NCBI GenBank assembly: GCA_001792895.1
Contig: MARA01000028.1
Location: 1 to 64,000 of the forward strand
Origin: Lentinus brumalis
Lineage: Eukaryota; Basidiomycota; Agaricomycetes; Polyporales; Polyporaceae
DNA: 64,000 nt
Direction of reading: 5' to 3'
Shown here: positions 1 to 64,000 of the stretch, in pieces
Position numbering within the stretch: position 1 is the stretch's first letter
How the letters are laid out: the number at the start of each line of letters is the position of its first letter
Made by a program: the position numbers and the translations under genes
Notes under the pieces: generated by a model
Database searches by the model: none
What the model was told of the DNA's origin: nothing
What the model saw: only the letters and a program-made list of their open reading frames with translations

Positions 1-640
1 GCAGAGCTTGGCCGTCTCTTCATGGCCGTAGTACGGGTCCTAGAACGAACCGAGAGTGCACCGTGATGGAGAGGGGCGGCAAGTCCGGACACGCAAACAA
101 ATGCGTGACGAATCTCGCTCTCTCTCATGGCTGTAGTGGTCCTAGAACGAACCGAGAGTGCGGAACCGGATGATGAGAGGGCGGCAGTCCGGACATGCAA
201 AAAATGCGTGACGAATCTCGCGCAGAGCTTTGGTCGTCTCTTCATGGCCATAGTATGGGTTCCTAGAAGAGTCCGAGAGGGCGAACCGAGGATCGAGAGG
301 GGCGGCAAGTCCGGACACGGAAACAAATGCGTGACGAATCTCGCGCAGAGCTTGGCGTCTCTTCATGGCTGTAGTACGGGTCCTAGAACGAACCGAGAGT
401 GCGGAACCGTGATGGAGAGGGGCGGCAAGTCCGGACACGCAAACAAATGCGTGACGAATCTTGCGCAGAGCTTGGTCGTCTCTTCATGGCCATAGTATGG
501 TTCCTAGAAAGAGTCCGGAGAGGGCGAACCGGATGAGAGGGGCGGCAAGTCCGGACACGGAAACAAATGTGTGACGAATCTCGCGCAGAGCTTGGCGTCT
601 CTTCATGGCCATAGTATGGGTCCTAGAAGAGTCCGGAGGA
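1..640. repeat. tandem array, ~118-123 bp unit, about 5.3 copies
   Basis: A unit beginning GCAGAGCTTGG and CTCTTCATGGCC recurs near positions 1, 116 (degenerate), 222, 345, 463 and 586. Each unit contains GGGGCGGCAAGTCCGGACAC and ATGCGTGACGAATCTCGC. Copies differ by small substitutions and 1-5 bp indels, so spacing varies between about 115 and 123 bp. The array is cut by the window's left edge, so its true length is unknown. Short open frames inside it repeat the same peptide and break at unit boundaries. I regard it as non-coding satellite-like DNA. Confidence 0.9.
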
Positions 641-770
641 TGCCTTCCTGGATTGAGCATCTTGGTCCATCCGATCCAAATCTGTAGCGTATCACGCCAC
701 GTGATCTGACGCGTCAAGACGCGACGGGGCAAGGGCTCCTTGCCACGACACTCACCACTATCCCGCTTGC

Positions 771-2890
771 TTGTTGACGCGTCATAATATCTCACACCGC
801 AAGGAAATTTGTCTTGAGCTTTGTCTTGAGTACCAGTATGGCAAAAAGAACACGAAGAAGCGAAAGTCGGCCAGCAGCCAGGAGGATACCAACACCAGTA
901 AACGTCAGAGGAAACTAAGACCTTCTTCAAACCCACAGGTCACAGTACGCCCTTTTGATAAACATGACAAGAACAACGGTACCCGGAAGCTGGTTGCCCT
1001 GAATGAGGAGCAGATCCGAGTCCGGCAGATGGGACGAGGGGAAGAATGTCTTTTTCACAGGATCGGCAGGTTCGTACTACTCTAATTGATTAGCTCCTAT
1101 CCTGTCCCATAGATCGGCCACATTCTCGCAGGATCGGGAAAGTCGTTGTTGTGCCGGGCAATCATTGTTGCCCTCAAGGCAAGTACTCCAATAATCCTTC
1201 AGTCATCTCCATTACGGCCAGTACGGCATGGCCGCGTCAAATAATCATGGTAAGTCATGAAGCTCATGCCTCGGAGGTCGCCCGCTAATCTGCATGACGG
1301 TTGCAGGAATGACAATCCATTCTTGGGGTGCCATAACTCCTGGGCCCGGCGTGCACAACATCGACAAGCAGATTGGGTGCATCAAGAAGTGCAAGCCTGC
1401 GTTGAAGCGCTGGATGGATACCAAGGTACTGGTTATAGATGAAGGTAAGTCAATTTCCTTGCCTATCACATCGGAAACTAGCTCATACTCATACAGCGTC
1501 CATGGTTGATGGCCATGTCTTTGATGCTCTTGCAAAGATAGCCAACCAGCTGCGCGGTAAGAGAGCAAATCGGCCTTTGGCGGCATCCAGGTGCGATCCT
1601 ATGTATCTCAGCCATTGTTTAAGCCTCCAAGACTTCTCTACAGCTTGTTGTCACGGGCGACTTCTTCCAGCTACCCCGTTACAAAGTCGGGTGAGGAGCC
1701 CTTCTTTGCTTTTGAGAGTGAAGCGTGGAAGCTTTGCATAGAAGAAGTTGTCACCCACGCGGTTACGGCAGCAGGATGCGGGCAAGTACTGTATTTGTCG
1801 TGAACACTGTTCAATTTAGGCTCACTTGGTCATATTCAGAATTTGTCAAGCTTCTGAATGAGCTGCGCGTCGGAATTGTCTCATTGTCGCTCAGGAGACT
1901 TTCGCATCGCTGTCCGGCCGCTTCTCCTTTACCCTCTGGTATCCTTCCAACTGAACTCTTTCCGCGGCGAGCTCAAGTTGAGCAAGCCAATGTAAAGCGA
2001 CTCGCGGCTCTTCCCGGCTCGTCTACGCATATGCGTCACGCAATACAGGCACCCATCAGAAGGCCCTCGAACAGTTGGTTGTGCCTTCACGGCTAGCACT
2101 CAAGGTGAATGCGCAAGTGATGCTAGTGAAAAACCTGGACGAGAAGCTTGTCAATGGCACCGTTGGAAGCGTCCTGGGTTTTCATACTATAGCAACTGCC
2201 AGGAGAGCGCCAATCGACCGCTGCCACCGCCCGGCAAATAACGGCAAGCCTCGAGCGGCGCCAGGATGGAAGGTATCCCGAAAGCAAAGGGTCCAGTACG
2301 CAATGTGCAAGTTGGCCCCGATGGGCTAACTCCCGTAGCCCTATGCCGGACGGTCGATATGGAAAAGGAGAACAGCTCGGAGTCTGTCATTTCAACGTCT
2401 GCCAAAGGCAAGTCGACCGACGAGGAGCTCTATCCTCTGGTGGAGTTCCGAACTCAGTACGGAATTGAAATTCTTCTCATCGTCCGGGATGAGTTTCGCC
2501 TTGAGGATAATGAGGGGAAAGTCCTTGCGCGACGCTTTCAGGTATGTCCGCCTCCTACCTACATGACGAAGCTTAAACGGCAAATCTTGTAGCTCCCTCT
2601 GGTCCTTGCGTGGGCAACCTCAATACATAAGAGCCAGGGTCAGACACTCCAGCGTGTCAAGATCGACCTACGGGGTGTGTTTGAGAAAGGACAGAGCTAC
2701 GTTGCGCTTTCCCGCGCGGCGTCATTGGACGGGCTCCAGGTGCTGGGCTTCGATCCTAAGAAGGTGCGCTCATACTTGCTCTTCAGTACGAGGGAAAGCT
2801 AACCTTATAAACCTCCTTACCGTCTAGGTTAAGGCCCATCCAAAGGTAGTGCAGTGGAGCAAAAGCTTGGAGGCTACCGCAAGTTTATAA
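771..2890 (+). pseudogene. PIF1-family DNA helicase, frame-broken
   Basis: PIF1 helicases are 5'-3' superfamily 1B DNA helicases; in fungi many dispersed copies are mobile-element related. Helicase motifs appear in order on the + strand. Walker A is AGSGKS (about 1129-1146). A motif like TASTGMAA near 1214 is one base short. MTIHSWGAI follows near 1311. Walker B is IDEASMVDG, created by splicing an intron at about 1445-1496. Then come LVVTGDFFQLPPV (about 1640-1680), a Q-rich motif III region near 1760, LKVNAQVMLVKNLD (2096-2140), and the C-terminal HKSQGQTL...SYVALSRA (about 2625-2720). A last intron at 2764-2828 gives DPKK|VKAHPKV, and the stop is at 2888-2890. At least three places need a single-base frame change (near 1214, 1760 and 2010) that no intron explains. 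The start is uncertain; an N-terminal exon beginning at 771 is basic and plausible. Confidence 0.75.
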
Positions 2891-3587
2891 GAACACCGCC
2901 GCGCGGAGACATCGTTACCATTGGACTTGCCCTATGTATGCGCACGCGCTATGACGATACCCTAGCATACGGGCTTTGGGAAAATTTGTGCACAATCGGG
3001 ATGTCCGCCCCATGACCCTTCTATTCAACGCGCAAACTGCGGCATTCAAGATGAGTCAAAGGACGCAAGTAGACACTTAAGTTCGCCGAGAAATGGCCGC
3101 ATTCACCGAGAAAGGGCACGGTCAAGATGATGGTCATTGAGAGGGAGGCAACTATACGGACTATACAGATACTACACTAATGCTAGTAAGCATACGAAGG
3201 GATATCCTAATCAGTGACGAAAGGGCGGCGTAGATACAACACGACGGAGGGATGCATGTGACGAGCGAGCGTCCTGTACAGCGTGTCCAAATCGTACAGT
3301 ACGCTCCAGTATGAGAGCGGTATAAAGTTGAGACGTAATAGAGTTCAGATGGAGACGTAGCCCTTGCAAGGGCAGAGACATAGTGGGTATGGCAGAGCGT
3401 GCGTGCAGGTAAGAGAGACGAGGCGTGCCTAGTATGTATGGGTATTGGTTCATGGGCAGGAGCGTGTATCGGTAAGATATGAGATGCGTTCTGATATCGA
3501 TCTGCGGGCAAGAAGATTGGACCGTGAGGGTGCTACTGGGAATGCGTGACCTTGGATGCGAGTGGGAAAGGTGAGTGGATGAGGCGA
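2891..3587. other. intergenic, no gene seen
   Basis: About 700 bases between the helicase remnant and the 3' end of the next minus-strand gene. Minus-strand frames at 3161-3627 are open but compositionally odd (runs of Ser/Thr/Tyr) and match nothing I recognise. I call no gene, repeat or RNA here. Confidence 0.5.
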
Positions 3588-5669
3588 CTAGTTGCTGGGA
3601 TGATTGGTCTTGTTGAGGGCCGCCCAAGGGTCGTTCTTGACCTTGTTCGGCGTGGGCAAGCCCTCAGGCTTGCGGAGTGTGAATGCAATGGTGCTGCTAG
3701 TTGATGCAGACGCTTCAGTGTTGCCCTTCAGCAGCGGGAACCAGTCGTCATCGGAGTTGACAACGATGGGCTCGTCCAAGCTGCCCGCCAGCCCTGGGGT
3801 AAGGACGTCAACATCCGCGCTTACTCAGAAGTAAGGAAGAGTAACGTACTGATGCGCTTGTTCTGCGTGGCTGGCGAGGGCGACCTGATGCGCTTCTTCG
3901 ACGTCATACGCGAAGACGATGCCTTTGAGGCAGTCTTGGATGGCGCCTTCGACGTGGTCTTGGACAGCGCCTGCAACGTAATCAGCAACTATAAGGAGAG
4001 TCGGCAGGGAAAAGGATGGCATACCTTGTCGGCGAGCCGCTTGGACTGGCGAGCTGGAAGAGAAGTCTGCTGAGAAGCTGCAGCCTTGTGGGAGTCCAAG
4101 AAGAACTCGTCGGCACTGTCCTGACCATCCTCGTCATCGGATGATGAGAGCGTAAAGAGTGGAACCTGGGCTTGGGAAGAGAATAGGACGGGGCCGCCAC
4201 GCCCTTTCCCTTGCCGCGGGCTTGGGTGGAGGGCGGGGCTTGTTGCTCGACGTCGGAGTCATCTTCGACGGTGTTCACATATGGACGCTCAACCTCCGAG
4301 TCAGTGACGGTGGCGGCGGTGTTGTAGCCCTCGCCCAGCACCCCAGCAAGGTACTTGGAGAAGGTGCCGTCGTTGACGTGTGCCAGAGCAACCGTCAAAT
4401 TCTTGTAGATACCCGGTTCGATCACTGAACGAGTAACTAGATACTACAGGTTAGCGCATCATCTGCAAGATTTGAACCGGGTGACGTACCCAGATGGATG
4501 TTGGTGACATGGTTGGCGCGGCCGGTGGCTGACCGTGCCCTGATGAGGTCCCGTCCGGTGATACCATCGGCGTGCATAGGGATGAGCTTGCGGTATTCCC
4601 GCATGCAGACAGCAACGTGGGACGCCCTGAGAGAGGAGCCGTCATTGGGGCCATCAATAGCGTCCATGAGCTCGTAGTACCGGGGGAAGAGGCGGCGCAA
4701 AAAGTCGTTGCATTGGGCAGTTGACCAGGAGCTGCTGATGAGGAGGGGCTCACCGGTGGCCGGCATGGAGTTGCAGACAAGGCCAGCGGCACGAAGACGC
4801 TCGGTCTCTGCTGGAGTGGGATACCGGGCGTTGTTGATCTTGAAATCAGGAACATCCGACGTGCTGTCCTGAGATTGGAGATGCTACGTCAGACAAACGC
4901 CAATAGCAAGATGAATAGTGACTCACCCGGGTCTCCGACATCCCATACGGAAGCAGGGTGACCTGCCCTACCTCGGTAAGCCGTTCTGCAGCGGTCTTTG
5001 ATGCGCGGCGAGCCTACCGGATAACCATGTAAGTAAAATCGCGCAGGCAATCGGAGGAAGACATGAATGAGATGAACACACCTGAGCGCTGCCAGAAGCT
5101 CCTTGTTGCGCTGACCGGTGCCCAGGTCGAGGATGACGGATGGGGCCGACACCACTAGGAACTTGCGGTCGGAAGCCACGGCTTGCCTCCGCATGGGCTT
5201 GCGACTTGGAGACGCGAGCGATGACATCGGTGATGGACTCCTGCTCTGCGTGAGGAGCGTGCGTGGCCTGCGAGGCGGATGGACCAGCAGAGGGGTGCTG
5301 GCTGAAAGACGGGCCTGCAGAGGAGCGCTGGCTGAAGGAGGGGCCTGCAGACGCGCGCTGGCTGAAGGAAGGACCTGGGAAGAAAGGACTGCCAGCAGGG
5401 TCTTCGGCGGCCTCGTCGTCGTCTTCTTCTGGGATGGAATCCAGCGATGACTCCTCAGGGGGAGCGTGGTCTCTCCACGGGTGGCCGCAGTTACGGCACT
5501 TATCACCCGTCTTCTTGTCAACAAAGTCGGGGCAAAGACATGCCTTTCCTGCCTCCGTCATGTGGAAGCACGGCTGGGCAGTAAGGGCGATGGCCTTGCG
5601 TGACCGTTTTGCTCCACCTGAACCGCCGAGGTTGGAGCGCAGACGAGTGGCGCGTGGGCTGAGATACAT
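3588..5669 (-). CDS. unrecognised Ser-rich nuclear-type protein with Cys/His cluster and SIM-like tail
   Basis: A multi-exon minus-strand gene. I start it at the ATG at 5669 (MYLSPRATRL). The N-terminal part has a compact Cys/His cluster (CLCPDF...CRNCGHPWRDH), which could be a small zinc ribbon. Next is an acidic stretch (PEEDDDE) and a 10-residue repeat of the form GPSFSQRASA, about 3.5 copies (about 5280-5390). Later exons carry LVVSAPSVILDLGTGQRNKELLAALR, then VTLLPYGMSETR, then a conserved-looking block containing SSSWSTAQCNDFLRRLFPRYYELMD (4470-4770). The C-terminal exons are Lys/Ser-rich (KKRIRSPSP) and end with EPIVVNSDDDW, the form of a SUMO-interacting motif. Two single-base frame breaks are needed (near 5175 and 4195). 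It is co-oriented with the integrase gene just upstream and may belong to the same unit. Function unknown. Confidence 0.55.
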
Positions 5670-6099
5670 GGCAAACCAGGGTATAGGTGAAGGAGGGAGT
5701 GAATGTGGGTGTCGGTGTAGCAAAGCGGAGGTTGGGAGTAGGGAGTAGAAAGAAGGGGTGTGGAAGGCGCTGGAGCAAACAAGAGATATGCGGATGAATA
5801 CTAAAGGAGCGACGCGGGGTGGGCTGGGGACTAGTAAGGACGGTGGAGGAATGGACGTGGTAGACAGGAGCGAGGTGGAGGAAGGAGACAACGTATGTGT
5901 TCAAGTTCTCGCCTACGGGAAAGGAAGCTTCGTGAGCGCCAATTCCCATGTGTTCAATATAGCGCCCACCCCCATATAGCGCCCGTGCCAGGATGACCGG
6001 CTTTGCATGCATATTCCCGGAGCTGCTCATTCTGTGAGAAAAGGTCAATAGGAAATATTGTGCAACCTGGGAAGAGCGTACCGTATACGCTAATTCAGG
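5670..6099. other. promoter region of the minus-strand gene at 3588-5669
   Basis: 430 bases between two co-oriented minus-strand genes. It must hold the upstream region of the Ser-rich gene and the 3' end of the integrase gene. I see no clear TATA box, tRNA or repeat. Open frames here on both strands extend past the likely ATG without recognisable content. Confidence 0.4.
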
Positions 6100-8182
6100 T
6101 TACGCGCCCTGCTCTATCAGGAGCGCAGTCATCAACTCCAATCCCTGCGCCCACTCTACGGCACGCCGCCACCAGATACTGAAGGGTAACTCAAATTCTT
6201 CTTGGCGACCTCCACGACCAAAGCTCACAGTTTCCAGGTCGCCATATATACCGCTAGGCCATTCTGTGGGGCTAACCCCAAGATGCATGGGAACTCGCTC
6301 CTGCGCACGCATCTGGTGAAGGCATTGAATAAATAACTCTTCCGTCTCTTCTGAGAAGGGAGATGTGCTGCCAGGTACGGGGATAGGTGGATGTCGGACA
6401 TGTCGTTGTTGGTCCGCGGCAACTTGGCTATCCACTTCTTGGTCTTCATCCTCCTCGGCTGCATCTGAGTCGGACGTCTCTGAGTCTGTCCCTTCTGCGT
6501 CTTGGGTTGAACTGCTGAACCTGTCCGAAGATATGGAGGATCCATCGTGATCATAATGGCCCGCTCCCGTCTGTCCCGGTTGCGACCGTCTTCGTCGACC
6601 GTCTGTGCCGTAGTATTGTGAAAGTATGGCAGGATCAATGTCGTTGTGATCTGTGGCGGGAAGGTAGCCTTGCTGAATGGTAGACAAGAAGCGCATGTCC
6701 TGATAATATATGTAGAGATCAATGAACCGCTGCTTACAAGTCTTCTAGCACTTACATTGGGCGTCATGTTGTGTCCCGCCCCAGAGACGGGATGCTTATT
6801 CCATTCCCGCTGGAAGTTGCGGCAATCGGTATTGATATCGTCGAGAAAGAGCATGTGGAGAAGCCACAAATGCTCAGGCTTGGAGGGATCAAGGCCATGA
6901 CGCCGCTCAAGACGTGTAAAGAACACCCGCCAGAATATACAAAACTGTGTGCCAACTTCGACCCACATCCGCTCAATACGCACGTTGCGTGTAGAGCTGG
7001 CCGTGGAGTTAATGCCAGATGGAATGATGGTCTGCTCAATTGTGACGTACCTCCCCCACATGAACGAAGCACGGTTAGCACCACGATGTTGGATCATCCA
7101 CACCGCGACTTCCATGTTTTCACCACCACGATCACCGCGCACCCGGGAAGGTGCTCCATAGATTGCGACCGCTTGTAGGAAGAGTTCCAGAACGGTTGAG
7201 GCAAGGTTGTTTGTGCTTGCTCGGAGCATGAGCATCTGTGTGCGTACAGTCAGGGCGGGCTTCAACAATACAGCGGCTCATTTTGCCTACCATGCGGTCG
7301 CAACCATCTGCACCTCCGTGTAAGACAATACCCCACCGGATGAGCTTATGATGCCCATCAATGTGCCATAAGTAGTTGGGGAAGGGAACCGAGTAGATCC
7401 TTCGGTCTATGGCAGGACGTCTGCGGAGAATCTGGCGAAGACCGTCAACACGACGCAAGGATGCCTTCACCCGGGCATGCTGTACACGAAGACCCTTGTC
7501 ATTGAGCCATGCGTAGGCATATCGCCAGCCTGATCGGGGTTTGAGCTCCTTGAAGTAACGTAGAAGAAGGTCGAGGTCCTGATCGGAGATGGTTGCAAAT
7601 GAAGGGAGAGGGACATTGTGCTCTGCCAGCTGCTTGCGAACCGTGTGACGGGACACACCTAGGGCTCTTGCCAGCGCACTTTTGCTGATCTTGCGTCCCG
7701 GCGCCATCGCTTCCTGCAAAACCGCCGGATCAATCCTCACAGCCGGTCGCCCGCGCTTGCCGGTCTGGATGAAGGCCACCACTTGAGGCTTGTGGAGAAT
7801 ATCCCGGTGACTGAACAAAAACGCGTGAGCAGTAGCTAAGCTCCATGGTTACAACTCACATGACATCCACCGAGATCGCGGCCTGGTCAAGCTCAGTGAT
7901 AAGAGCGTTCAACGCCCTATAGCAATCTTCTCCCCAGACACGGTCCCGAACGTCTGCTGTGAGCTGCTGCATGATGGGTAGCATACGAACAGAGAGTCGT
8001 TCAGATTGGAGGCGTAACCTAATAGGATCCCCATCCTCCAGACGGAGAAGCTGGCTTGAATGATTGTAGGCTTCCGCAATCACTTCATGACCCTGTTGTA
8101 CAACTGCGGACCAGAAATAACCAGCAGGCCGATCAGGGAGGTCCGGAAACTGAGCCGGCCGAGACCAAGGGCAAGACGTCAT
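6100..8182 (-). CDS. HTH + DDE integrase-core protein (rve-type, agaricomycete family)
   Basis: Five exons (7860-8182, 7291-7810, 7051-7235, 6756-6996, 6100-6699) join in phase to 1869 nt, or 622 aa, with no stops. The protein has an N-terminal helical region, then a helix-turn-helix (SKSALARALGVSRHTVRKQL), then an RNase H-fold integrase core. The acidic triad is visible: first D in YLWHIDGHHKL, second D in RVRGDRGGEN, and E in IERMWVEVGTQF. An acidic C-terminal tail (DAAEEDEDQE) follows. Many agaricomycete genomes carry multicopy proteins of this type; I take it as a transposon-derived or domesticated integrase. I see no terminal inverted repeats close to the gene. It is divergent from the BTB-like gene, with 178 bp between the two ATGs. 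The intact frame contrasts with its frame-broken neighbours. Confidence 0.8.
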
Positions 8183-8360
8183 GTGTGCGAGGTTTTCGAC
8201 AAGAGGCTAAAAAGGGCGGCTATCTGACAGGAGTTTGGTAGCCAGTCTGGCGTTAAAGGGAGGCTTCGCGCACCCACGCTCGGACCGCTTCCGCCTTTGG
8301 AAATTTATGAGTTGACAAGAAGCACTACCTCCACAACATTCTCCTTTGCCTGAAGGGAGC

Positions 8361-9336
8361 ATGCCCTTGCTTCGCCCTGGTCAGTTGGGCCCTCCTGCTC
8401 GACACCCCGTTTATTACCTTCCCAAGGCAGATTTGATCATTCGGGTGAGTCTTGTTTGTTTACTCATACACTGGACCGTCCTCACCTTCGCCACGTCATC
8501 CAGCTTACTGCCTCCAACGTTCTTTACCGTCTTCCCAGCTCCTACCTCTGCCTGGACTCTGCGTGTTTCGAATCAATGTTGTCAATTCATCCAGCGGAGA
8601 TTCTAGATGGACGCACGGATGACAACCCCCTCGACATCCCCGGCATTACCACGGAGGAGCTGGAGTGTTTCTTGGATTATCAACTTAGACAGTGAGTAGA
8701 ACAAGTCTCTGATCCTTGCGTGTAGTACTTACAACTCTCAGCCGCCTTCCTCGCAACAACCAAGAAGCCCTCACGGTGATCCTTCGTCTGGGTCATTTTT
8801 TCCAGTACGAGGCCGCTCAGGTTGACGCGGCGGCAGCACTTGAACAACTTCCAAGCTTCGATGCTGTCTCGAAGTACGTGCTCGGCTTGAAGATGGGCAT
8901 ACGTGGATGGGTTATCAGCGCATTCACAGACCTCGTCTCCCCCGGGGCTCGTCAGCTTACCCGTGAGGAGGTGGGGCGATTGGAACTCATGCCGTACCAT
9001 GCCATTATGGAAACCCGGGCACGCATCGAAGCCCACCGACGCTCTATTGCCTACAGCATTCCGCCTATGTCTCACGCGAAGGGTTGTCCCAGCGACATTG
9101 ACTGCGGCGTGGCTTGGAAGCTGGAGTGGAAGAACAAGGTTGCCCCGCATCTCATGCATCCCGACGAGGCTGTCCGTGGCCGAGCAATCCTGGACATGCT
9201 GGAGAAGAAGGACATCCACGAGGTGCATGCGGCATGTCGGTTAGGCATGGTTGAACGTATGAAGATCTCGGGGGTGCTTACTTATGAGGACCAGATTGTC
9301 GAGCAGGCGTTGCGATCCCTTGCACCCCCTCCATAG
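8361..9336 (+). CDS. BTB/POZ-like fungal protein
   Basis: Three exons (8361-8444, 8504-8691, 8742-9336) join in phase to 288 aa plus stop. The start chosen is the ATG at 8361 (MPLLRPGQLG); an upstream in-frame TTG is not needed. The N-terminal half reads KADLIIR...LYRLPSSYLCLDSACFESMLSIHPA. This is the arrangement seen in fungal BTB proteins: a strand with D-[LI]-x-[LIF], then the 'S..F..ML' helix. The C-terminal half is helical and includes a motif with two Cys (GCPSDIDCGVAW). BTB proteins act as dimerisation or adaptor modules, often for cullin-3 ubiquitin ligases; that role here is inference. It shares its upstream region with the integrase gene and converges on the gene at 9479-11642. Confidence 0.65.
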
Positions 9337-9478
9337 TCATAAGTATTCATCGATATGCATTGTGCTTCGTTACGATACATTGTCCTAATCACCATCATTC
9401 GTTCGTTGATTTCTCGAAAGTGCCCTTTGTACCGATCGTAACGGATCGTCGAAATATACATCTGCAAACTCTGATACC

Positions 9479-11642
9479 CTATTTCCCCTTCCCTTTGAAA
9501 GAGGGCAGCTGACCATGTACACGTTGAAACTTGCACAAGAGGTGCTCCACCATTATGGCATCCAACCCGACTAGATCCTGATCCTCCTGCGCAATTGTCT
9601 CCTGCAGATAGTTCAATAAGTTTTGAAATGCTCCGACAACCTCTTCCTGTGAAGCATCCTTGCTGATAATTTGGCCCGTCTCCACAAGTCCCATAAGTGA
9701 CCCTAAACCGTTCTTGTGAATGACAACTCCAACTTCTTCCGCACTGGGTGATTCCACGACTCCGGAGTACGACAGTCCGCTGCAAGCAGGAATGCTGTCA
9801 ACTTGCCAACCTGGGGAAGCCTTGACTGAAGACGGGGCCCAAGCGGATGCTTTGGAGTGACCTCTTGTCCGCGCGCTTCACTTGCTGCTTGCCCATCGAA
9901 AGAAGCGAGCGAAGGGGACTTTGCCTTGGCACTCCGCGAGTAATTTCTTCCAGACCTCTTCTGCGGCGAAATATACGTCTATGTCCCGCATTCCACCGTA
10001 TCGAGTCCCTTGCGCCGTTCCGTAACAGGTCATGTTGAAGAAATAGGCCAGCGACTGAGGATCGTCCTTCACGAAATTGCGCGCCTCCTTGAATGCATCC
10101 CATTCCCCTTCGTTGCTGAACAATGTGGGGTTGCCATTATCCTTTGCAGCAGGCGTGTTGAAGGTAAGAGCGCGGTTGATAACACAGCTGGCAAATGCGC
10201 CAGGCTTGCGCACATTCGCAGGATGAAATGGTCCGTCAGGCCCTGTTACAGCACTCCTGGTCGGGGCAAGATTTCTGAAAGGCAAGAATCGGTCGACATC
10301 GGACGCGACCAGCTGCTGAATAACGGAGGTTGGTCCTTCTCCGCGTACGAGTGGAAGAAGATCCTGGAAGAACTCGACAATGGCATCCAACCCTCTTTGC
10401 TTGTCCAATTGATCGGAAGGAGGGGTTAAAGCTGGGCTGAGCGTGGGCAATATATCAATGATACGAGAAGGGGAGGAGGGCTTCGGGCTTGAGCGGTGGA
10501 AGTGAGAGCACATCGAAGTGGCAGGAATGTTGTTGTTGGGAAGGGGATAGGGACCGGGCATGCGACGCATAGCGGAAGACACATCAGAAAAGTTGGGAAT
10601 GTGCGGCGCGCACCCTTGTATAGCCACAGTAATTTGATCCAAGACTCCCCGCTCCGTGGACAATTCACATGAGAGTGGTAGATCATGCAAGGCTTCTGTG
10701 AACGGTACCAGGTCAGACAAGCGAAGGCTCGACCATCGTTGACGGCGCATGTCCAGCACGGCTGCCTTGATCTCCTTGTACGGCCGCCACACGCCACGTA
10801 ACAGCAGTATGTCCAAGTTCCCGCCACATATGTCCACCAAATGCAAGACGAAGTATGCTGAGAGTAGTTCGGAAGTTGTTGGAAACCCTAACCACTTTCG
10901 AAGTAGCGTGATAACCTGCACACAAACCGCGATAGGATCGCAGTCATGGCCTTGACGGGTGATGTATGCGGCTTTCATGCTCGAGGGACAGTTGGGGAAA
11001 TAGTGCTTGGATGTATAAGCCGATCGGGTTCATGCCAGCGTAGCTTGAGATATACGTCGCGTGTGAGTTGGGACAGCCAAAGATCTGCGCCGTCCAGAGC
11101 GGAAGAATCTTCTTCTAATTCAGATGCATAGAGAGGATAGCGGATGCGCATTCCTGCGTAAGCCAGTACCATGCAACTGCACTAGCAAGCATGATGTCGC
11201 GGCGTTCCATCGCGATGGTGAGGTCAAACAATTCGACGGACGCCCTTTGAATACTATGGCACGGCCACATCTGAGCGAGTTGCAAGGCAAACTGTACACC
11301 GGTGCGATCATCTGCTCCGTATGAAGACAGGAATTGCTCTAACATCTTGGAGGGTACAGGCATGGAGCCGTTTGACAGTCCAGACGCAAGGCTGCAGATA
11401 TGCTGATGCTCTATGAGCAAGCTTCCGAGTGAGAAGACGTCCAAAATAGGTTGGAAGACTGCGCAGCGATCAGTCTCAAAGACATTGTCGTCAAAGGGCA
11501 AATACATACAAGGCGTTGACAATGTTGGTTCACCCGACTCTGCGAGCAATTCGTCTTCTACTCGCGCATACCAATCTTCTGCCGGGACGGTGTTGTCTGT
11601 GTCTTCTGTATCTTGAACATCATCCATGATAGTATGTGCCAT
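9479..11642 (-). CDS. large unrecognised protein
   Basis: The start chosen is the ATG at 11642 (MAHTIMDDVQD). The frame is open to about 11165, then continues one base out of phase (YAGMRIRYPLYASELEEDSSALDG), so there is a frame break or a missed short intron near 11160. After about 10978 a long open exon encodes ITLLRKWLGFPTTSELLSAY and a Pro/Ser-rich linker. GTRYGGMRDIDVYFAAEEVW follows near 9960-10010. A final exon with VVGAFQNLLNYLQETIAQEDQD ends at the stop at 9479. I see no catalytic motif I can name. It is co-oriented with, and immediately downstream of, the TET/JBP-like gene (238 bp between them), so the two could be functionally linked or parts of one multicopy unit. Confidence 0.5.
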
Positions 11643-11879
11643 TGCGTAGTCGGGTGTACTGAATCCCAGATCATATTCATTGCCTGACGGTTGGAGGGGT
11701 ACATGCGCTAATGAATTTCAATCGGCATACTGATAACATCAGGCCACATGTGAACGCGTACGAAGATTGTAGCTATGCCCCGCCCCTCCTCATGCTCCTC
11801 GTAGTCGGAAGGTTTGTCTGCCTGCGTGGCGGTCGCCTTCTGCGCCTGCTTGACTGGAATGTAGGTCAATTCCACTGAG

Positions 11880-14820
11880 TCAAGTCTTGCGCAGCGAGGA
11901 CGTGCTTGATGGTGTCCGATTAACCTTCACATTAAGGCCGGATGCAATTATTGACTCACGGGGCTGCCGCTCTTTGGCGGGTTTAGGTTTAGTAACTGAT
12001 CCCGTCTTCGGAGAGGATTTCGCCGGTTTTAACGCGGCGACTACTGTCTTCTGGCGCTTGGAACAATTGGGCTCCGTATCGCCTTGCGGAGCTTCCGAAT
12101 CTGCAACATGTTTGCGCTTGGTGCCTTTGCCTGTGTATGTCGTATCAGTGTCTGGCAAATTCTGACTTGCAGTGTTGCATTGCGCTCACCCGAACTAGTT
12201 CCCGCTGTGTTCTGCATAGCGTCTTCTGTAGGCATCACCACCACAGATGCAGCTGGACGTTCAAGTCAGAACAGGAATGAATCCCGGAAAAAAAATCTTA
12301 CGATTGCGACCATGTCTGTACATGAATGGGAGAAACTTGGATTTCTTTGCCTTGAACGCGTCCCATTTCCGCATAGCTTCAGCCCGAGCAGGAAAGTTAG
12401 ATTCCTCTGGCCGAAGACGCCAACGTTCTGGGTACGTCTTCACCCCGTGCTCATCCTCGTAGTAAAATACTTTTGACAGTGCATCGAGGTCGAGTTTCAT
12501 TGCCGAATGTGCCTTTACTTGTCGGTGGAAGAAAGCTAACTGCTGGCATTGCGCCTGGTAATACCATTGAAGGTATGCGTCCTCGTCTGTCAAAGTAGGT
12601 CCACTTGTGATCCACGTGGCGTTGTTTGTAGTGCTTGCTTTGCCGTCGTATCTGTAGATAGTGTTAGCATACTTCTGTCGAAGTAGCAAGCATTGCGTAC
12701 CTAGGGTGTATCATTTCTGGTGACATATGAAACATGCGGTCTTTGGGTAAGGCACCCAAGGCGAGCGACGTGTCGCCATCAACCATTTGCTTAGGCGGAT
12801 AGCAAACCACGACAAATCGATATGACCAAGGCTCAAGGTCGTTGCCAGAGAAATCCATAGGAGGATATCCACCATGTTGCCGCAATCCTGAGAAGCAGCA
12901 CGCAACAAAGCGGACAATTCTGAAATAATCCATGAGCTGGTGCAATTTTCAACAACTACGAACGTACCAACTGCTAAACCCAGTTCAACATTCAAGAAAT
13001 AACCAGGATGCACACCATCGGCGAGATCGCTATTTGCTAGAAGTACTGTCATCGCCCCTGGAGAGTCATTGTCATCCGCATGCGGAAGACCGAACGATCC
13101 CATTTCGCCCGACAGAGATCCTTTTGACTTTATCAGAGCCTGAAAAACAGTGTATTTGCAATAACTGACCCGACCCAGACGACGCGTCTTGAGTTGCTGC
13201 AAGGTTCATTTGTATGCCTCCGAATGCATAGTTATGACCGTCGCCAAGTCGAGGTGAGTTAACGTTCTCGGCCTGAAGTTGCTGAGCTTTGGCTAGCTCA
13301 GCGTCTGATGCTTCGAGGACGGCGATGCCAGCCCGTGCGGAAGCCTTTGGCAGTCCATCTATCAGCCTGGATGAAGACAACACCTCGAAATACATACCTT
13401 GAGGACAAATTGACGCAGCTTATGGTGATTCGTAACTTCGCCTGAAACCTTTGCGCCAACGGTGGGTCCAGAGAGCTTGCGCTGAGCTTGATATGACTGG
13501 CCCAAAGGATAACACCGCTCGGCGCCTTCCACATTAACTGCAAGACGGCTGTGTTCGAATCGAGCGCCACCTTTCCACTCGCCCTGACGGTTGAGACGAG
13601 CTTTGCGCAGATCACGGTTTTTGGGTCTTCTAGAGCCAGATCACGAGCTTTGTCCATATCTTCTTTGAAGGGAGCTAACACTTCTCTGCAAAGAGGTTTA
13701 GGTTTAATAACAATCACAGCAATATGCACTCACAACGACGGCACGACCATCACAATGTCATCATCCTCTTCCTTGCCGCTGCCCCACATGTCGCGTAAAA
13801 GGACATAGGATCCCGGCCGCAGGATAACGTATCCTAGTAACTTTGAGCACATATGCAAATAGAGATTCGGTGAATAACTTACCAGCCCCTTTCAAACCCT
13901 GCTCGGTGCCCCGTGGAAATGGCAATTTGCGAGTTTTTTCGTAGGTGTTAGCCATTTGCTTCTCGCGAGTGTCGGAAAGGGCGATATATATGACGTCATG
14001 AGGAACGTCTCGCGGGATCTTGGAATGGGAAGTGATGCGGTACAGTTGTACCTGACAGGCAGCACGTCCAGGTAGATGGACTGGCTCCCAACCATCACCC
14101 GGTCCTAGAGCCTCTGAACCCAGGATGAGATGAGTTCTGTTTTGACAAATACTGATACTTACTGCGCGCGACCATCTTGTACCGCTACGATAGGGACAAA
14201 TATGCAGAGGGATAACTAAAACAAACGGCAATTACTCAGCGAATAAATAACGCCAATTAAAGTATTTGTATGCTCACAGCGCGGCCGTCACGAAAACGTA
14301 CACCACGAGCAAATCTGCCTCAACTGGAGCCCGGCGCAGCTGTCGACATGATAACTGTTAGACTACTGCGACAAAATGGTGGGTGCACCATGCCTACGTT
14401 TTGCGCGTTGACGCAGGATACAGATACTCTGAAGAGCGAATGACACTCCTCAACAGCGTGGCTTGATCTGACGGCGGTCCAGGGCAGCGCTTGGGCGGAT
14501 TGAGCTGAGTTCCCGAGATATGAGGTATGCTGGACAAGCAGAATCGTAAGGGACGCACCGTAAGGACGGGAACAGGGAATGGTTGCGTTCCTATTCCGAG
14601 TGGGCCTTCTAATACCCAACCTCAACGCTGACAAAATTGGGGTGCCATCAGTCCAAGATCGAGGGAATGCGGAAGGCGCCCCATCAGGCGGATAAGCATG
14701 CAACGGTGATGCAGTCACCCGATGCTCAGGAGTGCTTCGATCGTCCTGCCGCCTGACAGGCACCACAAATCTTGGAGCCCCGACTGCAATCATGCCGCAA
14801 ATCGACATGGCCTCCGACAT
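11880..14820 (-). CDS. probable TET/JBP-type 2-oxoglutarate/Fe(II) dioxygenase
   Basis: TET/JBP enzymes oxidise 5-methylcytosine or thymine in DNA, using Fe(II) and 2-oxoglutarate. The core exons read GLPHADDNDSPGAMTVLLAN (HxD iron-ligand motif at 13074-13082). Then follow HPGYFLNVELGLAV and FSGLRQHGGYPP, with the distal His at 12874-12876. Next is EPWSYRFVVVCYPP, with an Arg suited to 2-oxoglutarate binding. This order and wording match the agaricomycete TET/JBP family as I know it. Upstream exons carry THLILGSEALGPGDGW and SYVLLRDMWGSGKEEDDD (14150-13740). The C-terminus is basic (KGTKRKH, SKRQKT), suggesting nuclear localisation, and stops at 11880. I could not find a phase-consistent intron between the HxD and distal-His exons (12930-12990), so this copy may be frame-broken. 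The 5' end is uncertain; the stretch 14320-14820 may be a first exon. Confidence 0.6.
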
Positions 14821-15189
14821 GTGAAAATGGTTGAAATGCTTACTGTGTCATAAAAGGGAATGCAGGCCGCCGCGATGAGCGGGTCTAAGTATGGCCGCCG
14901 GGCGGGCAGGCCAAGTCGGGAGATCGGGCCTCGCTGCTTTATTGCGCTGTAAGGAAAACAGTCAGTCTCCTATTGACCCAAGCGACCCAAGGAAACACTG
15001 GCCAGGGGCCAAGGCAGACGCAATCAAAGGTAAGTGCGCAGCGACCTATAGAACGGAAAGGGATCTCGACATGTATTGACACCGTCTCAGGTGCCACCTC
15101 GAAGGCTGGAACGATCAGATGAGAAAAACCGTCTACAGGGGGGAGGGGAGCACCGGCTATTGCATGAGCTAGACAGCTGCAGTCCCAGT

Positions 15190-15290
15190 CCGCATTCTGC
15201 TGGTATACCAGCAAGAGAGATCGCCTCCATTGCGACACCGTCTTGCACGGCCATGGAGGCGATCTCACGGGTGCCATGCCCCGCCGAATG
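15190..15290. repeat. imperfect inverted repeat
   Basis: GAGATCGCCTCCAT and its exact reverse complement ATGGAGGCGATCTC are separated by about 22 bases. Outside them, further imperfect pairing continues (GCATTC near 15192 with GAATGC near 15286). It lies about 30 bp from the larger perfect palindrome. Confidence 0.75.
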
Positions 15291-15315
15291 CGATGGCCTT
15301 GGGAGTCTCCGGTGG

Positions 15316-15398
15316 CTAGGATGTTTAGGGGCAAGACAGTGTCGACGCACGTCATAGTATGACGTGCGTCGACACTGTCTTGCCCCTAAACATCCTAG
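15316..15398. repeat. perfect 83-nt palindrome (41-bp arms, 1-nt centre)
   Basis: The left arm 15316-15356 begins CTAGGATGTTTAGGGG and ends ACGTCATA. The single centre base is G at 15357. The right arm 15358-15398 is the exact reverse complement (TATGACGT ... CATCCTAG). There is no mismatch and essentially no loop. Such a structure would extrude as a hairpin. It could be a foldback transposon remnant, a recent inverted duplication, or an assembly artefact. Confidence 0.95.
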
Positions 15399-16007
15399 TA
15401 GCACGCGTAGCTGGATGTAAAGTCCTCGACGCCCTCAACGATCTCTTCATATGGGTCGCCCAACGTACTGTTAAACAACACCGGTCTGCCAATCGTGCAT
15501 GGGAGATTGGCAGCATGGTAGAGTACCGCTAGACAGTATGTATGAGTAAAGTTGCCCGAACTGCGGGCACGCTCAAATCCAAGCTCAGACATCTTACTCA
15601 CGGGCAATATCCAAGCTCATAATCGAGAGCATGAGCGTGAGGACTTCCTGCTCCAAACGTTGTGTCTGATTAAGAGCCGCCAGCGATATTCTGTCGGCTG
15701 AAGGAGCTTTGGCCATCTAGACCACCAAAGAGCCGAAGCGACGGCACTGTCGACCAGTATAAGCAGCTGAGTTCGAGAGACGTTTACCACTGATGACATA
15801 CCTTTTGAATGCATGATAACCTGCAGCGAAATACGGGCTTTGGAAGAAGAGCCAGCAAACAACATTGAAAAGCGGGAGATGGAGAACGCCTAGGTGAGAA
15901 GCGCCCAGAAAGGGATGACACATCGTTTCCCAGCCGACGTCTTAACCATATCTCCTTCTCCTTCTCCTCCTCTCCTCCTCCTCTTCCTCAGGCTCCCTTT
16001 TCTGAAC

Positions 16008-16557
16008 ACACCACTCGTGCGAGGACATCCACCGCCCATCCTCTTGACGTACGGCTTGATTCACCAGCAGTCGAACCTCATCCTTGTCGGTGGCTCCGGT
16101 TTCGGTGGCGCTGACGACCTCTGGCCGTACCTCATCCGTGGAACAGTACGGACTTCAGCCGATGCCGTCTGACGGCTTCCTATTCGCCGGTCGCGTCATG
16201 GTCGCGAAGGAGGCACACTGCACGAGCTCGTCGGCCAAGGACCTCATCGTCGCGGCTCCTGGTGTCGATGACACGCAACGGGAGGGTACATACGCGAAGG
16301 AGACTGGCGGCATCCTCACTGTCCGCTTCGAGCTCGGCGAGTCCATACACAAGATTGCGACGCGCGCCGTCAAGCTCTTGAAGGAGTTCGACAATACCGT
16401 CTTCAAGCTGCCGAAGGAGAAGTGCGCGGCGTGGCTCACGGAGCATCGCGCGGAGGTCATCGCGAAGCTCAACAAGGACTTCGCTAAGCTGGAAGAAGGA
16501 CAGATCGTCGTCGAGGACATCGCAGATATGACCTCCGAGGAAGTCGTCCTCCGCATG
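16008..16557 (+). pseudogene. fatty acid synthase beta fragment A (enoyl reductase region)
   Basis: Matches the enoyl-reductase part of fungal fatty acid synthase beta (Fas1), the cytosolic complex that builds C16-C18 acyl chains. Visible blocks in order are HHSCEDIHRP (about 16008-16040), ILLTYGLIHQQSNLILVGG, GSGFGGADDLWPYL (the FMN-site glycine motif), QPMPSDGFLFAGRVMVAKEA, TGGILTVRFELGESIHKIAT, and FKLPKEKCAAWLTEHRAEVI ending at MTSEEVVLRM (16557). Single-base breaks occur near 16032 and 16130. The usual PWFGWKKDG segment is replaced by LEEGQ. The stretch starts abruptly, so the acyltransferase part is absent. It runs directly into the P450 fragment, in frame. Confidence 0.85.
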
Positions 16558-17425
16558 TACGTATACCAACACAAGTACATCAAAGCGCTCTATGAGCGAT
16601 ACGGCGATGTCGTCCGGATCGGTACGAGGTCAGATTTACTCTGGGCATATTTTCTTCTCATCTCTCGCCCCAGGTCCGAACGAGCTCTCCATCCGCGACG
16701 CGTCGCTCTTTAACCCTCTCATGGGCTCCTCTGGTGTTTCGAAGGGTCCACGTACGTATCGCGTCTCTGCCCTCGCTGCCTTGCTGACGCGTACCCTCAG
16801 ACTTCATCGGGCGCATGCTCACCGACAGCGCCCTGCCAATGGTCGGCATCCAGAACACGGACGTGCACCTTCTCCGATCCCGCTGCCGCTGACCGGTCAC
16901 ATAGAATCAAGAAGACCTGCCGGACGCGCCCCCCGTTCCGATACAGCGCTCGTCGACGACGGTGTTCTCGCTATCATTGCAGGCGCGGACACGACGTCCA
17001 GCGCGATGACGACGATCGTCTACTGTCTGCTCACGCACCCCGACGTGTATGAGCGGCTGCAGGCCGAGGTCGACAAGTTCTACCCGTCCGGCGAGGACGC
17101 ACTGGTCACGAAGCACCACCGCGAGATGCCCTACCTGAACGCCGTCATGTATGTACATCTTTTCCCATCACGCGACTCGTACTAACTCGCGAGCAGAAAC
17201 GAGGTTCTGCGCGTGTACCCGCCCGTACCGGGAGGCAGCCAACGGCAGGTCCCTCCGAACCCTCTACATCCCCGCAGGCACGAGCTTCTGGTGCCACATC
17301 TACTCGACGCAGCACGACACGCGCAACTTCACCGACCCGTCCTCCTTCTGGCCTGAGCGCTGGCTCCTCGCCGCGCGCGACCCCTCTCTCCCGCCCTCGG
17401 ATCCCGCCGTGCGCGATCAGGCATA
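16558..17425 (+). pseudogene. cytochrome P450 fragment embedded in the FAS-beta copy
   Basis: P450s are haem monooxygenases. In order I see HKYIKALYERYGDVVRIGPN and ELSIRDASLFNPLMG, SALPMVGIQNTD (toward helix C), the I-helix IIAGADTTSSAM (about 16972-17008), a K-helix ExxR motif ENEVLR-like NEVLRVYPPVPGG (about 17199-17238), and the PERW-type motif FWPERWL (about 17347-17367). Three introns are intact (16622-16673, 16752-16800, 17149-17196), and each splices in phase, so this is copied genomic DNA rather than a retrocopy. The region between helix C and helix I is missing; a TGA near 16890 marks the join. The Cys haem-ligand segment is absent: right after DPAVRDQAYF the sequence becomes fatty acid synthase again. 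It cannot encode a working P450. Confidence 0.85.
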
Positions 17426-18846
17426 CTTCCTCGCGATCTCGCAGCGGCCTGGTCAAAAGCCTGTGTCGTTCATTCCTGTCCTCGACGCCACCTTCGAGGT
17501 CTGGTTCAAGAAGGTATGTGATGCATCGTTTACTCTCGAACCATCGAACTCAATCATTCAATCTTAGGATTCCCTTTAGGTTAACTGAGGATATCGATGC
17601 CATCTTCGACCAGGACCCGCAGCGCGTCTGCGTTCTTCAGGGTCCCATTGCGGTGAAGCACTCGCCCGTCAAGGATGTGCCCATCAAGGATCTTCTCGGC
17701 ACCCTACTCCTCGTCGACAAGCTCGTCGACCGTCCTTAGGGCGGCGACAAGTCGAAGATCCCCATGATCGAGTACCGGAGTCCGAGCTCTCGTGTCGCTC
17801 GTCTCGCGCCCGGCAACACCGCGACCTACGTCCTCAGCGACTCGCTCCCAGAACTCGAGACTCTCGCTGGTCCTGAGCTCGGCTGGACTCGCGCCCTCCT
17901 CGCGACTGCGACCATCGTACAAGGCACCGCGTACATTGACAACCCCCTCCGTCATCTCTTCGCTCCTCGCCGAGGCCAGAAGGTCGTCGTCGAGAGCGAT
18001 GTAGAGCGCCCGACAAAGACTTCTCTCTACTCTACGGCTCTGCCCCGCTCGCAACCCCTCGTTCAAGGCCGTCGAGACGATGTTCAACGGCTATACCACG
18101 ACGATCGACGTCACCCCCTTCGGAGTGTTGTGGTGTCACTGTCCCTCTCCACTTCCACTTCCTGTACAAGCCTGAGATGGGCTTCGTGCCGATCCATGAG
18201 CTCGCTGACGACTGCAACGTGCGCATCAAGCAGTTCTACTGGAAGCTGTGGTTCGGCGACAATGAGGCTCTCCCGGAGATTGGCCTCCGTGACATCTTCA
18301 CTGGTCCTGAGGTCACAATCGACGAAGACGGCATCGAGACGTTCCGTGCTAACTGGCAGGTACGCCAATTTACGTTGTGGGTGTATTGACAATGTCAGAA
18401 GCTAACAACTCCTTGTAGGCGATCATGAAGGCGATCTTTCCGTCGACTGTCGACGGCGACCTCCTCAAGCTCGTCCATTTGTCCAACGGCTTCCGCCTCC
18501 TCGAAGGTGCCACGCCATTCAAGGCTGGCGATCTCTGCCAGACTGAGGCGCGCATCATCGCGGTCACGAACAGCGACGCTGGCAAGACCGTCGAGGTCAA
18601 GGGCTTCGTTATGCGTGGTTCGGAGCGCATCATTGAAGTGGTCTCCTCCTTCCTTCACCGTGGCCGCTTCGACGACTACGAGAACACGTTTGAGATCCCC
18701 GAGGAGCCGAACTACGTCGTCGCGCTTCCGACTGAGGTCACTATTGGCATGCTGTAATCGAAGGAGTGGTTCAAATGGGACGACGAGACGAAGCCGCTTC
18801 AGGCTGGCATTACCCTCATCTTCCGCGTTCGCTTTGAAGTCAGACA
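17426..18846 (+). pseudogene. fatty acid synthase beta fragment B (linker and dehydratase region)
   Basis: Resumes Fas1 homology at LAISQRPGQKPVSFIPVLD and FEVWFKK, then intron 17514-17567, then EDIDAIFDQDPQRVCVLQGP and VKDVPIKDLLGTL. Next are TMFNGYTTTIDVTPFG, LHFLYKPEMGFVPIHE and DIFTGPEVTIDEDGIETF, then intron 18360-18418, and the hot-dog dehydratase part (KLVHLSNGFRLLEGATPFKAG ... VMRGSERIIEV). Defects: a broken frame right after the intron at 17568-17590, a TAG at 17737-17739 after VDRP, frame shifts near 18060 and 18130, and TAA at 18755-18757 where the family has Gln before SKEWFKWDD. Homology ends near 18846 without the malonyl/palmitoyl transferase domain. Confidence 0.85.
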
Positions 18847-18903
18847 TGCACTCGAAGGGCCTCGTCCAGAAGGACTTGGCGTTCGCCGGTCAGCGCTGCT
18901 GAG

Positions 18904-19639
18904 GTAGCATACTACATGGTCAGGCAGATGTCAGGATTATGTTAGGGTATACACGTACGTCTGGGTAGCAGTCCGCCAGTTGGATTGTATGTCCCCTTCC
19001 AATGTCAATTCGTTCAACACTTGAAGTTTGAAAGCCGGAAGCAGGGCAGCTGCACTGGCCAAATTGGGCAGAGTGGCGGCCTTCCCAATTGAGTAATGAC
19101 TAAGCATCATGTTGAGCGGACTAACTTCTGTTTTCCTACTTCGAGACTGCAACCACACCGTCGCATTCCGCTCAAGGTTACATCGAGTATTCACAGGTCC
19201 GTCTTTGCCCTGATTCTGCGGACCAAGCGGTACTTATAGCCAGTGTCTCTGCGACTCTGACCAGCCCAACTTCAACCTCGAGCATTCGCATGCGTGAGTG
19301 GCGAATGGTAAGGATTAGGCTCGCTGGCTGAAGATACTACAAAGACAGGCGGACGTTCAACCTGCGGCTGATACAAATCGTCCACCGTGCAACTTCAATC
19401 GGCCTGGAAGTCAATCGTTCTGTACCGGGTCCACCACCTGTTCGGGAGCTCTTGAAGGGTGTCATTCGTCCTTCAGAGCACGCAGTCGGAACTCACGGCG
19501 AAGCCGATACTTCTCAAATAATCAAACTTCAAGCGATAGGTCTGTGTAATCACTGAACCATATCCGCGACTTGTAGTAACAATCATGCATGCAGCTCGGC
19601 ACCATCCTCACCTCCGAGTCTTTGCTCTTGACATCGCAG
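18904..19639. other. intergenic, no gene seen
   Basis: Between the chimeric pseudogene and the next + strand gene. A minus-strand open frame at 18937-19194 is short and unrecognised. Upstream exons of the 19640 gene could lie here, but I cannot define any. Confidence 0.4.
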
Positions 19640-22403
19640 ATGCCCGCGCGTGCTCAGAGTCGTCACCTTGAGTGGTGAGTACACAGGACTGTACGGAGAA
19701 TATGCCGCCGAGTCCGATAGCTCATGGTCGCCCCAGGTACGAGTATGTTTATGCGTTCACGGACCGTCACGGGCAACTCTTCACCACCGTCAACGTCCCG
19801 TACGATCTACAGCTTCCTCAGAGCCCGGCCGTAGAGCTCCAGCAGAACACGTACACCGAGATGTTACGGCCGCAGTACGCATGGCTCGAAGCTCCCGAGG
19901 CCGCCTTCCTCACACGATCAGTTCCTGTGACCGATGCCCTCCTATCCTGCGTGGCCGCGGACACATTGGAGCCAGAGTGCTACGCAGGTGGATACCGGGT
20001 GCCCGTTTCCCTGCAGAAGTCTTGGATGGAACTTGAGAGCGGACTCACGGCCGTCACGGGTGCGCTGCTGCAGGGACTGAAATCCCCAGCCCTTGCTACC
20101 GCCATCAAGTATCCAAACTGGTCCAAGCCATCCGACTGGAACTTCCGCGGAGTCCATCCCCATTATCAGGCTGCCCAATATGTCGCCCGTCGCACTCGGA
20201 TGTCGCTTTTGTTCCTCGCTGCTCGCTGCTCGATGGTCATCGCATCCTGGGAGCACGCACCGCCCTTGCCAAGATCTGCTCACTCCATGACAGCGCGGCC
20301 AGCTACAACCTCACCCGACCCTACTGCGGCATGGCTAGCCGAGTTAGAGAGGAGGCGTGTTCCAGTCTCGTGGAGAGACGCGATCCGGGAGTCCATCATT
20401 TCAGACTTCTCGGCCGGTCTCCGCGTAGGAGCGGTCTTTCAAGTCGGAACCTACGGCTGGTTGGACCTCATCCCGGTCCTACGCACCTCTCGCGTCCCGG
20501 TCTTCTTTCGTTGGCAGTCTGAAGAGGACGCTGCCTTCATTCTCAAAGCCTATCCCTACCTATCCGACCTCATTCCAGCTCAACTAGACCGTTCGATGGC
20601 CATGAGCCTTCCTCCCACACGAGACAAGCCCCCTGCTTACCATCTGATACGTAACGGCATCGCTCGGAACCATCCCGATATGACCGTTGTCCCGCATGAA
20701 ATACCGCGGGGCCCCTATCAACACCCAGAGGAGTCGCGGCAGGCATTTATCACCCGGCGGAAGAAGCTGAGTGTGAGCTTGCAACAGCGTGAAGATAAGC
20801 AAGCGGCGGAGCGGCGGATGCAGCGGGAGCAATCGGCGGCTCGGGATGTTCTTCCACGTAGTCGGTCAGCTGTATATGCGTGGACCTCTGTCGGACAGGC
20901 CTACCCCCACTATCCAGAGAAGTGGCACGCACTGGAGATCCGGGTCTCCGTACCTGCTCGAGCAGTCATAGGTCTTTGGCGGTCACTCTCGGTCTCTGGT
21001 AGATCCTACAACTCGTTCTTCGACGAGTGGGACCTGTGGTTCTCAGCCACGCCGAGCGACACGGCCTCACAAGATCAAGCCGTCCCTTTTGCATTTCTCA
21101 CTGGCTCCAGCATTTCCCATCTCCCCGATAGTATTGAGCTCAGGCAGTCCGACCCAGAACACCTTCCTGAATTGGAATCATTGCCTAGTATCGTCATCGA
21201 CAAGATCAACACTCCAGCGTTTGAACCAGAGGACATCGAACTCTGGTACGGTGTCCGTCCTACGTCTCGCCTATTTGGCAGCGTGGACTATGATACTCAT
21301 CTCAGTGACGCTCATGTCATCCTCGGACGGCCGATCGCTTCTATGCCGCAGGATCCCCTGATTCTGAAGTCACTCAGTGGGTGGATATCGGCCATGACGA
21401 CGAATCAGCTAGAGTCAAGCGCACTCGCTGAGACATGGGACCTCGATGCTCGTTCACACAGCTTCCTTCCCAGAACTATCAATATTCGCCAAGTCCGTCT
21501 CCACGAGCATGTCCGGTGGGAGGCTGGGCACGAGCATGCAAGCTACGAGGTCACATTCCACACGGACCCCAAAAACATGGCCTGGCAGCTGATAACGGGT
21601 GCCGCAGCAACCGTCTTTCTACTCCGCTGTGCAATTGTCATCGACTCGCAAAGTGCGGCTCGGACCCTTGTCTTAAGTGGCGTACCCTTTCACACAGTCA
21701 CCATGTGTTCTGCTGTCCCTCATCCCCTGCCATCCTCCATGCTCCAGGGCAAGCTGGTCGTACCTTACCGTCATAAATCCTTCATACCTACGGCCCATGA
21801 TTATCAGAGCTACGTTCAACGGGTCTTGCAAATTGTACGTCGACCCCACGCGGTCGCTGGCCTCCGCATGGGAGGAATCGTATGGAGGCTTCTCACGGAG
21901 GCAGTTGGGGATGACGAGGACCTGCAAAATCGCCTTGCCCAGCAGGCCGCTTCTGGTCCCTCGGGCGAGTCGTCAAGCTATGGAGAAGTTCTACGGCTGA
22001 GTCGATCCTTTGCATTCATGGACGATAGCTTGTCAGAGGAGGAGTTGGATGCAATTAGTGGGGTGTACAAGGTATACACAGGTAAGTTATCATGGTCGCT
22101 TCAGTTTCCAAAGCTGAACATCCTCTAGATCAGCAGAACCAGACTGCAGATGTGTCGTGGTGGCCCAAGCACAATCACTGGGTCAATCATGCGGGTCAGT
22201 ACACAGGTTTTTGGACACAATGGAATGAGAAATGGTTCTGTGACCGGCTCGAGTCCATCCATAATGGGACGGCTCGTCCACGGACCAGTTATGACTGGAA
22301 ACAAGCCCTGAAGGGTCATCGGGAGGCAAAGACGATGGGCAGCATGGTGGAATCGGCGAGCAAGGCTTTTATTAGGAAATATGTGCTAGACGTTGCTTCT
22401 TGA
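19640..22403 (+). CDS. 884-aa protein of an unrecognised agaricomycete family
   Basis: Three exons (19640-19674, 19737-22081, 22129-22403) give 2655 nt, exactly 885 codons. The start at 19640 (MPARAQSRHLEW) is chosen because its 62-nt intron splices in phase to YEYVYAFTDRHGQLF. Notable blocks are WRDAIRESIISDFSAGLRVGA-type residues near 20370-20430, LIPVLRTSRVPVFFRW, a charged helical stretch rich in Gln/Arg/Glu (QQREDKQAAERRMQREQ, about 20785-20835), and a Trp-rich C-terminal exon (WWPKHNHWVNHAGQYTGFWT). There is no signal peptide, membrane segment or catalytic motif I can name. The long clean frame and in-phase introns support a real gene. Confidence 0.8.
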
Positions 22404-22801
22404 CCCATTACTTACTTGTACAGTACTTAGCACAGATAAACGAGGCGTGTATGAGTAGTGTCAGGCATGAAAGAAAGCCCAAGTCGTTCTCGAGAAGTTG
22501 TGTGCGCGGTATCCATGTGTAAAGATGCGAGCTAATGAAAGTAAGTAACGCGCGATAGTCCTGATAAGTTGCGTGATACAAGCTGGAGTTAATGTGGCGA
22601 TGCGCGATAATGATGTGTGCGCTTGGGTATTTAATGTACAGAAAAGCCGTCATACGCGTACCCACCCACCGTGACCTGCAGTAAGCCTTGGCTGCCTTTC
22701 GGCCATTCGACTAGAGATACGCATGTCTATCCAAGACTTGCTATCGGAGAGCATTATTGCTCTATCTCCACATGTCGTGTTTGGAAACTGACACTGATTG
22801 A

Positions 22802-23248
22802 CTATACTTCAAGATACATGAAGTCCCCGCCCGTCCCCGCCTCCTCGCGTTGTAGCTTCACCCCGAAGTCCTTGAGAATGCGCACGCGGAGCTGGATGAG
22901 ATCACTGGTCTTGGCCATCTTTCTGACTTCAGCAGTCGACTCGTCTTCGTCAGCGCAGCCATCAAGGAGGTTTTGCACGGGAGCAATTAAGTACATCCCG
23001 TCAAGCCTGCCCCATTGCGCTACTGAAGACGACGCACTGCGCGGATAGCTCATTTTGGCGGGTACTGTACTATTGCCCAACACCTGGTGTGTTGTGTCCT
23101 TGCACTCCCCACTCCTGCCCGCTAATATCAGACTGCTATGCATGCGGCTTCGACGTATGGTCAACTCAAGATTGACCGTCTGATCGTACGTGCTTTGATT
23201 GTGATTATTTTGACAATCTGTTGCTTCTCTGAATGACGCGGACCTCAT
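22802..23248 (-). CDS. possible small unrecognised protein
   Basis: An open minus-strand frame with a normal-looking composition, especially its C-terminal two thirds (AQWGRLDGMYLIAPVQNLLDG; IQLRVRILKDFGVKLQREEA). It has no motif I recognise. It could be the last exon of a gene whose 5' part lies near 23300-23600, or a pseudogene fragment. The rest of 22404-23749 shows nothing I can support. Confidence 0.3.
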   Translation of the reverse strand: MRSASFREATDCQNNHNQSTYDQTVNLELTIRRSRMHSSLILAGRSGECKDTTHQVLGNSTVPAKMSYPRSASSSVAQWGRLDGMYLIAPVQNLLDGCADEDESTAEVRKMAKTSDLIQLRVRILKDFGVKLQREEAGTGGDFMYLEV

Positions 23249-23748
23249 ATACGAGCTGCTCGAGCATCACCTCAGGTTGCAAACCCACCTATCTCGTTCT
23301 AGCCGCTGTGAGTCCAAGTCGGGGACTGGCTGACGGTAATCTGAATGTTTTACGTTGTCAAGGGCACGCGAACTTTGTGACTACCCGTTCAAGGGCAGCG
23401 CTGCTGACAAGTTCGTCGCTTGTTCTAGCAGCACTTCACGGCGTGAGCTGCTGTAGTTACAGACTTGAGCCTCGAGTTCGCAGCGTCGAGATTACTCACG
23501 CCTCGCCTCACGGATCTCTTCCGCTTCATAATCAATGCATAGTACGTCCACCTTCCTTTACATACAAGACCCCAGTCTGAACTACCAAATCACGACAAAG
23601 AAGATACAACGAATGTAACATGCCAAGTATCTCCGAAATGCATCAACTATGATCAACACATTCGCAAAGTGGCGCGCCGAGAACGGGCGACCCCACTGAC
23701 TCGTCGGAATACCAGGGACTCAAAGGCACTGCGCGACGACATTGTCGC

Positions 23749-23929
23749 TCTGTCAACCGTCGGTGAGATGCCGCCGTGTACATTGTTTCGAATAAGCTTA
23801 CCAGGCGATAACACATTGGGAACCAGTCTGATTGCCATTTCCCCCCTGCTCGCTGTCAACGAAGACGCCTTCGGTCGTTTCAACGGGGGCCTCGACAGGG
23901 ACGGCAGGTGCGATAGTGAACGTGTCCAT
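23749..23929 (-). CDS. putative lipopeptide mating-pheromone precursor (CaaX box CVIA)
   Basis: Basidiomycete mating pheromones are made as short precursors (about 35-80 aa) that begin like MDxF. They end in a CaaX box and are trimmed and farnesylated. Here the ATG at 23929 opens MDTFTIAPAV, continues acidic (VETTEGVFVDSEQ), then Gly/Asn-rich (GGNGNQTGS), and reaches Cys-Val-Ile-Ala. Unspliced, the frame adds a Trp before TAA, which would block prenylation. But GTAAGC at the Trp codon is a good donor. A 52-nt intron (23750-23801) with a CTCAC branch-like site and TTGACAG acceptor rejoins TG with A, creating TGA right after Ala. The spliced product is 42 aa, ending CVIA. A TATAAA lies about 120 bp upstream. 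No STE3-type receptor gene is visible in the window. Confidence 0.65.
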
Positions 23930-24048
23930 GGTGGTAGACGGTGAGTGCGTGATAGTGCGTATGCGAGTGATAGCTGAGAGAGAGCTGGTGATAGACAGGT
24001 TCACCGACGAATGTGTGTCTGGTCATGTCTCTTCTGGAGAGAGCTGTC

Positions 24049-24054
24049 TTTATA
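24049..24054 (-). promoter_or_regulatory. TATA box of the pheromone-like gene
   Basis: TATAAA on the minus strand, about 120 bp upstream of the ATG at 23929. A pyrimidine-rich leader (CTCTCTCTCAGC, CTCACCGTCTACCACC) runs up to the ATG, as in strongly transcribed fungal genes. The retrotransposon LTR begins 143 bp further upstream. Confidence 0.55.
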
Positions 24055-24191
24055 CCATCCGTCTGAGTCCCTGGTGACTCGGACGTCAAACAGTCCCTCT
24101 GCCCCTCCATGCATCCACCGCCCCGACGGACAATACGAACGCCACCATCTGTGTCGGAACGAGTGATATTTGGGGAACTTCGGCGAGCTAT

Positions 24192-24196
24192 GTATC
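24192..24196. repeat. target-site duplication, left copy (GTATC)
   Basis: GTATC directly before the 5' LTR; the same five bases follow the 3' LTR at 30668-30672. This is the expected Ty3/gypsy target duplication length. Confidence 0.95.
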
Positions 24197-24441
24197 TGTA
24201 ACGGACGTACATCGGTCGGAGCGCCCGCGATTAGATAGACGCTGGATCCCTGCATAATCATGATCTACTACTGTACGATAAGATAGTGGCTGCATCTACT
24301 GTACAGTTCCTCTTGTATATCCTGCTCGAGGCGCGGTGAGAAGGGCATCTTCTCACCGCCCTATCGCTAGTATACGTTCACCTAATCTATAGGTCTTGGA
24401 CGAGTCTAGCCCTGGGTGTGAGACGACCACTGTGCTTTACA
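24197..24441 (+). repeat. 5' LTR (245 bp)
   Basis: Starts TGTAACGGACGTACATCGG and ends ACCACTGTGCTTTACA. It contains a TATA-like TGTATATCC and an internal hairpin (GGTGAGAAGGGCATCTTCTCACC). It reads identically to 30423-30667. Confidence 0.95.
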
Positions 24442-24483
24442 TCTTTTTTGACTCGCCTCGCCAACATAGACTAGGCGACATCA

Positions 24484-26408
24484 TGTCTCATCTAGGCAAC
24501 AACACCAACTCAATCACCGCGAGAAGCCCCGGTCCCGAGGCTTCTTCGTGGGAGAATATCACCGACGCTCAAAACTACGCGACCGCCCCGGTCGATCTGC
24601 CCGCCCCGGCATCAGGACTACCGACGCGACGCAGCCCAATTGGAACCGGTCGCCAAACGATTACCCCCCATCGCCGTCCCCAAACCGGGGACAGGACGTT
24701 GGTATCATCGGTGAGCTGCCTCTACTACAACCCCACCCTTCGCGAATCGGATCTAGACCGCGGATCACGGAAGAAGGCCCGCCGCCGCATGCGACGGCGA
24801 CCTCGCTGTCCGCCCCCCGCTAGGCACTACGCGTAGATCAGGACCGGATAACGGCCCCGACCTAACGGGGGCCTTGACGCAAAGCCAACTGGCGCTACGT
24901 GAACAGGTCCGGCTCCGTACCCAGCAACTCGAGGAGCATGCGGATGACCTCAAGTTGCTGCGTGAGCGGTCCATGGGTGTTCTGCGGGAATATGGAGACG
25001 AGATGAACGCAGCGATGGCGCGCACCAACCGCGCCCTCGACGACAACAAGCGTACTCTCGAGGACATGGAGAGAACAATGACGATGACCCGGCGTGCACT
25101 GGGACTCCCTCCGTTAACGGCGGAAGTCCCGGGCCGCGAACCTCATGGAATGAACGTTAGAGTCGAGGCGGCCTCCCAGCCGACTAGCGCACCGTCTCGA
25201 CAGCATTATGCCGAGACGGTGTCTGACCATACTCAGTCGTCGCTGCCTAGGCAGGACGGCGAGTCCCTGGCGGCTATGATAGACGGGTAGATATGGAGGT
25301 CCGAAGGCAAGGACGCATAGTACAGGCTGTACAACCTACTGTAGAACATGTACTTCGCAATACAGCCCCTAGCGATCGCCCGCGCGCAACGCGGACGATC
25401 CCAATGGACCATCAACATGCCCAGACGGACGGTGATTATCGCGGGCGCAGTGAGGCGCTCCGCGACGCACCCCCACACGAGTCTGTGGCCGATCGGTATG
25501 CCGACTACCGCGATACCTACACGAACATACTGGATGCTCAACATGAGCGTGCCAGGAGACAGACCACCGAGGTACCCTTTACCTCGGCGTACCGTACGTT
25601 TCCTGGACTCAGCCCACCTCCCGCGGATCGAGTTGGTAACTCGATCACGGCCGCACTACGCCCGGGCGGAGTTCGCTACGGCAATACCGTAGTGTACAAC
25701 GCGGGCCAACCTGTAAGCGTACTTCAGTCGATGGCGAACACACACGACTCGAGACCAGAGCAGGCGCGTCCGAGGACGCACTTGGACGCCCTGCTCGGCC
25801 AGATAGTACAGAACATCAGACATAAGGTAGGGGAGCGAATCCCTATCCCCGAGGGGATGAAGCATCCAAAAATTGAAGTACCGGCCAAGTACGGCGGTGC
25901 AAACAACCACCAATTGTTCTACACGTGGTTGGACGGTGTGCTGGACTGGATGCGGGCCTACAACATATGTGGACCCGATGCAGACAGGCATCGATTAATA
26001 TACCTGCGCCAGCATCTCAAAGGGGATGCTGACGACTGGTATGCTCAGGAAATAGACCACCCCGACAATCTGGAGACCCCATCGTTCGAGGCGGCCGTCT
26101 GCAAGTTGCACGACAGGTTCGTGCACTCGAGCACGGCCGCCAAGGCAACCGAAGAATTTGCGAAGTGCCACTACCAGGCGCAGAACGGCGTCGAGCGATT
26201 CGCCGCTGACCTGCGCCGCAAGGCAAAGGAAATGATTGAACACCCGGGAGCTACGAGATGCGCCTCCGGTTGTTTAATGGACTCCCAGAAAACATACGAC
26301 GGAATCTGCGAGTCAATCGCGGCATCACCCCAGAGTACAACACCTGGGATGATATACTCGATCATGCCCGGCAGTTGGAAGAAGCCTACTCCAACATGGA
26401 CAGTATAG
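24484..26408 (+). pseudogene. gag N-terminal and capsid region, frame-broken
   Basis: Gag-like coding potential begins at an ATG near 24484 (MSHLGNN) but shifts frame several times. One open piece covers 24874-25290, with a coiled-coil-like stretch REQVRLRTQQLEEHADDLKL. The next covers 25293-26408, with the capsid-like block HPKIEVPAKYGGANNHQLFY, WLDGVLDWMRAYNI, LKGDADDWYAQEI, and FVHSSTAAKATEEFA. Homology leaves this frame near 26240 and continues one base over in the following frame at YEMRLRLFNGLPENIRRNLR. A frameshift inside the capsid is not a place where programmed shifts are normally found, so I treat it as damage or a sequence error. Confidence 0.7.
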
Positions 26409-27628
26409 CAAGCCGCAAGTCGACGTACAACTCGAGCCCCCACTCGAGTCGTGCAGACGACCGTGGAGACAGGCACCAAAATAAACCGAGCAGAGACCGT
26501 TCACGGTCGCGATCGCGCGATACTCGCCATCCTCGCGGTCGTGAGCCGGCGAGCGCGTCTCGGGCGATACCAGGAGCGGGACTCACCAAGTTCCCGCCCC
26601 GACCTGCTACGCCCATGACTCGATCAAAGGATGATACATGCTTTGCCTGCGGCCAACCAGGTCACTATAGAGGTGACCCGGTATGTCCGAAAAGCAGAGA
26701 TGCGAAACCAAAAGCCCGATTCCATAGCCAGCGGATAACGACCGGGTCCGACGATGAGTCGGACAACGGTGATGACCGCTGGGGAGGATCTCAATACACA
26801 TCCTCACCCGAAGATCCGGGGCACGGATCTGAGGGGGAGGGTAAGACGACAAAGTCGGACGATGACGCCGCTTCCGAAGTCATGAGAGCACACGCGATGC
26901 GCATAGTCAGTTGTGATACAGACTCGGAGGATGACTCACCTACAGCCCGAGTTCATGCCATGCGCGTGGTCACCGCACACGACGATGATGACGACATGGA
27001 TAGCGAATTAGGCTACCACGTCGACGACGAAAGGAGCGAGACGGGATCGGAGAATGAGACCGCCTCGCCCATCCAAGTACGATTGTGTGCTATGGAACGA
27101 GTAAGTGTACCTCGAGAGCATTCAGCGAATGTGCGCCGTAAATCTACGACGCCCATCACGGTGCAACCCTTCAGGGATCCTCAGCTACACTCGACGCTCT
27201 GTGCGTTGATCAACATTAATGGGACGGACGCGTACACCCTGTTTGATACAGGGAGTACCACCGACTCCATCACCCCCGAGTTCGCCCACATATCCCGGGC
27301 ACCCAAGATTGTGCTGGAGGAACAAGTAGTCCTCCAGCTCGGGTGCTCGGGAAGCCGGTCAAAGATTAACTACGGTACGAGAGTTCCAGTCAAGGTTGGG
27401 CCGATATCGGAGCAAGTATACTTCGATATAGTCAACCTTGACCGGTACGACTGCGTCATAGGAACTCCATTTATGACGCAGTATGGCGTAGTCTTGGACA
27501 TGCATAATAGACACATCATAGTGAAGGGTACCGTCATCCCGGCATTCACCATCGAGGAAGACAAGGCCGTTCGTAAGGACCGGAAGACCGATAATCGGTC
27601 TCTCGGGCCATTCAAGGCATCCCAATGA
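26258..27628 (+). CDS. gag C-terminus with zinc knuckle, and aspartic protease
   Basis: A 456-codon open frame. It begins inside the capsid C-terminal part (LFNGLPENIRRNLRVNRGIT), then an Arg/Ser-rich linker (RSRSRSRD), then a zinc knuckle CFACGQPGHYRGDPVC (about 26638-26685) whose last spacing is His-x6-Cys instead of the usual x4. Next is a long acidic linker, then a retropepsin-like domain with catalytic DTGS in LFDTGSTTDSITPEF (about 27240-27284) and the flap/C-terminal VIGTPFM near 27450. The frame ends at 27628. Pol follows in another frame after 42 bp, so pol expression would need a frameshift or reinitiation. Confidence 0.85.
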   Translation: MRLRLFNGLPENIRRNLRVNRGITPEYNTWDDILDHARQLEEAYSNMDSIASRKSTYNSSPHSSRADDRGDRHQNKPSRDRSRSRSRDTRHPRGREPASASRAIPGAGLTKFPPRPATPMTRSKDDTCFACGQPGHYRGDPVCPKSRDAKPKARFHSQRITTGSDDESDNGDDRWGGSQYTSSPEDPGHGSEGEGKTTKSDDDAASEVMRAHAMRIVSCDTDSEDDSPTARVHAMRVVTAHDDDDDMDSELGYHVDDERSETGSENETASPIQVRLCAMERVSVPREHSANVRRKSTTPITVQPFRDPQLHSTLCALININGTDAYTLFDTGSTTDSITPEFAHISRAPKIVLEEQVVLQLGCSGSRSKINYGTRVPVKVGPISEQVYFDIVNLDRYDCVIGTPFMTQYGVVLDMHNRHIIVKGTVIPAFTIEEDKAVRKDRKTDNRSLGPFKASQ

Positions 27629-27670
27629 CTCGACGCCCCTCGCCGCGGCCGACCTAGAAAGCAGGCCGCG

Positions 27671-30349
27671 GTGGAGGAGGTCGAGGACATGGATGTACGG
27701 GCCATGAGAGAGAAACCTTCCCTCGCCCCAGGCTACCCCGCACTACTGGAGTTGGCCTCACAAGTCAACTCCCGTAATAAGGGTAACGCCAACAGAAAAA
27801 CCCATAAAAAGAGAGAGGTAGTAGTGGAAGAGGTCGAAGATGAAGACGTCAAGGCAGCAAGGATGAGGTCCTCGCTGCCAGACGACCACCCGTCGCTAAT
27901 GGTACCCTCGGACGAGGACGATGACTCCCCACCCGATGAGCACCCTACGCGACCCAAACAGCGACGACACCGCGACGAGAGAGCAACGCATACCACGGCG
28001 GACCAGGTACCTGACCCGCCGCTGGCTATCAGAGCCGCTCGCCTCAACTACTCCGACAGGGAGTACCCCGCCTACTCAAGGATCGACAAGGTCAAAAGGA
28101 AGAACACGTCTAGGAACCCGATGCCGAACATCGCGTTCCAGGACAACGTTACACCGCACTCGTCGAAGGGTGTCCGCCGCGACCGATTTGGCCGTGAGGA
28201 CCCGTTCGGACTCAATGAGGTGTTAGAGGCAGAAGTGGTCAAGCAATTGACCACTCCTGAACCTAATGACTCAGACATACCGAGACTGCGGGAAGAATGG
28301 ATGCGCAAAGTGGAAGACTTAGTGGGTGACATCCCACTGGTCCTTCCGCCAATGCGTGAAGTCAATCATCGTATTCCGCTGATTGACGAGTCCAAACGTT
28401 ATCAATATCATCATCCCCGGTGCGCTGACGCATTGCGTCCTGCGCTCCGCGAGAAGATGGACAGGTACCTCAAGGCGGGATGGTGGGAGATGAGACCAGC
28501 GACGCAAGCCGTGCCGCTGCTCTGCATCCCCAAGAAGAATGGGAAACTTCGTACCGTCATCGACGCGAGGCAGAGGAACGAGAATACGCTCAAGGACGTC
28601 ACACCGTTCCCGGACCAGGATAATATCCGGAACGATGTGGCTCGAGCTAAGTACCGTACCAAGATCGATATGTCGGACGCGTACGAACAGATTCGTATAG
28701 AGGTAGATGACATATGGAAGACGGCTTTCTCTACCATCTATGGAACAGCCGTGTCTCACGTCATGCAACAAGGAGACTGCAATGCTCCCAGTACATTCCA
28801 GCGTCTGATGACGTGGGTGTTCCGGGAGTATATCGGACTCTTTGTTCATGTCTACCTCGATGATATTTTCGTGTACTCAGACACCGTGGCCGAACACGAG
28901 GAGCACCTCACCCTCGTGTTCGCTAGGCTCCGAGAACAGCGACTGTACCTCAGTAAGAGCAAGCTCGACCTGTACTCTGAATCGATGGACTGCCTTGGTC
29001 ACCTTATTGATGACAAGGGACTCCATGCGGACTCGGACAAACTGGCTCGAATTCGAGACTGGAGGCCTATGCGATCGCTGAACGAGGTCCAGCGATTTCT
29101 CGGCCTCGTTCAGTATCTCGCTCACTTCCTGCCGGATGTTTCCGCCTTCACTTCGCCGCTCGAATCGATATGTAAGAACGGACAACCGTTCCACTGGCGA
29201 CCCCTACACCAAGCGTGCCTTGACAGGATCAAGGCCCTGGCTTGTAAGGTTCCGATTCTGAAACCCATAGACCCCAAGTCTGACGAGCCTATATGGGTCA
29301 TCACCGACGCATCGGTCTATGGTGTGGGAGCCGTGTATGGACAAGGGCCCGACTGGCGTACCTGCCGACCAGCCGGGTTCATGTCCAAGAAGTTTTCGTC
29401 CGCACAGCGCTCGTATCACACCTACGAGCATGAGGCCCTAGGTGTGATCGAGGCGCTGATGAAATGGGAAGATAGGTTGATGGGACGGAAGTTCTACATC
29501 GCTACGGATCACGAGGCCCTCACCACCATGAGGACCGCAATCCGTGAGACGAAGAACAGCCGGCTAATACGGTGGGCGGAGTACATCGATAGGTTCGACG
29601 CCTCGATCGTGCACGTCGACGGAGAGGAGAACAAAGTTGCGGATTGTTTATCCCGCTACTTTGAAAATGACGGCGCAGATGAGGTGCACCCGGTGCACGA
29701 ATATGTCAATGCGGACGTCCGCCTAAACCCTGAACTGGACGAGCTCCCTGAAGCTCGACAGTCAGAGGTCGCACGAACCGTGACGATGCACGCAATGGAT
29801 CTTCGCGTGCGCAGGCCGAGGAAGGTTGACCCGAATAATGTGGCCGATTGGCCCATTAAACGGAAGCGAACCCCGAAAGACAAGCCCGAGGCGCGACGGG
29901 ACGAAGCGCAAGAGCTCCACGCTGCGGTGGAAGCCGCCGCGGCGAGACAGCAGCCTACGCCTCGTCGCGCTGTAGAAGAAGAAGAAGTCACGCTACGAGA
30001 CGCATTACAATCCGGGCCTCCTCTGGATGACACCATCCAGTCGGACCCCGGATTATGGAAGGCAATACGCGAGGGCTACAACGACGACCCTCTGTATCAG
30101 AAGGTCGTCGCCAACCCGCCCGCGTATCCCAACTTCCAGATTCGAGACGGAATACTATACGTCCGAACCCGCCTGGGGTTCGAATGTGTATGCATTCCCC
30201 GATCACAGTACAAAGGAAAGAGACGACTCACCGACATCGTGCTCGACATCCCCGTGAAGGACTACGCCGCCGTTCACGACGTGGAGATGGACGAGGCTCA
30301 GGTAGCTGGAGGGGCGGCTGGCCCATCGACGACTTCTCCCGACGCTTAG
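27671..30349 (+). CDS. truncated pol: reverse transcriptase and RNase H
   Basis: An 892-aa frame. Residues about 1-220 are a charged linker. The reverse transcriptase shows PLLCIPKKNGKLRTVIDARQ, KIDMSDAYEQIRI and YLDD at 28853-28864 (about residue 395), then the connection FLGLVQYLAHFLPDVS. RNase H shows WVITDASVYGVGA, the YHTYEHEALGVIEAL Glu, IATDHEAL and ENKVADCLSRY. After RNase H the protein reaches IRDGILYVRTRLGFECVCIP, the lead-in to the integrase zinc domain. It then ends in an Ala/Gly-rich tail (VAGGAAGPSTTSPDA). No HHCC and no DDE integrase motif is present. RT and RNase H catalytic residues look intact. Confidence 0.95.
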   Translation: MEEVEDMDVRAMREKPSLAPGYPALLELASQVNSRNKGNANRKTHKKREVVVEEVEDEDVKAARMRSSLPDDHPSLMVPSDEDDDSPPDEHPTRPKQRRHRDERATHTTADQVPDPPLAIRAARLNYSDREYPAYSRIDKVKRKNTSRNPMPNIAFQDNVTPHSSKGVRRDRFGREDPFGLNEVLEAEVVKQLTTPEPNDSDIPRLREEWMRKVEDLVGDIPLVLPPMREVNHRIPLIDESKRYQYHHPRCADALRPALREKMDRYLKAGWWEMRPATQAVPLLCIPKKNGKLRTVIDARQRNENTLKDVTPFPDQDNIRNDVARAKYRTKIDMSDAYEQIRIEVDDIWKTAFSTIYGTAVSHVMQQGDCNAPSTFQRLMTWVFREYIGLFVHVYLDDIFVYSDTVAEHEEHLTLVFARLREQRLYLSKSKLDLYSESMDCLGHLIDDKGLHADSDKLARIRDWRPMRSLNEVQRFLGLVQYLAHFLPDVSAFTSPLESICKNGQPFHWRPLHQACLDRIKALACKVPILKPIDPKSDEPIWVITDASVYGVGAVYGQGPDWRTCRPAGFMSKKFSSAQRSYHTYEHEALGVIEALMKWEDRLMGRKFYIATDHEALTTMRTAIRETKNSRLIRWAEYIDRFDASIVHVDGEENKVADCLSRYFENDGADEVHPVHEYVNADVRLNPELDELPEARQSEVARTVTMHAMDLRVRRPRKVDPNNVADWPIKRKRTPKDKPEARRDEAQELHAAVEAAAARQQPTPRRAVEEEEVTLRDALQSGPPLDDTIQSDPGLWKAIREGYNDDPLYQKVVANPPAYPNFQIRDGILYVRTRLGFECVCIPRSQYKGKRRLTDIVLDIPVKDYAAVHDVEMDEAQVAGGAAGPSTTSPDA

Positions 30350-30410
30350 TCCCTCAACGCGTCGATGTCCTCGACGCGTTGGAGCTCTGCATACGGCCGG
30401 GGTTCGGCCT

Positions 30411-30422
30411 AGAGGGGGAGGA
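30411..30422 (+). other. polypurine tract
   Basis: AGAGGGGGAGGA lies immediately before the 3' LTR, the expected primer for plus-strand DNA synthesis. Confidence 0.85.
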
Positions 30423-30667
30423 TGTAACGGACGTACATCGGTCGGAGCGCCCGCGATTAGATAGACGCTGGATCCCTGCATAATCATGATCTACTACTGT
30501 ACGATAAGATAGTGGCTGCATCTACTGTACAGTTCCTCTTGTATATCCTGCTCGAGGCGCGGTGAGAAGGGCATCTTCTCACCGCCCTATCGCTAGTATA
30601 CGTTCACCTAATCTATAGGTCTTGGACGAGTCTAGCCCTGGGTGTGAGACGACCACTGTGCTTTACA
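30423..30667 (+). repeat. 3' LTR (245 bp)
   Basis: Same sequence as 24197-24441, followed by the right copy of the GTATC target duplication at 30668-30672. Confidence 0.95.
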
Positions 30668-33242
30668 GTATCCGTCCTACACCGTGCAGGTACAAGTCGA
30701 TAGCTAATTTGACAGTGTGGACAGTAGTGTGGCTACTGAACTTCCCTCGATACCCTCCATACTCCGGCACTAGGGAGGTGGCTGAAACTTCATCGTGCCC
30801 GTACCTAACGTACTGTCGCTTTATTTCGTCCCAGTTGCAAGCTCCTCCGAGTCTAAATTTGCGTGCGCCGTGCGCACGGGGAGGACTGTGGTAGGACATT
30901 GGAGCGACTCTGCGATTAGCTCGAGTCCTCGACCATGTACTATAACCCCACCCCAGGCAGGGGATCGGACCACCTCTCAGGTGGATTCCTTGTACATGGG
31001 AAATCCTCCTGAGAGGACCCGTCCCCGCACAGACTTCCCGCACCAAACGCCAAATACGGTGTGGGCGCTATCGCCTCTTTTGGCCTCTCCGCCGCTGCCT
31101 TCGGGATGGGCGCCATCGTCGCATGCAGCTGCGCGCTGGCGGCTGCCGTCCCACTGTCCACGCCTGCTTCCTCCCCGCCCTTCCATGGTGCCGCCGCGTC
31201 GTCCGGCATAGATAGCACGCTCTGTAGGCCAGTAGTATACCATAAAAGCAATGCCAATAGCTGCTGTACTTCACCTGGTGTCTGATAGCGTGAAGTTGCT
31301 GCCAAAAAGGAGCTGGTGGTCGCTTGAGTAATTTGGGCACTGCATGAGGTCCGTGCGGACCTCTGTACGGACGTCCGCACGCACGTCGGATGCAGACGTC
31401 TGGCCTGACGTCCGCTTGTCTGTGCCTGAACGTGACAGGTCGGGGAAGCATGTCCCAATTCGGATGCTTATCGGCCTTCGAGCCGCCTCGTCCGGGTGCG
31501 GAGCATCTACTGTCAGCAGCCAATCAGAGCTCGAATATCGATCCCACTGAATGTTTTGAATCTCTGACATACCCTTCGTACCCTCGGAAGCTGTAGCTGT
31601 GTGCCCTAAAATTTCCCGGCAGGGCTATGGAAAGCTGTTGTAGAGGTACAGGTTGTTTTTGGTGATCTTCCCTAAGGTCTTTTGACATTGTGTATCTGTT
31701 CTGCCAGGGATGCATTAGTAGTTCATATAGTGCAGCATAATGAAGTGCATACTCAGCCCATACCTTGTATATGTGCACCTTCATTGTCCTCCTGCATTCA
31801 GAAACCAAGCCAGCATGAGACCTAGACTGCTTGGGACTTCACTGAAGCAACAATAGAGGTCATACCAATGAGAACAAGGTAGATATATGTTCTGGCCTTT
31901 CAGTAGAGCGCTTGGGCTGAGTATAGGTGGTTCTCATTCCTACTTTCTGGTGTGTAGTACGCCACCCTTTGTTGCTAGTATCATCCTGGCATTTCTATGA
32001 TCTCATGGTCAAAATTATAGGTCATTCAGACCAGAACATAGCCCAAAAAATATACCAGTGTACAGGCGAATTTGAGCGTCAAAGCAAGAGGGTCCAGACG
32101 GATTTGGATGCCCGAGGTCCCTCCGGAGGTCGGGTCTGATGTCCCTACAGTCGTCCGGAGGTATGGTCAGTATGGACGTCCGTGCAGACATTCCTGCACA
32201 CGTACGAGCGTAGCCAAAAGCATTAAAAGTAAGTTGTAATTGACGGAACGACTTCAATACGAGCTACAGAGTGTAAAATACAAGTGGAGCAAAGGACACG
32301 GCTTCAGACGCCTGCGCCATCGTAGGATGAGTGGTCTAAAAAGGCAAGCCACGAGGCTTCGGCACCCGGAGCCGAAGAATCTATTCTTAGACACAAGCAG
32401 ACGTCCGCGGAGGAGGGGTCCTCTCAGACCTATTTCCCATGTACAAAGTATCGACCTGAGAGGCCCAGTCCTCCCCTGCCCTAGGTGTATAACCCTGTGG
32501 CACGCCATGCACTGCGTGTTGATGAGATCCTCGTCGTTGTCGTGAAAAGTTCGCGGTCGTTCCGTATTGTCGTGCATGCGGTGGCAAGTTTCGTGAAATT
32601 TCTATATTTCCTGCTCACATCGCCCACGCCGGCACCTTCGCATCGGTAGACAATCTGAGCATGGTGCGGCCTACCTCCTTCCGTGTATTCTGAGCACCTC
32701 CCCAGGTGCTGCGGAGCCGAAGTGTTTTGATCAATGCTCTCCTTCTCGAGCCGACGCGCCACTCGGCGACTGGGCGCGGTGACCGTGGCATCCCCGGCCC
32801 CCGAGTTCCAAGTCTATATCTTTTCAGGACAAGTATCTCTCGCCTCCTGCTGTCTCCATTGCAGCCGGACTCACTGATGCACTCTGAAGGCCTGAGAACA
32901 CGTTATCCGCGATCGCCGCTGCTCTCGCAGCGATCTCTCAAGGCTCCGAGCTAAGTGCGGCCGTATGACGGATGGGCTCTTGTCGTGAGTGTCGACTTCC
33001 TGCCCAAAGGCGGGCACATGGTGACATACGTATCTGACCGAACTATTCACAGGTATCGAATATTGTGAGGACGTCCGCTGCTCCATCAAGCTTCATTTCT
33101 CACATTGACAAGCCGGGCCGTTGATGTGGACGCTTCATACTGTACAGGCAAGATATTGCGTTCGAGTGTCAGCGATCTGGTATATCGTCAGAGCTTGTTA
33201 AGTATGCGCAAAAAGAGCAGGCCCGGGTTGAGCCGGCGCCCT
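30668..33242. other. non-coding stretch right of the retrotransposon
   Basis: No gene I can support. It includes the foldback structure at 30940-32505. At 32700-33240 a short + strand stretch (YLSPPAVSIAAGLTDAL; TLSAIAAALAAISQG) looks like remnants of helical protein-coding sequence but has stops and no recognisable family. Confidence 0.5.
30940..32505. repeat. nested inverted repeats, candidate non-autonomous foldback element
   Basis: A roughly 80-bp block at about 30950-31035 (CAGGGG ... CCTCTCAGG ... TTGTACATGGGAAAT ... CTGAGAGGACCC) recurs in reverse complement at about 32405-32485. Each copy is itself a hairpin with CCTCTCAG and CTGAGAGG arms around TGTACATGG. Inside them, a GACGTCCG-rich block at about 31345-31430 is matched by a reverse-oriented block at about 32090-32205. 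The order outer-inner-inner-outer resembles terminal and subterminal repeats of a DNA transposon of about 1.5 kb. The interior has no transposase. I did not find a clear target duplication. Confidence 0.55.
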
Positions 33243-34930
33243 TCAGAGCTCCAACTCGTCAACCACCGCCACCTCTTCAACGAGCTCCCGCAACCTACGC
33301 ATCCGGTGCGCAGAGAGCGGTTTCTTGTAGCTGCCCGAAAATGCGAGATACGTCAGGCCCAAGCCTTCGCGCGCCCGCTTCTCGATGGCAGAGAGTAGGC
33401 CCTCGTGGACCCCAGACCCGTTGTGACACGATATCGACAGCCTCCGGAGCGCGGGCCAGTGAGAGGGGTGTTTCCGCAGCGCGGTGAGGAGGTGTCGGCA
33501 CGAGTCGATGTGTACGGTCAGGGAGGATAGGGAGCGGAAGGCGTTGAGTATCCTGCACCAGTCGTTCGCCGTCACGGCGATCCCGGAGTCGAGTCGTAGT
33601 CTCAGGCGATCGAGGGAAGGGGAGTTGGAGAACAGCAACGCGAGGTCCGACAAAGCCCGAGAAGGGAGCCCCTCCTCCCCAAAAATCGTATAACACGGGT
33701 CATGGATAGTCATTTCGAGGTGCGGCTTGGGATCGCCGGGCACGAAGCCGCTGGCAAAGAGCGTCCACTTATGGTTGCGATCGTTGCGGTCGTATTGAAA
33801 GTGGATCGTGACAGCGTTGATCGCCTGGAGTACCTCGACACTGGCAGGCGGGGATGAGGGGATCAACTCTTTCAGCGCAGCGGTGGACCCGGCGAACCAG
33901 TTGATAACCTTCAGCTGTGCTGTCGCCGGAACGTGTACCCGCTCCAGGAAATCATACGCCCATGAGCCCGAAGGGTCATGGATGCGAAGGGAGCAGATCT
34001 GTAAATGAGGGAGGGGGACAGGATCATGATCCAGGTCAGCCTCCCAATCGGGTGCTCGTATGTTCATGTCCAGCATCCGCAGCTGCGGACAGTTCTCCAG
34101 GAAGACCAAGAGGGGCAAGAGAGAATCGGAATATGTTCCATCGTCAAACGTGAGCTCCTCCAAATACGGAAACGCCAACGCTCGACTGGGCAAGTCCGCG
34201 CCGTGTAAAGCAAGTTTGCGGAGACGGGGGAAGTTCTGGCCGCGAGGGGAGGAAGCTGTGTCCTGTCGACGAGCCAGGATCGATTCTCACCGTAGGCCCG
34301 GCACCGCATCGTCTCTAACAGAGGCATGTGCAGACGGAGGAGTTGTGCCAGGTGATATATACTGTTGATTGTTCGTGGAACGAGCACGGACAGAGAGGAC
34401 ATGCGCGAGGCGAGGGAGGGCATATCCAAGAGGAAGTCATATTCGCCAGTGATGGTGAGTTTGTAAGGCAGCGGCGAGGAACGTAGGATGTAGGATGGGA
34501 CGGTGTTGTGGTCGATCGGACGCGAAGTCACTGCGCAGACAGCCAGCATGTCCACCCAGAACTCTGGCGTCCGGTAGATGAGGTCGCGCCATAGCTTGCA
34601 GACGTGAGTTAGTCGGAGGTCCGAGCGGCAAGTGGGGAGTATATGACGGAAGACGTTCATCAGGACTTCGGGCGGGAGGGTGGCATGGAGTGGAACCGTT
34701 GTGTTCTGGATAGTGCTGAGCTGCACAATGTATTCATTGATGTTCTCAATCATCGCGCGATAGGCTTGTATCTTCGACTCTGCTACTGCTCGGATTTCAT
34801 GAGGCTGCAGTCCGGAGAGGAGAGCGAGGTCATCTGGTGGTAATGGCGGCAGACCACGACTGGGGTACGCCATGTCCAATTCGTCCGGTACTGCCTGTGA
34901 AATATCATCGATTCGCCGATGCGTCTGCAA
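33243..34930 (-). CDS. F-box protein with leucine-rich C-terminal region (one frame break)
   Basis: The N-terminal part starts at about 34930. It contains a coiled segment and an F-box (LPPEVLMNVFRHILPTCRSD ... HVCKLWRDLIYRTPEFW, about residues 62-108), the module that binds Skp1 in SCF ubiquitin ligases. The C-terminal part is leucine-rich-repeat-like (FPRLRKLALHGADLPSRALA; FPYLEELTFDDGTYSDSLLP; LRLRLDSGIAV; LSSLTVHIDSC), as in agaricomycete F-box proteins. The two parts are in different frames; the break lies in a C-rich run near 34245 (CTTCCTCCCCTCGC). A single extra or missing C would fix it, so a sequencing error is as likely as a mutation. An upstream first exon cannot be excluded. The substrate is unknown. 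Confidence 0.8.
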
Positions 34931-35546
34931 TGAGCATGAACCATACGCACCATACGCACTCGACGCTCGTAGACTGAGACTCTTGTCCGACGTTGGATCT
35001 GAGTGGTTCAGGCCTGTTCAGGCGAGCGGCGATGAGATGACTGCCGCCCGACGGAGGCTCTCAGATCCTCTCAGATCCTCGCCCGATGCGCCCAATCGAG
35101 ATAAGTAGCATGCAGACTGAGCGTGTACATGGTACGGTTGCTGGAATTTGCGAGAAGGTCCTCGGACTTGAAGCTCAACTCAGGGTCATCCAGGTGAAGA
35201 TAAACATTATAGCGTTGACACAGTGCGGATTGGAGAGCGATGGCAGAGCCAGTCATCAGCCAAAGGGTGGTTGATGGAAGCTCGATGTGAAGCAGCAGCA
35301 GTAGCACCAGCGCGAGTAGGTAGGTTGAATGAGCTCGGCGAAGGGGCGCGACTGCATCCGCGACGGCAAACTTCAAGTTCGCGTACGTCACGCGGTTCCG
35401 TATCGTTCGCGTTGGCGCCCATTTCGCGTTCGCGAGCAGACGCCACCAAGAGTTGTTGACGCAGATGGAGATAAACCAACTATTGCAGTACTCTACAACA
35501 CGTCCGTGTGTTGAGAGCTGCAGCTGGATGACATTGTCAATTATGA
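34931..35546. other. intergenic, no gene seen
   Basis: About 615 bases between the F-box gene and the 3' end of the MTG2-like gene. A minus-strand open frame at 35071-35391 with a hydrophobic stretch (YLLALVLLLLLHIEL) is not supported by anything else. Confidence 0.4.
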
Positions 35547-37464
35547 CTATGTAGATATCGTATGGACGCGCAGAACATCACTACTCTCCTGCGCCTCCTG
35601 GTCGGCCTTGGCCTTGGCCTCCCTCGCCTCCTCCACATATCGCCGCATCAGCCCAACAACCTTCTTCAAGTTCAGGCTGAACTTCGCCGACACGGGCACC
35701 ACGTCCAGCGCACGCTGTCCGTCTCCTTCTCCCATGCGCATCTCCTCCGCAACGAACGCCTCCAACCGACGCAGTTTTGCCCTCGCCTCTGCGACCTCCT
35801 CTTCCGACGCGCCGGTCCCTCCCAGGAGGTCCGCCTTGTTCGCGACGACGAGGCGCGCCTGCGCGCTCAGGCCGGGCTTGTACTTCTCGAGCTCTTCCCG
35901 GAGCACGCGCAGCTCATCCCATGGGGCAGGGGCAGAGAGGTCGACCACGTACGCCAGTGCGAGCGAACGCTCCATCGAACGCAAGAACGAGTGGCCCAGG
36001 CCGACGTTGGCCGACGCCTCCTCGATGAGCCCCGGGTTATCTGCGACGGTGAACCGGAACGCCTCCATCGTGTCGTAGGGATCCACCACCGCCTTCTCCT
36101 CGAGCGCCCTCCGCTGGTTCCGCGTAAGTGCATCTGCGAGCTCCCCGCGCTCCATGAGTCCACGCTCGCGCTCCTCCTCCGCCCGCGTCTCGTCGTGGAC
36201 CGCGCCTTCTGCGAAGCCGTCGAAATTTCCGTCGTCGGACACGCGCACGACGCCGACGACGGGATTGAGCGTGGTGAAGGCGTACCCAGCAACTTCTGTG
36301 CGCGCACGTCCGCCCGTGAGGGCGCGCAGAAGCGTGCTTTTTCCAGCGTTGGGCATGCCGACGAGCCCGATATCTGCGAGAAGCTTGAGCTCGAGAGAGA
36401 GCGACACCCGCTCCCCGGGGTAGCCGCGTGTCGCCCACTTCGGTGACCGCTGCGTGGAGGAGAGGAACGCGGGGTTGCCCACACCGCCCATGCCGCCTTG
36501 TGCAACGAGGTGGCCCATGAAATCCACGCGGGGCTGTCCGAGCGGCGCGTTCGGGTCGGCAGCTTCTGCAGCCTCTTCGGGCTTGTCGAGGTCGAGGAAG
36601 ATGGGGTTCTCCGAGCGCATCCTCCGAGCGCGTCGTCGCTCGCGTTCTTGCGCGAAAAGCACCTTTTCGGCATGCTTAAAGTCCTCACGCTGCGCGTTGT
36701 CGTCCGCGTACTCCGGGTAGTGGACCCACCGCTTCGCGCGCATCCTATCCCGCTTCTCCTGCGGACTGAGGCCCTGCAGGTCCTCCGCTTCCGCCTCGTA
36801 CTCGTCCTTCTGGCGTCGGGGGTCGTCTCGCGGCAGCTCGCGTACGATGGTGCCGAGCGGGACCCTGATGACGAGTGGGGGAGCGTTCTTGCCGTTCTGC
36901 CACGTCCCTCCGCCAGATCCGCCGTGTTGTGCGCGTAGGCGAGTCGAGACGGAGGAGAGACTCGTCAGATGGGGAGTGGGTAGGATGTAGACATCGCCGC
37001 CGCGCCCGCCATTCCCTCCCGAGGGCGGTCCATAGGGCTTGAAGAGCTCGCGATGGAAAGCGACGCATCCGTCGCCGCCGGTACCGGCACGGACATGGAC
37101 TATGGTGTGGTCCAAAAAACTTTGTCCCTGCGGAAGCGAGTTGCTAGGTGAGTACGTCGTGGTTCACGGTACCAGGGGTTTGACTACATGCAACCAGCTG
37201 TTACATTGAGTCAACATCTCTGTCCTCTCGATGTAGCAGCGTGTCCCATGTCGGAATAAATAACACAGAACTCACATTTTGTCGACGCTTCCAGTCTGTT
37301 CTTCTCTTGCGCCTCAGCTCGTCTTCTGATAGTGTGCTTGCATCTGCACCCTCAGGAAGTCTCGAAGGCCCAGCTGGCGGAATAGATGTAGTCGTGTAAT
37401 GCCTGCCAGCGAACGTGGTAACGCTCTGCGCTCTCAGCGGCTTGCAATGTAGAACGTAGCGCAT
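35547..37464 (-). CDS. MTG2: mitochondrial Obg-family GTPase (MTG2-like)
   Basis: Obg/MTG2 GTPases act in mitochondrial large ribosomal subunit assembly. Exon 1 (37276-37464) encodes a basic, Ser/Thr-rich leader (MRYVLHCKPLRAQSV) typical of a mitochondrial presequence. Exon 2 (35547-37127) joins in phase across a 148-nt intron as RRQN|GQSFLDHTIVHVRAG. The total is 589 aa. The Obg fold shows its Gly-rich repeats (GTGGDGC, GGNGGRGGDV, GGSGGG). The G domain has G1 GMPNAGKST (about residue 320), G2-like TTLNPVVG, G3 DNPGLIEEA, G4 NKADLL and G5-like VSAKF. Two charged insertions, one inside the Obg domain and one between G2 and G3, make it longer than bacterial Obg, as in fungi. The long antisense open frames over this GC-rich gene are shadows. 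Confidence 0.93.
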
Positions 37465-38055
37465 ATAAGGTGTTGCCTCAGCAAAGCAGTGAGCAAGAGA
37501 GTGAGACTTGAGACGAGGGGGAAAGCAGAACACGGAGGTCCGAGGACAGGATGAGGACGGCCTGCCTGCCAAGCGCTCGTGAAACGAAAACGCCTGCCCT
37601 GAATCTCATTTGACGCGTCGCGTCGCGTTGCGCGCCGTAGGGCGTTCTGCTCGCACACGGTACTTACACCTACATCACACAACGGAGTACTTCCCACAAG
37701 TCACATGGAAGAACAAGGCGAAGCAAGTAACAAAGCAAGGGAACTCGCGGACGTGAATTCGAAGCCCTTCCTACCTGCGCGAGACTCATCACCGAAGTTC
37801 GGTGAAAGGCAAACGCGTTGATAGTTCCGGGAGGTGTCTAGAGGCCGACGAACACCGTCACGTCGAAAGGCGGAATGGCAGCACTCCTCCAAAAGACAGA
37901 AGGAACATAGGAGATACATCGATGACACCGGGATGCTAGCATACAAGCTTGCGTGCTTCTCCTGAACACGAGGCGAACATGCCGAGTGGCACAACCGTAC
38001 AAAAGTACCCCTCGTGCGGGCAAGGCGGACTCCCAACTCCCAGTCTCTTCCAGCC
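37465..38055. other. divergent intergenic region
   Basis: About 590 bases between the divergent MTG2-like gene and the + strand gene at 38056, presumably both promoters. I see no repeat or RNA gene. Confidence 0.4.
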
Positions 38056-39342
38056 ATGCATCAGCAGCAGACCCCTTCACTGTCCGACCGAGCGATGGAC
38101 GAGCTCTACGTTGCGCAGTATCTGGCCATGGCCAGCATGGATGCAACGAACCGTGATGTCACCAGGATCACCATCGGTCGTCCTGCTGCCCCTCCGGACG
38201 ACATGGTCGTCTCCGTTGTGAGTTCCTCCGCGTTTGTCGTGAAGCGTGCATCCTTCGTTCTGACGGCAGTTTGGGGTACAGGACTGGGACCGACGAGAGA
38301 CCTCAATCACGTACACATATGCGTACCGTGACGGACGAAATATCATACAGTCACCGTCGTACGCTACCTCTGCTCCCGCGTGAGTCTTGCGTGCTAGCAT
38401 GGCGTCCTCGTACTGATGAATATGCAGGCCCTTCCCGCAGAACCCGGTCCCGAGTACGACCAACGCCGGTACTGCTGGAGCTGCCTCTGCTGAGGTCCCA
38501 CTGGCCAGTTCTGGTGCGGAGGCGTAAGTCGATCGTCGTCCCGCACCGTCGCGCTCCGGAATCGATGTTGATAGGATTTATTGTAGGTCTACCCGAGATG
38601 CTGGCCGCTCCGGCATGGCCGATGATCCTATGCAAGGCGTCGCGGCGAGCAAGGAATCCGACTCGATTCGTCGGCCTCCCGGCAGCGTCCCGGAGCAGCC
38701 TTGCGAGCAAGGCATTCAGGCCGAGGCTGCGACTGCTGGAGGCGTCCAGCACACCGCTCCTGCACCACGACCGGATGAAACGAGCGCAGCTTCCGGAAGT
38801 CAGGCTTCCCTCGACCAGGTGAACACAAGCGCAGGCACTATAAAGGCTGAGAAGCCAAGGAGTCAGAACAAGTCAGTCCCTCTTCAGCGAGCAAAGACAG
38901 TGTCAATGCTCACCGCCGTTGCACCTCCAGAAAACGCCTAGCCATCAGACGACACGCTAACAAGATCGCCAGAACCGACGACTACACCGAGTGGTACAGC
39001 TCCTGCTCGCGCGACCCGCTCGCAGAGCCCCCGAACGTCCGGAGGTCCCCCGGCATCCTGTACGTGCACCGGCACAAGCACGAGACCGAGGCGAAGTGGG
39101 ACACCCAGGTGTGGATGTACGCCCGCCGCGAGCGCCCGCAGCCGGGCGCGGTGCGCAAGGGCATATTCTTGCTGCAGAACCGCGATGCGGGGACCGAGGG
39201 CGAGTGGGCGCGGGTCCGTCCCGGGCAGAAGCATCCTGAGCTGCCGGGGTATGTGTTGCACTTGAGGGAGACGGGCGAACCGTCGTGGGTGAAGGCGTCG
39301 ACTGCGAGGACCTATCGGGCGCGTGGGCAGGCGGACTCGTGA
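38056..39342 (+). CDS. unrecognised protein with low-complexity N-terminal half
   Basis: Exon 1 starts at the ATG at 38056 (MHQQQTPSLSDRAMDELYVA) and ends at 38217. Likely further exons are 38441-38523 (NPVPSTTNAGTAGAASAEV) and 38587 onward (STRDAGRSGMADDPMQGVAA ... SVPEQPCEQGIQAEAAT). A last exon begins near 38934 and reads KRLAIRRHANKIARTDDYTE, SPGILYVHRHKHETEAKWDT and GKGIF-like KGIFLLQNRDAGTEG, to the stop at 39340-39342. The C-terminal 130 residues look like a folded domain (alternating strands, conserved-looking Trp and Tyr) that I cannot name. The exon boundary near 38880-38934 is not certain. A partial copy of the SVPEQP...GGV segment lies downstream at 39685-39770. Confidence 0.55.
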
Positions 39343-40013
39343 ACTAGGCAGATGTGAGCACGCACAGCCGGCCATGCTACGGAAGGTTGTGGCTCACTAG
39401 TCATTGTCGCAGATTCGCATCCGCGGTCGCATTCCCCGCTCACCTTGAGTGAAAGACCGTCCGCTCACGACCCATCCTTCGCCCTTCCCCACTGCTCTCT
39501 TCATTGCGTGACCTCTCCGCAGAAAGCCTCTCACTCACCTGTTTCGTTCATGTACATGCTTGCTTCCTCGTGCACACCTCCCTACGCAAAGTTGCTGTAA
39601 ATTCAATATATCAATCCACGCCGGTCTTGCAGCACCGGCGGAGAGGTAGACATCTATGTACTTTCAAAGCTGCAGCAGACGGACCTTCTGGCAGCGTCCC
39701 GGAGCAGCCCTCCGAGCAAGGCATGCAGGCCGAGGCTGCGACTGCAACTGCTGGAGGCGTCAAGCATGAATCCGGGCAGCAAATTCTAGGTACAGCTTGG
39801 CTAAATTGTCACAAGAAGTTGTACGCGGCTGGACGGCCAACGCAACAGAGCAAATGTCTTCAGTACCAGGCAAACTTACAACCGTCAACGACATCAGCAT
39901 GGGAGCGCGGTCTGGGCTCCAGGGGCGGATGAAAGCAGGAGTAACGCAGGAGGGGGCTTCATCGAGAGCGTGCAAGAAAGGTTCGGGGGGAACGGGTGCC
40001 CACCGTAGACTCC
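39343..40013. other. intergenic with a partial duplicate of the upstream gene
   Basis: 39685-39770 (CAGCGTCCCGGAGCAGCCCT ... GGCGTCAAGCATG) repeats 38683-38755 of the upstream gene with a few changes and an inserted codon pair. Its flanking sequence does not match. No other gene is supported. Confidence 0.6.
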
Positions 40014-41999
40014 TCATGCGGCTTCCGACGTGGTCGCATCCGCGAGAACGGCCTCGTCTGCGGCACCGTTCGCTGGCGTGGCCGACTCGTCCTTTATGAT
40101 GACATCGGGCTTAACGTCGGGCTCGGCTTTTGTACCATTTTCCTCGGCCTTTGCGCCATTGACAGAGGGTTCTGCCGCATCGGCGCCTTTGTGCGTGCCG
40201 TCGATCGCAGGCTTCGCAGAGTCCGAGGCGCTGTTGGTCTTCACAATAATGTCGTACCACTTGTCGACGAGCACCTTGGCACGCTCCTGGAACTTGAACT
40301 CGTCATCGCGGGGCACCTTCTCGGCGGGGAGGACGGATATATGGCGCATGACCTTGCCAATCTTCGAGAACTGGGGCGGATGGCGAGCAAGATATCAGCC
40401 TTGTTACCACAAATGACGAGTAACAGGTGATGTGGGGAAGCGGTTCACGCGAGAACGCATGGGGCACGCGTTGCCAGCATAGCAGGGCGGGGAATTTCGC
40501 AATAGGCGGGATTTTGACATGGGGGACGGTCGGCACTCACCAAGAGGTATTGCATCGTCATATTGGGGTAGTTCTCGAGCGTAGAGAACAGTTCATCCAT
40601 TGCGGGCATTTCCTAAGTACGATGTAAGACAAGAATCCATGTCGAACGAGCATAGTTGAGGGCTCAAGCGCTCACCTCCTCCTTCGGGACGGCTTTGCTG
40701 TTCAAGAAGACCTTCTGAAGTTTGTGCCGCCATCGCCATACCTTGGTGGCTTCTGGGTCGTTGCTGAGATCTGTCCAGGGTCGCTGATGAGTCGAGTTTA
40801 CAAGCAAAACGGTGATACTCACCATCATCATACTGCTTATCGCGCTTGGCCGTCTTCGTTACGGGAGGGGCGTCGCGATAGGTCTCCATGTCCTCGATAA
40901 GTGTGTAAAGGTCCACGCGACCGCAACAGCCTCCGGCCTCAGGGACCGGCAGACCCAGCCGCTCGAAGTCTCTAATCATGAGGTACTTCCCGTGGAACAC
41001 CTCGACTGCCGCAGCCTCATCCGAGTGCGGCACAGTGGCTGATCGAACCCGCTCAGCAAACTTGTGGACGTTCTCACATATGGTCTTGAGCGTGTTAACG
41101 GACAGAGTATCGAGGATGGAAAGCCGCCAGTAGTCGTACCGGTCCTTGCCGGAGAAGATTGCCTGGCTGTATGGGGGGCGACGAGGGGGCTGAATAGTGA
41201 TGGGGTCACCGACATCCCCACCGACATCCGCGTAGTAGAAGCGTACTTGCAAGCCCAGAGCGGTCACGGCGTAGACACGGTCTGGACGCGTCTTTTGTTC
41301 AAAATTGCGACGCAAGTATCCGACGAGGTCCAGGAGCCGCTGTCGGACCTCACAATCGGCATCGTAGCGATCTTGGGTGCGGTTCGCGTGGCGGCCTGGC
41401 TTGATTTCACCGAAGAACATGGGGATGTCCTGGATCGTGCAGTGGAAGACGCCAGCTCCGGTGGGCATGATCTGCCGGTCGACGTGGAACCCAAGGTCAT
41501 TGGGGAACATCGCCCTCAGCAGCTCCTCGTAGGCGAAGGCGTAGGACTCATAGTAGAAGCGCTCGTTCTCGCGCCCTTCGAATTGGCCCTCGTCGGGGAT
41601 CATTATGAACTTCGTGGTTAAGTCATCCCGGAGTCGGATGAAGTGCCTTTTGCTACATGGGCCATGCGTGAGGATCAGCCGCAGCAATGTGCATGGAAAG
41701 GGCTCACCGCATCATCTTGCACGTTGCCTTAGCCTGTTCCAACTTCCATATCTGAAACTGTCGCCGCAACCTACACCGGTGTCAGTTGCTGCGTATGACG
41801 AGGAAGGACATATACTGTAGACGACTTACAGAGCTTCTTGTTTGGCGGTCAACTGCTCATCGTCGGGTGAAACTCGGCCTGCCTGTGCGGAGCCATCGTC
41901 GAGTCTTCTGCGCTTGATGTCCGTGCGCGAGCGGCGGTCACCGTCTGGGGAGCTACGCTTCTTCCTAGATTGATTGGAGGAGCGTGCAGAGTCTGACAT
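40014..41999 (-). CDS. nuclease-like domain fused to a TFIIS-N/IBD-like domain
   Basis: Six exons (41830-41999, 41708-41770, 40823-41652, 40676-40770, 40541-40612, 40014-40370) total 1587 nt, exactly 529 codons, every junction in phase with GT-AG. The N-terminus is basic and Ser-rich (SRKKRSSPDGDRRSRTDIKR), likely nuclear. The middle domain (about residues 80-350) contains VDRQIMPTGAGVFHCTIQDI, PMFFGEIKPGRH and DCEVRQRLLDLVGYLRRNF, then VYAVTALGLQVRFYY. The spaced Asp and the GEIK triplet resemble a PD-(D/E)XK nuclease core, which is inference. The C-terminal domain (about 390-470) is WRHKLQKVFLNSKAVPKEEE, MPAMDELFSTLENYPNM, FSKIGKVMRHISVL and VPRDDEFKFQERAKVLVDKW. This matches the helical TFIIS N-terminal/integrase-binding-type domain of fungal PWWP proteins. 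No PWWP domain is present. Confidence 0.75.
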
Positions 42000-42601
42000 A
42001 GTAAGGAGTGCGGGTGGTGGAGGCGTATGTTCAGAACAAGCCGTCGTCTCCCACGTAAGTAAGTAGAAAGCTGCAGCAGACGAACCTTCGTGGCGCTCGC
42101 GCTCCGTGAGCTGTGTCTTCCCCACAGACGTCCATCCCAACAGCTCAAGGTCCACCTGCGCCAGTCCGGTGACCATCCGCAATGAGTTCCATGGCGCGCA
42201 GAACAGGTCACTCGCCCACAGCGAGCTCTATCGGACCGTTCCTGTGCGTCTTCGTACTTCCAGACGGCGTCTCCAGCGATCCGATAACGGGCCAGGCAGC
42301 TCGTCGGTCGTCGTCCGGGAGGTCGTAGACGTCAGAGAGGACACAGACAGCGACGAGCGTAGGTGCGAGAGAAGAGCGCGCTGCGCGGGGCGTTGCTGAG
42401 CTCGGCGACGGCGACGACGCGCGATCGCGTTCCGGCGAAACGGGGAGGGGCAAAATCTTCTGCAGGTTCTGATGAAGCGTTCACCCGCCCAGTCCGGGGA
42501 GCCCCAATCATATTTAGGGCCATGGCCGTTTCTCCGGAGCTTCTCTTCGTGCTTGTCTTGCACGCTCCCTCGACCAGGACTTCACGACGGACACGACGGC
42601 C
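42000..42601. other. divergent promoter region
   Basis: About 600 bases between two divergent genes (41999 minus, 42602 plus). I see no clear TATA box or repeat. Open frames on both strands are short and unrecognised. Confidence 0.4.
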
Positions 42602-44763
42602 ATGGACAACGCGTCGAACGGTGACGAGAAGAGGAACTATGATGCCCAGCTGTGAGTTCCTCATGCATTCCGTGACTCTGGGAGTCGGAATGCCGGAGCT
42701 GAGCTTGCGTTAGGTACGAAGACATCTCGGGCGCGGTTGCGTCTGGGGAAATCTCCGAAGCTTTGGTCGTCGCAGAAGGCGAGGACCGCACGACATGGTT
42801 CGTCTGGCTTCTCGTGGCATGCGCCAGCATATCCGGTCTGCTCTTCGGTGCGTGCTTCATGTTTGTGTCTCTCGATCCGCAGAAGAAGAGATGGCCAAAC
42901 GTCTCGCGCAGGTTACGACACCGGTGTGATTTCCGGAGCTCTCGTGACAATTGGAGGAGACCTGGGGCCGGCGGAGTTGTCTTCGGCACAGAAGGTACGT
43001 CTGTCGGACAATACAAGGACGCGAGGACGCTGCATATTCAAGCAGTACAACAGGAACTGATCACGTCCGCAACTACCCTCGGCGCGCTCCTCGGAGGGCT
43101 TGTCGCCGGAATGCTCAGTGACTTCGTCGGCCGGAGACCAGTACTGGGCATTGCGGACGTCATCTTCATCGCCGGTGCTATCGGCCAAGCTGTCTGCCAC
43201 ACGGTGTGGTCGATGGTACGTCCCCATATGACATCGTCTCCCCACACCACACCTTATATATGCGCCCATAGATCGGTTGCCGTTTCCTCATCGGCGTCGG
43301 CGTCGGTGTAGCCGCCTGCGTCGCGCCGCTGTACATCCAGGAGCTCTCCCCGACGCGTCTCCGGGGACGCATGGTGGTCGTGAACGTCGTGGCCATCACC
43401 GGTGGTCAAGTCGTCGCGTACGGAATCGACGCCGGCTTCGAGAAGGTGTCCGGAGGATGGAGGTGGATGGTAGGCCTTGGCGCAGTCCCTGCCGCCGTGC
43501 AGTTCCTCGTCCTGTTCTTCCTTCCGGAGTCGCGTGAGTACCCGCCCTGCACTTGAGAGTGGGCACGCACTGAACGGACTGTCGGCTGTAGCGCGTATCA
43601 TGATCAGGAGGGAGAACTTCGAATCGGCGCGCGCGACTATGGCGAAGATCTATGCGTATGCTACCCCGGAACAGGTTGACCTGAAGGTCAAAACCTTGGC
43701 GGCTGCAGTGAAGCAGAGTGTCGAGATCACGAACTCAACTACACTCCTGCAACGTGTGAGACTCATCCTCATGGATCCCATCAACCGGAGAGCCCTCAGT
43801 ATGTATATGCCGCCACCTACGAAGCACGAGAAGCTGACATATGCGTCCGTATTAGTTGTCGGCTGTGGTATGCAAGCATTCCAGCAGCTATGCGGTTTCA
43901 ACACAGTGAGTGCCTCACCTCTCCCCAGTGTAGCTGCCACATTTAACTTCTTGCAACACAGCTCATGTACTATAGTGGTAGGTAACGAGTGCAAGAGAAG
44001 CCCGGGATTGTAGACTGACGCGCTTGCTTGCCAGCCACCCTTTTCAAGGAGATCGGCTTCGACCAGCCCACGGCTGTCGGCCTCATCGTCTCCGGCACGA
44101 ACTTCATCTTCACGCTCATCGCGCTCAAGTACATCGACATCATAGGCCGCCGCAAGATCATGATCTGGTCCGCCCCAGGCATGATCCTCGGCCTCGTCCT
44201 CGCGAGTGTCGCCTTCCACTGTACGTCCTCCTCCCACCGCTTGTTTGTGAAAGCGTCATTTGACGAAATCCTCCCATGCCACGCACCGCGCAGTCCTCAC
44301 GCGCAAGACCGGCGGCCTGCTCGTCGACGGTACCCAATACTCGACCACCTGGTCCGCCATCGTCCTCCTCGCCATGATCCTCTACGTCGCCTCCTACGCG
44401 ACCGGCCTCGGCAACATCCCCTGGCAGCAGGGCGAGCTCTTCGGCCTCGAGGTCCGCGGCATCGGCACCTCGCTCGCCACCACCACCAACTGGGCGGGCA
44501 ACCTCCTCATCGGCGCGACCTACCTCTCCCTCATGGACGCCATCACGCCCGCGGGCGCGTTCGGCTTCTACGCGGGGCTCTGTCTCCTCGGCTGGCTCTT
44601 CTGCCTGTGCTGCTTCCCCGAGACCGCGGGCTTGAGCTTGGAGGAGGTGAGGTTGATCTTCAGGAACGGGTTCGGCATCCGCGAGAGCCAGCGGCTGCGG
44701 CGCGACAAGCAAGCGATATTGCTTGGGGAGAAGGCGGAGAAAGCTCAGAGCGAGAAGGTCTGA
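42602..44763 (+). CDS. MFS sugar porter, myo-inositol transporter type
   Basis: A plasma-membrane 12-helix major facilitator. The start at 42602 (MDNASNGDEKRNYDAQ) splices in phase to YEDISGAVASGEISEALVV. Sugar-porter signatures in order are GYDTGVISGALVTIGGDLG (helix 1), DFVGRRPVLG (loop 2-3), FLIGVGVGVAACVAPLYIQE and LSPTRLRGRMVVVNVVAITG (helix 4 region; the VNVVAITGGQ wording is typical of fungal inositol carriers). Next are CGMQAFQQLCGFNTLMYYSA (helix 7), DIIGRRK (loop 8-9), and PETAGLSLEEV after helix 12. At least eight exons with roughly 50-60 nt introns; splice points such as ALI|VGCG and GFNT|LMYYS keep phase. The cytosolic tail is charged (KAEKAQSEKV). I see no broken motif, so it is probably functional. 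Inositol as substrate is inference from family wording. Confidence 0.85.
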
Positions 44764-44984
44764 GGGCGTTCATGCCGCGGAGGGTTGGTGCATCTACGAT
44801 AATGTCTGGGATGATTCGGACGGCTGTAATCTTTTGTTACGAATGTAATGGCTGTAATGTACGAGTGCTATACCAGTATACTCCACCTCCACGCGATGAC
44901 CTCCCCATCGCGAGTGCGTCGACGTCAGTCGCGCTCGCGTATAACAAAAAAGCGGCTTTCTCATTACCATGATCTACACAAACA

Positions 44985-47724
44985 TCATGCAAAGGCAGCC
45001 TCAGAAGCGTCTGACAGGTCCGAGAATCCGTAGTCCTCGCCCTTGACGAACGCACGAGTACATTGGGCCATCGTCACAGACCTGCGTGTTCATGAACATG
45101 GTTAGCAACGTTCATCGACACACATTTGATTGCCACTCACGCTCGCGAGATGGGGTCGGTCTGGTAGAAGTTCTCGATGGGCTTCTTGAACGGCTCGCCG
45201 GTCACCTTAGCTTTGGCGGTACCAGCAGCAAGGGCCTTCAGGCCAGCAAGGGCGACGTCCACGGATGTCGGCTCCGTGGTATCGTAGCGGAGGAGCGTCG
45301 GTGAGATCTCCCACATGCGGTCACGCAGGCTAAGGACATCGTCGTAGGGGAGGGGTGAGTCCAAAACCTCAGAGAGCGCACTGCGAACGACGATGAGACC
45401 GCGCAGTGGACAAGCGAATGGGGAGTAGACTCACCGGATGATCTTCCAGTCCTCGCGGGAAGCACCGGGGGAGGGACGGCAGCACGGCCGAGCTGTGAGC
45501 GACCCTCGGTGTTCACCCATGTCGTGCTCTTCTCCGTGTATGCAGAGCCAGGGAGGACGACGTCAGCGAGCTGAGCACCGAGGTCACCGTGGTGTCCCTG
45601 ATAGACGACGAAGGCATCCTGGGGGATGTCCTTGGGGTCGACCTCGTCGGCGTTCAAAAGGTAGATGAACTTCGCCTTGGTCGAAGACGCCTTCTTCGAC
45701 GGTACGAAGCCGATATCGTACGCAGCCGGACGGGACGCGGCCTGTCCAGTCCACGTCTGATTAGTACTTGATGTGCTTACATGTAAGCAGTAGCGACTTA
45801 CACGCTGCAGGACGCTGAAACCGTTCCACTCAGGAGTAACGAGCTTCTCCTTGTTCGCCTCGACGAACTTCGCGAGCGCGTTGTAGACAGCAGCACCATC
45901 GGCGTGCTCAGCGAGAGCACTACCGACGATGATCAAGGGCCGCTTCGCCGCCTTGAACTTCTTGGCAAAGTCGCTCTTGCCCGCGACGAAGTCCGCAACA
46001 GTCTTCGCGTCGTTGCCGAGGTGCTCGTATCCGTACGTCGTGTCCACCCGCTCGCCGATCAGGCCAACCTCGAGCGTGGTGTGCAGCCAGCTCTTCCGAA
46101 TACGCGAGTTGAGGACCGCCGCCTCGTGCCGTGGGTTAGTGCCAACGAGGAGGATCACATCCGCTTGCTCTACGCCAGGAATAGTCGAGTTGAACAGGTA
46201 GTTTGATCGCACGTCGACGGCGTGAACGGGTGCGGCGTGGCCGGCGACGCTGTCGACAGTGGTGTTATCCGAGCCTAGACGGTTGACGAGGTCCTTGAGG
46301 GCAACCAGGGACTCCGTATCCGCGAGGTGGCCAGCAATGGCCTTGATTTCGTCACCCTTAGCGCCGGACTTCTGGAGACCCTCGGCGATAGTTGCGAGAG
46401 CATCCTCCCAGGACGCCGTCACGAACCTGTCGCCCTGCTTGACCAGAGGGACCGTCAAACGCTGGAATCGGAGGCCGTCATAAGCATACCGCGTCTTGTC
46501 GCTGATCCACTCCTCGTTGACGTCGTCATTGGGCTTCGGCTGCACCCGCATGACGACAACACCACGGGAGTCGACACGGATATTTGAGCCAACAGCATCG
46601 AAAACGTCAATAGAGTCGGTGTGCTTGAGCTCCCATGGACGAGCGTGGAACGCGTACGGCTTGCTCGTGAGCGCGCCGACAGGGCAGAGGTCGACGACGT
46701 TCCCAGATAGCTCCGAGTTCATCGTCTTCGCGACGTACGTGCCGATCTGCATGTCGTTGCCGCGGCCAGTCGTACCGAGCTCCTCGACTCCGGCGACTTC
46801 GTTGGCGAATCGTACGCACCGTGTGCATTGGATGCAACGGTTCATGGAGGTCTTGACGAGCGGCCCGAGATCCTTGTCCTCAACAGCACGCTTGCCAGCA
46901 ATCTCGTGGAATCGTGTCCTGTCCGCACCGTATCGCATCGACTGGTCTTGCAGGTCGCACTCACCACCCTGGTCACAGATAGGGCAGTCTAAAGGATGGT
47001 TGGAGAGGAGGAACTCCATGACGCCCTCACTGCTCATCCGTTAAGACTGCAGACTTTGATGACATGAGGGAGTAACTCACCGAGCTTCATGGACGAGTGG
47101 TGTGTTCGTGAAGACCTTCGCACCAGGCATAGCAGGCATGGCGCTGCCAGAGTGTCAGAATCTGAGGGCGAGTGGGGGCGAGAGCAACTCACCAAGAGGC
47201 CACGGGTTTTGGTGAGCGCTCTACCTCGACCAAGCACATACTGAAACACCGTCAATTGCTATCCAGACCATCCACGAGTTCTGCCAGACGCACCGGCAGT
47301 TGCCCGCTATCGCGAGCCGGTCATGGTAGCAAAATCTGAGCAGGCGTCAGCTGATAAAGTTACAGCGAAGACAAGCAGATACTGACCTTGGTATTGTAGC
47401 TCCTGCAGCCTCGCAAGCCTGAATCAACGCCGAACCTGCGTACCGTCTCTCAACACCTCATTCGGAAACCCGAGGACGCCCATACAAGTACGCACCCTGA
47501 GGCACAGTAACTTCCTTCCCGTCAACGGTGAGAGTGATGTCCGCCTGCCGTGGTGATGAGGTGGCAAATGTCCGGCGACCTAGAAAACCGTGCGGTCGCT
47601 GCTTAACGAGAGGGTCATGTTGGAGAGGAGAGAGCGCACTTGAACGTGTCGACGGGGCAGCAACGACCTTGGCGAGCACGCCCGCCGACGAAGGCTTGGA
47701 GGCCGACGAGACGAGCCGCAGCAT
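44985..47724 (-). CDS. NADH:ubiquinone oxidoreductase 75-78 kDa subunit (complex I)
   Basis: The peripheral-arm subunit carrying three Fe-S clusters, in the mitochondrial matrix. The start at 47724 (MLRLVSSASKP) gives a presequence ending near RRTFATSSPRQ, followed by the ferredoxin-like ITLTVDGKEVTVPQG. After introns come the cluster ligands: the first two Cys groups (47090-47460), HPLDCPICDQGGECDLQDQS (with His) and RCIQCTRCVRFANEVAG, then the molybdopterin-oxidoreductase-like half. That half includes VVDLCPVGALTSKPYAF, WISDKTRYAYDGLR and VGTNPRHEAAVLNSRIR, and is large and intact. The C-terminal exons read ALSEVLDSPLPYDDV, PFKKPIENFYQTDPISRA, and a last exon SVTMAQCTRAFVKGEDYGFS with stop at 44985-44987. 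All major motifs are intact. Confidence 0.93.
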
Positions 47725-48227
47725 GGCTTCCGCCGGAGAAGGGATGATGCGTGGAGGGGGAGCACGTCGGCGAGGACGACGAGGAAATGGTGAAAGACGA
47801 CGCGCTCGTCGTCCAACGCGATGACCAAACTCCGGCTTTCGCCGAGCCAAACCGGCCCCGGCTGATTGGTCGCCGCAATTTCGCCCGATTTGATTGGGCG
47901 GCGTCCATAGGCGGGCCGTGTGAAGCGCTCACAGCGCCGCCTGCCAGAGACAGCCAGAGACACCTCTTCCTCAACCACCATCTGGTAAGCCACGGTTTAT
48001 CTCGCTGAAGGCGTGCTGGTGTCACTGGTTCTAGTCTTACTGACCCCAGTAGAGTGTCAGTGCGATACAGTAAGTTCAGGACGATCAACGGCGAGCTTCA
48101 CACTGGCAGCAGTGATAGATTATGCTACGCTAGGCATATGATACACTGCTAGTAATACAACAACATGTCCGCAACACCAAGCCAGAGGAAAGCAAGTGGA
48201 CAGCAAGTGACACCCAGAGCAAGAAAC
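47725..48227. other. intergenic, no gene seen
   Basis: Upstream region of the complex I gene and downstream region of the next minus-strand gene. The open frames here are antisense or extension shadows. Confidence 0.4.
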
Positions 48228-49830
48228 CTACGGAACATAAATCACCAGAAGCACGTTCACCACCAGCTTCTCCATCTCCCCCATCGCCGACACGAATGGG
48301 ACCTTTTCTCTCGCAACGATGCCTGGGAACGTGACGTGGTCGGAGAGGATCTGGATGTCTGTCTCCGCCAGCGGGATCCCCCCGCTCTTCATCACCTTGT
48401 GTCGCAGGTCGTCTGTCTCGTCTTCCCCGGGCTCCGAAGCGGACGAGCTGAACGGCCCTCGTATCGGCGGCATGCCCCGCGAGCCGTTGCTATACCCCGA
48501 CAACGACTGTCGCCCGATCGAGTTGGTCGGGCTGTCCGCGTTCTCGTTCACAATCTCCACTGTCTGGTCGACCGGCCAGACGAACCCGCCTGCTGTCCAG
48601 CGGAGCTCGGGAGCGAGCTTGTACAGCTTCAACGCATGGTACAATACCGAGTCGCCACCCTTGAGCTGCACGAGATGATCAGCGGCCTTACGACGGAGAC
48701 GCACGAGGAAAGACTTACGTTAGGCACGAGCGACTCTGCCAGCACTTCCCCCGGGTTGACACCGTACTCGCCCGTCAGATAGAACGCGATCCTGCGGCCG
48801 CGCGACAGGTTCAGCACCGGCGAGAGCTTATCCAGGAACTGGTCGCTCGGATTGATGAGCGGATCAGGCTGGAGGCCCGACGGGCCAAACGACTTGAGCT
48901 GCACCGCGTACGAGAGTGTGATCCTGCACCCGCTCCGCACCGGCTGGATCTCGTAGTCGCAGTCCGACATGAACGCGGCCCACTCCATGTCCCCGCCCTT
49001 CCCTCCCCGGCCGTAGAACTTCTCCTCGCTGCCGTCCGGACTCCGCACTACGAGCGACCCCCCGCGAAACTTTACTGGCAGCGTGACCAGGATCGTCGCC
49101 ACCCGGTTATCGAGCGGACGCGACTGTGCCGTCACCTCGTTGCCCTTCGGCCAGATCTCGAGTTTATCTCGGATGGCCGTTAGGTAATGCCCGACGGGGA
49201 GCGTAGGGAAGAGCGTGTTGCGGACGGCGTCGAGGATGGGGTGGTTCGCGAGCTCGAGCGTCGCGGTGAGGGGCAGGGTCGGCGGATAAAAAAGCGTCTC
49301 GTTCTCGGGATAGCCGCTTACCGACGGGTGCGGCAAACACGAGGAGATGAGCATGTCGAGGGCGGGTGGCATGTCGACATCGACATCGACGGGGAAGTCG
49401 AGTGCGTAGCATATTCCGCTCTGATCACAGACACAGACCTTCAGCATCACGCGAGGACAACGGTCGCGCGACCACGCACCTTTGACCGGAAGAAGAGAGT
49501 AAGGTGGGCAGGGTCCATGGGTACGCGCCCGGACACCGCGAAGGGCCGCGCCTTCGCGCTCACGACCGCGGATATCGCTGCACGGTACGCTGCCTTGCTG
49601 TCGTGCTCGGGGTCGGAGGCTCGTCTCCTGGGCTTGCTGGGAGTATAGGGCGTCTTGCCGACAGCGCTGTGCAGGACTTCGAACTCGGACACGCTCTGCG
49701 TGCGTGGGACGGGAAGGTCGGGATACCGACTGGGGTGGGGGAGGACATGCTTGAGATCGTCGAGAGAGGCATGGCAGTTGCAGATTCGGGGGAAGATTTG
49801 CGGGGTGGTCAAGCGAGACGAGTAGTCTGC
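48228..49830 (-). CDS. Fe2OG-dioxygenase-like fungal protein
   Basis: A likely upstream exon (to about 49830) has VLHSAVGKTPYTPSKPRRRA and SGRVPMDPAHLTLFFRSK. A 46-nt intron near 49442-49486 joins it to VCVCDQSGICYALDFPVDV. The main exon contains LTATLELANHPILDAVRNTL, GHYLTAIRDKLEIWPKGNE, VATILVTLPVKFRGGSLVVR, KFYGRGGKGGDMEWAAFMSD and RSGCRITLSYAVQLK. This wording matches basidiomycete proteins usually labelled Fe2OG dioxygenase. I do not see a clean HxD iron motif at the expected position (the segment reads WAAFMSDCDYE), so activity is doubtful. A last exon with KLYKLAPELRWTAGGFVWPV ends at 48228. The 5' end is not resolved: the frame at 49812 starts without an ATG. Confidence 0.6.
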
Positions 49831-51225
49831 GGGTATTGAAATAAGCAGGGAGGGCGGTCGCCAGGCAGGGCAGGAGACAAAGGAAGCGGGAGGTGGGGGC
49901 GAAGACCGAGAGGCGTCCTGCGACTACAATGAATACTAGGATGAGTGTGCGAGGCGGTAGCGCGACGGCCCAGGGACTCGAGCTGTATATCAGGTTGCAG
50001 CGCGCCTGCACACGGCGGACCTCTGAGGTCTTATGACGACAGTGCGCAGAAGAACATAAAAAGAGCGCGATCATATCTTCGGACACGCACGAGCAACGTG
50101 TTTTCTCAGATGGGACATCACCACCCGGAACATTTACAGTGGCACAGGCCCACAGGGAGTTGGATGTGATCGCGATCCCGCACGATAGCATCCGTGCGCA
50201 GATGCGCAGGGGTTCAGGATGTGCGTTGCGCGAATTCTTGAACTTCAGCCCGCGCGGTATCGTAGGCCCGGCGGTGCTAGGCACAGACATAGCTAAGATC
50301 CACGCTGTCGCAGTTCCTAAGCAGTAAGTCAGCGTGCAGTCGGTGTACGTCCGTATAACGGTATAGTCCACTCGCCAAGGTCAATTGGGGGACTTCGAAC
50401 GTTCGCGCCGGTCCAGACCGTTCGGGCGTAGAGACAGCGCTCCCACAGCCCCTCAAAGCGAGACATCCACGCCCCTGGCAGTGAAGCGTCCAAGGGGGAG
50501 CCGGGCGAGAGTTCGCGCGTTCGCCACGAGGCAACGGCGTGTTGTACGGGGAGATCGTTGGCAGCGACTAGATTCCCATGCAGCGCAGGTTGTGTTTGAA
50601 ACGGGACATGCTTCTTGACCCGGAGAAAGTCCCTAGAGTGCTTAGCCATCCTTCTCATCCCCCGGATGACGTGTCTCCTTATCCTTGCCTGTCAGCGATG
50701 CCATCTCAGGTGGTGGTGATGCAGAACCTAGACATGCTGGAGATGTCGGATAAGCGCAGAGTTTGCCCGAGGGTGGTCGGGGCTAGGGAGTGGACAGCTG
50801 ATGGCGATGAGAACTGTGGCCAGGGTGATACTGTGGTTTGTGGCGTGCAGGTGCATTGGGGAAGTCGAGAGACACTGATCGGGGCGCTGGAGCGATCCTC
50901 CTTCCCCCTTCTCGGAATGATCATCGCAGCCTGGGGCCCCGCAGCTTGAGGCTCGCAAACGGCACCCGGTCTCTGTTACAGTAGTCCATTACCAGGAGTT
51001 CTATATTTACCGCGGGAATGAGGTGAGTATCTTGTAGTAGTACATCCTACGATACCTCTATGTGAAGGTCCACACAAACCCAGAAGCATCTTGTGAAAAG
51101 AGAAGTGGCACGCGTGGCAGCAGCATCTGTCGCGCGAGCAGCCCATAAGGGCTATATCAATGGTGTGAAGAGGATGAGTAGCACGGCTCACAAGTCGTGC
51201 AGGACGGCATATGATGCATCACGCC
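49831..51225. other. intergenic, no supported gene
   Basis: About 1.4 kb. Long open frames on the minus strand to 50371 are continuations of the neighbouring gene's frame with cysteine-rich, unlikely composition. On the + strand, 50578-50949 is open but unrecognised. The first exon of the Fe2OG-like gene probably lies near 49830-49950. Confidence 0.4.
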
Positions 51226-53499
51226 CTATAGACTGAAGCTCATAGCGTCCCGATCATCCGACCATAACCGCGCGTACTCCAAGCACAGACGATACACATA
51301 TGCTGGGGGACGAGGAGAAATCAGCAAGCGCTCAGTAATTCAATGGACGTCAACTGGAGTGCAGTGAGGAGGGCGAGAAGAGGGTGGCAGGCGACATCAA
51401 GGACGAAGACCAAGGTACACACCTTCCATATCCACACGCCGCCCAATGGTACGCTTCCATTGCTTCCCTGCACGTGCAATCCGTCTCAGTCTCCGATCGC
51501 CGTCAATGGTCTTGCGTTTGTCTGCGGGCATGTATAGTGCGGTGGCGTTCGCGACGCGGAGGGTAGACTCCGTAGCCCCAGAGAAGAACGCGTGGATGTT
51601 GTAGATCTCGGAGTACGACTGCGACAAGGGAATGAAGTGCAGCCTACGGTCCGAGTGTCAGACGAGCGTTGTCATGCAGCGTCATGTAGGTGATGACGTA
51701 CCAGGGTTGTATCCAGTCCGAGAAGAACTCGCGGTAAACTGTCGCCTTCAACACCGCGCTATCGGACTCCATGAAGGAGAAGAACCGTCCTGAATAGCCC
51801 ATGCCGTCCAGATCCACCACGTATTTGTGCTGCCAGTGATCGCCGAGGTTGACGCCTCCGTCGTCAACACGATGAGCCCGGACAAGGGCGTCCAGTCCTC
51901 CAGGATAGTTCTCCGCGCCCACGACCTTGACAAACGCGACGTCCATCATGTCCTCGTTCAGCTGGCCAGCCGGCACGTCGGCATAGATGTAGTTCGTAGA
52001 CCCGGGCGGGTCAGCGAACACGACCGTGCGGTTCGCAGATGACTGATCGCTTGCGAGGCGAACGAACCTGTGATCGAGGTCGAGTTAGTCTGACACGGAA
52101 CTTCGGGGCGAGCACTGACTGACCTATGACGTTGGTACTGCGCGGCGAAGCCGGGGGCGAGCTACCTCCACCTGTCGACGCGCCGCGCCAGAAGACCTTG
52201 TCGCTCTTCTCGTCCCAAGGCTTCTCCATGTCGTCGACTTCCTTGAGCTGGAGGTTTACGGGATCCCACCCGTATGTGTACCTGCGTGTCTGCGCGTAGT
52301 AGTAGTGGCTAGGTATCCGGATGTCGAGGTACCCAGACGCTTTCGCCGGAGAGAACATGGGGAATGCAGCCGCAATCGTCCGCCAGTCCGAGAAGAAATG
52401 TCCTTGAGTGTAGTGCGCCCATGCATTTGTGCAGAACGAGTAGTTGCCGGCGGTGTCCCGAGCAAATACGAACTCCTCGCTTCGTGCGGCAAGCTGGCTC
52501 GTCTTGTTCATGGACGATGCACGGAAGGAGCTGAACAGCCGACGCGCCGCAGTGCCAGGCTCGCATGTTCGACGGTAGGCCTCCCAGACAGTGCCCTCTC
52601 CGTGCCAGTCGGGGTACCCGTTTCCGCTCAGCTCGTCACGAATCGCGTCTGTGATGGGGTCAGTCTGGGTCTCCGCAGATGAGATACTAGACCGACCGAT
52701 ATTCCGCTGCAGAGTCGTATTTGACTGGACCCGCCGCTCCCAGGGTACAAGGATGCGTCCTTCTGCCATTGCATTGATGGGGAACTCGAGGTCTGGCAGC
52801 TACGCCAACCGTTAGCTAACAGCCGTTTCACAAGACAAGCAAACCGGGAGCGTACTCACCCTATCCTGAAAGTTCGCCAACATCGACAAGAATCCCTTGG
52901 CTCGCGCACTGACAGCCTCGCTCTCCTCTCCATCCACTATGTTCACGGCAATTGCCTTCCCGTCCTTCACGCGGACGACGTCTACGAATGGTAGGTAGCC
53001 TGCCTGCGCACGGTGAGGGGGCAAGTTCTCGCCACATCACGGAAGCACATACCAGCGACGCGCGCCACCGCAGCTGCTCCGCAGATATCTCCCAGAACGG
53101 CGCGAGGTCTTCGTCGATGTTGTCGTACTCGTCGATCATTACCACGCTGTTGTTGCGCGCGAACCTCCACCAGTCATCGAACCCGCGCGGTGGCTTCCTC
53201 CTATACCTCCGCTCGTACTCCCGTACGGCCTCCTCTAGCGTCTGGCTCTGTCGTGAGAGGAGCTGGCGGTAACTGGCCTCCGCGTCCGCCATGAGCTTGG
53301 GTATCGGGTGTTCCTTGACGGACGGTCGCGCATTTGACTTCCCGAACGGAAGATAAGTCGTCACAGGAAGTAGAGAGTCGTCGGGGAAGTTGTTCACACT
53401 GTGTCGTCGTGCCGACCAGAGGCCTCCTTGCATGAAGACGACGACGACCGCGGCGAGGAAGAGGATGCCCTTCTTCTGGCCGGAGAGACCCTCGTACAT
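51226..53499 (-). CDS. GT90 / CAP10-type glycosyltransferase, type II membrane protein
   Basis: The CAP10 family (GT90) transfers sugars such as xylose in the secretory pathway of basidiomycetes. The start at 53499 (MYEGLSGQKK) is followed by one membrane anchor (GILFLAAVVVVFMQGGLW), so the catalytic part would be lumenal. Then come PIPKLMADAEASYRQLLSRQ and RGFDDWWRFARNN, LPDLEFPINAMAEGRILVPW, GYPDWHGEGTVWEAYRR and DLDGMGYSGRFFSFMESDSA. Next is VLKATVYREFFSDWIQPWYV, the CAP10-domain core with Lys-x-x-x-Tyr-Arg-Glu-Phe. The C-terminus KQWKRTIGRRVDME splices in phase to AYVYRLCLEYARLWSDDRDA and stops at 51226-51228. Several introns of about 50-60 nt. The reading near 52140 (after STNVIG) needs an intron I only partly resolve. 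Confidence 0.85.
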
Positions 53500-53837
53500 G
53501 GTGTCGTCCTATCCACGCGCGGTCGTCCAGAGAAAGAGGAATATGGTGGTGAGCAAGACAGGTTCGACGCCGGGTCGACTGGGCGTAAAGGAGCGACAGG
53601 GTCGGAGGGAGAGGGGACGGGCGAATATTGGCTCAAAACGCTAAGTCCAGCAGACCGCGCGCTTTGATTGACCAGGCCTAGATGCCGCAAATGGCAGGTA
53701 GTGCTTACGTCAGCAGCGCCGTTATGGGCGCCTTCTCAGTCACACTGTCACATGCGTAGCTGAGACTGCGGCGGTACCGGGGACGGGCGTTGTGCTCAGC
53801 AACTGCATCGGCATCTGCTTCTTGTTCCTCTACTACC

Positions 53838-56620
53838 ATGAGCTCTCCCATATACCCTTCCCACTCCGGCGCGGGACCAAGCTCCTCACGGTCGCACTAC
53901 TATCGTCCCGCCACCATCGCCGAACTAGCAGCTCAGGCGCAGGAGAACCTCTGGGATCCAAGCAAGGGCCTCAAGCACTGGCTGCGCACTGCCGAGAAGG
54001 CCAGACGAAATGCTGAAGCACTCGTGGCCAACAGCGACTTTGAAGGCGCGTTCGTAGAGTATGCCAAGGCTGCCACGATCGTCCTGGAGAAGCTCCCAAC
54101 ACACCGAGAGTACCAGACACTTTTGAACGCCGATCAGAGACATAACTTGGGCATGGTGAGTCGTTGTCTTATGCGATGCTGTAGCTTGTTGGTTATACTG
54201 TTGTGTGTATGCTTGCCCTTTCCTTTTGCTGGATGGTCGCGGCTTGAGGTCTTAGCCCATTTTGGCAATGAGACCGCTCTCGTGAGTTTTAGAGTGCGAG
54301 CTCTTACATGGCGCGTGAGTGGCCGCGTCATGCTCATACTCATCTAACCTGCAGTCATGAGCTTCGCTTGTGCTCGTTTCCTTCGACACCTGAAGTGCTG
54401 CCTGGCACAGACTTAGTGCAGTCAATCCGATTGGAGCGGTGGTTCATTGTGCAACCTAAGAGCTATGGCAATGGACATAGCCCTCCGGATGCATAGATAG
54501 TCGGATACGGGTAGACCAGCGAGGTTGTCGGGGCAATTGGTCCGTGGTCCATCCAGATGCATCGTCCGCTCGACTTCCCATACACCTCTTTGATCTGTAC
54601 TAACCTTGCGCGGACAGAACGGTCAAGACATCCTTGACAGCCTCAGCCAGCTTAAGCCTATCATCGTCGAGCGATATGAGTCGTGGCAGTCAAATCAGCG
54701 ATCGAGCCCAGGATCCAGTCGAACACCTTCCGCAGAGCCACCTCTCAGTCGTGAGGAAGAACGAGCACGTGAGGCTAGAGAAGCAGCTCGTAGGGAGGAA
54801 GCATGGAAGCAGGAGGATTACGTCCGTCGTCAGGCAGAAGAAAGAGAACGGCAGGCGCGCGAAGACGCAGCGTGGCGTCAGGCACAAGACGCGCGCAGGA
54901 GAGAGGACGGGGTCAGGGATTCGTTGACAGAGAGGCAGAGACGGGACGATGACAACAGACGGTATGCGACAGAAGAGGCGCAGAGGGAAGACGAGCGCGC
55001 CAAGCGCAGGGTAGCTGAGGATCGCAGACGACAGGAACAGGATGGTATCATGAAGAGGCAGCAGGAGGCCGACGCGGCGGCACGCGCAGCGCGAAGAGAC
55101 ATTGCAAGATTGACTCCGTCGCCGGTGCCGCCAACAAGTGCGACCAGCTCGTCGGTTCGAATGCCGGATCCAGAACCTCACACGCGGTATGGAGGGCGAT
55201 CCGTCCATGCGCCTCAGCCGTCTCGCCCGCAGGATTCATATGGTAGCAGTGGTCTCATGCCGCTTGAGAGCCCGACGAAGTACGAGGACGACTCGTCTAC
55301 TGATGTCGAGGGTCCGAAGATACCCTGGAATCGCCGTCCTGCAGATCAAACTCCGAAAAGCAAGCAGACACCTGGGTATGTCCACTCGGCGCGTGTTCAC
55401 CTACAACTCGATTCTAACCGCAGTCACAGTATCTCTTATCCCACGCCGGTTACCACGACATCTCCACCGCCGCCAGAGTTGGGCAGTGTCAAGTACCCAT
55501 CCCTGATGTCGCAACACCAGCTCAAGCAGGGCTACGTGCCCTCCCTCCAATCTATGTTCGCACCTACTTCTCTCTCTCAAGCGCCTGACTCATCTCTCCT
55601 CTTCGAACCCAAACCGCGTTCCGGCAACCTGTACAGCAACATTCTTCCATCGCAGTCCACGCCTATTGCTCCCGTCATTCCCCCATACCCAACGCACATG
55701 CCGGTTCCAGAGTCGCACCAACCGCCGGCGACATATACATACTCCCATACCCAATCCTACTCCCAGAAGGGACCTTCTCCGCGACCTCCACCGCCGCCAC
55801 AACACCGTCCGTCTGGTTCCACCTCGAGCTCACGCATCGTCCCCGGGAGTTCGAAGGACGTGCAGCTCCTCGACCTGCGCACGGTCAAGCTCCCGCGCGA
55901 TTGCCTGCCCAAATTCCTCTCGATCGCGCGAGTCAACACGTTGCAGAACCGCGAGACATGCGGCCTGCTCCTGGGCAAGGACAAGGGCACCAAGTATGTG
56001 GTGACGACGCTCCTGATCCCAAAGCAGCACTCGACGAGCGACACATGTATGATGGACGAAGAAGAGCTTGTCCTACAGTTCACGGAGGAACGTCATCTGA
56101 TAACCCTCGGTTGGGTGAGTCGCACTTTCTCAATAGGAACCTTTGAACGGGCCCTGACGACGCCGGTTAGATACATACCCATCCTACGCAATCATGTGAG
56201 TCTTATCTTGCGCGCAATGTGAGCGGACTCTGACGCCCGCGAAGGTTTCATGTCTTCGGTGGATCTGCACACCCATTCTGGCTTCCAGCGCATGCTGCCC
56301 GAGTCCTTCGCAGTCGTCTGCGCACCGTCTTCTACGCCTCAGTGAGTCCTCTCTGATGCACTCTGGTACTATATACGTGTGCTGACGGCTGCCTCAGGTT
56401 CGGTATCTTCCGCCTCACTGATCCGGGAGGACTGCAAACCATCCTAGAATGTAGCGCCAAAGAGGCGTTCCACCCGCATCCCGATGTACCCATATACACC
56501 GTTCGTCCCTCTCGTCCTGCCTGTCTGGGTGCTCGCTCATAGCTTCTTCTGCAGGACTGTGACAACAGTCATGTACAAATGAAAGACCTCCCGCTCGAGA
56601 TCGTCGATCTGCGCGGCTGA
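53838..56620 (+). CDS. AMSH-type JAMM deubiquitinase (Sst2-like)
   Basis: AMSH enzymes cleave K63-linked ubiquitin chains on endosomes. Exons are 53838-54155, 54618-56114, 56171-56195, 56245-56341, 56398-56500 and 56555-56620. The N-terminal helical USP8-dimerisation/MIT-like part is [20 protein letters not shown] and [21 protein letters not shown] long charged coiled coil follows (about residues 140-280). A Pro/Ser-rich linker comes next, then the JAMM domain. It starts at [20 protein letters not shown] with the catalytic Glu in [10 protein letters not shown]. The zinc motif [16 protein letters not shown] is assembled from three exons by in-phase introns. Then come [18 protein letters not shown] and the C-terminal [12 protein letters not shown]. 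The first intron is unusually long (462 nt). The fifth intron would use GTTCGT, a weak donor. All catalytic residues are present. Confidence 0.9.
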
Positions 56621-56878
56621 CCCCGGAGTATGTACCCTACTACACCACCATTTTGCTTGTGCTATGTTTTGTAAACCATCTGTATGCATCATCTTGGTCA
56701 TTGCTTGTATCCACATCACTACTTCCATATATATCGCTGGAATTGCTCCTACGGGTGTGCTAAGTAGTACCGCAATTCGTACTATTGAACCTTTGCAAAG
56801 AGATTGCCGTAGGTTATAGATTGTAGTGCCGCCTCACGTGGCCGCTATATAAGCACCACCTGTAGCTACCTTCACAAG

Positions 56879-56964
56879 CCTTCGATAGCTCAGTTGGAAG
56901 AGCGTGGGACTGTAATGGTTAACTCGACATCCCAAGGTCACTGGTTCGATCCCGGTTCGAAGGA
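56879..56964 (+). tRNA. tRNA-Tyr (GTA), with 13-nt intron
   Basis: The acceptor stem CCTTCGA pairs with TCGAAGG, with A as discriminator. The D arm is GCTCAGTTGGAAGAGC. The anticodon stem TGGGA pairs with TCCCA. The loop C-T-G-T-A-A-A carries anticodon GTA at 56912-56914. A 13-nt intron (56916-56928) sits one base 3' of the anticodon, the canonical nuclear position. The T arm is ACTGG-TTCGATC-CCGGT. A TATA-like CTATATAAG lies about 30 bp upstream. No mismatches in the stems I checked. Confidence 0.93.
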
Positions 56965-59900
56965 TTACGGATGGGTCTGGAAAGCCTACTTTTGTAGGAC
57001 TTTTTGGTTCATCTCCAGCCTTTCTCGTGTACTCCTCTGTCCCTTCGTTTCCCAAACCAACATGGTATGGACCCACTGCCCCACCTCGGTTTGAAAGACG
57101 CGAAGAAGTATCGCATCACTGGTGTAGCTGCAGAGGTGAGATATTAGATTCTTGTATCTGGTTCTTTCCACATCACCCCATCTATTAGTTATCCAGGAGT
57201 TGCCCACTTTTTCCTTTTACTTATATACATGGGTGCCAAAGTTTCTTCGACGATCAGATTTAGCCAAGTCAACGGTGTGCTTTACCTGATTATCTTGCAC
57301 CCAATGTCGTCCGTTCTGTGGCCCGACTGGGTGTCAAATAGTCTGACTTCTGGCTAGACAGACCTCAAATTGCTCCTCCTATCTCAGGTGTGACATTTTG
57401 CCTGGTGTCCACCCATCCATTGAATGTAAGGACAAGCAGTCCAAATTGACAGCTTCACGGTTCACTGTGCTGCTGGACGCTGCTCGACACCAACATCATT
57501 TTCATGTCCAACAATCATCCCGGTTGTCTGCCTGGCTGGGACCCAGCTTTTTGCTGAGCTTGAGCCTGCTTGCAGTCTCTGAAATGCAGACTGCAGGCTG
57601 TCTCAGCGATGTGAACTTCAAATGAGACAAATGTTACCATACTCGGTCATTCCGACCATCCCTGGTGCAGAAACGCAAACTGTTGTCCACATGGAATGCT
57701 TCGTCTTGTCTGCGGCCATGTACAGCTTGGTCTCAATTCAGGTGGCACGCATCTCTGACTGAGATAGATACAACTTCTCTTCGTACGTCCATAAATGCAG
57801 GTGCATTGATCAATTCAGCATGCCTATGCCAGGGGGATGAATTGCATCACCCGACAAACATAGCAGACCAATGTACCTAGGTCATCGAACACCCATATGG
57901 AGTGGGTCCTTGGGTAAAACAAACGTGTTGGGAGGCATTGAGTGGAGCCATTCCCACCCAACCACCCCAAAGATGAGGTGCACGAGGCTTGCGTCCTTGC
58001 CCTGGAATGCGGTTTGAAGATATGTAGGCTCAAAAACATCGAACAGACGTGGGTCTGTATCGCCCACCAAGTGGTCTCTATCGCCAAGAAAGTGATTGTT
58101 GATCCTTTGTGCGAGGTGATGATCGTTTTCTTCAACATGATGCTGCCAATCACATCAATTGATGAACATATGGACGTTGTGTCTGTCCATGTCCAGACTC
58201 ATCTCATACATTGAAAGTAACCTCGCGTACCGCGTTGATGCGGCGACATGTTGCTTGGCATGTACACTGAGCCAGTGCAAATATTGTTATGCCGGTTCCA
58301 TCAGCATACCAGGGAATCAGCGCAGAATCTCAGGGCGCACATCAGAGAGATTGGATATGAACTGCAGCCTCCTGTGTGTGCGCAATTTGCGATGATCCAA
58401 CAGGCTTCACACAATTGAGCAACCCTCAATGGGCAGCTGAAGTCTGAAGAGCATGGCGCGAGTCCTGTCACATAATTATGAGCAGATAATGGTTGGCACA
58501 AAAAAACGTAACACTAACCTGCAAGGTGGAATGCCTCTCTCACAGTGTACACTCCTACTCCTCCAAAAATCTGGTCATACACCATCCTGATGATGTTCAT
58601 GGCCAAGGATTTTGACCTGTGCCAGCTGTACTGCTTGCGCTTGCGGATGATGGATACCACCCCTAGCAAGAACTTGTTGTGCCGTTCCCACACATCATAG
58701 TGTTTCACAGCGAAGGGAAGGCCATGAACTGTCCAGTATGTCTATACCTCTGTGTGTCAGCCAATTATCATCTGGACAAATCAATGGGAACGCACGCACC
58801 GCAAACAGGTTGTCAGCTGTCACAAAACACAGTATATGGTCTCCGAAATTGAGACCTATCCCGACACGGTGACCGTGCATCTAAATAGAGTGAGCAGTGG
58901 TGATTGTGGTGGTGGTGTGACACTGACATCATCTTTGCAAGGTACCATGGTGATTTTACCATCAAATTGGTGCCTTGTATAAGGCTGAGCAGTAGTTTGT
59001 GTTAACGGCTGCAGCTGCAAGTGACTTTAATGCCAAGGTAAGATTTAGAAGCCTGAGAGATACACACCTGCAGTGTTAGTTTGCCCAGTTCAAGCACAAT
59101 TGTCTGAGGAGTGCAGCACACATTGCACAGCTTCCATCCTTTGAGGGTCCGCAGGGGTGCCCCTTTGCCATGAGGAGGCCACAGGAGTTGTTGCCCTGAC
59201 ACAGGCTTGGGTTTTGCCTTATTCTGCTTGCCAGGTTTCTGCGAGACTGGCACTGGCAGCTTAGCTGCCCCAGATCTCCGGCAAATCGATGATGTCGCAT
59301 CGAGGCAGTAGACGTGTCCTTGGGCAGCACAATTGCTACCTCCTTCCCCTGGGCCTTTGCCTTTGTGAGATCCTTCTTGACACGCTCAAATTGGCTCAAT
59401 CTCAGCCTTTGCAATTTCAGAGCTGAAGTGCTCTTGATGCTACTACACTATCTTTTGATGGTATTGTAGCAAGCTAACAGTTCTGTATACTTGGGCATGG
59501 TGTGAGGAGTGGTGGTTACAGTACTGAGTAAGTAAGAAGATCACCTATAACTGCTCACGGATGGCACGTTCATGGTCCGACTCCTGAGGAAGGCCAGTGA
59601 GGCAAACCTGGGTGGATGAGAGAGGGGAAACTAAAAGTCAGGTCTCATTAGCACACTACCGACTGGGGTACAATTCACCTTACTCATATAATTAGGAATG
59701 TCGTAGGGATCGTATGATCCTCGGACGTCGACTGGGATGGCAAAGCCTGTATGAGAGAGACTTGGTAAATTGAGTGAAGGGCAAAGTCGAGAGCCGAGGA
59801 TGAGTGTGTAGTGAAGTCAGAACAACGAGGCAAGCAGCGGTGAACATGAACAAGTACGAAGAGACCGAAGTGGGGAATGATAAAATCACAGAAAGAGATG

Positions 59901-61260
59901 CGTGGTGGGGTGTAGACACTACAATGGATCATAAACTTCTGCCTCTGCCTCTCCCTCTCGGCATGACTCGGTACAACGACTCCAAACCACCTTGCAAGTA
60001 CTGCACCTGCATTGCAGCAGAGAGTGCATGACCGAGGATGCTGCTGGCCACATCTGTTGCTCGCCCCCACTCATTTGCCATTGCACGTCAAGCTTTCAAG
60101 CCTGGGCTCATCGCTCTCAGTTGGGTTTCGCAGGCGGATGTGGGATTGGATGTGGACGCAGCACTTGGTAAGTCCAATCAGTCTCCCTATTGCATCACAA
60201 AGGCACCCGGCCTCCCGGAAATGTTTGTACACCAACTCATGCTTGCAAGAGCGTACCAGCACGCTCCAATTCTCCGACACAAGTATGTCCCTAAGTTTAT
60301 GTGGCAACATCGCTGCCGTGACCCTGTCAAGTCTCGACCTGCGTATGGTCATTGGTCGGTACGCCTGGGTACGTCGCGGATCCCAGCAAGGACCCTATGC
60401 TCCGGTACAAACTGTCGCCCCACAAGCTGCCCATTCCCCCACTATCCTACTGGATGGGGCCTGCTCGTTCGACTGTGAGTCCCCGAGCAGATACGCCCAG
60501 CCGGCACTGAGGAGCTACTCGTTGCGCGTGTAGGGCCACATACAAGGTGTTTGCCTGGCAACACCGGAGCAACCGCAAGCTTCTATGCTTGTTACCGGAT
60601 GACCAGCCACGACTGATTTCGTCCAGCTGCTTCTGTCTGTGTGCCTGTTGCCTGTAGGTGAGTACTAACTCTTCCTGCGTGAGCTCAAGCCTGACAGTTG
60701 CAGTGTTGCATGGTCACTGTCACGCACTAGGCACCTGCAGCAAGTCAATGTTTCTCCTTCACCAGCCATCCGAACTGCGCAGAATTGGTTGCTGTTGCCC
60801 GCGGCCTGGACAACATTGCTCATAACATTACGGCAAGTCGATGTTTCTCCGTCGAGTTTGCTGTAAATGTATACTCAAGGCATTCTTTCACAGGGTGTTC
60901 TGCTTTTGCGCGGCCATCCGGACTGCACAGAATTGGTCACTGTGGCGCATGAGGCATGTGGCCTCTGAGAGAGGGCATTTCTGTAGCTCCCTTGTGGTTG
61001 GGCTGGCTCTTGCATGCCGGGTCCAAATCATGATAAAATTATACCATAAAAACAGAGTCACTAGACAAAGATCCCATGCATGTCGTGCAGGCCTGCTTGG
61101 CCCTTAGCAATCAATGCCCCGCCCTCTGCCGAAAATAGGCGAAAGATATTGAATTGGGTGTCTATGGGGTACACTGCATGGGAACCATGAAGTCCTTTCA
61201 TCCCGCTCCTCCATCATCCCATCTTGACATATCGACAAAGTGCCGGCTCGCTCATTCATC
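56965..61260. other. repeat-island-like region with unrecognised coding fragments
   Basis: Composition here appears less GC-rich than the gene-rich part. Minus-strand fragments look protein-coding: GDTDPRLFDVFEPTYLQTAF (near 58060), HYDVWERHNKFLLGVVSIIR with YTVREAFHLAG (58514-58710), FDGKITMVP (near 58960), and KGWKLCNVCCTPQTIVLELG with an upstream Lys-rich block (59080-59410). They could be exons of one or two broken genes, but I cannot join them in phase. On the + strand, 60012-60533 is open in two frames without recognisable content. No transposase, reverse transcriptase or integrase motif is visible. Confidence 0.4.
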
Positions 61261-61263
61261 ATC

Positions 61264-61851
61264 ATGAACTCCGCTCAAGATGTTATCACTCTTCTCAAGG
61301 AAGGCCCCCCCCTCAAGGATGAGGTGCACAAGATGTGAGTCATATCAACTAGTTTGCATCATTTGCATCACTGACACTTTAGCGCCCAAGGTCGCACAAG
61401 TCACCAAGCACCGCATTACATGTGAGCAGCTCTACGTAAGGCTTGTCTCTGATATGCATTCATTTCTGTCAGTTGCACACAACTAATCACTCTCAAGCAG
61501 GCAAACACCATTGAGCAGGAGGCGAACAACGTAGTTGCCCAGGAGAATAAAGACAACGTTGTCTTCGACCACAGAGTCACTTATCAAATCCTTCAGGAGA
61601 TGGACATCAGCGTCCTCATCCATGCCAATGGTATGTTGGACTTACAGGATGAATTGGAGGACAGAGCACGGCTTGGGGATTCCCTGGATGCATTTGGTAT
61701 AGTGGTGATGCAAGTAGAGGCATGTCAATGCCTAGTCGCTTTGGCGCATATGGCCCTCAAGGCTGGCCTATTCGATGACAACAATGATGAAGAGGTGGTC
61801 AAGCAATGCCAGTGTATCTGTATGTATCTTGCCAGTGTGGGTGCAGGGTAG
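61264..61851 (+). CDS. small unrecognised acidic protein
   Basis: The likely start is the ATG at 61264 (MNSAQDVITLLKEGP). After an intron near 61335-61382 the frame reads LAPKVAQVTKHRITCEQLY, and after a second intron (61436-61500) ANTIEQEANNVVAQENKDNV. It continues through VFDHRVTYQILQEMDISVLI and LGDSLDAFGIVVMQVEACQC to a stop near 61851. A run of eight C at 61304-61311 puts exon 1 one base out of phase with exon 2, again a possible homopolymer error. It is helical and acidic (FDDNNDEEVV) with no motif I know. Confidence 0.45.
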
Positions 61852-62049
61852 ATGCCGAAGTAGCCTGGCCACTGTACGCCCATCAGCCTACCCTGTACAC
61901 TACACTATGTGTGCATGCCCTGTCTACTCACTCTGCCAGTGATGTCATATGCACCGCAATGATGACATGACATCACCCAACCTCTGACCTCCCTGAAGGT
62001 ATATAAGACTGCCCAGGTGCCCACTTTCCATTGTCTGCCCCTTATCCTC

Positions 62050-62110
62050 CAACCACCACCTCCTCCCTCCTCCTCCTCCTCCTCCTCCTCCTCCTCCTCC
62101 TCCTCCTACT
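62050..62110. repeat. (TCC)n microsatellite
   Basis: About 55 bases of CCTCCTCCTCC and close variants. On either strand it would encode poly-Ser, poly-Leu or poly-Gly tracts. It probably lies in the 5' part of the transcription unit that follows. Confidence 0.9.
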
Positions 62111-62139
62111 ATTGCACCTGCTCCGCAGCACTGGCTCAA

Positions 62140-62820
62140 TGCAAAGCAGCAAAGTGAGTCTGCTGCCTTTGCCTCATATGTTTGGTCCCTTATGTCCTCA
62201 TTTCAGCTTGACGAACACACCAAAAAGCGAAGACAGTCACTGTGTTCTGGGTGTATGCACATACACCCTGGTCATGGTCTCCCAACTGAGCCCACGCTTA
62301 CTTATCAGACAGGGAGCGCATACAGCGCTTTCAAGGCCCCCTCCATCGCTTTCAAGGCCCCCTCCATCGCTGTCAAGCCCCCCTCTGTCGCCATCAAGAC
62401 CCCTTCTGTCGCTGTCAAGACCCCCTCAGTCGCCATCCAGACCCCCTCCGTTGCTGTGAATCTCAAGTGTGCCACACCAGTGATCGAGGTGTGTCAAGAC
62501 TGCCGTCATGAAGCCTGCCCAACACAATGGGAAGGACAAGGCAGTCCAGAGGACTCCCACTGATGTATGTATCTCAGATGTCTCTCATGTAGAGGTTCCG
62601 CTCATATCACTTGTTCCAGATTATTGAGGTTCAATCCAATGACAACGGCAATGAAGCAATCATCATGTATCAGCACTTGCCATCGCCATCGCCCGAGGTG
62701 GAGGTCATGCCGGAGCCTCAGCCCAAGGTCAAGGTCGTGCCAGGTGGAGGTTGCACCTGAGTCGGAGGTTGCGCCCAAAGCGTAGACCAAAGTCAGAGAA
62801 GCAGGCTACGCGCACAGCAT
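62140..62820 (+). CDS. unrecognised protein with 7-residue repeats and PE-rich segment
   Basis: A short exon ending QSSK splices over 62153-62206 to LDEHTKKRRQSLCSGC. It is followed by six 7-residue repeats of consensus [ATP]-P-S-[IV]-A-[FVI]-K (62329-62460; 21-bp units). An intron near 62564-62621 can join to IIEVQSNDNGNEAIIMYQHL and a Pro/Glu-rich stretch (SPEVEVMPEPQPKVKVVP). The frame is then lost near 62755 (VEVAPESEVAPKA continues one base over). Basic sequence PKRRPKSEKQATRTASAPK follows at 62770-62830. Boundaries are tentative. Low-complexity repeats and an NLS-like segment are all that can be said. Confidence 0.4.
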
Positions 62821-63255
62821 CCGCACCTAAAGACCCCGCGTCATTGGCAAAGCAAAGACAGCCACGGTCATGGGTGCAACCAAGGGCTTGCCACACGGCT
62901 GAAAGGAGGCCGCAGTGTGTGACAGCCACTGGGACTGTCTTCAGGGATCCAGGCGATGAATGCGGTCACTCACTGCGCCAAGGTTACGCCAAAGCAGGGC
63001 TTCCACCTATCTCACCCCTGGTCTCTCATGCCATGCTGGTTGAGACTCGCAACCATGTCTTTGGTGCGCTGTTCCCTGGCCCTGAGAAATCCCTGTTACA
63101 TGGCACCCTGGATGGCTATACCATCAATCAAGGTGATGCTTCTGGTTATACACAAAGAAAGATATTTGTGCCAACATTTCTTCATAGATTACGAGGTCTG
63201 GGAGCAATATACGTGGGATAAGTATCGCACCACACAGCAATTCCAGGACGACAAC

Positions 63256-63302
63256 TACGAGGAGGAGGAGGAGGACAACAACAACAACGGGGAGGACAAC
63301 AA
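63256..63302. repeat. (GAG)n/(AAC)n trinucleotide tract
   Basis: ACGAGGAGGAGGAGG followed by ACAACAACAACAACGG. In one + strand frame it would encode Glu then Asn runs. Confidence 0.85.
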
Positions 63303-64000
63303 AGCCTGTGTGCCAGGCCCAGCGGGCAAGCTCCTCCAACGGTGTGAGCGTGTCTTTCACTCCTGCAGCTCTGTTGCACGTTTGTCGTTCTATACTCTCA
63401 CAGCTCTCAGCTCTGTTGCATTCTGTTGCATGTTCATCATCATTCTGTGTTCTTTTGCACTATGTTCATATATGTCTGCTAACTGTGTCATCGTTCCTAT
63501 GTCTGCTGACTGTGTCATTGCTCCTATGGTATGTTCTGTCTGCTGACTGCATCGTTGTCGCTACTGTAATACTGTAGTATCATCAATAATAAAAAAGGTA
63601 TTGCTACCATGGGTCTGTTGGGCGCTAGTGGGTGTGCAAGTGCTGTGTCATTGTCTTGTCTCTGCTTTCTTGTCTCTGTTGTCTCTGTTCCCTCTTACTT
63701 GTTCAGCTCCCTCTTACTTGTTCAGATTCTATCATGGTCAATCTTATCCAACTGGTGGCTCAATGCGCAGGACCAGCAGAATATGATAGGCATGTGGTAA
63801 AATTGTCAACCCTCGTTGCCGAGTCTGGATATGCGGAATGCGCTTTGGGCCACAAGCTCTGGGCCACAAGCTCCAAGATCCAAAAGGCAAACATCGCCTT
63901 GCGCTTTGCCAAAGTACATCTCAAGGCTCCTTGGATCGATTATGCTGGGTGTGAGTTTGTTCTGGAGAACCTACTTGGTGTGTTACAGTGCTATCTTTAT
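63303..64000. other. right edge, no supported gene
   Basis: T-rich sequence with repeated CTGTGTTC / TGTCTGCTGACTG units. An open frame near 63730-63960 (SWSILSNWWLNAQ; KLQDPKGKHRLALCQSTSQG-like) runs toward the window edge and might be the start of a gene beyond it. I cannot support a call. Confidence 0.3.

Follow-up and report, generated by a model that had tools for sequence, protein, structure and literature searches.

We identified a short gene within the window (positions 1-64,000 of contig C58, 544,832 bases long, in the Lentinus brumalis genome of 53.4 Mb and 136 contigs), which very probably encodes a farnesylated pheromone-type peptide and carries at its 3′-end a predicted intron lying inside the stop codon, the splicing of which would expose the CaaX box. 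The gene is of a known kind, and its unusual 3′-layout is real and common to its subfamily. This supports a model according to which TATA-driven transcription would yield a short pre-mRNA whose 3′-proximal intron is placed just after the stop in the majority of this genome's precursor genes and inside the stop codon in the MDTF-type genes. Splicing would join TG to A and translation would terminate directly after Cys-Val-Ile-Ala, leaving a free CaaX box that could then be farnesylated, trimmed and methylated; the peptide would presumably be matured near a Glu-Gln/His/Arg/Asn site and may act as a signal. As the unspliced message gives CVIAW, which should not be prenylated, splicing would be needed for a working peptide.

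Gene structure and the predicted split stop codon

The earlier note on this DNA had described a 42-codon frame starting with MDTF and ending in CVIA, a TATAAA about 120 bp upstream and a 52-nt GT-AG intron joining TG to A to give TGA after Ala, and we find all of these in the sequence (Table 1). The frame encodes the precursor MDTFTIAPAVPVEAPVETTEGVFVDSEQGGNGNQTGSQCVIA (42 aa), the TATAAA is located 125 bp upstream of the ATG, and in-silico splicing places TGA immediately 3′ of CVIA; read without splicing, the frame continues with TGG TAA after the CaaX codon, adding one Trp (CVIAW). The intron reads GTAAGC...TTGACAG, with a GTAAGC donor, a CTCAC branch-like motif that deviates from the CTRAY consensus, and a CAG acceptor. 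The leader, described before as pyrimidine-rich, is mildly so (59.8% over 117 nt), a weak feature because 9.3% of 5000 random stretches of the window reach or pass this value. Of the small ORFs (30-70 aa, n = 1487) in 280 kb of C58 and of contigs C56 and C52, five end in CaaX followed by Trp, and all five are members of the family. A chance ORF as the identity of the 42-aa frame is ruled out by the homologues and the selection pattern.

Table 1. Positions of the pheromone-type gene, its parts and related loci (window coordinates unless a contig is named).
Feature	Position	Strand	Basis or remark
Exon 1, 42-codon coding part (MDTF...CVIA)	23929-23804	minus	reading frame and paralogues
TG, first two bases of the split stop codon	23803-23802	minus	in-silico splicing
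52-nt GT-AG intron interrupting the stop codon (TG^A)	23801-23750	minus	predicted, sequence only
A, third base of the split stop codon and first base of exon 2 (3′UTR)	23749	minus	
Leader region, kept among paralogues	23930-24048	minus	alignment
TATA box TATAAA, inside the GTATAAAG core common to seven paralogues	24054-24049	minus	
Gene-bearing block	22814-24199		inverted repeat at C58:87535-88863, 86.7% identical
Longer CaaX precursors (MDQF, MDLF, MDEF starts; 45-66 aa)	C56:48288, 49781, 50593, 71455, 75732		among receptors

Paralogues and their predicted introns

Searching the genome with the 42-aa protein (E ≤ 10) returned nine places, i.e. the gene itself, an inverted copy encoding the identical protein about 64 kb away beyond the window (C58:87805-87930), two places on C52 and five on C56. 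The MDTF-type subfamily comprises seven genes on these three contigs, one of which starts with MDMF: the two C58 copies and five paralogues on C52 and C56. A regular-expression scan of parts of C58 (110 kb), C56 (150 kb) and C52 (20 kb) gave 20 matches, 17 of which were kept (13 on C56, two on C52, two on C58); those at C58:40445, C58:26624 and C56:81819 were discarded by eye as chance matches unlike the family. An additional precursor copy is present at C49:1297804. Each of C52, C56 and C58 has precursors no further than about 32-122 kb from a contig end.

All seven MDTF-type genes have an intron-like structure in the corresponding position, with the donor exactly 2 nt after the CaaX codon, the shared motifs GTANG[CT] (donor) and CTNAC, a CAG acceptor followed by A in 7/7, predicted lengths of 52, 52, 53, 53, 54, 59 and 55 nt and differing interiors. 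In-silico splicing gives CaaX plus stop in every one of them. In 6/7 the TGA exists only after splicing and the unspliced frame reads on, into Trp and a stop in five genes and into Trp plus 12 residues in C56_90; C56_42 has TAG unspliced and TAA spliced and stops in both forms. The unspliced ends differ while the spliced ends agree, a pattern that selection on the spliced form alone would be expected to produce. The earlier proposal that the intron makes the stop is thus supported by its matching position across seven paralogues, as far as sequence can tell.

We had also considered the direct-stop precursors to be free of introns, which was rejected after a scan of their 3′-flanks revealed intron-like structures in nine of the ten scored, with the donor 14-85 nt after the CaaX codon; the detector found none in C56_119, giving 16/17 over all precursors scored. 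The C49 copy, judged by eye, has a GTGAGT donor at +27, CTGAC and CAG (79 nt). As controls, the detector was positive at 1911/20000 random positions and at 120/1482 small-ORF ends, neither set being purged of family members, and 20 of 330 sites with GTNNGY directly after TG in the contig sequence scanned (family included) have a branch-like motif and YAG followed by A at 45-62 nt. We give no p-value because the detector was written after the genes had been seen and the paralogues do not count as independent cases, least of all the C58 pair, which is a recent duplicate. Introns of like size and motifs can be proposed in 4/10 gaps between the exon matches of the STE3 receptor genes.

We favour reading the split stop as a 3′UTR intron that would have moved onto the stop. 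We infer that a 3′-end intron is the common state, in the precursors of this genome as well as in A. bisporus, for which ESTs reveal a 3′UTR intron in the three precursor genes having expression evidence (PMC8305134). In the MDTF-type genes the stretch from CaaX to donor would have shrunk to two bases, which would make the stop splice-dependent. C56_42 resembles an intermediate state or a reversion, and the reverse direction, from split stop to 3′UTR intron, is possible but seems less economical.

A gene that is not spliced at all would truly end in CVIAW and be a CaaX-like precursor that has degenerated or is processed in another way, as proposed for FvPp1 of Flammulina velutipes. The open straight frame agrees with this, as do the accounts of FvPp1: it ends in CAAXW, for which its authors proposed a mutation of the stop to TGG (PMC3140503), and later resequencing agreed; transcriptomic data reportedly back the Trp, and the authors speculated that this pheromone is inactive (PMC5100862). 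We nevertheless judge it extremely unlikely, as all seven paralogues retain the donor, branch-like and acceptor motifs, an unspliced C56_90 would run 13 residues beyond CaaX and an intron-like structure lies close by in most of the other precursors. A regulated switch would be an addition to the split-stop model, in which conditional retention yields the unprenylatable CVIAW and turns the pheromone off post-transcriptionally. The unspliced frame of the window gene stopping one codon later fits such a switch, and so do the transcript data said to carry the Trp and the speculated inactivity of FvPp1; however, the unspliced ends are not conserved, ranging from the extension in C56_90 to the direct stop in C56_42, therefore we see no sign of selection for one specific off form and consider the switch unlikely.

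Selection on the precursors

Over the whole coding part, dN/dS is below 1 in all 15 pairs of six MDTF-type genes (0.12-0.65), and the two C58 copies differ by three synonymous and zero nonsynonymous changes. Resolved by region for these 15 pairs, pN/pS amounts to 0.23 in the propeptide, 0.30 in the CaaX box and 1.06 in the mature part, the latter value being rough as this part is short and gapped; mean identity among the six genes is 0.80 in the propeptide and 0.25 in the mature part. Propeptide and CaaX box look constrained and the mature peptide does not, a pattern that fits peptides being free to diverge in their signal while the processing parts are held.

These data also bear on the gene being a pseudogene or relic, one of several dispersed pheromone-like copies devoid of function. 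Its contig having no STE3 matches and its position adjoining a young retrotransposon would suit a relic, but open frames in 7/7 genes, the dN/dS values in 15/15 pairs, the conservation of the CaaX box and the TATA region and the identical protein encoded by the two C58 copies make it very unlikely.

Genomic surroundings

Both C58 copies are carried by a large inverted duplication with arms about 64 kb apart, in which 22814-24199 and 32502-34962 match C58:88863-87535 and C58:87268-84843 with 85-87% identity, and a related piece is also found near the C52 copies. That the copies are alleles of a single locus, from an assembly containing two haplotypes, was rejected, with RIBIOP_C present at two gene places as in a haploid set, an indication taken from this one family. 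An LTR retrotransposon (24197-30667), containing reverse transcriptase and RNase H domains and having TG...CA ends with GTATC on either side, begins 143 bp upstream of the TATA box of the pheromone gene; it looks very recent, because its 245-bp LTRs (24197-24441 and 30423-30667) are 100% identical and the inverted copy lacks a corresponding element. At the start of the contig is a tandem repeat (1-640) with units of roughly 104-120 bp in self-matches, which is perhaps the cause of the assembly break. Ordinary neighbours encode an Obg-type GTPase (35550-37163), a complex I 75-kDa-like subunit (45241-47040) and a JAB-domain protein (54594-56219).

Homologues

Three profile searches yielded 47 distinct proteins at E ≤ 1, among them proteins named pheromone or pheromone precursor from Trametes, Ganoderma, Gelatoporia and Phlebiopsis species, which make a polypore host probable. 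Homologues with such names were found with the family profile in Trametes, Ganoderma and Gelatoporia. Cys is located four residues from the end in 45 of the 47 relatives, and CaaX plus Trp ends the two others, P0003 (CVIVW) and P0037. With PF08015 (Fungal mating-type pheromone), the window protein scores 16.8 bits, and 14.7 in another search, below the 22-bit gathering cut-off; 8/16 members of set A2 match at E ≤ 10 (best E 0.0018), and one genome match exceeds the cut-off (C56:71461). After in-silico splicing the gene is a short ORF with a C-terminal CaaX (42 aa, CVIA), and where a charged dipeptide processing site would be expected, 10-15 residues before the C-terminus, its sequence has EQ and those of the paralogues ER, EH and EN. 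The reading as a basidiomycete lipopeptide-pheromone-type precursor, put forward in the earlier note, is strengthened by the named homologues and by paralogues in and around the STE3 cluster. No relative was confirmed in the viral contigs and prokaryote genome contigs scanned. Protein P0009 is identical to the C56_121 precursor (C56:121883-121999) and P0001 differs by one residue from the C56_114 precursor (C56:114892-115014), therefore the species or a close relative occurs in public metagenome-type data.

Receptors and the mating-type question

Searching the whole genome for STE3 (PF02076) gave 16 exon matches, all on C56 (23,753-78,145), which we grouped into six receptors, and no match on C58, in agreement with the earlier observation that no STE3 receptor is visible here. 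The receptor linkage that would mark a B-mating-type-specific pheromone is not seen at the level of the contig, STE3 matches being confined to C56. The region C56:1-150000 is a receptor region with six STE3 genes and 13 CaaX precursors; its short MD[TA]F precursors are found once inside the STE3 stretch, at 42.9 kb, and seven times beyond it, at 88-122 kb. A location outside the mating-type locus, as suspected before, thus holds at the level of the contig, whereas close paralogues lie near the C56 receptors. Similarly, the comparison with B-mating-type pheromones is divided: the window protein is closer to the short MD[TA]F precursors than to the longer MDQF/MDLF/MDEF ones, but two Gelatoporia homologues bear the name 'B mating type pheromone precursor'. 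Best supported is a farnesylated pheromone-type peptide, roughly a dozen residues long with Cys at its end, which would be of the non-mating-type kind as judged by length and resemblance. A mating-type role is possible, in view of the mature parts differing between paralogues and the names of the two Gelatoporia homologues. Non-mating-type pheromone-like peptides are not known to have an established role.

Comparison with known systems

Pheromone genes are often sought as small ORFs ending in CaaX, as in several studies (PMC3140503, PMC8686365, PMC10598064, PMC5473757, PMC12387193). Split-stop genes end in CaaX plus Trp or extend further still in the raw frame; scans may therefore overlook them or class them as broken, and they are easily taken to end in a surplus residue that would block the lipid tag. 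With this layout, splicing could serve as a control point for a lipid-tagged signal; the layout also offers a new angle on the puzzling CAAXW pheromone of Flammulina, the basis of a speculation on loss of self-activation. A far-reaching version, in which splicing licenses prenylation in a mushroom pheromone subfamily perhaps including FvPp1, and retention in vivo silences the signal or shifts mating specificity, is rather unlikely. The literature we searched, with most subscription papers outside of it, describes no intron splitting a pheromone stop codon.

The Trametes and other polypore proteins are homologues of the window precursor. The precursors of A. bisporus (PMC8305134) and four of seven of Pycnoporus cinnabarinus (PMC4101180) are alike in being short, starting with MD-x-F, ending in CaaX and occurring in several similar copies, and those of A. 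bisporus share the 3′-end intron reported from ESTs. In contrast to the A. bisporus 3′UTR intron, the one predicted here splits the stop codon, and, as a further difference, the mature part varies strongly between the MDTF-type paralogues. The longer, B-mating-type-like precursors on C56 share the CaaX end and a 3′ intron-like structure (5/5) and differ in length, N-termini, a direct stop codon and their position among the receptors. Precursor models of Grifola frondosa are reported to have two to five exons (PMC10607315), and a Pleurotus MDTF gene is said to be without CaaX (PMC12387193); the latter is another split-stop candidate. FvPp1 has the same order of CaaX box, one Trp and stop, but it is located in the receptor locus and was published as a mutated stop with claimed transcript support, which counts against a split stop there or points to retention. 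Our guess is that FvPp1 could have the same split-stop layout, which would give an identical kind of genomic frame.
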